From IMG/VR virus record IMGVR_UViG_3300009163_000078, positions 1 to 39,424 of that record: a DNA stretch of 39,424 nt; one strand, given 5' to 3'. A program made the position numbers and the translations under genes. The notes beneath the pieces were generated by a model that was not told the origin of the DNA, searched no databases, and saw only the letters and a list, made by a program, of their open reading frames with translations. Of this stretch, positions 1-39,424 are shown piece after piece; the stretch's first letter is position 1, and each line of letters opens with the position of its first letter. Origin of the DNA: a virus.

Positions 1-17
1 TACCACTTGCTGGTAAG

Positions 18-530
18 TTGGGTCTAAGGTTTCTACAGATTGGTGCCTTTACAGGCGATGCAACTGCATGGCTAGTAGATAACGTACTAACCCAGAAAAA
101 TTCAATCTTAGAAGATGTAGATATTTGGACTGGCTCAGATGAAGAAGAGCATAAACAGATGGACTGGCTAGATGTTGAACGTGTATACGATTCACGTATT
201 GCCTTTCGACCTAATGTAATTAAATATAAGATGGACAGCAAAGAGTTTCTTCGTTCTATTGAAGAACCAACTTTTGACTTTATCTACATAGATGGAGACC
301 ACACCGCAGAAGGTGTGCTACAAGATGCAGTGCTTGCTTGGCGATTACTTAAGCCAGGTGGGATTATGGCATTTGATGACTATCTATGGGAAGACCCTAG
401 AGGTATTGAGTTCCAGCCAGGCTGGTCAATAGATACCTTTGTAGGAGCAGTCAAAGAAGAATCAAAAGTTTTACTATCAAACTCACAAGTATGGCTAAGG
501 AAAAATAATGACAGCAGCCTGGACACGTAA
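18..530 (+). CDS. Class I SAM-dependent methyltransferase, 5' end uncertain
   Basis: Rossmann-fold methyltransferase of the small Methyltransf_24-like type; the substrate cannot be read from sequence. The SAM-binding glycine motif (QIGAFTGDATAW) lies at about residues 7-18, an acidic motif FIYIDGDH near residue 90, and the post-core motif LLKPGGIMAFDDY at about 110-122, so the core is present. The frame stays open upstream to position 3, so the start is uncertain. TTG at 18 gives a sensible start just before motif I but has no clear ribosome-binding site. If the window is circular, the preceding gene would stop at 27, giving a 10-base overlap. The gene overlaps the next by 23 bases. It sits with head genes and may modify a virion component, glycan or nucleotide; that is inference. 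Confidence 0.75.
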   Translation: MGLRFLQIGAFTGDATAWLVDNVLTQKNSILEDVDIWTGSDEEEHKQMDWLDVERVYDSRIAFRPNVIKYKMDSKEFLRSIEEPTFDFIYIDGDHTAEGVLQDAVLAWRLLKPGGIMAFDDYLWEDPRGIEFQPGWSIDTFVGAVKEESKVLLSNSQVWLRKNNDSSLDT

Positions 531-798
531 AGAAGGCAAGAATCCTAAAGGTGGACTCAATGCCAAAGGTAGAGCATCTTATAAAGGTGGCACTCTTAAA
601 GCCCCTGTAAAGTCTGGAGATAACCCTAGAAGGGCATCTTTCCTAGCCCGTATGGGCGGAATGCCAGGACCAGAGCGCAAGCCTGACGGCTCGCCAACAA
701 GATTGCTTTTATCTCTACAGGCTTGGGGTGCATCATCTAAGGCTGATGCTAAGGCTAAGGCTGCAGCAATTTCTAAAAGAAACAAGAGTAAAAAATAA
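508..798 (+). CDS. Small basic phage protein, DUF6321-like
   Basis: A 96-residue, strongly basic protein rich in Lys, Gly and Ala. The pattern AWTRKEGKNPKGGLN at the N-terminus, then DNPRRASFLARMGGMPGPE and a SLQAWGASSKADA segment, matches my memory of the DUF6321 family of environmental phages; no function is known. The C-terminus is a lysine-rich tail. It is the first of four tiny basic genes joined by 1-base overlaps of the TAATG type (798, 980, 1216), so translation is probably coupled. A DNA-binding or head-completion role is possible from charge and position, but that is inference. Confidence 0.75.
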   Translation: MTAAWTRKEGKNPKGGLNAKGRASYKGGTLKAPVKSGDNPRRASFLARMGGMPGPERKPDGSPTRLLLSLQAWGASSKADAKAKAAAISKRNKSKK

Positions 799-980
799 TG
801 GCTGTTAAAAAGAAATCAACAGTTAATGCTGCTGGTAACTATACAAAGCCAACAATGCGTGCTTCTTTGTTTAAGAAAATTAAGGCTGGCTCTGCAGGTG
901 GAGACCCTGGGGAATGGTCAGCGCGTAAAGCGCAACTGCTAGCGGTTCAATATAAGAAGGCAGGCGGGGGCTACAAGTAA
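798..980 (+). CDS. Tiny basic conserved phage protein
   Basis: A 60-residue basic protein. It contains NAAGNYTKPTMRASLFKKI followed by a segment GEWSARKAQLLAVQYKK and ends in GGGYK. I recognise this layout as a recurrent small protein of uncultured aquatic phages but know no function. ATG overlaps the previous stop (TAATG) and its own stop overlaps the next ATG. No membrane segment or cysteine is visible. Its neighbours and charge suggest it acts with the flanking basic proteins. Confidence 0.7.
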   Translation: MAVKKKSTVNAAGNYTKPTMRASLFKKIKAGSAGGDPGEWSARKAQLLAVQYKKAGGGYK

Positions 981-1216
981 TGGCACTTGCTAAGTCTCAA
1001 CAGTCACTTAAGAATTGGAGTGCACAGAAGTGGAAGACTTCTGACGGCACACCATCAAAAGGTAAGAAGAGATATTTGCCTGCTGCTGCTTGGGCTTCTT
1101 TAAGCCCTGCAGAAAAAGCAGCAACCAATAAAGCCAAGGCTGTAGGTAATGCCAAAGGTAAACAATTTGTAAAGCAACCTAAATCAATTGCAAAGAAAAC
1201 GGCGGGATATAGATAA
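980..1216 (+). CDS. Small basic conserved phage protein, possibly DUF5872-like
   Basis: A 78-residue basic protein: SLKNWSAQKWKTSDGTPSKG at the start, KKRYLPAAAWASLSPAEKAA in the middle and GKQFVKQPKSIAKKT at the end. This layout resembles small proteins of large DNA viruses and phages grouped, as far as I recall, under DUF5872; the family name is tentative and no function is established. It is coupled to both neighbours by 1-base overlaps. The motif 'RYLPxxA..SLSPAEKAA' may form a short helical hairpin. The lysine content would suit nucleic-acid contact. Confidence 0.7.
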   Translation: MALAKSQQSLKNWSAQKWKTSDGTPSKGKKRYLPAAAWASLSPAEKAATNKAKAVGNAKGKQFVKQPKSIAKKTAGYR

Positions 1217-1401
1217 TGAAAAATGGTTCATCAAAAACAGAATTAAAACAAGATATAAAAATGACTAAAGGTATGACTCCTGCTCAAAAATCTGTTTATA
1301 TGAAAGCCGATAGAAAAATGCATGCTAAAGAATTGCCTAATAAAAAAGAAATAAAAATAGGCGCAACCTTACGTAAAAAAATCATTACTAAAAAAGGATA
1401 A
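1216..1401 (+). CDS. Tiny lysine-rich protein of unknown function
   Basis: A 61-residue protein with about a quarter lysine. The central part (MTKGMTPAQKSVYMKADRK) looks helical and amphipathic. No known domain is recognised. It starts at the overlapping stop of the previous gene and is followed three bases later by the next gene, whose ribosome-binding site (AAAGGA) lies inside its 3' end. It is the last of the four basic microgenes. It may be a virion-associated DNA-binding protein, but only composition supports this. Confidence 0.65.
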   Translation: MKNGSSKTELKQDIKMTKGMTPAQKSVYMKADRKMHAKELPNKKEIKIGATLRKKIITKKG

Positions 1402-1404
1402 CTA

Positions 1405-1659
1405 ATGGCACTAGGCAAAGATGGTAGCAGTCTTACTGCAGAACTTAATCGCCTTGCTGGTACAACTGGCAAAGCACAACAGGGTGCAGCAAATACTTAT
1501 GCTGGCACAACTGGTCTAGGTTTAGTTGCAGCCCTTAACTATAAAGCCAGCGCTGTTCGTCAACCTTCTGCATACAAAGGTCTTAATGCTATCTGCAATG
1601 AACTTGCATCTACTACTGGTAAATCTGCAGTTGCAGCACTAAGGAGCATAAACGTATAA
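1405..1659 (+). CDS. Small conserved head/neck-region protein
   Basis: An 84-residue Ala/Gly/Thr-rich protein with two GTTG-type turns (AGTTGKAQ and AGTTGLGL) and a predicted helix around AYKGLNAICNELA. An AAAGGA ribosome-binding site precedes the ATG at 1405, and the stop overlaps the next gene's ATG. I recognise no family name. Its place immediately upstream of the head-tail adaptor suggests a minor structural or assembly role; this is inference from context. Confidence 0.65.
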   Translation: MALGKDGSSLTAELNRLAGTTGKAQQGAANTYAGTTGLGLVAALNYKASAVRQPSAYKGLNAICNELASTTGKSAVAALRSINV

Positions 1660-2585
1660 TGACTACTTTAACGGATATGATTAATGAAGTATCTATTAAC
1701 CTTTCAGGTTATACACTTCAGCAAGACCGTGCTACTCATATTACGGCAGATGTAGCAGCAACTGCATCTACTATTGCTGCACCCATTACTCTATCCCTTG
1801 CATCTACTGACAGTGTAGGCAAAGGCATCATTGAGATTGATGAAGAACTATTTTGGGTAGATAACTATGACCGAGTTGGTAACACAGCAACTATTGCTCC
1901 TTATGGTAGAGCATATCTAGGTACTACTCTTGCTGCACATACAGCAGGTACTAAAGTTACTATTGCTCCTACATTCCCACGTTTTGTAATTAAGCGAGCA
2001 ATCAACGATACTATTACCGCAATTGGTTCATCTATCTTTGCAGCCAAAACAACTACTATTACATCTAATGCTGCAGTCTCAGCCTTTAGATTACCTGCTA
2101 CTGGTACTACTTTAAACATTCGTTCTATTCTTGCTGTTGCATATCAGGCATTAGGTGCAACTAAAGAATGGATTCCTATCCGTACTTACCGCTTTGATGG
2201 TAATGCTAACTCAACTGCATTTACCAGCGGTCAAACTTTATCTATATATGATTACATTCCTTCAGGGCGTACTGTTCAAATTGTATACTCTACTAATCCA
2301 ACTTCTTTTTCTACTAATGCAGATATATTTACAGACACTACTGGTTTGCCTGAGTCTTGCAAAGACTTAGTTATTCTTGGTGCCACCTATCGTTTGCTGT
2401 CTAATCTTGACCCAGCACGTGCGTCAATGGTTAGCCCACAGGCAGATGAGACAGACTCCAAGCGTCCATACGGCTCATCTCAATCACTTACTAGACAAGT
2501 TTATACTTTGTTTACTCAAAGACTAAACGAAGAAATAAAGAAACAGCAAGACAAATATCCTATCCGTGTCCACTATTCTCTTTGA
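1659..2585 (+). CDS. Putative head-tail adaptor (connector) protein
   Basis: A 308-residue protein. The N-terminal helix (MTTLTDMINEVSINLSGY) and the C-terminal helical part (about residues 235-300, LVILGATYRLLSNLDPARAS then LTRQVYTLFTQRLNEEIKKQ) are typical of phage adaptor proteins of the gp6/DUF6682 kind that sit under the portal. A beta-rich insertion at about residues 40-105 (EIDEELFWVDNY ... GRAYLGTT) resembles a module at the N-terminus of the following tail fibre, hinting that both contact the same part of the neck. The gene follows the head genes and precedes the tail genes, as expected. The family assignment is by architecture rather than a diagnostic motif. Confidence 0.6.
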   Translation: MTTLTDMINEVSINLSGYTLQQDRATHITADVAATASTIAAPITLSLASTDSVGKGIIEIDEELFWVDNYDRVGNTATIAPYGRAYLGTTLAAHTAGTKVTIAPTFPRFVIKRAINDTITAIGSSIFAAKTTTITSNAAVSAFRLPATGTTLNIRSILAVAYQALGATKEWIPIRTYRFDGNANSTAFTSGQTLSIYDYIPSGRTVQIVYSTNPTSFSTNADIFTDTTGLPESCKDLVILGATYRLLSNLDPARASMVSPQADETDSKRPYGSSQSLTRQVYTLFTQRLNEEIKKQQDKYPIRVHYSL

Positions 2586-2596
2586 TAGGCAGATAA

Positions 2597-4930
2597 ATGA
2601 CAACTAGAAAATACTCATCCAGAGCACAACAGACCACACTAAGCAGCGGCATTACCTCTGGTGATGTAACTATGACTGTAGGTTCTGGTGCTAACCTAAT
2701 GGGTGGTAAGACACCCGCAGTAGGTGAAACCTATACCGTTGTCATTGACCCTGATACGGCTCTTGAAGAAATTGTAGATGTAAGTAACTACGCATCTGGT
2801 AACACTCTTACCATTGCTAGAGGTATTGACGGCTCAACTGCGGTAGCCCACTCTGCTGGTGCAATAGTCAGACATATGGTTATTGGTCGTGACTTAAGCG
2901 AAGCCAATACTCATATTGAAGCAACCACGGGACACGGAGCAACAGGTGCAGTAGTTGGTACAACTAACACACAAACTTTAACTAATAAGACTTTAACTGC
3001 TCCTACTCTGACTACTCCAGCACTAGGTACACCAGCATCTGGTGTTATGACAAATGTGACTGGATTGCCTTTGACTACTGCTGTGACTGGAACATTGCCA
3101 GTAGCCAACGGTGGTACTGGTGTAGTAACTTCAACTGGTACTGGTAATACAGTCCTTTCAACTTCTCCTACATTGGTAACACCAGTGCTAGGAACTCCAA
3201 CTTCAGCAACACTTACTAATGCTACTGGTCTTCCTATCTCAACTGGTGTATCTGGTCTTGGCACAGGCGTAGCCACATTCCTTGCTACTCCTACTACTGC
3301 AAATCTATTGGCTGCAGTTACTGGTGAAACAGGTACTGGCGCTGTAGTCTTTGGCACTAGCCCAACAATTGCTACTCCTACAATTACTACTCCAACAGTA
3401 ACTGGTTTAATTCTTAATGATGCGAGCATTATCTTTGAAGGTGCTACTGCAGATGCTTTTGAAACTACTCTTACAGTAACAGACCCAACTGCTGACCGTA
3501 CAATTACACTGCCTAACGTAACTGGAACTGTAGTTACTACTGGTGATACTGGCACAGTAACTGGCACAATGATTGCCAGCGATACAATTGTTAATGCTGA
3601 TATAAATTCGGCAGCCGCTATTGCTTACAGTAAGTTAAACCTTAACGGAACTATTACCTCTGCCGATTTAGTAGATGGCACTATTGTTAATGCTGACATC
3701 AATGCATCTGCTGCAATTGACTGGACTAAACTTGGTATATCTTCTACAGTATCATCTACTGAAATTGGATATGTTGATGGAGTAACATCAGCAATTCAAA
3801 CACAATTAGATGCTAAGTTACCTAAAACTGGTGGCACTATGTCTGGTGCTATTGCTATGGGTACTAGCAAGATTACTGGTATGGGTGACCCCACTCTTGC
3901 ACAAGATGCTGCAACTAAAGCATATGTAGATTTACAACGAGATAATCTTATTAACTCAGCGCCTGGTATCTATGATACTCTGGGTGAAATTGCAACAGCA
4001 ATCCAATCTGGTGGAACATTCTATGATTCCTTAGTACTCAAGTCTGGTAGCACAATGACTGGTGCTCTTACCTTGTCAGGTGCTCCAACTGTAGACTTAC
4101 ACGCTGCAACTAAACTCTATGTTGATACTGTGGCTGGTTCTGCTACGGCTGCTGCAGCCTCTGCTGCCGCTGCTGCAACAACTTATGACAACTTTGATGA
4201 CCGCTACTTAGGTGCTAAGTCATCTGCCCCAACGTTAGATAATGATGGCAACTCACTTATTACTGGTGCTATTTACTGGAATACTCCTGGCGCTACTATG
4301 TATGCTTGGACAGGTTCTGCTTGGGGTTCTATCTCCTCATCTGCTGAAATCTATCGTTACAAGTTTATTGCTACAGGTGGAGAAACATCTGTATCAGGTG
4401 CTGATGCATCTTCTCAAACTCTTGCATATATTGTTGGCAAAGAGCAGGTATACCTTAACGGTGTACTTCTTGTTCGTGGTACAGATTACACAGCAACTAC
4501 TGGCTCAAGTATTACAGCACTTGCTGCCCTTGTTGCATCTGATGTGCTAGAGATTATTACTTTTACTGCACTCAGCGTAGTAACCGACATTCCTCAATCT
4601 ATAGTAGATGCCAAGGGTGACTTAGTTGTAGGTACTGCTGCTGACACTGTGGGCAGACTAGGCGTTGGAACTAACGGACAATACCTACAGGCTGACTCAA
4701 CTGCAGGCACAGGATTAGTTTGGTCAACAATATCTGGATACTCAGCACCAACTATTGGCTCTACGGTTGTTAACTCAGGAGCCACAGTAACAACAATTGC
4801 TGGTCTTACATTAACAGCACCAACTTTAACTGGAACAGTAACAGCATCTGGTGATATTACATTATCTGCTTCTGGAGCATTTGGAAGCGTTAAAGATTTT
4901 CAAACACTTAGCCTAATGGGAGCACTATAA
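2597..4930 (+). CDS. Long repetitive tail fibre protein
   Basis: A 777-residue, Thr/Gly/Ala/Val-rich fibre. The N-terminal ~110 residues form a beta-rich head domain that probably anchors to the neck or tail. Then come triple-helix-type fibre repeats: [30 protein letters not shown], and variants such as [14 protein letters not shown], which are typical of phage tail fibres. Residues ~388-407 hold a [20 protein letters not shown] module that recurs twice in the next gene. An Ala-rich coiled-coil-like stretch ([17 protein letters not shown]) is followed by domains with AWTGSAWG and [14 protein letters not shown], the latter a common fibre motif. It most likely forms a trimeric receptor-binding fibre. 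A short gap of 11 bases separates it from the adaptor. Confidence 0.85.
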
Positions 4931-5739
4931 TGACTAAAGCAAGAGACCTAGCAAACTCCGCAGCAGCATTTGCTGCCGTATCTGCCACAGAACTTGGCTA
5001 TGTAGATGGAGTCACTTCTGCCATCCAAACTCAAATAGATGGTAAGCAAGCAATTAATGCTAACGTGTCCACAACTGAACTTGGATACCTAGATGGTGTT
5101 ACCTCTGCTATTCAGACACAGATTGATGCTAAGTTGGCAACAGCAACTGCCTCATCAACATACATTCCTAAGACTCTTACAACTACAACTGGTGACATTA
5201 TCTATGCGTCAGGTGCTAACACACCTGCTCGCCTAGGTATAGGTTCTTCCGCTCAGGTTCTTACCGTATCTAGTGGGGTTCCTGCTTGGACAACCGTGTC
5301 TTCTTATACGGCACTTCCTGCATTTTTTGCATACAGGGGCACATCTAATCAATCAATTTCAGCGGCTACATGGACAAAGGTTCAATTTAACGCCGAGAGT
5401 TTTGACACCGATAGTTGCTTTGATTCAACAACTAATTACCGATTTACTCCAACTAAATCGGGCTATTATCAAATAAATGCAAATCTTTACCTTGACACGA
5501 CTAACGATGGAAATCGAAATATCTTCACTTTTTATAAAAACGGAAGTGCCTATGCAACATTCCAAAACAATATTCGCCGAGGTAGCACAGCGGGTGAATT
5601 AGGTATGGGCGGTTCAACTTTGATGTATTTCAACGGCTCAAGTGATTATATGGAAGTTTATGTGTATTCAACTTCAAGTTCAACTTTAAATTACGGTCAG
5701 GTAGATACAATGTTCAGCGGAATAGGAATCAGGTCATAA
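4930..5739 (+). CDS. Second tail fibre protein with C1q-like tip
   Basis: A 269-residue protein. Residues ~15-70 hold two copies of the module (T/S)TELGY(V/L)[10 protein letters not shown] shared with the preceding fibre. A short SGVPAWTTVSSY linker follows. The C-terminal ~130 residues start with PAFFAYRGTSNQSI and contain TKVQFNAESFDTDSCFD, RFTPTKSGYYQINANLYLD and FYKNG, which match the jelly-roll C1q/TNF-like domain often found at phage fibre tips. It starts on the overlapping stop of the previous gene (TAATG). The architecture suggests a short fibre or a fibre distal part that binds a host surface molecule. Confidence 0.8.
   Translation: MTKARDLANSAAAFAAVSATELGYVDGVTSAIQTQIDGKQAINANVSTTELGYLDGVTSAIQTQIDAKLATATASSTYIPKTLTTTTGDIIYASGANTPARLGIGSSAQVLTVSSGVPAWTTVSSYTALPAFFAYRGTSNQSISAATWTKVQFNAESFDTDSCFDSTTNYRFTPTKSGYYQINANLYLDTTNDGNRNIFTFYKNGSAYATFQNNIRRGSTAGELGMGGSTLMYFNGSSDYMEVYVYSTSSSTLNYGQVDTMFSGIGIRS
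4987..5133 (+). repeat. Tandem fibre module; third copy at 3758-3817
   Basis: Two 60-base units at 4987-5046 and 5074-5133 each encode about 20 residues reading T-E-L-G-Y[11 protein letters not shown]. A third copy lies in the upstream fibre gene at 3758-3817. Protein identity is much higher than DNA identity, because synonymous positions differ, so the copies are old or under protein-level selection. Confidence 0.8.
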
Positions 5740-5906
5740 TGTCACTTTACGATTTAATCATTGCAGAATATCCTGAATTAATTGATAGCGCTTCATTTTA
5801 TGATGGCACAATCATGCTTCGGGATGATTCAGACGGCACAGGCGCATACATCGAGACCTGGAATTATTCAAAACCTATTCCTGAAGGACTTAAAATTGGC
5901 AAATAA
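5739..5906 (+). CDS. Short XkdW-like tail protein
   Basis: A 55-residue reading frame starting on the overlapping stop of the fibre gene (CATAATG). It reads MSLYDLIIAEYPELIDSASF and continues with GTIMLRDDSDGTGAYIETWN, ending PIPEGLKIGK. The layout, a short N-terminal helix ending in YPEL, then a strand with a DSDG turn and an aromatic strand, resembles the small XkdW-like proteins found beside phage fibre genes. A fibre assembly or attachment role is plausible by position. Its small size and coupling to the fibre gene make it easy to miss. Confidence 0.7.
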   Translation: MSLYDLIIAEYPELIDSASFYDGTIMLRDDSDGTGAYIETWNYSKPIPEGLKIGK

Positions 5907-5959
5907 ACTAAGACAAAATAAAACTTTTTTTCTAACTAACAATCGAAAGGTAGTAACTA

Positions 5960-6262
5960 ATGGCTACAACAACTAAAGCGCTGGCTCGTATAGCAGCAGC
6001 AACATCAAGCACGACACTATACACAGTACCAGCATCAACCACTACGGTTGTAACTAACATTGTGGTGACTAACTCTGCATCATCTGCAGCAACATTTACT
6101 ATTACGCTTGACGCTGTTGATTTGTTTAAGGACGCAGCCATTGCTGCTAACTCAACTGCAACATTTGACCTTAAACAAGTGCTTGCAACAACTAAGATTA
6201 TTGCTGGTCTTGCATCAGCAGTTACAGTTAAATTTCATATCAGCGGAGTGGAGATAGTATAA
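5960..6262 (+). CDS. Small beta-rich virion protein
   Basis: A 100-residue protein that appears to be one beta-sandwich: TTLYTVPASTTTVVTNIVVTN, then AATFTITLDAVDLF and a C-terminal TVKFHISGVEI strand. The opening 'LYTVPA.TT.VVTNIVV' is a recurrent pattern in small phage tail or decoration proteins. An AAAGGTAG ribosome-binding site lies before ATG 5960. It is coupled to the next gene by a 1-base overlap. Probably a minor tail or fibre-associated subunit. Confidence 0.65.
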   Translation: MATTTKALARIAAATSSTTLYTVPASTTTVVTNIVVTNSASSAATFTITLDAVDLFKDAAIAANSTATFDLKQVLATTKIIAGLASAVTVKFHISGVEIV

Positions 6263-7125
6263 TGGCATCAGCAGTATTTCCGACACCATCCTCATCTTCT
6301 ATTAATGCTAGTGCGGTAACTTGCACATCTGCAAATACTCTTTATGGATTAAACCAAACATTTGCTCCTGGTGTTTATACAATTACTTGCGTAAACACAA
6401 CTATTGCAAATGTACAATTCTATTCAGATATAAGCACTCTTATTACAACTGCAACAACAAGTAGCGGAACAGTAACAATCAATCTTGGAACTACTGCAGA
6501 TAGAATTAGAGTGTGGACAGATACTGGTTCTAGTGTTGTTGTCACAATTACGCTGACTGCTTCTGCTTTAACAAGCACATTTAGTGGAACTCTTGACACA
6601 ATTACTTCAAGCGGAACCTATACTGGTACATCAACATCTGGCTATGGATATGTTCTTGCTATCGGTCCAGGTGGAGGCGGCGGCGGTAGCGGAAACAGTG
6701 GAGCCAACGGAGGACAAGGCGGTGGTGCTGGTACAGCATCCTATGGAATCTTACAACTAACGGGAAACTTATCCGTCACAATTGGAACTGCTGGTAATGG
6801 CGGTGCTGCAACAGTAGGTGGCAACGCTGGCACTAGCACATCTATTGGAGCGCAATCTGCGTCTGGTGGTACAGCAGGTACGGCAATGTACCGAAATGAT
6901 AATTATCGTGGACTTAGCGGCTCAAGTTTAACAACTGCATATAGTTTCTTTAGTGGAAGTGCAACTATTGGTACAGGCGGCAATGGTGGTGAAGACGGCG
7001 GAGTTGCTAATAGCGGAAATGGCTACGGCGCAGGCGGTGGCGGCGGTGGTGCTTCAAACGGAACTCCTACTGCACGTGCTGGTGCTGCAGGACGCCCTGG
7101 CGTAGTTTACGTATTAAAATTCTAA
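6262..7125 (+). CDS. Glycine-rich adhesin-like tail protein
   Basis: A 287-residue protein. The N-terminal ~130 residues are Ser/Thr-rich beta structure with the segment GLNQTFAPGVYTITCVNTT. The C-terminal half is glycine-rich: GPGGGGGGSGNSGANGGQGG at about residue 134, NLSVTIGTAGNGGAATVGGN, GTGGNGGEDGGV, GAGGGGGGASNG, and a final strand PGVVYVLKF. This resembles polyglycine-sandwich adhesins such as the tip protein gp38 of T4-like phages and other glycine-rich receptor-binding proteins. It lies in the fibre cluster and is a strong candidate for a host-range determinant. The adhesin role is inference from composition and context. Confidence 0.7.
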   Translation: MASAVFPTPSSSSINASAVTCTSANTLYGLNQTFAPGVYTITCVNTTIANVQFYSDISTLITTATTSSGTVTINLGTTADRIRVWTDTGSSVVVTITLTASALTSTFSGTLDTITSSGTYTGTSTSGYGYVLAIGPGGGGGGSGNSGANGGQGGGAGTASYGILQLTGNLSVTIGTAGNGGAATVGGNAGTSTSIGAQSASGGTAGTAMYRNDNYRGLSGSSLTTAYSFFSGSATIGTGGNGGEDGGVANSGNGYGAGGGGGGASNGTPTARAGAAGRPGVVYVLKF

Positions 7126-7149
7126 AAAAAATGTAATTAGGGGACGCAA

Positions 7150-7833
7150 ATGAATATTACGTTTACAAACATATCTGGATTCGATGGCTTGGAGCAGCCA
7201 CAACCTGCTTCCAAGTTCATTCCAGATTGGTACAAAAATATGGAATCACATATTGGTGGAGATAAAAAACCAAATGGTGATGGTGGAAGTAAGGCTACAA
7301 TTAAACGTTGTATGCCAGTCTTTGATGCTATCAATGCTGGTTATATCATTACGTCTCCTGCCGATATATATGTAACCATTAAAGATGGTGAACAATTTTT
7401 TGAATGGTCTTCATTAAATCTTATTAAATTCCATCCTATTGAACAAGCACCAGCACATCCAAAAAGAAATAAACACGCATATCCCAAGTGGAATAACTAC
7501 TGGTCTATCCGTACCCCTAAAGGGTACTCAACAATGTTTGTAGAACCTATGCACCGTGAGTCAGTCTTTGCAATCTTTCCAGGAATTGTAGATACAGATG
7601 AATACTATGCTCCAGTTAACTTTCCGTTTACAGTTAATGACCCAGAGTTTGAAGGGTTAATTCCTAAAGGAACTCCTATTGCTCAGGTTATACCATTCAA
7701 ACGAGAGTCTTGGACTATGCAATTTGGTGGAGAAAAAGAAATTAAAGAACAGGCAAACTTAACAAATAAATTAAATACTAGATTCTTTGATAGATACAAG
7801 ACTATGTTTAGACAAAATAAAGAGTACAAATAA
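7150..7833 (+). CDS. Conserved phage protein of unknown function
   Basis: A 227-residue soluble protein with many aromatic residues. Notable segments are KFIPDWYKNMESHIGG near the start, TIKRCMPVFDAINAGYII, the SPADIYVTIKDGEQFFEWS strand, and FPGIVDTDEYYAPVNFPFTV then GTPIAQVIPFKRESW. I recall close relatives in T4-like cyanophage and other environmental phage genomes, all without a known role. Two His-containing segments (IKFHPIEQAPAHP and EPMHRES) could hold a metal site, but no known catalytic motif is complete. It is inserted between receptor-binding proteins and the large tail protein; a GGGGAC site precedes the ATG. Confidence 0.7.
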   Translation: MNITFTNISGFDGLEQPQPASKFIPDWYKNMESHIGGDKKPNGDGGSKATIKRCMPVFDAINAGYIITSPADIYVTIKDGEQFFEWSSLNLIKFHPIEQAPAHPKRNKHAYPKWNNYWSIRTPKGYSTMFVEPMHRESVFAIFPGIVDTDEYYAPVNFPFTVNDPEFEGLIPKGTPIAQVIPFKRESWTMQFGGEKEIKEQANLTNKLNTRFFDRYKTMFRQNKEYK

Positions 7834-7847
7834 CCTTAAGGAGTAAC

Positions 7848-9797
7848 GTGGCAACTAGGGATATAACTGAAGGTAGAGGCTCGTCAACTGCCAGCATTGG
7901 TCGTTCTATTGCTATTGACTTAGGTATTGTTTCATCTACTTCTACTTGGCAAAATACTAACGAGTCATATGATGTAGCAGTAGGTGGTTTGCCATTCTTT
8001 TATGCTATTAGTGATGCTCGTCCGTACATCCGTCAGACTGCACCATTTAGTAAAGACCAGTCAGATATTGGAGCAGAACCAGGTGAGCAATCACTCACTG
8101 GTTGGTGGTTAAGAAGCCAGTCTTCTTTCCATAATGGTACTGGCATTAAGTTTTATGACCCATCTGCAGGTGAATCAGTTAGCCACCGTTTTACTGACTC
8201 AAGCAATGTAGATGTATGGACTAAAGGACAGGTAACTTTACTTAAAGAGACAGCCAATATGTCTGGTGTTACTAGTGGTATTTATAAACTTATCTCTGGA
8301 GTATCTGGTAGTACTAACGTAGTTGTTGGATATATTCCTGGCTCTACAACAATGAAATCTTTTCAAGCAGATGGCACAGTAGTAACTACATATGCTCCTA
8401 CTAATCTAGGTAACATACTAGATGGTGCAGTAATAACAGATGGCACACGCTTGTTTGCTGCTGATAATGACCACGTTTACGTGGGTCCACTTAACGCTGC
8501 TTCAACTGGCTGGACTGAATACTATGTAACTGGCACACGCGCCACTCTTGCTTGGGTTAAGCAACGTCTTGTTGGTGCTGTTACTAACTCTGTTTATGAA
8601 TTAACTGGTGCTACTGGTAGTGCACTTGCACTACCTACACCGTTATACACACATCCTAATACTTCTTGGATATGGTCATCTATATCTGAAGGTGGCTCTG
8701 CTATCTATGCTGCGGGTTATGCTGGCGGTAACTCCGCCATCTACAAGTTTGTTCTATCTTCTGGTGGTTCTATGCCTACCCTGACATCAGGGATTGTAGC
8801 AGCACAACTGCCAGTTGGGGAGATAGTCTATAAGATTGAGTCGTACCTTGGATACCTAATGATTGGTACTAATAAAGGTATGCGTGTGGCTACAATTTCA
8901 GATACAACTGGTGACCTATCCTATGGTCCATTGATATTTGAGGATACTAATGGTGTTCGTGACTTTGCTTTCCGCGATAGATTTGTTTGGGCTGCAGGTA
9001 CAATTGATGGCTATGCTGGTTTATATCGTGTTGACCTAGGTGCAGAGATTGAATCTCTACGTTTTGCTTATGCTAAAGATGCTTACTTAAGCAGTGCTAC
9101 TGGATATGCTACTAGCGTAGATTTTGTAGGCAATACAGACCAGATAGCATTTACTACATCAGGCAGTAATGGCATAGCCATTCAATCAGCCACAGTCTTA
9201 TCAGCAACTGGCTCTATAACTACAGGTAAGATTAGATTTTCTACCCTAGAACCTAAAAACTATAAGCGTCTGATTGCACGTGGCGCATTTACATCTGGCA
9301 ATTTTACACTGTCATCTCTTGCTACAGGTGCAACTGGTTCTGATACACAGTATGACCACATTACTTATAACTCAGGTGTAGATGCAGTAGAAGTAACTAC
9401 AACTCAGCCTGAAGTAGCACAAGAATTTCTTGCATATAAGTTTACACTTGACCGTGATACTACAGATACTACTACTGGTCCAACTTTTAAGGGCTATCAG
9501 GCTAAAGCAACTATTGCTACTCCACGCCAACGTATGATTAAGTTTCCTGTCTATTGTTTTGATGTAGAAACTGACAGGTTTAATACTGTAATTGGTTACA
9601 GTGGTAGAGCATATGCTCGTATGCAATTGTTAGAAGAGATTGAAAAGTCAGGTGATGTTCTCACTTGGCAAGACCTGACAACAGGAGAATCACAACAGGC
9701 AGTAATACAAGAAGTTACATTCACCCGTATGACACCACCCGATAAGCGCTTTGATGGCTTTGGTGGCGTTATAGACATAACTATCAGAACGGTATAA
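7848..9797 (+). CDS. Large tail protein, probably tail hub or nozzle
   Basis: A 649-residue protein starting with GTG behind an AAGGAG ribosome-binding site. The N-terminal part (YDVAVGGLPFFYAISDARPY, RQTAPFSKDQSDIGAEPGEQ) resembles conserved tail proteins of actinophages. The middle (~100-400) has repeated short strands with recurring segments such as GAVITDGTRLFAADNDHVYV and ESYLGYLMIGTNKGMRV, consistent with a beta-propeller. The C-terminal ~100 residues (VYCFDVETDRFNTVIGYSGR, LLEEIEKSGDVLTWQDLTTG, VIDITIRTV) look like a carbohydrate- or ring-forming tail domain. Given the lack of a tape measure gene, a podoviral tail hub is the best guess. Confidence 0.55.
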   Translation: MATRDITEGRGSSTASIGRSIAIDLGIVSSTSTWQNTNESYDVAVGGLPFFYAISDARPYIRQTAPFSKDQSDIGAEPGEQSLTGWWLRSQSSFHNGTGIKFYDPSAGESVSHRFTDSSNVDVWTKGQVTLLKETANMSGVTSGIYKLISGVSGSTNVVVGYIPGSTTMKSFQADGTVVTTYAPTNLGNILDGAVITDGTRLFAADNDHVYVGPLNAASTGWTEYYVTGTRATLAWVKQRLVGAVTNSVYELTGATGSALALPTPLYTHPNTSWIWSSISEGGSAIYAAGYAGGNSAIYKFVLSSGGSMPTLTSGIVAAQLPVGEIVYKIESYLGYLMIGTNKGMRVATISDTTGDLSYGPLIFEDTNGVRDFAFRDRFVWAAGTIDGYAGLYRVDLGAEIESLRFAYAKDAYLSSATGYATSVDFVGNTDQIAFTTSGSNGIAIQSATVLSATGSITTGKIRFSTLEPKNYKRLIARGAFTSGNFTLSSLATGATGSDTQYDHITYNSGVDAVEVTTTQPEVAQEFLAYKFTLDRDTTDTTTGPTFKGYQAKATIATPRQRMIKFPVYCFDVETDRFNTVIGYSGRAYARMQLLEEIEKSGDVLTWQDLTTGESQQAVIQEVTFTRMTPPDKRFDGFGGVIDITIRTV

Positions 9798-9801
9798 CAC
9801 T

Positions 9802-9999
9802 ATGACACCACAAGATTGGGTTGCATTTGCCCTGTCAATTACATCTCTTGTAGGTGCGTTTGCACTTATGATTCGCTGGATGGTTAAACACTATTTAACG
9901 GAACTTAAACCCAATGGTGGGAGCAGTGTTTCAGATAGGTTGAACCGTGTTGAAAATCGCGTGGATGATATTTATAAAATGTTATGTGAGAAAAACTAA
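9802..9999 (+). CDS. Single-span membrane protein with coiled coil, holin/lysis candidate
   Basis: A 65-residue protein. Residues ~6-28 (WVAFALSITSLVGAFALMIR) form one membrane helix; the rest is a charged segment with a heptad-like helix (VSDRLNRVENRVDDIYKML). This layout is common in small membrane proteins of the lysis region of actinophages. It starts the lysis cassette and overlaps the next mini-gene (TAATG). It might be a holin, antiholin or membrane anchor; the sequence does not decide. No strong ribosome-binding site is visible. Confidence 0.65.
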   Translation: MTPQDWVAFALSITSLVGAFALMIRWMVKHYLTELKPNGGSSVSDRLNRVENRVDDIYKMLCEKN

Positions 10000-10082
10000 T
10001 GGGATTTATATTACCTGAGCCAGCATGGGGCATGCCAGTACCAGATATTGATATATCTGAATGGATTGATGAGGATGACTAA
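9999..10082 (+). CDS. 27-residue acidic mini-protein
   Basis: A very short frame, MGFILPEPAWGMPVPDIDIS followed by EWIDEDD, whose ATG overlaps the stop of the previous gene. Coupled start, tight packing and a non-random amphipathic/acidic sequence favour a real peptide. It is followed by 21 bases holding the ribosome-binding site (GAAAGG) of the next gene. No function can be assigned. Confidence 0.45.
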   Translation: MGFILPEPAWGMPVPDIDISEWIDEDD

Positions 10083-10103
10083 CAACTAACCCGAAAGGTA
10101 CAA

Positions 10104-11453
10104 GTGAAACTTCCCCGTTTACTTGCAGTATGGTTCCTTATATTAGGAACTTTTTTTTTCTTTATGCCATCTGCTGCTGCAACACCACCAGAGTTAATGG
10201 TTAGAGGTGTAACAATTCTTTGTGCTAATCCTGCTGGTGAAACGCATACTGCAACCACTGGTTGGGATGCTGACAACTCTTACTTCAATGGCAAGGGTGA
10301 CATAGCAAGATTGTTTTGTGAAGGTGGATTTGGTGGTCAATGGACCACTTACCTAAGTGATAACTACACAGGCATAGGACGATACTACAATGGTATTGCG
10401 CCTACTCCTGCTCCTAGTCCCAGTCCCGCCCCCACTCTTCAGGATACTGTGACCGCTTCTGCGTTACCTTCTCCTTCCGAGTCTGCCACCGCCACTGCAT
10501 CCCCGTCTCCTTCAGTAGAAACAGTGACAGCACCAAGCCCGTCACCATCCCCAGAATTAAGCCCACAACCCAGCCCGACCCCAACGCCATTACCAAGTCC
10601 ATCTGATACTCCTACTTCTGTAGTTGAAACTTCAACTACTATTATAGATACAGTTACAGTTGTAATTATACCTGTTGTTCCACAACCTACACCAGAACCA
10701 ACGCCTATTCCTGCTCCTGTTCCTGTAGTACAACCTGAACCTATGCCTACACCTGTGGCTCAGCCTGCCCCAGAGCCTGCTCCAGAGCCTCCTGTGGTGG
10801 CTCCTATAGTTATTCCTGAACCTGAACCAGCGCCTGTTCCTGTAGAAGAACCACCTGCTCCATTGCCAGAACCTGTCGCTGAACCCGCACCAATTCCTGT
10901 AGAAGAAGTTGCGCCTGAGCCTCAACCTCTGCCTCCCCTAGAGGAACAGCCTGCACCAGAGCCTGAGCCTGAGCCAGAACCAATTCCAGAGAATGCGCCA
11001 GAACCCGTAATTGATATTGCACCTGAACCTCCTATTGTTGCAGCACCAGATGCTACTGATGCTGAGAAAGAAATAGTAGCACAGGCAATTATTGAGCAGG
11101 CTCATGGTGAGCCTGTGACAGCACAAGCAATTGCAGATGCTGGTCTTACCTATGCTGACCTACCTCCTGAGACACCAGTTGAGGTACGTAAGGATGAAAA
11201 CGGCAATGAGGTTGTAATTACAGCCGAAGTTGCTGCTGCATTGGTAGTACTTGAAAGTCCTGCAGCCCTTGTTGCAGCCATTTTTACTGACCCAGCGCAA
11301 GCGTTGCTTGCTATTGCCAGTATTGGTGCTGACATGTCAGATGAAGAGCGAGTTGAGTCAGAGAAAATTATTATTGCATCAGTTATTGCTGGACAGGCTG
11401 CAGTTAACGCAGCAGGTATGGCAGGAGCAGCAGCCTATAGGAGAAAACCATGA
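10104..11453 (+). CDS. Exported proline-rich (PEPA repeat) lysis-region protein
   Basis: A 449-residue protein starting with GTG behind GAAAGG. The N-terminus (KLPRLLAVWFLILGTFFFF then MPSAAAT) is a good signal peptide with an Ala-x-Ala site near residue 27. Residues ~28-95 form a small domain with two cysteines (TILCANP and ARLFCEGG). Residues ~95-325 are an extended Pro/Glu/Ala/Ser-rich region built from PAPSPSP, PEPTPIPAPV and PEPEPEPEP units. The last ~120 residues are Ala-rich helices (EKEIVAQAIIEQA, IIASVIAGQAAVNAAG). The proline stretch is long enough to span a Gram-positive wall. It overlaps the next gene by 4 bases (ATGA) and sits among lysis genes; a wall-spanning or lysis accessory role is inference. 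Confidence 0.75.
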   Translation: MKLPRLLAVWFLILGTFFFFMPSAAATPPELMVRGVTILCANPAGETHTATTGWDADNSYFNGKGDIARLFCEGGFGGQWTTYLSDNYTGIGRYYNGIAPTPAPSPSPAPTLQDTVTASALPSPSESATATASPSPSVETVTAPSPSPSPELSPQPSPTPTPLPSPSDTPTSVVETSTTIIDTVTVVIIPVVPQPTPEPTPIPAPVPVVQPEPMPTPVAQPAPEPAPEPPVVAPIVIPEPEPAPVPVEEPPAPLPEPVAEPAPIPVEEVAPEPQPLPPLEEQPAPEPEPEPEPIPENAPEPVIDIAPEPPIVAAPDATDAEKEIVAQAIIEQAHGEPVTAQAIADAGLTYADLPPETPVEVRKDENGNEVVITAEVAAALVVLESPAALVAAIFTDPAQALLAIASIGADMSDEERVESEKIIIASVIAGQAAVNAAGMAGAAAYRRKP

Positions 11454-11620
11454 AGAAGATAATCAAAGATATGGTTGAACAACTATGGACTTTACTAGGC
11501 ATGTTTATTGCTTGGGTAGTCCTTGATGGTTCAGCAAAAACGGTAGTTGGTTATGCAATTGCAGGCACACTTGTTGCTTGGGCTATTACTTATCCACTAC
11601 GTAATGGAGATAATGAATGA
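11450..11620 (+). CDS. Two-span membrane protein, holin candidate
   Basis: A 56-residue frame with ATGA overlaps at both ends (11450-11453 upstream and 11617-11620 downstream). A basic/amphipathic start (MKKIIKDMVEQL) leads into one membrane helix (LWTLLGMFIAWVVL), a short DGSAKT turn, and a second helix (VVGYAIAGTLVAWAITY), ending PLRNGDNE. Small size, two spans, a charged tail, and a position directly before the endolysin fit a class II holin. An AGGAGA ribosome-binding site lies inside the upstream gene. Confidence 0.7.
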   Translation: MKKIIKDMVEQLWTLLGMFIAWVVLDGSAKTVVGYAIAGTLVAWAITYPLRNGDNE

Positions 11621-12081
11621 CAGTTGAACATAGCCAAAATGGTTGGGTTGCATCTAAGGATAAAGAAGCAATTAATATTAAGCATTTTCCTGTTGCTGGT
11701 ACTAAAATTAAATTGCAATGCAATGAAATCTGTGGTCCAGTATTAGCAGCATTTGCTGCTGAGTTTCATACCACAGTAGAACCTCTTGAAGAGGGAACCT
11801 TTGATGACTGGTCGTATGCATACCGTCAAGTTCGTGGTAAGACAGAAGATTTATCTAACCACTCATCTGGTACTGCCATTGACCTTAATGCAGTTAAGCA
11901 TCCACTTGGTAAAGCGGATACCTTTACTGTTGAACAGCGCAAGACATTAGATATTCTTTGCAAGAAGTATGGGCTACGCGGTGGCTACACCTATAAAACT
12001 CGCAAAGATGATATGCATTTTGAAATAGTAGAGACACCTGAACAGGTAAAAGCACGTGTAATCAAGATGAAACTAAAGTAA
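11617..12081 (+). CDS. Endolysin, M15-type L,D- or D,D-peptidase
   Basis: A 154-residue zinc peptidase of the VanY/Peptidase_M15 kind that cleaves peptidoglycan stem peptides. The zinc ligands are visible: SNHSSGTAIDLN supplies His82 and Asp89, and DDMHFEI supplies His134 with the likely catalytic acid at Asp131 or Asp132. There is no separate wall-binding domain and no signal peptide, so export would need a holin, and membrane-protein genes flank it on both sides. The start ATG overlaps the stop of the two-span membrane protein. It is the probable main lysin. The exact bond cleaved cannot be told from the sequence. Confidence 0.85.
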   Translation: MTVEHSQNGWVASKDKEAINIKHFPVAGTKIKLQCNEICGPVLAAFAAEFHTTVEPLEEGTFDDWSYAYRQVRGKTEDLSNHSSGTAIDLNAVKHPLGKADTFTVEQRKTLDILCKKYGLRGGYTYKTRKDDMHFEIVETPEQVKARVIKMKLK

Positions 12082-12090
12082 AGGAACACT

Positions 12091-12282
12091 ATGAACAACG
12101 AAAAGATTAAACAGATTGCTCTAACATACTTACGTTCTGCAGCAGCAGTAGCAGCAGGTTTGTATATGACTGGCGTACATGACCCTAAGACATTGGCATC
12201 TGCTTTTGTTGCTGGTCTAGTAGGTCCAATTCTTAAGGCACTTGACCCATCAGCAAAAGAGTTTGGTATCACTAAGAAGTAA
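12091..12282 (+). CDS. Small membrane protein, holin-like
   Basis: A 63-residue protein with a short basic start, a hydrophobic Ala-rich helix (SAAAVAAGLYMTGV), a DPKTL turn, and a second hydrophobic stretch (ASAFVAGLVGPILKAL), then a charged tail. Proteins of this layout (helix, xDPKTL, VAGL.GP.L.AL) are frequent next to actinophage endolysins. An AAAGGA ribosome-binding site precedes the ATG. It is the last gene of the plus block and is followed by a strong terminator. It could be the holin or an antiholin partner of 11450-11620. Confidence 0.65.
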   Translation: MNNEKIKQIALTYLRSAAAVAAGLYMTGVHDPKTLASAFVAGLVGPILKALDPSAKEFGITKK

Positions 12283-12299
12283 TACCTATATAAATTAGA

Positions 12300-12344
12300 A
12301 GCCCCCGCTCTGGTATTTTAAACTACCAGGCGGGGGTCTTTTTT
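12300..12344 (+). terminator. Rho-independent terminator of the late operon
   Basis: The arm CCCCCGC..TGGTA pairs with TACCA.GCGGGGG around a short A/T loop (12302-12336), followed by TCTTTTTT. The T-run overlaps the stop codon of the converging WhiB gene at 12343. On the minus strand the hairpin is followed by only a weak T-rich stretch, so it acts mainly on plus transcripts. Confidence 0.9.
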
Positions 12345-12624
12345 ATTTGTACAGCCCCTCGAAGGCTAATCCTTTTGCTGTGATGCCAAGTTTTTGACGC
12401 ATTGTTTGCCTAGTTTTTTCTGTAGCACCACCCCAATACCCAGTTACATTGTTGTGCAATGCATAGTCAAGGCATTCTGCTTTTACTTCACATGAACCAC
12501 AGATGCGTTTAAGTATTGGTTCATTTTCATATTGTTTTTTACCATCTTCTACAAAGAAATCGTTAGTATCTATGCCTTTACAATTTGCTTGGTCTACCCA
12601 TATCAAATCGTTTGATAGTAACAT
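12343..12624 (-). CDS. WhiB-like iron-sulfur transcription factor
   Basis: A 93-residue WhiB-family protein. The four conserved cysteines that bind a [4Fe-4S] cluster are at 15, 42, 45 and 51 (NCKG; CGSCEVKAEC), and the G-[YVI]-W-G-G turn is at 62-66 (GYWGG), followed by a basic tail. WhiB proteins bind the host sigma-A C-terminal domain and alter promoter choice; phage versions in mycobacteriophages interfere with host WhiB regulators. It is the last gene of the minus operon, coupled by TAATG to the zinc-ribbon gene upstream. It is the strongest evidence for an actinobacterial host. Confidence 0.9.
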   Translation of the reverse strand: MLLSNDLIWVDQANCKGIDTNDFFVEDGKKQYENEPILKRICGSCEVKAECLDYALHNNVTGYWGGATEKTRQTMRQKLGITAKGLAFEGLYK

Positions 12625-12785
12625 TATCCTCCTGTTGAATAGAAACCCGTGCCATTAAATTTAACGGCTGGGGCTGTCCAGATTCTAACCATTGTTTCTC
12701 CGCATGTGTTACATGGGATTGGTGCCGAGTCCGATAGTTCCACCACGCTGCCACATGTTTCGCATTTAAAGTCATACTTAGGCAT
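12624..12785 (-). CDS. FmdB-type zinc-ribbon protein
   Basis: A 53-residue protein starting at ATG 12785, which overlaps the stop of the preceding gene (GAGTAATG). The frame is open further upstream but that part does not look like coding sequence. MPKYDFKCETCGSVVEL and PIPCNTCGETMVR give two CxxC knuckles of an FmdB-like zinc ribbon, and the end (VKFNGTGFYSTGG) is the usual FmdB tail. Such proteins are common in actinobacteria and their phages; the role is presumed regulatory but not established. Confidence 0.8.
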   Translation of the reverse strand: MPKYDFKCETCGSVVELSDSAPIPCNTCGETMVRIWTAPAVKFNGTGFYSTGG

Positions 12786-12982
12786 TACTCGCAATCTCTC
12801 CAGTCCATAGGTGTAGGTGCAGTTGTAATAGTTCCACACTCTTTGCATTTCTGAGCAAGGTCATACCATGTGACCTCTCTTGTTTCTATGTCCCACATTA
12901 CTGTTATCTCAAACATCATGCAACCACAGATGCATGCAAATGCAGGCTGCCCTCTAAGGTCATTCACTGGCATCGTACTCAT
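12785..12982 (-). CDS. Small zinc-ribbon-like protein
   Basis: A 65-residue protein with a CICGC motif near residue 17 and a CKECG knuckle near residue 46, spaced as in a single zinc ribbon, with beta strands between (MMFEITVMWDIETREVTWYD). The second methionine (residue 4) is an equally good start. It is coupled to the FmdB-like gene. I recognise no named family. Small cysteine-rich proteins recur in this operon. Confidence 0.65.
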   Translation of the reverse strand: MSTMPVNDLRGQPAFACICGCMMFEITVMWDIETREVTWYDLAQKCKECGTITTAPTPMDWRDCE

Positions 12983-13008
12983 GTATGCTCAACCAATCTA
13001 GATATGTC

Positions 13009-13656
13009 TCATACATTTTCTTCTACTGTTTCTTTAACTTCAGTAACATCAGGTTCATTGTATGTTCTCCAACCACCAAGATTTTTAATCAAGGAATTAA
13101 TTGCTCGTTGTACCTTCATACGTGCACCATCTGGTGTGCTATCCATATCTTTAGAAAGCAATACCCAGTCAGGTTGTTCTACACTAAAGCGTAAGCGTAA
13201 TACATTTTGTTTTGCTTTAGATAATTTGTTGTAGGCTGATAATATATCAGACCTTAATGATAACCAATTGTTACCATCTGAAATCTCACTTGTTTTGATT
13301 GTCCCACCTAAGTCTTTAATCTTTGTGGGTATTTCATAGGAATCTCCTATAATTGAAGGAAGAAAAACTTCTATAACTGAGGTGTCATAGTAGTATAAAT
13401 CAGACATATCGTATCCAATTTTCTTTGCCTTTTCTTTTTCACAGAACTTAAGCGCTGCATTACGCAGCGATTTAGCAATAAGTTTATCTTGGTCTTTTTG
13501 TTTTAACTCAGACCATTCTTTGTACTTGCGTGGGTGCGCTACAAACCATACCCACAACTCTTGCGCTATATCATTGCGCTCTACCATAGTATATTTACGT
13601 GCATATTCTGTGGCTAGAGTTTGTACCAAATTGTTATAATCCTCAATGTAATTCAT
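13009..13656 (-). CDS. RNA polymerase sigma factor-like protein
   Basis: A 215-residue protein. The N-terminal part resembles sigma-70 region 2 (YARKYTMVERNDIAQELWVW, then a helical ALKFCEKEKAKKIGYD). The C-terminal part resembles region 4, a helix-turn-helix (AYNKLSKAKQNVLRLRF, then STPDGARMKVQRAINSL). The linker is unusually long and acidic. Phage sigma factors of this type redirect host RNA polymerase to late or middle promoters. The start overlaps the phosphoesterase stop (TAATG). It may be a sigma factor or a sigma-like DNA-binding protein; I favour the former. Confidence 0.7.
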   Translation of the reverse strand: MNYIEDYNNLVQTLATEYARKYTMVERNDIAQELWVWFVAHPRKYKEWSELKQKDQDKLIAKSLRNAALKFCEKEKAKKIGYDMSDLYYYDTSVIEVFLPSIIGDSYEIPTKIKDLGGTIKTSEISDGNNWLSLRSDILSAYNKLSKAKQNVLRLRFSVEQPDWVLLSKDMDSTPDGARMKVQRAINSLIKNLGGWRTYNEPDVTEVKETVEENV

Positions 13657-14402
13657 TAGGGGATAATTACCTCGCCGTTAACAATTGGTACAGCAAATGG
13701 TGTTACGTTTGTGCCATCTTGTACAAGAATACCAATACCTGTCTGCCAATTGGCACTGCCTGATGTAAGGTAACTTGCCTGTTTAATATTCATCATATGC
13801 CCCACTTCTAAACCGTAGAGCGTATTTGTATTGCCATAGAAGCCAGTTGTTTCATGTTGCAAACCCACGCGGTGCGTGTGTCCACAGACTACTGACTTGC
13901 CTAATCGTTTGGCTAAATTTAAAGCGGTAGCCCCTGGTGCACGATTAAGTGCGCCTTCGTCACCGTGTGCCATGACCCAGCCAGGTAGCAACTCATGCAT
14001 CTTATGTAAGTAAGTAACACCTAACTTGTCATAGCCAAGTAACTGTTCAATCTCTAATGACTTAAGTGACATAAATGCAGGTGCATACTTGCGCATGTAA
14101 GTATCAATGCGGTCAGTATGATTACTGCGTTGAATATAGAATGGTTTCTTACCTAATGCTGCGCGATAGTTGCGCATAATTTGATGTGTTAAATCAATAC
14201 TTTCTTGTAGTGTTTCTGCATATTCACCAGCCATTCCTTTGTTCCAACGGCTAGGTTCGGGTGCATCTAGTTCATCACCCACACACCAGAGTTCATCTGG
14301 TTTATAATATTGAATAAAATCTAATGTTGCTTGGACTGCTGTGTTATTTTGATATGGTATTTGTAGGTCGCTGAGGACTACTACTCGTTTTTGTTTCGCC
14401 AT
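13656..14402 (-). CDS. Calcineurin-like metallophosphoesterase
   Basis: A 248-residue phosphoesterase. The metal-binding motifs appear in order: SDLQIPY (Asp12), VGDELDA (about 41-47), QRSNHTDR in place of the usual GNHE, MAHGDEG, and GHTHRVG near residue 177. Such enzymes in phages may cleave nucleic acids, nucleotides or phosphoproteins; the substrate is unknown. It sits in the replication/recombination operon, overlapping the upstream DUF1599-like gene by 59 bases, so one of the two starts may be further in. The core fold looks intact. Confidence 0.85.
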   Translation of the reverse strand: MAKQKRVVVLSDLQIPYQNNTAVQATLDFIQYYKPDELWCVGDELDAPEPSRWNKGMAGEYAETLQESIDLTHQIMRNYRAALGKKPFYIQRSNHTDRIDTYMRKYAPAFMSLKSLEIEQLLGYDKLGVTYLHKMHELLPGWVMAHGDEGALNRAPGATALNLAKRLGKSVVCGHTHRVGLQHETTGFYGNTNTLYGLEVGHMMNIKQASYLTSGSANWQTGIGILVQDGTNVTPFAVPIVNGEVIIP

Positions 14403-14688
14403 TTAAATTGGGTAAACCTTCCCACTGTCCGCGTTGGACTAGCAAGCCGATTATGGCATAGTTTGCAAGGTCAAGTAGAGTATCTTCTAATGATTCATAC
14501 TTGGGCGTGTCGCCCGTATCTAGCAGGTTGTTAAGTCTAGCCAACTTGTCATACATACGCACACGCAATCCATTCATTGCACCGCCAGGTGCACCTGCAA
14601 TATTGAGTGGACCATAATCTTTATGCTTATCATAAAGGGTCTGAAGTAGTTGATTTACAATGACTTTAGCATCATCAGGATTCTTCAT
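14344..14688 (-). CDS. DUF1599-like (nucleotide modification-associated) protein
   Basis: A 114-residue, mostly helical protein. The pattern KHKDYGPLNI near residue 22, then a Gly-rich turn, VRMYDKLARLNNLL and EDTLLDLANYAII, matches the DUF1599 family, which is linked to nucleotide modification operons and common in phages. The biochemical role is not known. The C-terminal ~20 residues overlap the phosphoesterase start. No base-modification enzyme is seen nearby, unless the methyltransferase at the left end counts. Confidence 0.75.
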   Translation of the reverse strand: MKNPDDAKVIVNQLLQTLYDKHKDYGPLNIAGAPGGAMNGLRVRMYDKLARLNNLLDTGDTPKYESLEDTLLDLANYAIIGLLVQRGQWEGLPNLNGETKTSSSPQRPTNTISK

Positions 14689-14995
14689 TAAGTATTTTTC
14701 CTATCTCTTTATCAAGGGATTTCATGGATTCAGAGATGGTCATTTCTTCCCATACCTTATCAGCCATGCCATCTTTAGATGCTATTAGGATTGCAGCCAT
14801 CATTATGATTAGACGCTGTGCTTCCTCTGGGTCTTCATCAATGGTGTAGTAGATGTCTTCTAGTACTTCATTGACATTCATAATCTTGTCTTCTGATACT
14901 GGGATAGCAATGGTAAAGCCACTATGTTCTAAGTGTGCCCAAAAACTTTCATCAAGGGGTAATGCATTTTCCGATTCGTTCGTCAATCCAATCAC
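14675..14995 (-). CDS. Hypothetical acidic helical protein
   Basis: A 106-residue acidic protein, probably starting with GTG at 14995 behind an AGAAAGG site, overlapping the primase 3' end by 44 bases; a TTG at 14986 is an alternative. Residues ~60-75 (AQRLIIMMAAILIASKDG) form a hydrophobic helix, but the protein as a whole seems soluble. No family recognised. Coupling to primase and the DUF1599-like gene places it in the replication module. Confidence 0.6.
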   Translation of the reverse strand: MIGLTNESENALPLDESFWAHLEHSGFTIAIPVSEDKIMNVNEVLEDIYYTIDEDPEEAQRLIIMMAAILIASKDGMADKVWEEMTISESMKSLDKEIGKILNEES

Positions 14996-15593
14996 TGCCT
15001 TTCTTAATCATCATGCTGTTTACATCTTCGCCTTCTGGCATACTCACAATGTTTACGTTACCTAACTCTCTACTTATCTTCTTGCCGAACTCTAGTCCTG
15101 CTGCATCTCCGTCTGCTAATACTATAACTGTATCGAAGTCATCTAGTATCTTAGCGTAGTGAGGTTTCCAATTGTTAGCACCTGGTATACCAATCGTAGG
15201 GTGTAAAGTTTTAACTGACATCATGATGCAATCAAATTCACCTTCGGTTACGCATATGTATTTGTCTGCAACAAAGCAAGCCTGTGTATTAAACATTGTA
15301 GTCTTAGCACCAACTAATCCCATATACTTAGGGTCTTCGTTGTTTATGCCACGGAATCTAATATCAACCACGCCCGATGGCGTGATGTAAGGTATGGCTA
15401 GTCTGCCTATGTAAGCCTCATGCCCTGGAAGTGGGTCTTCTACCACTCCCAAGTGAAATATTTTTGCCTCTTCTACCGAGAGTTGACGGCTTAATAGATA
15501 CTGTTCTGCTAGTTCTATCTTTGCTGCGTATCTCTGTGTTGCCTGTAATAAGAAATTCTTCTGCGAACTTGAGAGCCTCACGGTAATCACCAC
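14952..15593 (-). CDS. DnaG-like primase, TOPRIM (catalytic) part
   Basis: A 213-residue frame with the TOPRIM fold of DnaG primases: ICVTEGEFDC (Glu117) and VIVLADGDAAG (Asp161, Asp163) carry the metal-binding acidic residues. The part before TOPRIM (AEQYLLSRQLSVEEAKIFHLG, LAIPYITPSGVVDIRFRG) is the usual RNA polymerase N-terminal region. It lacks its own zinc finger, which lies in the overlapping frame 15418-15795. Separate translation would need the GTG at 15593, which has no well-spaced ribosome-binding site; a +1 frameshift from the upstream frame is the alternative. It makes RNA primers with the helicase. Confidence 0.85.
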   Translation of the reverse strand: MVITVRLSSSQKNFLLQATQRYAAKIELAEQYLLSRQLSVEEAKIFHLGVVEDPLPGHEAYIGRLAIPYITPSGVVDIRFRGINNEDPKYMGLVGAKTTMFNTQACFVADKYICVTEGEFDCIMMSVKTLHPTIGIPGANNWKPHYAKILDDFDTVIVLADGDAAGLEFGKKISRELGNVNIVSMPEGEDVNSMMIKKGSDWIDERIGKCITP

Positions 15594-15795
15594 CTTCTTT
15601 GTACATAATTAGAGAATAAGTATCGCCTTTGACACCACACCCGTGGCAGACAAAGGCGTTCTTGTCGTAGTTAACTGCTGCTGATGCATGACTATCGTGA
15701 TGAAAGGGACACTTCATTTTACGCCAGCCAGCACCTGTTGCTGGTGTATCTGCACCTATGTAATGAAGATACTTTTCAATGCTTGGCTTCTCCAA
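15418..15795 (-). CDS. DnaG-like primase, zinc-finger part
   Basis: A 125-residue frame with a CHC2-type zinc finger: CPFH (Cys29, His32) and CHGC (Cys50, Cys53), inside the typical MKCPFHHDSHASAAV and FVCHGCGVKGDTYSLI context. Zinc-finger homology ends around EALKFAEEF (~80). The last ~45 residues are basic and low-complexity, running in a different frame over the start of the TOPRIM part for 176 bases. The frame B path is +1 relative to this one. Similar two-part primases occur, as I recall, in mycobacteriophages. Whether the two parts are fused by frameshift or work as a pair is not shown. Confidence 0.85.
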   Translation of the reverse strand: MEKPSIEKYLHYIGADTPATGAGWRKMKCPFHHDSHASAAVNYDKNAFVCHGCGVKGDTYSLIMYKEGGDYREALKFAEEFLITGNTEIRSKDRTSRTVSIKPSTLGRRGKNISLGSGRRPTSRA

Positions 15796-16123
15796 GTGCT
15801 CTCCTTAGTAAGTTTACATATACATGTCCAGGCATAGTGCAGTACCAATCGGCTGGACTTCCCCTACCCACCCGTTTGTGCCACACTACACCTGTCCATG
15901 CCTTATCGTTAGCCATCTCGGTTAACAATTCTTCTGTCCATCCAGCCAAGTTCATCTTGGCATGATTCTTTATTTCAATTGTAACTCCAGGTATACCACT
16001 GATGTCACCTTTGTCTAGCGTAGCACCAGCCAATCGCCTATCTACATATGGAAACCATTCTTTTAAATACTTAACTACATCTCGCTCTGCTCCACTGCCT
16101 TTAGCCTTGGCTGCACTACTCAT
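15776..16123 (-). CDS. Holliday junction resolvase-like PD-(D/E)XK nuclease
   Basis: A 115-residue nuclease of the Hjc-like PD-(D/E)XK group. Catalytic residues are Glu13 (GSGAERDVVKYL), Asp40 (LDKGDISGI) and Glu50-x-Lys52 (TIEIKNHAK), all in the right order and spacing. Such enzymes resolve branched DNA before packaging. The gene overlaps the primase by 20 bases and its start overlaps a tiny cysteine-rich gene by 8. No other resolvase is seen in the window. Confidence 0.8.
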   Translation of the reverse strand: MSSAAKAKGSGAERDVVKYLKEWFPYVDRRLAGATLDKGDISGIPGVTIEIKNHAKMNLAGWTEELLTEMANDKAWTGVVWHKRVGRGSPADWYCTMPGHVYVNLLRRALGEAKH

Positions 16124-16220
16124 ATTGTTTTTCGCATTGACATTTTGTTAATGACTTTAAACAATCATCACATATACTACAGATGAGTTCTCTTATTGCT
16201 CTTTCTTCTGTTACTTTCAT
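16116..16220 (-). CDS. 34-residue cysteine-rich microprotein
   Basis: A short frame reading MKVTEERAIRELICSICDD followed by CLKSLTKCQCEKQYE. Five cysteines in CSICDDC and KCQC form a likely zinc knuckle. Its ATG overlaps the helicase stop (ATGA) and its 3' end overlaps the resolvase start, filling the gap exactly, which favours a real, translationally coupled gene. The function is unknown. Confidence 0.6.
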   Translation of the reverse strand: MKVTEERAIRELICSICDDCLKSLTKCQCEKQYE

Positions 16221-17032
16221 ACTGTCATCTCCACCTGTCTATAGTCACGCACTATGTCTTCAAGATACATAGATGCTGGGTCGAATGATAAAGATATATA
16301 AGTATTACCTGTTGGGTCAGCCTTACCATATCTATTTTTAACTGGGGCTACACACAAGTATGCATCCTGTCCTTGCATCATCTGTCCTATTGTTAATACC
16401 ATTGCTGGTATCTGCGCTACCTTACCTTGCAACGCTGAGCGTGGCTGGCAAGGATAGCCCATTGAACCTTCTTGAGTATGGTGTAGCACAAGTACTGCTG
16501 CATTGGTATCACGGGCTAAGAACTTTAACTCTTTCATAACTTGTCGCATACCTGCAAATTCTTCGTGTCCATCAATGGCTATGTCCATAAGATTATCTAC
16601 GACTATAAGAGTAGGGCTTCTGCCCCACATAGTCTCAAATGCTGAGACTTCATCATCTAAATCTTTAAGTGTAGGTGATGGTTCAAAGGACCAGTACATA
16701 CCAGAGAACTCACGCAGATATTCTTCTGCTTTAGTTCCATCTGTCTTAAGCATGTACTCTGCTTCTTGCTGTGTAATCTTGGCTTTCATAGCAAGCAAAC
16801 GCATTGCCATTGTATGTGCATTAGTATCTGCAGAAAAGTATAGTGTTGGTTGTTTTAATCTTGCTGCGATATGTAATGCAATAGATGACTTACCTGCGCC
16901 TGGAGTACCTGCTATGACTGTGACTTCTGCTCTACGCAAGATGATACCTTCACGTTGAAAAGCCTGAAAAGGTGGGGGTAATGGTTCTCCCCCCACCTCT
17001 GGCTTACCGATACTACGGCGTAATGTTTTCAT
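16217..17032 (-). CDS. DnaB/RecA-like replicative ATPase (helicase)
   Basis: A 271-residue RecA-fold ATPase. Walker A is GTPGAGKSS at 42-50, Walker B is TLIVVDNLMD near 139-148, and LVLHHTQEG supplies the sensor-type histidines; RYGKADPTG near residue 240 fits the arginine-rich end of DnaB-like domains. There is no DnaB N-terminal domain, so it is shorter than host DnaB and resembles the helicase-like ATPases of actinophages. It probably unwinds DNA at the fork with the split primase. It is coupled to the gene upstream (TAAATG) and downstream. Confidence 0.8.
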   Translation of the reverse strand: MKTLRRSIGKPEVGGEPLPPPFQAFQREGIILRRAEVTVIAGTPGAGKSSIALHIAARLKQPTLYFSADTNAHTMAMRLLAMKAKITQQEAEYMLKTDGTKAEEYLREFSGMYWSFEPSPTLKDLDDEVSAFETMWGRSPTLIVVDNLMDIAIDGHEEFAGMRQVMKELKFLARDTNAAVLVLHHTQEGSMGYPCQPRSALQGKVAQIPAMVLTIGQMMQGQDAYLCVAPVKNRYGKADPTGNTYISLSFDPASMYLEDIVRDYRQVEMTV

Positions 17033-17485
17033 TTATGCCTTTGTTTGGTCTGCTGTGAATGAAGCAAACTCTGCTGAACCTGCCTTAACATATACTGTGG
17101 TGCACTTGGTTGGGTCTCCTTGTTTAGCAGGGCAGAAGTGTCCCTTGTATGGACCAAACTTACCAGTCATGCCATGGATGCGTGTCATTGTACCGTGAGG
17201 ACACTGACGTGCGCCTGCTCCTGGAGATACAAATGATGGTGCTGATGTCTCAGCAACTATTGTTGCACCAAACTGTGATGCAATGCCTGCAACTGTTGGG
17301 TTAGGTGGCACTGCTGCATTGGTGCCACGCACTGCTGCTTCTAGTTCTACTACTGCAGATGATAGTGACGCTACTGTTAGTGCAACTGTCTGGTCTAGTT
17401 CTTCTGCATTGTCAGCACGTACTGTAACTAAAGAACCTGCTGGTGATTTAACTGTGATACTGATTGGTGCTTCGCTATGTGTCAT
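17033..17485 (-). CDS. Zinc-binding protein of the replication operon
   Basis: A 150-residue protein. The N-terminal ~60 residues form strands and an acidic helix (ISITVKSPAGSLVTV, AEELDQTVALTVASL). A Pro/Ala-rich linker leads to a C-terminal zinc-ribbon-like part with CPHG, HFCPAK and KCTTVYV and conserved glycines (GMTGKFGPYKGHF). I recall this layout in actinophage replication modules beside the exonuclease, without a known role. A good AAGGAG site precedes ATG 17485. A nucleic-acid-binding role is likely but unproven. Confidence 0.65.
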   Translation of the reverse strand: MTHSEAPISITVKSPAGSLVTVRADNAEELDQTVALTVASLSSAVVELEAAVRGTNAAVPPNPTVAGIASQFGATIVAETSAPSFVSPGAGARQCPHGTMTRIHGMTGKFGPYKGHFCPAKQGDPTKCTTVYVKAGSAEFASFTADQTKA

Positions 17486-17486
17486 G

Positions 17487-18263
17487 TTACTCCTTGATTA
17501 TTGGTGTTACTAGGGATTTTTTTGTATCTCGAAAAGCACGAACTTTCATTGCTAGTTCTATACCTTTCCATCCTTGCTTGATGTCAACAAAGTGTATCTC
17601 ACATTTACCACTACCCGCAGGTAAGTGGACAATGATTCCTTTTTCTTGATTGACATCTCCCCAACTACCGCGGGTTGCCGTAGCAGGGTCGTACGGCAAG
17701 CCGTGTGCATACACTGCTAACTGCATAGCAATCTTGTTTGGGTATGAAATGCTACCTGTCTTGAGGTCAGAGATATATAACTCACCTTTGTATCTAACGA
17801 TACGGTCAGGTGTGCCAGCAATCTTAAACTTATCTAGCACACAGAACTGTTCAATGTTTATATTCTCGAACTGTCGAGTTGCATCTGCATATGCTTGAAT
17901 GTCTGCAACATAATCTTCTGGTATAACACCGAGGTCTTCACCTCTGTCATACTTTTCTGTCAATGTATGTAGTGCAGTACCAATAGTTGCTTGAGTAGTA
18001 GCACCTGCTGCTTCCATTGCATCTTCTACTAACTTGTCCATCTCTAACTTATTATCTCTATGTGCTGATGCTGCTAGCAATAGGTCAGGGCGCAGTGTTA
18101 ATCCTGCTGCTGCCATACGTAACTTCCATGCTACTAATCCAGTGCCATCATCTAGTGAACCTGCAACTGTAGTAGTCCGTGTGTAAGGTACTGGCTTACC
18201 ACCTTTCGGTGGTACAACCATAGGTCTACCGTATCTATCTCTTGGTATTTCTACCTCTGCCAT
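17487..18263 (-). CDS. PD-(D/E)XK exonuclease, Cas4/RecB-like
   Basis: A 258-residue nuclease. The start is ATG 18263, which follows a strong AAAGGAG site; the frame is open for 17 more codons upstream without such a site. Catalytic motifs are GTALHTLTEKYD (His near 108), GTPDRIV (Asp) and YISDLKTGSISY (Asp-x-Lys), followed by QLAVYAHG, the RecB-family QxxxY motif. Enzymes of this class degrade or resect DNA in replication and recombination. It sits directly upstream of the zinc-binding protein with one base between. Confidence 0.8.
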   Translation of the reverse strand: MAEVEIPRDRYGRPMVVPPKGGKPVPYTRTTTVAGSLDDGTGLVAWKLRMAAAGLTLRPDLLLAASAHRDNKLEMDKLVEDAMEAAGATTQATIGTALHTLTEKYDRGEDLGVIPEDYVADIQAYADATRQFENINIEQFCVLDKFKIAGTPDRIVRYKGELYISDLKTGSISYPNKIAMQLAVYAHGLPYDPATATRGSWGDVNQEKGIIVHLPAGSGKCEIHFVDIKQGWKGIELAMKVRAFRDTKKSLVTPIIKE

Positions 18264-18361
18264 GTTTCTCCTTTGATTAGATACTAGTAAGGGGTAGGAC
18301 AAGGAGAGAGCCAAAACCTACCGCCCTACTAGTTGTCCCATCATATCACATAGTTGACGGA
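18264..18361 (-). other. Short intergenic gap upstream of the exonuclease
   Basis: About 98 bases between the winged-helix gene and the exonuclease. It holds the exonuclease ribosome-binding site and A/T-rich stretches on the minus strand (TATGTGATATGAT) that could carry a promoter, but I see no convincing -35/-10 pair and no terminator hairpin. Confidence 0.35.
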
Positions 18362-18736
18362 CTATGCGTTGATGTCATTGCCGCAATGCGGACAAAATCT
18401 TTCAGGCTTTTTATATACAACATACTTAACATCATCTTTGAAATCTTGATGTACGTATATTTTACACCTATTGCGTGCACTGTATAGTCGTACGATTGCG
18501 CCTGATTGATGCAGTACTGACAACACGCCACTTGCCGTACCGTGATGCCATCCTGTTTCTTGTGCTAACTCTTTCCAAGTTAGCCCTAATTTACCCATAT
18601 GTTTTAATAGGTGTAATGCTTTTTGTTGGTTATTTAACTCACGACCAGATTGGATATTATCTAATGCTCTCTGCTCAGATGTATCTGTACCTGACCAACC
18701 AGCAGTACCATTGTATGGTAAGTACGCTGAGGTCAT
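18362..18736 (-). CDS. Winged-helix DNA-binding protein with C-terminal zinc knuckle
   Basis: A 124-residue protein. Residues ~35-90 form a winged helix: NNQQKALHLLKHMGKLGLTW, then ELAQETGWHHGTASGVLSVL as the recognition helix, and a wing with IVRLYSARNRCKIYV. The end holds CPHCG, half of a zinc ribbon. It looks like a MarR/HTH-type regulator of the operon or a replication accessory protein. The stop-start overlap with 18736-19155 (TAATG) shows it belongs to the same operon, with about 98 bases free before the exonuclease. Confidence 0.7.
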   Translation of the reverse strand: MTSAYLPYNGTAGWSGTDTSEQRALDNIQSGRELNNQQKALHLLKHMGKLGLTWKELAQETGWHHGTASGVLSVLHQSGAIVRLYSARNRCKIYVHQDFKDDVKYVVYKKPERFCPHCGNDINA

Positions 18737-19155
18737 TAGTTGTCTTCTTCGATGTCAAAGATTTCAATACCTTCTACTTCCATGTCAGCAGAATAGTTTG
18801 AGACATCAGTATTATCTTCAATGATACTTTGAATCTCATCTTCATCTTCTACTTCAACATTGAATGAACCTGTGATAGTAAAGGTTCCTCTGTATTTGGT
18901 TGTAAGTTTGTCGCTGCCGATACGTTCGAGCAAGTCATTGACTTCAGGCTTGTTGACTGTCTGCTCACCGTTTGACCATTCACCTTCACTGAAGAAATCA
19001 CGGACTTCATTACGTAGGTTACGGAGTTCTTTCCGCTTGTTGTCAACTTCTTCTGCATATACGTTGAGTTCCTTTGACCTTGTCATAAAGTGCAGTACTT
19101 CTGCTTCTGTATAGTTTACTGTACCTTCTGCTGTTGTTACTTGGATTGTGTTCAT
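18736..19155 (-). CDS. Acidic coiled-coil protein of unknown function
   Basis: A 139-residue acidic protein starting at ATG 19155 behind GAGAGGGAAAC; the longer frame upstream lacks a site and looks non-coding. A coiled coil spans about residues 20-45 (VYAEEVDNKRKELRNLRNEV). The C-terminal ~60 residues hold a beta segment (TKYRGTFTITGSFNVEV) and a very acidic tail (EVEGIEIFDIEEDN). DNA-mimic proteins of phages can be this acidic, but no specific family is recognised. It lies just downstream of a 143-base gap with an inverted repeat. Confidence 0.65.
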   Translation of the reverse strand: MNTIQVTTAEGTVNYTEAEVLHFMTRSKELNVYAEEVDNKRKELRNLRNEVRDFFSEGEWSNGEQTVNKPEVNDLLERIGSDKLTTKYRGTFTITGSFNVEVEDEDEIQSIIEDNTDVSNYSADMEVEGIEIFDIEEDN

Positions 19156-19261
19156 GTTTCCCTCTCGTTGTTTGTGTGTGCTCCGTGTTCGCCACTGGCG
19201 GAGCAACCCAGTGAAACGTCCCTTGTATTGTCTAAGGATATGACTATACAAGTTATGCGTA

Positions 19262-19295
19262 TCCACGTTTATGGATTTCTATCCATGTGTGTGGA
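19262..19295. promoter_or_regulatory. Inverted repeat, possible operator or weak terminator
   Basis: TCCAC-4-ATGGAT-TTCT-ATCCAT-4-GTGGA forms an imperfect hairpin, and the two halves also read as direct repeats of 14 bases with 11 matches, spaced 20 bases apart. It follows the stop of the DUF932 gene and precedes the acidic protein gene. No T-run follows on the minus strand, so an operator for the downstream genes is at least as likely as a terminator. Confidence 0.45.
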
Positions 19296-19298
19296 AAT

Positions 19299-20327
19299 TT
19301 AAGCAAGCACTAACTCTAGTGCTTTGTCTTTGATGCGGTCATTGCGTCCGCTGATGGTGGCAATGGCACGCTTGTCAGAGCCACCAGAAGCATGATGGTC
19401 GGCATGTTCAATGACTGCCTGCCATACACCAAAGGCTGTGCCTCTGATGTTTTCCTGTGTAGGTGACTGGCTGTAAATATTCCATGCTGAGTCACGTCCA
19501 TTGAGCGCAATGGTGCGTTGACGGCGTTGACCTTGTGATAGTAAATGGTCGGGTGCTTCTTCAATCTCTGATGGTAGTGCCCATACAGCCTTGAAGATGT
19601 TCTTAACTTTACGTTCATCAACCTCAACTTGCAATAGCGTACTTGCTATTGTTTCATACTGTTGAATAGAATCATAAGTTAACTGAGTGATGTTGCGTAT
19701 GTCATTGACTGACAACTCAGAGTTAGTAGTGTGCTTCATAACATAGGTGTATGCATTCTTATGCTTACCTTTGATGATGCGATTGATTTGATTAGCGCAA
19801 TACAAACGCTCAATGATAGGACGAATACGTACTGCACATGAGCCATCATGTGATGATTGTACTAGTAAGAAGGCAGCATGTGGGTCATCCGCTACGGTTA
19901 CTCCAACTGGTAGTTCCATTACCATCCAGATGTTAGCACCATTGTTGTACTCACCTGCTGCTGTATACCGTGCGTCACCCGAATCAACCAGTGCGTCTAG
20001 TGCAGAGAATACTTCCATGTTTTGCACTACCTTGTACTTGTCACCGACTACACCTATAACTTCATCTGCTATTGAACAGCCAGGCATAATCTTTACAACG
20101 GCTTGTCGTTTTGGAACAATTAGTTTTTCTGTCCAACTTTCTAGACCACTGACAGGTACTTCACGTTGTGAGTATATGTCTGTTAATTGTACAGTCCAGT
20201 CAAGCCCAGCCTGTCGTGCAGCCTCTGATGCAGAGCCAGCATTGACAGCAGTGCCTGCTTGTACCCAAGCCTGTTTGTTCATCTTGGCTACAACTTGATT
20301 ATTATATTCTTCGCTAACTTGTAGCAT
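19299..20327 (-). CDS. DUF932 family phage/plasmid protein
   Basis: A 342-residue protein of the DUF932 (phage/plasmid-like TIGR03299) family. Supporting segments are IGVVGDKYKVVQNMEVFSAL, EYNNGANIWMVMELP, FLLVQSSHDGSCAVRIRP, and the cysteine segment ERLYCANQIN, in family order; the C-terminal helical half includes TAFGVWQAVIEHADHH. The biochemical role of the family is not established; it is frequent in phages and conjugative plasmids near replication or anti-defence genes. It is coupled to the DUF4192 gene by a 1-base overlap. Length is normal for the family. Confidence 0.85.
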   Translation of the reverse strand: MLQVSEEYNNQVVAKMNKQAWVQAGTAVNAGSASEAARQAGLDWTVQLTDIYSQREVPVSGLESWTEKLIVPKRQAVVKIMPGCSIADEVIGVVGDKYKVVQNMEVFSALDALVDSGDARYTAAGEYNNGANIWMVMELPVGVTVADDPHAAFLLVQSSHDGSCAVRIRPIIERLYCANQINRIIKGKHKNAYTYVMKHTTNSELSVNDIRNITQLTYDSIQQYETIASTLLQVEVDERKVKNIFKAVWALPSEIEEAPDHLLSQGQRRQRTIALNGRDSAWNIYSQSPTQENIRGTAFGVWQAVIEHADHHASGGSDKRAIATISGRNDRIKDKALELVLA

Positions 20328-20827
20328 TAGTTGTCCTCTCCAAAGATTTTTGCTGTTACTATAGGATGTAGTTCTGCACGCATGCGTGCGAATCCTCCAA
20401 TGTCCCAGTTTGATTTGAATACACGGTCAAGTAGTAAGCGCAGTGAGTAGTCTTCTTGCGCATTTGATAGCGTAAGAAATCCATCTGCTTTATTGCCTTG
20501 TTCATAGTATAACACGGCAAGTAATGTTGATGGTGCATTGATATAGATAGTATCTGTTGGTGCTACATCTCTTAGATAAGTCAGCGCTAATTCAATACGG
20601 CGGTCACTGTATTGACCAAGCAATCCAAGTGCATAGTCACGCACTTGAATGTCTGTTAGATAGTACAAAACATTTGCTACTATCTCATCATTGTGGATTG
20701 GTGCTGGGTATGAACCTAAGAATTCATCAACTAGTCGTGCGCCTACACGCTGGACTGATATTGCTTCATTCTCTTCTAGTGTGCCCAACTCTACGAGTCG
20801 GTCATTGATTGTCATTGTCTTCTGCAT
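20327..20827 (-). CDS. DUF4192-like protein
   Basis: A 166-residue helical protein. The paired helices with RDYALGLLGQYSDRRIELAL, the strand-helix STLLAVLYYEQGNKADGFL and the closing SLRLLLDRVFKSNWDIGGFA match DUF4192, an actinobacterial family also found in actinophages, of unknown role. ATG 20827 follows a GAGAGAG site; ATG at 20815 is an alternative. It pairs with the DUF932 gene in one operon. Confidence 0.7.
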   Translation of the reverse strand: MQKTMTINDRLVELGTLEENEAISVQRVGARLVDEFLGSYPAPIHNDEIVANVLYYLTDIQVRDYALGLLGQYSDRRIELALTYLRDVAPTDTIYINAPSTLLAVLYYEQGNKADGFLTLSNAQEDYSLRLLLDRVFKSNWDIGGFARMRAELHPIVTAKIFGEDN

Positions 20828-20978
20828 TTGCTCTCTCTCTTTCTGATAGTGATGTATCTATCCAGCGAATCATTTTAAATCCACTGAATCCTATGGTGTC
20901 TATTAGTAATGACAACGCTGTGTCGTCATCACTTGCTTCGACTTCTATTTCACATTGTATAATGTAATATGATTTCAT
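20802..20978 (-). CDS. Small hypothetical protein
   Basis: A 58-residue protein (63 if the upstream ATG at 20993 is used). It looks like an alpha/beta unit: SYYIIQCEIEVEASDDDTAL, then LLIDTIGFSGFKMIRWID and a charged tail. The 3' end overlaps the DUF4192 gene by 26 bases. The first ATG overlaps the transglycosylase-like gene by 14 bases and has a GAAAG site; the second begins two bases after that gene's stop. No family recognised. Confidence 0.55.
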   Translation of the reverse strand: MKSYYIIQCEIEVEASDDDTALSLLIDTIGFSGFKMIRWIDTSLSERERANAEDNDNQ

Positions 20979-20979
20979 G

Positions 20980-21423
20980 TCAATACCAGCCATGCTTTCT
21001 ATGGTGTGCCCATGCTATTGATGGCTTGTCGTAACGATGAACAATATACGACAGCCCCTTCTCAATTTGGAGAGGGGCTGGAGTACCAGGTTCAGTGTTT
21101 AGAATTTGTGCAATACCATACGCACTGGACTCAGGGTTATCCGCATACATATTCCATGCTGACTCTTTGCCCCATAGTTTATTAAGTGAACGCCACTCAG
21201 CCTTAGTCCATGTTGGATGATGTAGTTTCATGTATGCAAGGGCATAAGCCTTAGCCTTTTGCTTACTCCATACTGTAGGACCTAACTCAATACGACATGG
21301 GTCATAGTCTGGTTGATGTGCTAGTTGTTTGATAGGTATGCCTATCATGCTAGCAAATGTAAGCACGGCTATGCTTATACTTGCAAAGTATTTTCTTAGG
21401 ATACTAGTCAGCATAGACCACAT
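20980..21423 (-). CDS. Lytic transglycosylase-like protein with membrane anchor
   Basis: A protein of about 147 residues. The N-terminus (LRKYFASISIAVLTFASMIG) is a signal peptide or membrane anchor. The C-terminal ~75 residues carry a lysozyme-like fold: WRSLNKLWGKESAWNMYADN with the catalytic Glu, SSAYGIAQIL, and a final SIAWAHHRKHGWY, as in actinobacterial SLT-like enzymes. It should cut peptidoglycan glycan strands. It lies in the early block, apart from the lysis genes, so a role in remodelling the wall during infection or in superinfection is possible. Starts at 21423 or 21414 fit better than the longer frame, which overlaps a coupled microgene. Confidence 0.75.
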   Translation of the reverse strand: MWSMLTSILRKYFASISIAVLTFASMIGIPIKQLAHQPDYDPCRIELGPTVWSKQKAKAYALAYMKLHHPTWTKAEWRSLNKLWGKESAWNMYADNPESSAYGIAQILNTEPGTPAPLQIEKGLSYIVHRYDKPSIAWAHHRKHGWY

Positions 21424-21535
21424 CAAATGGTTCGTCTGGTGTACTGCATACACACTCGAACATAAAGTTACCGCAGTCTTCGCACTCACTGTCTTTGTCT
21501 AGTGATATGTCATCATCTTCTCTTGGCTCTGTCAT
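21404..21535 (-). CDS. 43-residue acidic zinc-knuckle microprotein
   Basis: A short frame preceded by a strong AAAGGAG ribosome-binding site. It reads MTEPREDDDISLDKDSE, then CEDCGNFMFECVC and an acidic end PDEPFDVVYAD. Four cysteines (CxxC and CxC) suggest a zinc knuckle. It overlaps the start of the transglycosylase-like gene by about 20 bases, consistent with coupling. The function is unknown. Confidence 0.65.
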   Translation of the reverse strand: MTEPREDDDISLDKDSECEDCGNFMFECVCSTPDEPFDVVYAD

Positions 21536-21546
21536 TGTATTCTCCT

Positions 21547-21903
21547 TTACCAACTCGCGTGATATTCGAACTCTTGGTCATCAATTGTATTGTCTATAAT
21601 CTCAGTTAGTTTTGTAACTGTTTCTTTAATATTATCCCAGTACCAATCATCTAGTTCACTACTACCAAAGAAGAATCCACTGCTAGGTGGTAGTAATTCT
21701 AGTGCTGTATCTGCGTCACCTTCTTCTAATACCTTCTGGCAATCATCTCTCAATTGGATGAGAGTATTCTTGCTGATATGGATAGGTGTGCAGTCATCTA
21801 CTGCACCACTGTTGTTTATAATCCAACCATGAATAGCATTAGCCTTACGCCAGTATGCTACTTCACTGGTTTCTTTCTGATATAAATACATGTCTAGTCC
21901 CAT
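21547..21903 (-). CDS. Conserved phage protein (MGLDMYL family)
   Basis: A 118-residue protein. It opens MGLDMYLYQKETSEVAYWRK, with ANAIHGWIINN, VDDCTPIHISKNTLIQL, and LLPPSSGFFFGSSELDDWYW. This is a widespread phage family in diverse hosts with no assigned role that I know of; the invariant-looking residues are in the MGLDMYL and GFFFGS segments. It is coupled to the gene upstream by TAATG. No membrane part. Confidence 0.7.
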   Translation of the reverse strand: MGLDMYLYQKETSEVAYWRKANAIHGWIINNSGAVDDCTPIHISKNTLIQLRDDCQKVLEEGDADTALELLPPSSGFFFGSSELDDWYWDNIKETVTKLTEIIDNTIDDQEFEYHASW

Positions 21904-22049
21904 TACATCACCCCTCCTGAATAGTAGATACCATTTTCATCTATGTGTCCGTCCATGTAATCGCACTTAACATTAGGGAACTCATGTTGTGCTTTACATA
22001 TAGAACACATGCCATATTCTATCGACTCTATTGCTTCTGTCAATGTCAT
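21903..22049 (-). CDS. 48-residue CxxC microprotein
   Basis: A short frame with ATG 22049 overlapping the stop of the membrane protein upstream (TAATG) and its stop overlapping the next ATG (TAATG). It reads MTLTEAIESIEYGMCSICKA, then QHEFPNVKCDYMDGH and a Gly-rich end. CSIC and a lone Cys could bind zinc. Its coupled overlaps at both ends support it as real. Function unknown. Confidence 0.6.
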   Translation of the reverse strand: MTLTEAIESIEYGMCSICKAQHEFPNVKCDYMDGHIDENGIYYSGGVM

Positions 22050-22228
22050 TAGAATGGTACCTTTACATGTTGTTCTCTGCAATACTCGCGTTGTACTCTT
22101 AGCCTAGTACGCAAGAATTTATTTTCTTTTTGTATCTGATAGTTTGCAATCGTAGTTATTACTATAATAAAGATAGATGATGATAGCGCAATAGTTATGC
22201 CTATCATATCTCCTGTAGTTAAATACAT
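22049..22228 (-). CDS. 59-residue single-span membrane protein
   Basis: A frame with a good AAAGGAG site before ATG 22228. Residues ~8-29 (MIGITIALSSSIFIIVITTI) form a membrane helix, followed by a basic tail (QKENKFLRTRLRVQREYC). It is the first gene after the SSB terminator and so heads a new transcript. It may be an inner-membrane early protein such as a superinfection or host-takeover factor; no family is recognised. Confidence 0.65.
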   Translation of the reverse strand: MYLTTGDMIGITIALSSSIFIIVITTIANYQIQKENKFLRTRLRVQREYCREQHVKVPF

Positions 22229-22297
22229 GTCAGTCTCCTTTGTATGTGATATAAATAAAACTTGTTCCCTGCTACCGATTACGGTACCTGGCGCAAT

Positions 22298-22341
22298 AAA
22301 AAAAGGGAGAGTGAGTGACTATTGCTAGCCACCCACCCTCC
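22298..22341 (-). terminator. Strong minus-strand terminator after the SSB gene
   Basis: The arms 22326-22341 and 22306-22321 pair over 16 bp on the minus strand, with three G-U pairs and a GCAA tetraloop, followed by CTTTTTTT. It ends the SSB transcript or attenuates read-through to the microgenes. G-U pairs form only in the minus-strand RNA, which fixes its direction. Confidence 0.9.
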
Positions 22342-22347
22342 TGTGTT

Positions 22348-22695
22348 TTAGGCTGTAACCTCTACTGCATGTACTTCTAGTTGCGCGAATGGTGCTCGGC
22401 GCTTGCTCTCTTCGATATTCTGACGGCGGTCAAACTTTGTAACTAACCGTCCTGTCACTGTGATTGGTGCTGTTGCTTCTGTTCCTGCTTTGCTCACGCC
22501 TAGGATTTCACCTACGGTGGAATCATCTAGTGCAATGATGTTCATACCGACTACATATACCTGTCGGTCTGCAGTGCCATCAGCCATACGGCTCACATCA
22601 CGCTGGTCAAGCCAGCCTGTGAGTAGTGTTCCGCGTTCGTTCTTATATGTCTTGATGTTCTTGATTGTGCCTGTGATTGTGACTTCGTTGTGCAT
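22348..22695 (-). CDS. SSB-like OB-fold single-stranded DNA-binding protein
   Basis: A 115-residue protein. It has the look of a one-domain OB fold: EVTITGTIKNIKTYKNERGT, DRQVYVVGMNIIALDDS, PITVTGRLVTKFDRR and FAQLEVHAVEV, with acidic and basic loops. There is no SSB-type acidic C-terminal tail. This fits small phage ssDNA-binding proteins, which protect replication intermediates. An AGGAGAG site precedes ATG 22695. The fold assignment is by pattern, so a non-SSB OB protein is possible. Confidence 0.65.
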   Translation of the reverse strand: MHNEVTITGTIKNIKTYKNERGTLLTGWLDQRDVSRMADGTADRQVYVVGMNIIALDDSTVGEILGVSKAGTEATAPITVTGRLVTKFDRRQNIEESKRRAPFAQLEVHAVEVTA

Positions 22696-22737
22696 TTTCT
22701 CTCCTATGTTAGTTTCTGATTAGTTTTGTACTTGGCA

Positions 22738-22767
22738 GGTAGCCCTGTCGCAAGGCGCAGGGCTACC
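22738..22767. promoter_or_regulatory. Perfect hairpin upstream of the SSB gene
   Basis: GGTAGCCCTG pairs with CAGGGCTACC (10 bp) around a ten-base loop that can itself pair over 3 bp. There is no T-run on the minus strand. It lies between the 22780-23232 gene and SSB, so it may be an operator, an mRNA processing signal, or a factor-dependent attenuator. Confidence 0.5.
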
Positions 22768-22779
22768 AGCCTGTTTACT

Positions 22780-23232
22780 TTATCTTACATTTAGTTCTAG
22801 TGGTTTGTCACATGATTGACAGTCGTTGAACATTTTGGGTGTTAGTATGTGACACCATTGGCACTCTGTCTCGCGTGCACGCTGTCTCATGTCTTCCAAC
22901 TCCCATAATTCTTCATAGACCCCGCCGTCCTGCAGGCAGACGGTGGGTTCTTTGTATTCTGCACGGGTATCTTCCCATGTCTGGGTAGCGAATACGAAGT
23001 ACGGTTCTACCCTTACGATAGCGCCTATCCAATCGTGTCCGCTTGGCTCTGTGGTTAGCAACCATTGATGTTTGTATTGCAGGTTGCCTTCGTCTACTAG
23101 TTCGTAGGCTCTGTCTGTTAGTCTTGCGTCTGCAAGTTCTACGCAATCTGTGCACAATTGCTCTTGCGCGATACATTCAGGGCAGACATTGCTGATGGTG
23201 AGTGAGTCTTCTGAGTATGTAACTTCGTTCAT
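22780..23232 (-). CDS. Double zinc-knuckle protein of unknown function
   Basis: A 150-residue acidic protein. The N-terminus holds CPECIAQEQLCTDC and the C-terminus CQWCHILTPKMFNDCQSC, each a likely zinc site. The middle contains YKHQWLLTTEPSGHDWIGAI and VYEELWELEDMRQRARETE. It is the first gene of the minus block and begins about 65 bases from the structured RNA region. An AAAGGAT site precedes the ATG. No family recognised; early expression is inferred from position. Confidence 0.65.
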   Translation of the reverse strand: MNEVTYSEDSLTISNVCPECIAQEQLCTDCVELADARLTDRAYELVDEGNLQYKHQWLLTTEPSGHDWIGAIVRVEPYFVFATQTWEDTRAEYKEPTVCLQDGGVYEELWELEDMRQRARETECQWCHILTPKMFNDCQSCDKPLELNVR

Positions 23233-23297
23233 CTTATATCCTTTGTTCTCTAGGTATCAACCAGTTGTTAATACGGGAATAGACAATCGGGTTGAGG
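23233..23297. promoter_or_regulatory. Divergent regulatory gap
   Basis: A short stretch between the first minus gene and the structured RNA. Promoters for the minus block, and possibly the plus RNA, should be here or within the RNA region. A/T-rich segments (TTGTTC near 23243, TTAATA near 23268) are visible, but no pair of hexamers with proper spacing convinces me. Confidence 0.35.
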
Positions 23298-24010
23298 GAA
23301 CGGACGGCTTCCCCGTTTTTGGGAAGGCGTTCTTAGTCAGCCATGCTTTGAATTCATAGTCTTTCCATATGAATTCAGGCTGACGGGTTACCTCATAGTT
23401 TCCATAGAAGTCCTGACTATAGACTCACGGCACTCGGCTTGGCAATGGTCGCAGATTATAACAATTTGATACACAATCGGCTTTATGATTGTTATCAAAT
23501 CGTTATCATCAAGCGTCAGACAGTCTTAGAAGCCAACGCTTTGGCTTCTTGTCTGACTTGCCAAGGCTGGAAACCCCGATAGGCTAGTCCCGCCGTAGGA
23601 GGACTCGTCTGAGAATGGCGTTGCGTGGGCTGTGTTGCCATTGCTTTAGCAATACGCAATACAGAACAGCGCCGACAGTCTGACGAGAGATGAGGGCTGA
23701 GTGCATGTCAGCATGAGGATGCCATAGCCCATAAGGCTTGGTATCCGATTGCGACAGGCGAGACCGCGGTTCACTGCGGGCGGACAGCCTTCGGTCCGAC
23801 CAGTCAGTGCGATTGCAGTGGTGAGGGTTAAACACCATTGCCAAGGCATTAGTTTATAGGCGGATAGATATATTTATTCTATCAGCCCCCGCAGTTAGTT
23901 TGTTTGCGGTCAGGCAGACAGTATGCACATACAGTCATCCTGCTATAGCAGTACTGCACGGCAGTATTAATAAAACTGTGGGTCTACTGACCCCAGGTTT
24001 ATTAATTTTC
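23298..24010 (+). ncRNA. Large structured non-coding RNA (candidate, ~0.6-0.7 kb)
   Basis: No plausible gene lies here, but the stretch folds into a chain of strong hairpins. Seen directly: 23298-23332 (GAACG/CGTTC, CTTCCC/GGGAAG); 23336-23384 (7 bp plus 9 bp); a closing helix 23438-23449 with 23834-23845 (12 bp perfect); 23464-23500 (14 bp with one bulge); 23515-23557 (8 plus 9 bp); 23604-23687 (CTCGTC/GACGAG, then three nested helices at 23617-23673); GGGCT/AGCCC at 23694-23730; 23764-23779; CGGAC/GTCCG at 23781-23798 with CTTCGG; 23859-23887; 23889-23909; 23917-23936; 23940-23951; 23952-23966; and a terminator-like hairpin 23967-24005. G634-U660, U621-G669 and G768-U775 (add 23000) pair only in plus-strand RNA. 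The loop 23480-23486 can pair with 23731-23737. The layout recalls giant phage RNAs such as GOLLD and ROOL; identity is unproven. Confidence 0.6.
23967..24010 (+). terminator. Terminator-like hairpin at the end of the structured RNA
   Basis: CTG-T-GGGTC pairs with GACCC-CAG around a TACT loop, flanked by TTAATAAA pairing with TTTATTAA, then TTTTC. The GC core is followed by an A/T-rich outer helix and a short T-run, so it may act as a terminator or a 3'-end stabiliser. Confidence 0.6.
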
Positions 24011-24263
24011 TTAGTCCTTTGTATAGGTATCTCTACCTAAAATATTCTGTCAGTATAGTTACAGGGGGTAGATAGACTGTCTGACCTGCACTTATATAAA
24101 TACTTCTATAGAAAGTGTTCGTTTTACCTGTTTGAACGGATTAAGTATATATAGAGAGTTAAATAGTTCAGAAGTCTTTTTAGAGCCTTCTTCACTCTGT
24201 TACAGTAAACTGTACAAACTGACTATTGTAGGCGGGACAGGTCTGCCCAGGGACGGGGAACCA
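24011..24263 (+). promoter_or_regulatory. Leader and probable late promoter region before terminase
   Basis: About 250 bases with no credible gene. A small hairpin AGGTA/TACCT lies at 24025-24038. Several A/T-rich, -10-like segments occur (TATAGT near 24054, TATATAA near 24092, TATATATAG near 24147), but none has a well-spaced -35, which would fit recognition by a phage-encoded sigma. An open frame from 24132 runs into the terminase but lacks a ribosome-binding site and looks non-coding. Confidence 0.45.
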
Positions 24264-26162
24264 ATGGCTGAGCATAAGGGATTTGGTAAAGGTACTGACC
24301 ATCACTTGGTTAAGGGTTTAGCCCAAGCCAAGGCTGAAGTTTTAGAGCGAGTGCGCTCTGGGGTAAGTATCCCCGCCGCTATGGTCGCCGCAGGTAAGAA
24401 GCCAGATACTATCCGTCAGTGGATGAATCGAGATGCGGTCTTTGCCCAAGCCCTTGAAGAGGCTAAAGAAGAGGGAAGCAAGTCATCCTTTGATGCCATG
24501 GGTATCCAGAAAGAAGAGATTGAGTTCTCAGACTTCTCACAGTTATTCCTAGACCAGATGGTTTTTCCTCATCACCAAGACTGGGTTGACCTACTTGAGG
24601 GGCGCGAACCTTCGTGGCTACACTCTAGTATGATTTATGAGCCAGGGGAGTTAAACCGCCTACTGGTCAATGTGCCACCTGAGCACGCTAAGTCCACCGT
24701 CATCACGGTGAACTATTCAACTTACCGCATTGCCCTCAATCCTAACATCCGCATCATTGTGGTATCAAAGACATTGAACAAGGCGCGAGAGTTCGTATAC
24801 GCTATTAAGCAACGATTGTCCCATCCACGCTGGCTAAAACTGCAGACCGCTTACGGTCCAGATGGCGGCTGGAAACAGGACGCAGATACTTGGCGCACCG
24901 ATACTGTCTATCTTGGGGGCGATGCGCGTAACTCAAGTGAAAAAGACCCGACTCTCCAAGCGCTAGGTATGGGCGGTCAGATTTACGGTGCCCGTGCTGA
25001 CCTAATTATTCTGGACGACTGCATCACTACGGCTAACGCCCATGAGTGGGAAAAGCAGATGGACTGGTTACAGAAAGAAGTTATTACCCGTCTGGGTAAG
25101 AATGGTAAATTGCTAGTAGTAGGGACACGAATTGCTGCCAATGACTTATATAAAGAACTCCGTAACCCCAAGCACTGGTCTGGGGGCAAGACTCCGTTCA
25201 CTTACATGGGGATGCCTGCAGTATTGGAATATGCGGAAGACCCGCAAGACTGGGTTACGCTTTGGAAAGAGTCAGACGTACCGTGGGATGGCGATGATGA
25301 CACTCCTAAAGAAAACGGCTTCTACCCCAAGTGGGATGGTCAAGCCTTATTTAAGCGCCGCTCGGAAGTCACGCCCTCAACGTGGGCACTCGTATACCAG
25401 CAAGAAGATATACAAGAGGACTCAATCTTCCCACCCATGCTGGTGCAAGGGTCAACTAACGGGATGCGCAAGCGAGGTCCACTAAAGGCTGGTGCTGCTG
25501 GACATCCTACGCAGGTAGAGCCTTACATTGTAATTGGCTTTGACCCCGCTATGGCAGGTAATGCTGCATTTGTAATCTGTACATATAACCGTGCAGATGG
25601 TAAGATTTATATTAACGACTGTATTAACATGACAGAACCAACTCCGCAAAAGATTAGGGCATCCATTGAAGAACTGGTTATCAAATACAAACCACAAGAA
25701 TTCAGAGTTGAAATTAATGCTCATCAAAAAGCCTACTCCCTTGACGATGAACTACGAAACTGGCTTGCTGGATACGGTGTACGCCTTGATGCTCACTTTA
25801 CGGGCAAAAACAAATGGGACACATCTTTCGGCGTTGCGTCAATGTCTAACCTCTTTGGAACAGTCCGCGAAGAAAAATTTCAAAAGAACAATCTAATAGA
25901 ACTTCCTTCTTCTGAAGGCAGCGAAGGTATCAAGGCTCTTACTCAGCAACTGCTGACATGGAAACCTAACACTAAAGGTAAGACAGATACTGTCATGGCG
26001 TTATGGTTTGCAGTCATTCGTATCCGCGAACTCATGCAGAACAATAGTAATACCTCTAAGTATCTTAGCAATCGCTGGGCTACTAAAGCACAGATGAACA
26101 ATAGATACGCAATCAACCTAGACGATGCCTTTGCAGAACAATGGCACGATATATATGGATAG
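24264..26162 (+). CDS. terL: Terminase large subunit with N-terminal HTH
   Basis: A 632-residue packaging motor from ATG 24264 (site GGGGAA). Residues ~20-70 form a helix-turn-helix (EVLERVRSGVSIPAAMVAAG, DTIRQWMNRDAVFAQALEEA) like that of small terminase subunits. The ATPase has an atypical Walker A at ~137-145 (VPPEHAKST) and Walker B LIILDDC at ~247-253, then a coupling segment LLVVGTRIAANDLYKEL. The RNase H-like nuclease follows with VIGFDPAMAGN, then VEINAHQKAYSLDDE, and ends with TDTVMALWFAVIRI. No separate small subunit is seen. It cuts and packages the genome. It is the first gene of the late block, 8 bases from the portal gene. Confidence 0.9.
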   Translation: MAEHKGFGKGTDHHLVKGLAQAKAEVLERVRSGVSIPAAMVAAGKKPDTIRQWMNRDAVFAQALEEAKEEGSKSSFDAMGIQKEEIEFSDFSQLFLDQMVFPHHQDWVDLLEGREPSWLHSSMIYEPGELNRLLVNVPPEHAKSTVITVNYSTYRIALNPNIRIIVVSKTLNKAREFVYAIKQRLSHPRWLKLQTAYGPDGGWKQDADTWRTDTVYLGGDARNSSEKDPTLQALGMGGQIYGARADLIILDDCITTANAHEWEKQMDWLQKEVITRLGKNGKLLVVGTRIAANDLYKELRNPKHWSGGKTPFTYMGMPAVLEYAEDPQDWVTLWKESDVPWDGDDDTPKENGFYPKWDGQALFKRRSEVTPSTWALVYQQEDIQEDSIFPPMLVQGSTNGMRKRGPLKAGAAGHPTQVEPYIVIGFDPAMAGNAAFVICTYNRADGKIYINDCINMTEPTPQKIRASIEELVIKYKPQEFRVEINAHQKAYSLDDELRNWLAGYGVRLDAHFTGKNKWDTSFGVASMSNLFGTVREEKFQKNNLIELPSSEGSEGIKALTQQLLTWKPNTKGKTDTVMALWFAVIRIRELMQNNSNTSKYLSNRWATKAQMNNRYAINLDDAFAEQWHDIYG

Positions 26163-26169
26163 GGTTTAA

Positions 26170-27942
26170 ATGTTAACAATAGAACAGGTAACAGCACGGG
26201 TTGAATCTCTGCGTTACCGCAATCACGAACGTGATGCGCGTAACCTAGATGTCCTTGCCGTTCGTAAAGGAAAGATTGCTCAGGTATATCCTAACTTCTT
26301 CCCAGAAGGTGTGGATGCTAACGTAGTAGCAAACTTTATTGACATTGTTGCACGTGACCTATCTGAAGTTATGGCTCCGCTTCCAGCGGTTAACTGTTCT
26401 GCAGCCAATCAAGTTTCTGACCGTGCTCGTACTTTTGCTGACAAGCGTACTCGTATTGCCTCTAATTATTTCCAGCACTCAGACCTAGCAGTACAGATGT
26501 ACTCAGGTGCTGACTGGTATCTAACATATGGATTCGTCCCTTTCATTATTGAATTAGACGATGAAGCAAAACTGCCACGTATCCGCATAGAAAATCCAAT
26601 TGGGGCTTACCCAGAATTTGACCGCTATGGGCGTTGTGTGGCATTTGCCAAAAGATACTCTCTAACACTTGGTGAACTGGTATCTCAGTTCCCAGAATAT
26701 GATAGAGAACTTCTTGGAGCAGATGGCTATAAGCAAGACCTTAATGCACAGATTGAAATGATTCGTTATTATGATAAAGACCAATCTGTAATTTATGTAC
26801 CACGTAGAAGCAATCTAGTCCTTTCTCAAGCAGCAAACCCACTTGGTAAGATGATGGTTGTTGTAGCACGTAAGCCATCTATTGATGGTGAAATGCGTGG
26901 ACAGTTTGATGATGTGCTTGGCATTCAATTACTCCGCAACCGCTTTGCATTACTTGCAATGGAAGCAGCAGAAAAGTCTGTTCAAGCACCTATTGTACTT
27001 CCACAAGACGTACAAGAACTTATGCTTGGCGGAGATGCTGTCATTCGTACAGCCAATCCAGCAGGTGTACGCCGCGTAGAACTTACCTTGCCACAAGGTG
27101 CGTTTACTGAACAGCAAGTTCTTAATCAAGAACTGCGCGTTGGTTCACGTTATCCTGAATCACGTACTGGAAACATAGATGCTTCTATTGTTACTGGTCA
27201 AGGCGTACAGGCTCTTATGGGAGCCTTTGATACACAGGTTAAATCTGCACAGGCTATCTTTGCTGCAACACTTCGGGACATTATTAGCCTTTGTTTTTGC
27301 GTAGATGAAATGATTTATCCCGAAGAAAAAACAATTCGTGGAGTAGATTCGGGTTCACCTTATGAAATTACATACAAGCCAACCAAAGATATTAAACAAG
27401 ACTACTCTGCTGATGTTCGTTATGGCATGCTTGCTGGTCTTAACCCAGCGCAAGGTCTTATCTTTATGCTTCAAGCACTTGGAGGAAAACTCATCAGCCG
27501 AGATATGGCTATGAGAGAACTACCATTTACAGTTAATGTTACACAAGAATTAGAAAAGATTGAAATTGAAGAGATGCGTTCAGCACTTCTTGGTTCACTT
27601 ACGGCATACACACAAGCAATTCCACAGATGGCTACTCAAGGTCAGGATGCATCAGATGTTGTTCGTAAGATTGCTGCGGTAATAAAGGCTCGTCAAAAGG
27701 GACAAGCATTAGAGGACGCAATAGAAACAACCTTTGCTCCGCAACAAGAGGTTCCTCCTGTTGGTGCACCAACTAATGCGGTTGAGCAAATGTCCCCTGC
27801 TCCTGCAGGTACGCCAGCAGGAGGTTCTCCAATGCCACCGCAGGCACAGGCAAGACCAGATTTGCAAACAATGCTATCAAGTTTAACTGGTGAAGGACAA
27901 GGACGCTCAGCAGTAAGAACAACTAGAGAACGAGCAATCTAA
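26170..27942 (+). CDS. Portal protein
   Basis: A 590-residue portal. Evidence is the position right after terminase plus family-like segments: the helical start VTARVESLRYRNHERDARNL, a wing domain with WYLTYGFVPFIIELDD and IRIENPIGAYPEFDRYG, a clip/stem segment (QLLRNRFALLAMEAAEKSVQ), and GNIDASIVTGQGVQALMGAF with DTQVKSAQAIFAATLRDII. The C-terminal ~100 residues are Pro/Gly/Ala-rich and probably disordered. It forms the dodecameric DNA gate of the capsid. Length fits podo- and siphoviral portals. Confidence 0.85.
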   Translation: MLTIEQVTARVESLRYRNHERDARNLDVLAVRKGKIAQVYPNFFPEGVDANVVANFIDIVARDLSEVMAPLPAVNCSAANQVSDRARTFADKRTRIASNYFQHSDLAVQMYSGADWYLTYGFVPFIIELDDEAKLPRIRIENPIGAYPEFDRYGRCVAFAKRYSLTLGELVSQFPEYDRELLGADGYKQDLNAQIEMIRYYDKDQSVIYVPRRSNLVLSQAANPLGKMMVVVARKPSIDGEMRGQFDDVLGIQLLRNRFALLAMEAAEKSVQAPIVLPQDVQELMLGGDAVIRTANPAGVRRVELTLPQGAFTEQQVLNQELRVGSRYPESRTGNIDASIVTGQGVQALMGAFDTQVKSAQAIFAATLRDIISLCFCVDEMIYPEEKTIRGVDSGSPYEITYKPTKDIKQDYSADVRYGMLAGLNPAQGLIFMLQALGGKLISRDMAMRELPFTVNVTQELEKIEIEEMRSALLGSLTAYTQAIPQMATQGQDASDVVRKIAAVIKARQKGQALEDAIETTFAPQQEVPPVGAPTNAVEQMSPAPAGTPAGGSPMPPQAQARPDLQTMLSSLTGEGQGRSAVRTTRERAI

Positions 27943-27951
27943 GGAGTAACC

Positions 27952-28182
27952 ATGGCAGCACCACGTAAGCGTAAGACGCGTACTGTTGTTGATGAGGGTT
28001 ATTCTAAATTAGATGAGTATGCAATTGGTTTACATGAATACTACAAGTCATTGCGTAAAGCAGGCTTTAGTGTAGACAACGCATTATGGATTGTTGTAAC
28101 TAGAGAGTCGTATCCTGATTGGATGCAAGACCCTACAATAGATGATATTAGAAAACACATTGAAGATGAGGAAGATAACTAA
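27952..28182 (+). CDS. Small conserved protein after portal
   Basis: A 76-residue protein with a basic start (APRKRKTRTVVDEGY) and a helical middle (LDEYAIGLHEYYKSLRKAGF, VDNALWIVVTRESYPDWM) ending in an acidic tail. I recall the same layout in other actinophage head modules, without function. AAGGAG lies before the ATG, and its stop overlaps the next ATG. Confidence 0.7.
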   Translation: MAAPRKRKTRTVVDEGYSKLDEYAIGLHEYYKSLRKAGFSVDNALWIVVTRESYPDWMQDPTIDDIRKHIEDEEDN

Positions 28183-28601
28183 TGGTTGGTAATCAAGACA
28201 ATGGTGGGTATCGCCAACCTATGAACCCAGCACCAGTATCAGGTCCTGGTGCGCTATCACAGCGCACAGATGGTGGTGCAGTTGAAGGTATGACACAGCC
28301 AATGCAATCATATACTGGCGGTTCTTATGGTAATAATAAAGAAATGTCTGAGCAGCAGAGTGGTGCTCCTTTAGCAGGCAGCCCAATGCCTCCAATGCCA
28401 CCAATGGTTAGTTTAGATATGCCAACACAATTTCCAGATGAGCCACTTTCTGCTGGTGCTAATTATGGCGAAGGTCCTGGTTTAGATACTTCAGGTATAC
28501 GTGGTCAACGTCAACCTGATATAAGACAAGCAGTTTACAGGGCAATGCAGTTTGATACTAGCGGAGAATTAGAAGCAATTTATAATAGATTGAATCAGTA
28601 A
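28182..28601 (+). CDS. Disordered Pro/Gly/Met-rich head protein
   Basis: A 139-residue protein with low-complexity composition (GSPMPPMPPMVSLDMP, EGPGLDTSGIRG). Only the last ~30 residues (DIRQAVYRAMQFDTSGELEA) look helical. Coupled by overlapping start and stop codons to both neighbours. It might be an assembly chaperone or a small internal virion protein; it is not recognised. Confidence 0.6.
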   Translation: MVGNQDNGGYRQPMNPAPVSGPGALSQRTDGGAVEGMTQPMQSYTGGSYGNNKEMSEQQSGAPLAGSPMPPMPPMVSLDMPTQFPDEPLSAGANYGEGPGLDTSGIRGQRQPDIRQAVYRAMQFDTSGELEAIYNRLNQ

Positions 28602-31600
28602 TGCCAGGTATTTATTCAGATAAATTACCACCTACATCTAAAAACTTTAATCCAAAGTATGTTGAATATAACCCAGGTCTTTATGCTGCCATAAATGCGG
28701 GACAACCTTCACCAGAAGATGCTTTTCAAATGGCTGAGATTCAATATCTTCAAGCAAAGCATGCTGAACTAAATAACATGAAGTCTCAAAAAAATGCTAG
28801 AAAAGAATTTGCTGAACTATCACCCGCTGTAAGAGAAAATATTATAAAGTTAAACCCTGATTATGAATACCAAAGAAGTCCTAATGTTCTAACTAGAATT
28901 AGTGATGAAGTAGTATCTAATGTAAAAGACCTTTATAAGAAACCTTTTCAAGCAGTAATGAGTGGTCTTACAAAATATTCTAATACTATTATTAGAACTC
29001 CTTACAATATATTAACTGGTGCAGGGGAAGCATTTACTAAAGATATAACTGCAAATAATTTAACTGATGCTTTAAATCAAACTAATACTGGTGCCGTTGT
29101 ATCATATCTAACAAATGCAAAATCTTGGAAAACTGCATGGAGTGGAAAAGATAATTGGCGTGAACAAGATGTTAAAACATTTAATGAAACATATGGCAAA
29201 GGTCTATCTGCATTAATCCGTGGACAAATAGATGGCAAAAAGCCAGGAGATATATACCGTGAATACGGTGAGTATGATTATCAAATTCATAAGGCAATTT
29301 CTGCACAGAGTGATTACAATGCATACATATTTGGTGTTGCTACTAATCAAAAAGAAAAATATCCTTTAACTGATGCAGCCAAAGAATATGAAATTGCGCT
29401 TTCTGATATAAGTTCTAAACAAAAAGAATTTGGTAATGATTTAACAAATCTTATGAATAAATCTTTTCCGCCTGCAAAGGCTGGCGCTATTGCTCAACTA
29501 ATATTTAGTTCATTTGCCAACCCATTATGGGGAACATATGAAGATAGAGTAGCAGCAGGAGTTGAATCAAAAGAAGTTAATCAGTGGAGAGTTGCTAATC
29601 CAAACCCATTTTCAAAAAATAAAACTGCTGACTTATCTGAAATTGCACAGTTTGAATACGAATTAGTTGCAGACCCACTAACATGGCTTACTGGTGGTGG
29701 TTCTAAGGGACTTGGTTTATCTGCAAAGTTGGCAAGAAAATTTGAAGATGCTGGTGCTGCTGGTGTCTCAAATGAAATTCGTGTTGCAGACCTTTTTCAG
29801 AATAAGAAATTTTCTGATGCTCATGCTCGTCTTGTTGATGAATTAAATATTCTTCGTGTTGCTAGAACTAAGGCAGATAAAACTGAAGCCTATCTATCAC
29901 GCGAAAGAATTAAACAAAACTTTCCTCATTATGATAATGATGTTACAATTGGACACCTTTTAAATACAAAGGTGCTCAATAAAGAAGGCAAAGAAGTTAA
30001 TGTAACAGATTTAGAAACCCTAAAAAGTTTCTTTATTCGTGGTGAAATGATTGATTATATTACTCATGGATACAGAAATAATATTGGTTACTTTAATGAT
30101 AACCATCTTATGCTTGAGCGGTCTAATAGATTAATAACTGATAGATTTAGAGCAAAATTTGAACGCGTATTTAACAATGCAGATGTTTCTAAAACTGATG
30201 AAGTTCTAGCAACTGGTGATGTTAATAGAAAGATGCAGATTGTAAAAGATGCATTTGCTAACGCTGGCAGATTTCCAAAAGAACTTGCTAATAGTCCTGA
30301 ACTAGCAGCAACACTTAAATCTTTAACAAAACATGGTAGTGTTATTCAAAAAACATACAACAAAGCCATGGCAGCACACCCAGCAAATGTTGTAATCCAT
30401 ACATCTGATGAATTTGTTACCAGTTCTTTGTCTGCATATAGAGATTTTGCAAGAGTTCTTACTGGAGACAAGGCAATGGCTAATCTAATGGCTGAGACTT
30501 ATCTAAGTCTTAGACCAGATGATAGATTTAATATGCTTTATAGTACCTTTAAGTATTACTTTGATAAAATTGGTGTTCCTGAAGAATATCAGCGCCAAGT
30601 ATTAGAGTCTACTTTTGGCGATGTTGCTGGTTTTGGTCCAGTTGCAGAATTTAAAACACCTGCGCATCTTGCTGATGCTAGTGAACTACGAGTTGCACCA
30701 GGTGCTAGCCAGCCACTCCACCTAACACGTGGTGTTAGTATGCCTAATTTTAATAAAATACATCAAGACCTATATGACAATACTGGCTGGGACAATTTTG
30801 GACTAAAGGCAGTCAAGTCACTTAGTTATTCTACTTTTGCTAATATTACAAATGGTTTATGGAGTCTATTACTTCTCTTCCCAAAGATTGCGGCAAAGGG
30901 AGCAAGTGATGAGGCTACCCTTAATGCACTAAGTAATTCTTATAAGTCAATCTTTAATATACTTACCCGTCAGGGAGCAGCAGCATCTAATGTGCGTGCT
31001 GCAGTTACTGGCAAAGAAGAAACAGTAGGTTTAATTAAGGCTAAGATACTACGTGATAACTCCCCACATAAGTTCATTTCACTTTCCAAGCGTGCTGAAA
31101 TGCAAGAAGATGTTTTGGTAAAAAAGCCTATGACTCTTCCTAATGGAAGAGAAGTAAAGGCTAATGAATGGGTTAGTGCTGACGAATTTCATGGTGGTAC
31201 ATATTTACAGCGTCTAGTTGCAATGGCTATTGCTAAGTATGGTGGAAAGTTATCCGATAATGCTAAAAAATATTTAGCAAGTGAATTGTCAAATAACTCT
31301 CACTCTATGCATGCTCACTCATTGTCTTCCGTTGGTCGCACAATGGGTAATCACGAAGTAGATGGCAGTATTATTGCTGAGATGTATGGTAAAAATGAAT
31401 TAGCAAAAGCATTAGATGAAGCCCATATTGCCGAAAGAACTATACGTGAAAGAAATATTTCAAGACTAAAAGGAACAGATGTCTTAAGACAAACTGGAGA
31501 CTTCCAGGTTCGTGATATGGACAAACTTTCTCAAAGTGATAAGACTTTAGTTCATTACGCAAACGTATGGCAATACTTTGCAAGAAACGTATGGACACAT

Positions 31601-34231
31601 AAGCCCACCAAGGTGGCTGTAGACTATGGTGATTTCTTTATTAAGCATAATGCAATCCGAACCAAGCAAGATGGTAAAGCATTTGTTGATGACATAATGA
31701 ATGAGATTGGATTTACTCGTAATTCTCTTGGTGAATGGCATCCTCGCAAAACTCAACTAGGTGTTGAACCAGATGGCACTCCAATTATTACTGATAGAAT
31801 CTCAAAAGAAACTATTGAAGCATTCTTAACAGATTTTAGGCAGACATCTGAAATGCGTCTTGCTGGTCTTTCACCAGACCAGATTGCAGAAGCCTTAATT
31901 CGTAATTCACGTGATGAACTGTACACAATTTTTCATGGTTCAGCAGATGAATTTAACGAGAACCTGCTTAATTTGATTAACTATAAAATGGATGAGGGTA
32001 TTGCAAGGGTATTAAATCAAGGTCCATATGCTTCTGATATGGGTACTAATACTGCACTTGAAAAATGGGCAAAGAATCAATACAAGCCTTCCTTTCATAT
32101 TTCTAAAATAGCATTTAATGAATTTGAAGATGTAACAGTTGGTTATGGATTAAAGTCTCAATTTGTTAAGACTGATTTAAACTTTAAAGTATTTGCTCCT
32201 AAACTAACTATAGCCGCTATCTATGAAAAGATGGCTAGAGTTCCTTGGGAAATTATGGATAGGCAGATGAACGACCTATATCGTACTGATGCTTATATGG
32301 TCAAGGTAATTGAAAACAGAGAACGTCTTGCTCCTGCTGAAAAAGCCTATGCTAATCAGTTGATTGCTAATGGAACAAACCCAGATGCTGCTGCATTACA
32401 GGCTGATATGGTCTTTGCTGGTCAGGCTAGCATCAACTCTGTCTATGGTGTAATGAAGTATGCAGACAATACTGAAGTGCGTTCACAATTAGCATGGACA
32501 TTGCGTGGTGTTGGACGTTTCAATAGAGCCAATGAGGATTTCTGGAGACGTATGGTACGTCTTAGTACCACAAAGGGACCACAGGCTGCATGGCGTTTGA
32601 ACCATTATCAGTTAGCAATGGACGGTGCTGGCTTTATCCACACTGATGATGACGGAAATAAGTATGTTATTGTCCCAAATGATGGTGTAACTTTTAGTAC
32701 TATTAATGGTGTTCTTAATACTTTGCTTAATCCTACTGGTGCTTTTAATACTATACAAGATGAAGGTTTTTCTGCAATCTTTAAGCAACCAGAATATAAT
32801 CAAAAGACGCTTAAGATTTCCATGCTTAACCCGTCATATTCTGATAGTGCTGGCATTGTTTCTTTGCATGGAACAACTATGTCTATAGCAGTTGATGGTT
32901 TAAAAAGACTATTTAAGGTCGCTGGTTTTGAAAAGCAAGGTGAAGAATTAGACAACCTTATTCTTGGACCGATAAGTGATAATCAAACACTTGCAAAGAT
33001 TCTTCCATCTGCTGTACATAATATTTGGGCATTAATGGATACCGAACATAGAACTGGTGCATGGGCAACAGCAATTCAACAGGCTGCAATGTTTATGCAA
33101 TATAACGATAACACTAAAATAACTCCTGCAGAACTACAAGACCCAGCAAAAGCACAGAAGTACTACGATAGATTAGGTATTGCTGCTTATAATCTTATTG
33201 CTGTAAAGGCTGGATTTAATACACTATCAGCAGTGCCTATGGGCGACACAACTGATGGAGTAAATCCATTACTACGTGATGCTGGTATTGTTACTTTTAC
33301 AGAAGAGTTTAATGACATATTACGAGCAGTAATGGATGTAAATGCTGACCAAGGTTATCCTTTATCAGAACCTATTGCTGTAGCAGTGTCTATGTTTGTG
33401 GGTAGTTATCCAGATAGACTTGTCTTTACTGTAGCAAAAGATAGCCTAGGTGCTAAACTCTATGTTAACGCAGTTAAAGAAACAAAAAACTGGGTCTTTG
33501 ATAATAAGAAAATGATTGAGCGTTATAATAGCGCAGCATTTGTATTTGCTCCTAAGCCAGAAAATGCAGAATATGACCCTGCTACGGTTAAATTCTTACA
33601 GGCTAGTGGAATTATAGAACCAAAGAATAATCCATTTGTTACCGATAAGAATTCCGATACTCCATTAATGCGTTATATTAAAGAACTAGCAGCGGTTAAA
33701 GACCGTGCAAAGTTCTATGATTTGGATAGAGAGTTTAATTCTATTCTTCAGGACCCTAACAATTTAAGACGTAATGACCCTGCTTATATAGCAGAACTAA
33801 AGGCACAAGTAGCATATCAAAAGACTGTCTTAAAAGAAGGCAATCCAATGCTAGCCTACACACTAGGAACAAGTGAAGTTGTAACACGTGAACTACTACA
33901 GAAGAACTTTAGAGATATAAAGTTCTTAGTTAGTGACCCAGACTTTACATCTACCACAGGCAAGCCACAAAAGGGAAAGATTAATCCTAGTACTCAAAAG
34001 CAAATAAAGCAGATGCTTAATATAGCAAGCACTATGTTGCTTGCGTTTGAAGATAATAATATTCGTACACAACCAACTGGTACAGATACGCTTAATGTTG
34101 TTTACAAAGATGGCATGGATAATCTAATGAAACTTTCTCTTGCTAATCCATACGCTGGTATGGCATATCAAAACATAATCAAGCCATTACTAGATGATGT
34201 TTATAGAATACCAACGAAGGGTCTTAAGTAA
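28601..34231 (+). CDS. Giant (1876-residue) putative internal virion / ejection protein
   Basis: The largest gene in the window, between portal and scaffold. It is soluble and mainly helical, with no signal peptide and no clear membrane span except short hydrophobic parts such as NGLWSLLLLFPKIAA (~750). I find no polymerase, peptidase or lysozyme motif. The N-terminal ~120 residues have a charged helix (HAELNNMKSQKNARKEFAEL); the rest is repeated helical bundles. Podoviruses often carry large internal proteins ejected with the DNA (T7 gp16, N4 gp50), so that role is likely by size and place. It overlaps the previous gene by one base and abuts the next. Composition is uniform, with no sign of frameshift or fusion. 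Confidence 0.6.
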   Translation: MPGIYSDKLPPTSKNFNPKYVEYNPGLYAAINAGQPSPEDAFQMAEIQYLQAKHAELNNMKSQKNARKEFAELSPAVRENIIKLNPDYEYQRSPNVLTRISDEVVSNVKDLYKKPFQAVMSGLTKYSNTIIRTPYNILTGAGEAFTKDITANNLTDALNQTNTGAVVSYLTNAKSWKTAWSGKDNWREQDVKTFNETYGKGLSALIRGQIDGKKPGDIYREYGEYDYQIHKAISAQSDYNAYIFGVATNQKEKYPLTDAAKEYEIALSDISSKQKEFGNDLTNLMNKSFPPAKAGAIAQLIFSSFANPLWGTYEDRVAAGVESKEVNQWRVANPNPFSKNKTADLSEIAQFEYELVADPLTWLTGGGSKGLGLSAKLARKFEDAGAAGVSNEIRVADLFQNKKFSDAHARLVDELNILRVARTKADKTEAYLSRERIKQNFPHYDNDVTIGHLLNTKVLNKEGKEVNVTDLETLKSFFIRGEMIDYITHGYRNNIGYFNDNHLMLERSNRLITDRFRAKFERVFNNADVSKTDEVLATGDVNRKMQIVKDAFANAGRFPKELANSPELAATLKSLTKHGSVIQKTYNKAMAAHPANVVIHTSDEFVTSSLSAYRDFARVLTGDKAMANLMAETYLSLRPDDRFNMLYSTFKYYFDKIGVPEEYQRQVLESTFGDVAGFGPVAEFKTPAHLADASELRVAPGASQPLHLTRGVSMPNFNKIHQDLYDNTGWDNFGLKAVKSLSYSTFANITNGLWSLLLLFPKIAAKGASDEATLNALSNSYKSIFNILTRQGAAASNVRAAVTGKEETVGLIKAKILRDNSPHKFISLSKRAEMQEDVLVKKPMTLPNGREVKANEWVSADEFHGGTYLQRLVAMAIAKYGGKLSDNAKKYLASELSNNSHSMHAHSLSSVGRTMGNHEVDGSIIAEMYGKNELAKALDEAHIAERTIRERNISRLKGTDVLRQTGDFQVRDMDKLSQSDKTLVHYANVWQYFARNVWTHKPTKVAVDYGDFFIKHNAIRTKQDGKAFVDDIMNEIGFTRNSLGEWHPRKTQLGVEPDGTPIITDRISKETIEAFLTDFRQTSEMRLAGLSPDQIAEALIRNSRDELYTIFHGSADEFNENLLNLINYKMDEGIARVLNQGPYASDMGTNTALEKWAKNQYKPSFHISKIAFNEFEDVTVGYGLKSQFVKTDLNFKVFAPKLTIAAIYEKMARVPWEIMDRQMNDLYRTDAYMVKVIENRERLAPAEKAYANQLIANGTNPDAAALQADMVFAGQASINSVYGVMKYADNTEVRSQLAWTLRGVGRFNRANEDFWRRMVRLSTTKGPQAAWRLNHYQLAMDGAGFIHTDDDGNKYVIVPNDGVTFSTINGVLNTLLNPTGAFNTIQDEGFSAIFKQPEYNQKTLKISMLNPSYSDSAGIVSLHGTTMSIAVDGLKRLFKVAGFEKQGEELDNLILGPISDNQTLAKILPSAVHNIWALMDTEHRTGAWATAIQQAAMFMQYNDNTKITPAELQDPAKAQKYYDRLGIAAYNLIAVKAGFNTLSAVPMGDTTDGVNPLLRDAGIVTFTEEFNDILRAVMDVNADQGYPLSEPIAVAVSMFVGSYPDRLVFTVAKDSLGAKLYVNAVKETKNWVFDNKKMIERYNSAAFVFAPKPENAEYDPATVKFLQASGIIEPKNNPFVTDKNSDTPLMRYIKELAAVKDRAKFYDLDREFNSILQDPNNLRRNDPAYIAELKAQVAYQKTVLKEGNPMLAYTLGTSEVVTRELLQKNFRDIKFLVSDPDFTSTTGKPQKGKINPSTQKQIKQMLNIASTMLLAFEDNNIRTQPTGTDTLNVVYKDGMDNLMKLSLANPYAGMAYQNIIKPLLDDVYRIPTKGLK

Positions 34232-35800
34232 ATGGCAAATCCACTTAGTTATTATGAGGACATAGTAGACGCTACTATGCCAGGTGCAACCCCTGCTCAG
34301 AAAAAAGCAGCAGCAAAAGCACAATATCAGGCTGACCCTAACTCTACTTATACTGGCAAGCGACCAAGTAAGCCTGCTGGTAGTCAACCTGGTGGTGTAG
34401 ATAATACTTCAACTAAAGGTTCACTTACTCCAATTCCTACAGGAACAAGAACTGATTGGGAATCTTTTACAAACGGAAAGATTATCTATGTTCCAGCAAC
34501 TACAAATGGTGGAGTTACTACTGAAGCATACATAGCCCTACCTGGTACAGACCAGAAACAACCAGGTGTCCGTGTTGTTCTTAAGCCTAGTGCTGATGGC
34601 AAAGGCTTTGAACTACAAGATGCAGATGCTGCAGCAAAAGAGTTTTTAAAACTCATTCCTAAGAATGATGCTAGTTATTTATATGTAAAACAAAAGTTAC
34701 AACAATACTACCCAGGTGGTATTAATGGAGCAGCATATAAGAAGTCATTGACTCAACCAATAGGTGAGTCTGACATTGGTTTTCTAACAGCAATTAACAA
34801 TTCTTTAAATGAAGTCAGTGCTATTAACTGGACTTCAGCATTAGAATTTGCAAAGTTAGACCCTACTGCACGTGCTACTTCTAATGTTAATCTTCTCTCA
34901 TATGACAAATTTATAGAGACTCGCCAGGTAATTCCACCTAAAACAACTGAGTCTCAAAGGACTTCACAGTTAACTACAGAGATGGATGCTAATGCTGAGT
35001 TCAATCGAACTGTCCAGCAGTATATAGGTAATCCTGACCTTGTTGATAAAGTAGATGTACTACGTAAAGCATACTGGGATAAGTTACATAAAGAAGAGTT
35101 AAAAAGAATTTCATCTTCAACATCAGTTTCTGACCCAATTACTGGTGTCAGTAATTCTACTGGTTTTAGTTATGCACCATTGACAGAACAAGACCGCATT
35201 GAAATGCGCCTTAAGTTTATTATTGATGGTCAAAGTATTAAAGACCCTAAGACTGGTGTAGTTACTATTACTAGTACTGGTATCAAGAATACAACACAAG
35301 AACAATTAGAAGATGAGGGTGGACTTGTTGGTGCTGCCTACGGCAAACTCAAAGAAGTTGCCGCTGACTATGGTGTTCAGTTAACTCATCAAGATTTACT
35401 TAGTCGTGTTTACAAATCACTTAAGCCAGGCGGTGTTACTGCTGGTGTTAGCCCAAGTAGCATGGCTACTGGGCTAGAGCAAGAGGCTAATAGTATTAAG
35501 CAGGCAGCAAAAGTTCACTTCAAGGGTCTTGAAAAGTATATAGACCAAGGGCTTAAAGTATCTGATATATCTAGTAACTTTCAAAGACTTAAAGAACAAG
35601 AGATGGGTCTTACTGAAAACGCTATAGACATCTATGATACTGATGTTCAGAAGGCTATTGGCGGTGCAGATGTTTCTAGTGTGAATGATTTTATTCTAGG
35701 TGTTCGTTCTAATCCAGCATGGCGTAAGACTCCAAAGGCTAACGAAATGGCTGCAACATTTGTTAATAGTATACTCAAGAGTTGGGGCAAGGTCGGTTAA
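34232..35800 (+). CDS. Second putative internal virion protein
   Basis: A 522-residue protein directly after the giant gene. The N-terminal ~75 residues are low-complexity (QKKAAAKAQYQADPNSTYTG), followed by a beta-strand pair and a helical part (DAAAKEFLKLIPKNDASYLY, FLTAINNSLNEVSAINW). The middle and end contain long helices (EQEANSIKQAAKVHFKGLEK). It resembles large virion proteins of environmental phages, but no named family is recalled. Function by position: internal core or tail-end component. Starts one base after the previous stop. Confidence 0.55.
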   Translation: MANPLSYYEDIVDATMPGATPAQKKAAAKAQYQADPNSTYTGKRPSKPAGSQPGGVDNTSTKGSLTPIPTGTRTDWESFTNGKIIYVPATTNGGVTTEAYIALPGTDQKQPGVRVVLKPSADGKGFELQDADAAAKEFLKLIPKNDASYLYVKQKLQQYYPGGINGAAYKKSLTQPIGESDIGFLTAINNSLNEVSAINWTSALEFAKLDPTARATSNVNLLSYDKFIETRQVIPPKTTESQRTSQLTTEMDANAEFNRTVQQYIGNPDLVDKVDVLRKAYWDKLHKEELKRISSSTSVSDPITGVSNSTGFSYAPLTEQDRIEMRLKFIIDGQSIKDPKTGVVTITSTGIKNTTQEQLEDEGGLVGAAYGKLKEVAADYGVQLTHQDLLSRVYKSLKPGGVTAGVSPSSMATGLEQEANSIKQAAKVHFKGLEKYIDQGLKVSDISSNFQRLKEQEMGLTENAIDIYDTDVQKAIGGADVSSVNDFILGVRSNPAWRKTPKANEMAATFVNSILKSWGKVG

Positions 35801-35802
35801 TA

Positions 35803-37050
35803 ATGGCATTTAATTCAGACGCATATATTGCTGACCTTGTTAAAAAAGGTTTCTCTAAATCAGATGCTGTTAATTCAGCACGCTATGAAGCACAGGCTCA
35901 AGCATATGCTGCTGCACAAAAAGCAGCACAGGATGCACAGAATGCAAACATTGAAGAATCAGACAATCGTCTTAGAGCACGTGCTAGCATGTCACCCAAT
36001 TATGTGGCACCAGTGCCAGATAATAAGGCAGATAATAAACCAGATAATAAACCAGATGGTGCAGCAGAAGCAGCAGCAGCAGCCGCGGCAGCAGCCGCTG
36101 CAGCCGCTGCAGCAGCAGCAGCAGCCGCTGCTAAAGCAAGATATGATAAAGAACAAGTAGACAAGGCTAAGAAAGCAGCAGATGAAGCAGAAAAACGTGA
36201 TGCATTTGCTCTTATCCAAGACACTATGCGCTCATATGGTTTTGATGAAGCAGAACTTAAAGAGTTAAATGATTTTATTCAGTCATCTATTATAGACCCT
36301 AACATAGGTCCTAATATGGCAATTCTTAATATGCGTAATGTTTCTGCATATAAGAAAAGATTTGCTGGTAATGATATATTAGTTAAGGCTGGCAAGAACG
36401 CCCTAAGTGAATATGATTATCTACAGCAAGAGAATGCATATGATGAATACTTTAAAGCATATGGTGTAGGCAACCTATCTACACGTGCACAGAAGGCTAC
36501 TCTAATTGGTAACAGTGTATCTGCATTAGAAGTTGATAAGCGTCTTAACCTAGCCGTTAAGCGTGTACAAAACAGTGACCCAGAGATAGTAAGACAATTA
36601 AAGACATACTATCCAACCATCACTGATAAAGATTTGGTTTCATATTTCCTTAATCCAGAGGCTACACGTGTTGATTTGGAACGAAAAGTAACTGCATCTG
36701 AGATTAGTTCTGCTGCAATAGGTCAAGGTTTTAATACGGGTACTTCACTATCTGCTCTTGAACTTGCTGACTACGGTGTTGACCGTGCTGCTGCTCTTGA
36801 AGGCTACGCTAGCCTTGCTAGTGTCATGCCTGAAGCAACTAAACTTGGCAACATATATGGTGAGACTGGTATTAAATATACACAGCAAACTGGAGAAGAA
36901 GAGTTCCTTAAGTCTAGTGATGCAGCAAAACGTAAACGTAATGTATTAGCATCTAAAGAACGTGCTAATTTTGAAGGCGGTGCAGGTGCTGCACAGGGTG
37001 CTTTCTCAACAAGTTACCTAAAGAAATCCTCAGCAGCAGGCTTAATATAA
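35803..37050 (+). CDS. Alanine-tract virion protein
   Basis: A 415-residue protein starting at ATG 35803 after TTAATA; a longer frame to 35782 overlaps the previous gene and is less likely. Residues ~90-110 are 21 consecutive alanines inside a charged coiled-coil-like region (KARYDKEQVDKAKKAADEAE). The rest is helical, with a segment EATRVDLERKVTASEISSAA. It could be a third internal protein or a scaffold-like factor. No domain is recognised. An 87-base non-coding hairpin region follows it. Confidence 0.6.
   Translation: MAFNSDAYIADLVKKGFSKSDAVNSARYEAQAQAYAAAQKAAQDAQNANIEESDNRLRARASMSPNYVAPVPDNKADNKPDNKPDGAAEAAAAAAAAAAAAAAAAAAAAAKARYDKEQVDKAKKAADEAEKRDAFALIQDTMRSYGFDEAELKELNDFIQSSIIDPNIGPNMAILNMRNVSAYKKRFAGNDILVKAGKNALSEYDYLQQENAYDEYFKAYGVGNLSTRAQKATLIGNSVSALEVDKRLNLAVKRVQNSDPEIVRQLKTYYPTITDKDLVSYFLNPEATRVDLERKVTASEISSAAIGQGFNTGTSLSALELADYGVDRAAALEGYASLASVMPEATKLGNIYGETGIKYTQQTGEEEFLKSSDAAKRKRNVLASKERANFEGGAGAAQGAFSTSYLKKSSAAGLI
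36070..36132 (+). repeat. Alanine-codon tract (21 codons)
   Basis: Twenty-one consecutive alanine codons of mixed type (GCA, GCC, GCG, GCT), preceded by GCA GCA GAA. Codon mixing argues against recent simple-repeat slippage. It also creates long spurious open frames on the other strand. Confidence 0.85.
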
Positions 37051-37170
37051 AATAGATTCCTATGTGACCGACCAGCCCACATAGCGTATAAGACTGGGAG
37101 TAAGAGCCAGGCTAGTTCCCCGACTAGAATCTGAGGCTTGCGACTACAACGAATAGAAGGGTGGGTTGCT
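37051..37170 (+). promoter_or_regulatory. Structured gap before the scaffold gene
   Basis: The 120 bases hold CTATGTG/CACATAG (37060-37084) and CTAGT/ACTAG (37112-37127) hairpins, with AGCC/GGCT pairing (37105-37138) outside the second. It is not a tRNA: no acceptor stem or T-arm is found. It may be a capsid-operon leader or promoter region. The scaffold start is at 37171, downstream of AGAAGGGTGGG. Confidence 0.5.
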
Positions 37171-37650
37171 ATGAGCAACAACTACTGGGATGAAGACGAA
37201 GACGACCAAGATACCGACACCGAAATGCAGATGGATGGAAGTGACTTACTTAAAAAGTTACGGAAAGCCAAGCGCAACGATGAAAAGCGTATTAAAGAAC
37301 TCACTGAGCAACTTGAGGGATTATCCAAGTCGCAGCGTGAGCGTACAGTCAAAGAAGTCCTAGAAAAGAAGGGTGTCAATCTAAAGGCACAGAGACTAAT
37401 TCTAAAAGACTTGGATGATATTACCGAAGAGTCAGTTAATAACTGGCTTGAAGATAATGCAGACTTGTTTGGATTAGTACAGCCAGAGGTAAACCCAGAG
37501 CAAGAGATAAATCGAGCAGCCCTACGGCAACAAGATATTGTCACTCAACTTGGTATGACCCCTGACCGAGCAGAAGATTTATTGATGAGAATTAACAATG
37601 CGGCATCCGCAGAAGAACTCAATCAAATTATCTACTCTCAACAGCAGTAA
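37171..37650 (+). CDS. Capsid scaffolding protein
   Basis: A 159-residue protein starting at ATG 37171; the longer frame upstream overlaps the hairpin region. An acidic N-terminus (DEDEDDQDTDTEMQMDG) leads to a coiled coil (KKLRKAKRNDEKRIKELTEQ) and a C-terminal helical part (NRAALRQQDIVTQLGMTPDR). It is typical of phage scaffolds: acidic head, central coil, basic or helical tail, located just before the major capsid gene. It is probably removed during head maturation. Confidence 0.75.
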   Translation: MSNNYWDEDEDDQDTDTEMQMDGSDLLKKLRKAKRNDEKRIKELTEQLEGLSKSQRERTVKEVLEKKGVNLKAQRLILKDLDDITEESVNNWLEDNADLFGLVQPEVNPEQEINRAALRQQDIVTQLGMTPDRAEDLLMRINNAASAEELNQIIYSQQQ

Positions 37651-37692
37651 ACACATAGTAATTTCATAACTCACCTTAGGAGGTGAACAACA

Positions 37693-38637
37693 ATGGCTAA
37701 TGCATATACATCCTCTACTGGCAATCTCGCTGGTACCGCTGGTGCTGCAGGTCTCGTCCAAAAGGCGTATGACCGTCTACTAGACTTTGCGTTGCGTTCA
37801 GAACCTCTAATTCGTTCAGTCGCTGACAAGCGCCCGACTAAATTAGCAAACCCTGGCTCAACCGTAGTTCTACAACTATACGCAGATTTGTCTGAACAGA
37901 CAACTGCACTTACAGAATCAACTGAGCGTGACTCAGTACAGATTGCTGCACCAACATCAGTTACTATTACTCTTGCCGAGTATGGTAACTCTGTTCTCAC
38001 AACACGTGCGTTGGAACTCTTCAGCCTTGCTGATGTAGACCCAGCAATCGCTAATATCATTGCGTTTAACATGGCAGGTTCAATTGATACAGTCGCACAG
38101 ACTGAACTTCGTGGTGGTACTAACATCATCTATGGTGGCACACGTACTAACACAGTAACAATTGCTGCTACAGACACAATCACTTCTGCTAACATCCGCA
38201 AGGCTGTTGCTAAGTTGCGTTCAGGTCTGTCAGTTCCACGCAAGGGCTCAATGTACTGGTGCGGAATTCACCCAGAAATTTCACACGACCTTCGTGCTGA
38301 GACTGGTGCTGGTGGATGGCGCTTGCCACATGAGTACAACTCAAATGAAAACATTTGGGCTGGAGAAATTGGTTCATACGAAGGAGCCTACTTTGTAGAG
38401 TCTGCTCGTATGTACAATGATACTGACGGTGCTTCAAGTGCCAAGGTATATCGCACAATTCTTGCTGGCAAGGAAGCACTGGCTGAAGCCGTTGCTGAAG
38501 AGCCACATACAGTTATCGGTCCAGTCATTGACCACTTGATGCGTTTCCGCCCAATGGGTTGGTACGGCGTTCTAGGCTTTAAGCGTTACCGCGAAGCAGC
38601 CTTGTATCGTATTCTTAACGGTTCATCAGTCGCTTAA
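37693..38637 (+). CDS. Major capsid protein, N4 gp56-like
   Basis: A 314-residue capsid protein preceded by a very strong AGGAGGTGA ribosome-binding site, as expected for the most abundant virion protein. Family-like segments are NPGSTVVLQLYADLSEQTT, TITLAEYGNSVLTT, FNMAGSIDTVAQTELRGGTN, YWCGIHPEISHDLRAETG, and PVIDHLMRFRPMGWYGVLGF, matching the N4 gp56 family, which has the HK97 fold. Placement after the scaffold supports it. The gene is followed by a perfect hairpin. Confidence 0.9.
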   Translation: MANAYTSSTGNLAGTAGAAGLVQKAYDRLLDFALRSEPLIRSVADKRPTKLANPGSTVVLQLYADLSEQTTALTESTERDSVQIAAPTSVTITLAEYGNSVLTTRALELFSLADVDPAIANIIAFNMAGSIDTVAQTELRGGTNIIYGGTRTNTVTIAATDTITSANIRKAVAKLRSGLSVPRKGSMYWCGIHPEISHDLRAETGAGGWRLPHEYNSNENIWAGEIGSYEGAYFVESARMYNDTDGASSAKVYRTILAGKEALAEAVAEEPHTVIGPVIDHLMRFRPMGWYGVLGFKRYREAALYRILNGSSVA

Positions 38638-38649
38638 TTGATTGACGCT

Positions 38650-38677
38650 GTAGTAGGGGTAGCAATATCCCTACTAC
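38650..38677 (+). terminator. Hairpin after the capsid gene
   Basis: GTAGTAGGG pairs perfectly with CCCTACTAC (9 bp) around a ten-base loop. No T-run follows; it is followed by a ribosome-binding site for the next gene. It may partly terminate transcription or protect the 3' end of the capsid mRNA. Confidence 0.55.
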
Positions 38678-38701
38678 GGAGTAAGTTCATTAAGGAGAAC
38701 A

Positions 38702-38974
38702 ATGGCAACGTACACACTTGTAACACCAACCCTAGAACAGGGTCCTATTGGTGCTCACCGTTTGTTCACACACTTTAAACAACGCACAAAAAGTTATACC
38801 ATCATTCTTAGTGGTGGTGTTTACTCGCTTATACAGTTTCCAACCGAAGATGAGTTAGCAACTTACACTGCTTACTATATGGGTGGATGTCAACATACTG
38901 GAATTACTGATGCTATTAGAACAGCAATGATTGCTGACGGCATTGTGACTTCGGCTAACTTCACAACAGAGTAG
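38702..38974 (+). CDS. Small conserved head-region protein
   Basis: A 90-residue protein behind AAGGAGAAC. It looks like a small beta/alpha unit: TLVTPTLEQGPIGAHRLFTH, then SYTIILSGGVYSLIQFPTED and a helix (GITDAIRTAMIADGIVTSA). I recall the opening pattern in freshwater actinophage genomes but no function. Position suggests a capsid decoration or head-completion role. Confidence 0.65.
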   Translation: MATYTLVTPTLEQGPIGAHRLFTHFKQRTKSYTIILSGGVYSLIQFPTEDELATYTAYYMGGCQHTGITDAIRTAMIADGIVTSANFTTE

Positions 38975-38980
38975 GGACAA

Positions 38981-39424
38981 ATGCACCAACATATTAGTAA
39001 GGTACTTGACTGGGGCTTCAGTATTGAGCATAACTTTATGGCTACTAAATATGGATGTGTACTTTGTGATGAGACATCTGATAAGCCATTTGAGTATGAA
39101 GAAGTTTCTATTGACCACAGCGATTGTGGTCCTGATTGTTTTGGTTGCAAAGCCAAGAACCTACAGTTAAATGCAGGTGATGCTAGAGGTGATGTCAACG
39201 CAAGTGGCACTACTCAAAAGAAGTGGAACTCTGAACTTGAAGCATATCGTTCTGCTAGAGCACAGGGTATTCAACCTAATAGTACAAAAAGAAAAGAAAT
39301 AGAAGCAGCGCATGAGGCATCCGAAAAGTTGGGTACAGCATACGATGGTCAAACAATGGTACAAGCAAAAAAGATAGACAAACCAACAGCCACAGTAATG
39401 CGGGAACTCAAGGAAGCAGGAATA
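38981..39424 (+). CDS. Zinc-knuckle protein, truncated at the window end
   Basis: An open frame of 148 codons with no stop before the window ends. It starts MHQHISKVLDWGFSIEHNF; cysteines in CVLCDE and CGPDCFGCK suggest two zinc knuckles; the rest is charged (STKRKEIEAAHEASEKLG). If the end joins position 1, eight more codons (TAC ... GTC) are followed by TAA at 25-27. AGGGACAA precedes the ATG. Function unknown; a virion or DNA-associated role is possible by position. Confidence 0.7.
   Translation, partial: MHQHISKVLDWGFSIEHNFMATKYGCVLCDETSDKPFEYEEVSIDHSDCGPDCFGCKAKNLQLNAGDARGDVNASGTTQKKWNSELEAYRSARAQGIQPNSTKRKEIEAAHEASEKLGTAYDGQTMVQAKKIDKPTATVMRELKEAGI

Follow-up and report, generated by a model that had tools for sequence, protein, structure and literature searches.

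What does a phage carry in a long stretch without genes directly in front of its terminase gene? In the window, by which we mean the whole 39,424-nucleotide stretch analyzed here (IMG/VR record IMGVR_UViG_3300009163_000078), a gap of 1,031 bp (positions 23233 to 24263) lies between a minus-strand open reading frame encoding a Cys-rich protein (22780 to 23232), a homologue of which adjoins the RNA described below in relatives, and the ATG of the TerL gene at 24264. The latter (plus strand, 24264 to 26162) is annotated as phrog_38 and has a small-terminase-like N terminus. No convincing open reading frame was found in 23233 to 24263, and the record has no end repeats.

The first-pass annotation had described about 0.7 kb of this region as free of genes and rich in hairpins, and the description holds. 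The hairpins are present in the sequence, as are the CUUCGG motif and the terminator-like hairpin (23966 to 24009) that were claimed with them. The plus strand of 23270 to 24020 is predicted to fold at -313.6 kcal/mol, against -227 +/- 6 kcal/mol for dinucleotide shuffles (z = -13.7; 20 shuffles), and the minus strand of the same interval gives a z of -9.2 (20 dinucleotide shuffles). Indeed, when 400-nt windows across the entire record are ranked by structure after GC correction, the top three all lie in this gap, on the plus strand. The sequence data strongly support the view that the gap encodes a large structured plus-strand RNA, which would measure about 0.6 kb, running from about 23254 to 23860-23912 and possibly to 24009.

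A covarying RNA core

A search of IMG/VR with TerL yielded 80 loci that were kept. One record among the relatives (L089; 79,356 bases) carries a pair of differing TerL genes, with 87% and 60% identity to the query, and is about double the usual genome size; two phages may be joined in it. A block immediately preceding TerL was common to nearly all of the TerL loci, and the structured part to some only. Searching with a 21-nt core motif gave 18 stretches, to which further patterns added more. The upstream regions together were too diverged for a single alignment, and families were therefore built from shared motifs.

Covariation in homologous regions upstream of terL, by which the first-pass proposal of a structured RNA was to stand or fall, was found in a conserved core at 23551 to 23808 (covariance model R1, E = 1e-50). 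The seed alignment contained 14 distinct sequences aligned by sequence alone, with the structure taken from RNAalifold. Among its 56 pairs, 15 showed compensatory changes, amounting to 40 compensatory cells, and 97.2% of the cells were paired. None of 500 shuffles reached the values for compensatory pairs, compensatory cells, or pairing, or the score for covariation; when the partners were slid by 1 to 3 columns, pairing fell to 31 to 42%. The R1 model matched 12 loci beyond the seed at E values of 1e-14 or below, in which the P4/P5 arms are divergent or missing, and one more match outside the seed (L113) was found later. With 24 distinct sequences, 21 of the 56 pairs and 76 cells were compensatory, in an alignment that was fitted to the covariance model and is hence biased towards it. 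By this comparative evidence the core is a real structured RNA family, previously uncatalogued, whose predicted central fold is kept in some thirty related phages.

The core is closed by P1, a predicted long-range helix (23598-23603 with 23795-23801) in which G-C changes to C-G at 23602/23796 in three members of the seed alignment and in 8 of the 24 distinct members. The P2 arm (23604-23627 with 23667-23687) is variable in length and has compensatory changes in 7 of 16 pairs. P3 (23692-23699/23785-23792) bears P4/P5 (23702-23730/23735-23760), an arm that is replaced in divergent members; P5 has four compensatory pairs and is otherwise invariant. All five pairs of the P6 hairpin (23764 to 23779) show compensatory changes. 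P3 and P4 hardly vary, so the pairing drawn for those parts is a prediction, and the part of P4 affected by a double change in L085 and L066, which would favor a local GCUGA/UCAGC hairpin instead, is less certain. A near-invariant motif, ACAGCCTTCGGTCCGACC, occupies 23784 to 23801; its consensus, ACAGCCTTCGKTSCGACC, retrieved 24 stretches from viral contigs, every one of them a member of the R1 family.

Several observations bear on the strand and on the kind of molecule. The plus strand, which had been preferred from the outset, is the more stable in all 17 members compared, the window included, and is the G-rich, U-poor strand of the RNA region. The region had also been called noncoding, and the core indeed has no conserved reading frame: its short indels do not come in threes, and stops occur in all frames. 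Minus-strand open reading frames of 98 to 189 amino acids within the region in L066, L073, L041, L059, L016, and L024 were rejected as genes, since they appear to be shadows of the RNA structure; L070 and L078 have an open reading frame that encodes a real protein, and the gap next to it is shorter. When the structure was predicted with G-U pairs left out, five G-U cells and no A-C cells were counted in the core; the 5' domain, with 32 G-U versus 23 A-C cells, is less clear. An element acting as DNA, such as a replication origin or packaging site with hairpins in one DNA strand, would suit an intergenic position between divergent gene blocks with short CAGTC/CAGACAGT repeats alongside. However, compensated helices across some 200 nt in a multibranched fold, G-U pairs in the core rather than A-C mismatches, and absence from close relatives, which means that the site is not essential, make this improbable.

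Ends, arms, and flanking block

The first-pass annotation had begun the RNA at 23298. A hairpin at 23254 to 23274, GTATCAACCAGTTGTTAATAC, lies 21 nt away from the start codon of the divergent gene on the minus strand and matches GTATCCACCTGATGTGAATAC in relatives in place and shape, with a C-G to A-T compensation between the two. Because of this match to the 5' hairpin of relatives, we place the start there, and the RNA probably begins near 23254. The hairpin adjoins the ribosome-binding site of the divergent gene, which leaves little room for a plus-strand promoter outside that gene, and a promoter scan found no promoter-like site on the plus strand.

The same neighborhood invites the reading that the structure belongs to the mRNA of the minus-strand operon, as a long 5' untranslated or promoter region. 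The adjoining ribosome-binding site fits this, as does a minus-strand promoter-like site at 23445-23416, inside the 5' domain of the RNA, whose -10 part is conserved in relatives that share that domain. However, promoter-like matches were no more common than in shuffles, and the uniformly greater stability of the G-rich, U-poor plus strand leaves a minus-strand leader very improbable. The promoter-like site could serve the divergent gene.

The predicted 5' domain (23308 to 23583) is common to L111 and L112 and is shared in part with L045/L108 and with L058/L109/L110. It contains hairpins at 23308-23326, 23336-23342/23378-23384, 23350-23357/23369-23376, 23458-23471/23493-23506, and 23529-23536/23541-23548, and an enclosing helix at 23438-23445/23558-23565; compensatory pairs are seen at 23352/23374, 23469/23495, and 23470/23494. 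The first-pass annotation had a 12-bp helix (23438-23449/23834-23845) enclosing a domain of about 385 nt. The match exists as sequence, but its conservation was not borne out. Forcing it costs 3 kcal/mol, and in L111 and L112 CTTGGCAATGG is retained together with its nearer partner TTGCCAAG while the distant CCATTGCC is absent, so the helix closes no conserved 385-nt domain. At the equivalent positions, L045 and L058 have AATAGTCAA and TTGACTATT. The native RNA probably does not form this 12-bp helix.

Other members put different parts around the same core. Those of the L021 type have another 5' domain, closed by ATACTCC/GGAGTAT and itself carrying alternative inserts. The 3' tail of the window RNA (23809 to 23912, extent uncertain, with a predicted hairpin at about 23865 to 23883) is common to L041, L047, and L059, whose middle parts differ. 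L021 and others have the core of the window RNA, and since the 5' domain, the core, and the 3' tail each have their own set of relatives, the window RNA is a patchwork. Judged by this sharing, the outer parts are swapped like interchangeable modules.

From about 23913 to 24263 the gap holds a block distinct from the RNA, which is also kept in phages without it. The block holds many short repeats and, in the window and in some of the relatives, the terminator-like hairpin. This hairpin (23966 to 24009; -18.9 kcal/mol, followed by TTTT) is a candidate 3' end of the RNA and also occurs in L002, which is without the RNA. Nearly all TerL loci, whether or not they have the RNA, keep the part at 24027 to 24263, which contains an inverted repeat (24117-24137), a near-invariant 25-nt stretch that is the best conserved in the region (24133-24157), and a hairpin at 24170-24191 in which both sides of pairs change across 71 sequences. 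Part of the flanking block can be recognized by eye in the ct2KA10 phages, whose TerL is 63% identical. The block may be a late promoter, a leader, or a packaging site. The many short CAGTC/CAGACAGT-like repeats of 23900-23990 and of relatives resemble binding sites of terminase or replication proteins, a putative assignment.

The block bears on whether the RNA acts in cis, as the start of the late mRNA, where it would govern late transcription or the translation of terL, for instance through antitermination. Such a leader would explain why the RNA invariably precedes terL directly and on the same strand, and the block's own covarying hairpin agrees with it. However, close relatives keep TerL and the block without the RNA, the terminator-like hairpin and the conserved block stand between the RNA and TerL, and the distance to TerL varies (556 to 910 nt from the core motif). 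We consider a cis-acting leader unlikely, while giving it some weight.

Distribution, role, and comparison with known RNAs

The site is constant and its occupant is not. In every member with readable flanks the RNA lies between the homologue of the minus-strand gene and TerL, and whole-record searches of eleven RNA-bearing records found one copy per record, adjoining TerL. The core was scored as present in 27 of the 75 TerL loci for which 750 nt or more of upstream sequence was available. On a quick TerL tree, presence of the core changes 18 times, 12 of which are forced by well-supported branches. L002, the window's nearest relative (TerL 97% identical), is without the RNA and has minus-strand open reading frames there, one of them matching phrog_289/16939. 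Minus-strand protein genes fill the site in L002 to L008 and in L070 and L078, with phrog_289/16939 also in L007 and L070 and phrog_464 in L003, L004, and L006. The upstream regions of core-negative L018, L026, L035, and L045 fold strongly too (a rough measure, with 12 shuffles each), and L031, also without the R1 core, is likewise strongly folded upstream of TerL. Further RNA types may thus occupy the same site. The core is 81 to 92% identical to that of the window where terL DNA is 72 to 84% identical, a difference that may equally reflect tighter constraint on the core. Taken together, the genome comparisons support the view of the RNA as an accessory module that occupies a fixed site and evolves separately.

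No R1 model match was found upstream of TerL in Streptomyces phage FlowerPower or the ct2KA10 phages, and a DNA search of named phages returned one weak match only. A link to a host or prophage was rejected: no relative came up when bacterial genomes were scanned with TerL, and 21 stretches with the 18-nt motif in bacterial sequence are about what chance would give, none of them fitting the covariance model. The nearest named TerL relatives after ct2KA10 infect Streptomyces (about 45% identity), and there are DUF4192 and mycobacteriophage-like matches. The host is probably actinobacterial, from among the lake Actinobacteria; since the bacterial scan yielded no host, we infer both this and the freshwater origin.

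At about even chances, we read the element as a structured noncoding RNA of the plus strand with its own transcript, serving in trans as a scaffold, of RNA alone or of RNA and protein, with interchangeable arms. It would be made as its own transcript during infection and would fold around the invariant junction motifs, with the core closed by P1. By analogy with what has been suggested for GOLLD and ROOL, it could then act in trans, alone or with protein, and recombination between phages would swap arms that meet variable partners. A trans scaffold is favored because close relatives dispense with the RNA and because the flanking block separates it from TerL. Counted against this reading are the missing promoter-like site on the plus strand, the scant room for one beside the 5' hairpin, the occurrence of the terminator-like hairpin without the RNA, and the near-lack of variation in P3 and P4. 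A special case of trans action would be a decoy or counterdefense RNA, whose arms mimic or bind host defense or regulatory factors and are exchanged in an arms race. Its cargo-like patchiness, the exchange of modules, and the protein genes at the same place in close relatives would suit this, but the pattern would suit any accessory function, and we regard this version as doubtful. More tentatively than the scaffold itself, we suggest a new family of large phage RNAs with a junction core and plug-in arms, recombined at a fixed accessory site upstream of terL and providing, in trans, a modular scaffold or a decoy for host factors that vary.

Few large structured RNAs are known from phages. The present family adds one without detectable relation to GOLLD or ROOL, with some thirty members and a well-supported core fold, and it shows RNA domains recombining as modules. 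It also offers natural experiments, namely, near-identical phages with and without the RNA and one core with different arms, so that function can be tested by comparison.

The first-pass annotation had suggested a GOLLD relative or a new class, and of the two the new class is the better supported. No Rfam 15 family matched the window at the gathering threshold, and none matched 23200-24300 meaningfully up to an E value of 10. Fourteen relatives gave no match at gathering, and further relatives at permissive E values gave only one tRNA and one chance match elsewhere. Membership in GOLLD, ROOL, OLE, or HEARO was accordingly rejected, at gathering and permissive thresholds alike. A divergent GOLLD or ROOL would share the size, the phage setting, and the less conserved 5' part, and in L112 a tRNA-Trp (CCA; 1624-1695, minus strand in L112) is encoded on the strand of the RNA, after the structured region and before TerL. 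Set against the Rfam result and the absence of tRNA genes from the window and 53 relatives, this reading is extremely improbable. The last 200 nt or so before TerL in L036 hold an insertion with a tRNA T-arm-like GGAGGGGGTTCGATTCCCT, in which ARAGORN and Rfam call no tRNA. In L107 (about 1200-2700) and L106 (about 3300-4100), minus-strand repeated hairpins like tRNA 3' halves lie between small open reading frames upstream of TerL, again with no tRNA called.

The packaging RNA of phi29 is likewise a structured phage RNA, much smaller and belonging to a different motor type. The window RNA resembles it in that the neighboring gene encodes the packaging motor, and differs in having no Rfam match and in being absent from relatives with the same TerL. 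By general criteria for large structured phage noncoding RNAs, the window RNA has a complex fold supported by covariation and no conserved coding frame. Highly expressed noncoding RNAs are known in actinophages, namely, Rhodococcus phage WC1 and mycobacteriophages (PMC10986025); these too are noncoding regions in phages of Actinobacteria, known from expression, whereas the window RNA is known from comparison alone. GOLLD, often found near tRNA islands, forms a 14-mer RNA cage, its expression rises at lysis, and it combines a conserved part with a less conserved 5' part (PMC12286853). The window RNA is similarly a large structured phage RNA of this two-part kind, but it has no covariance-model match, no tRNA island, a fixed place before TerL, and a core of about 210 to 260 nt within about 0.6 kb. 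ROOL, a large structured RNA of phages and prophages that forms an RNA-only octameric cage, is dispensable (PMC12286853), as the window RNA appears to be; the window RNA gives no match to the ROOL covariance model and has another neighborhood, and the exchange of arms is an observation on the window family.
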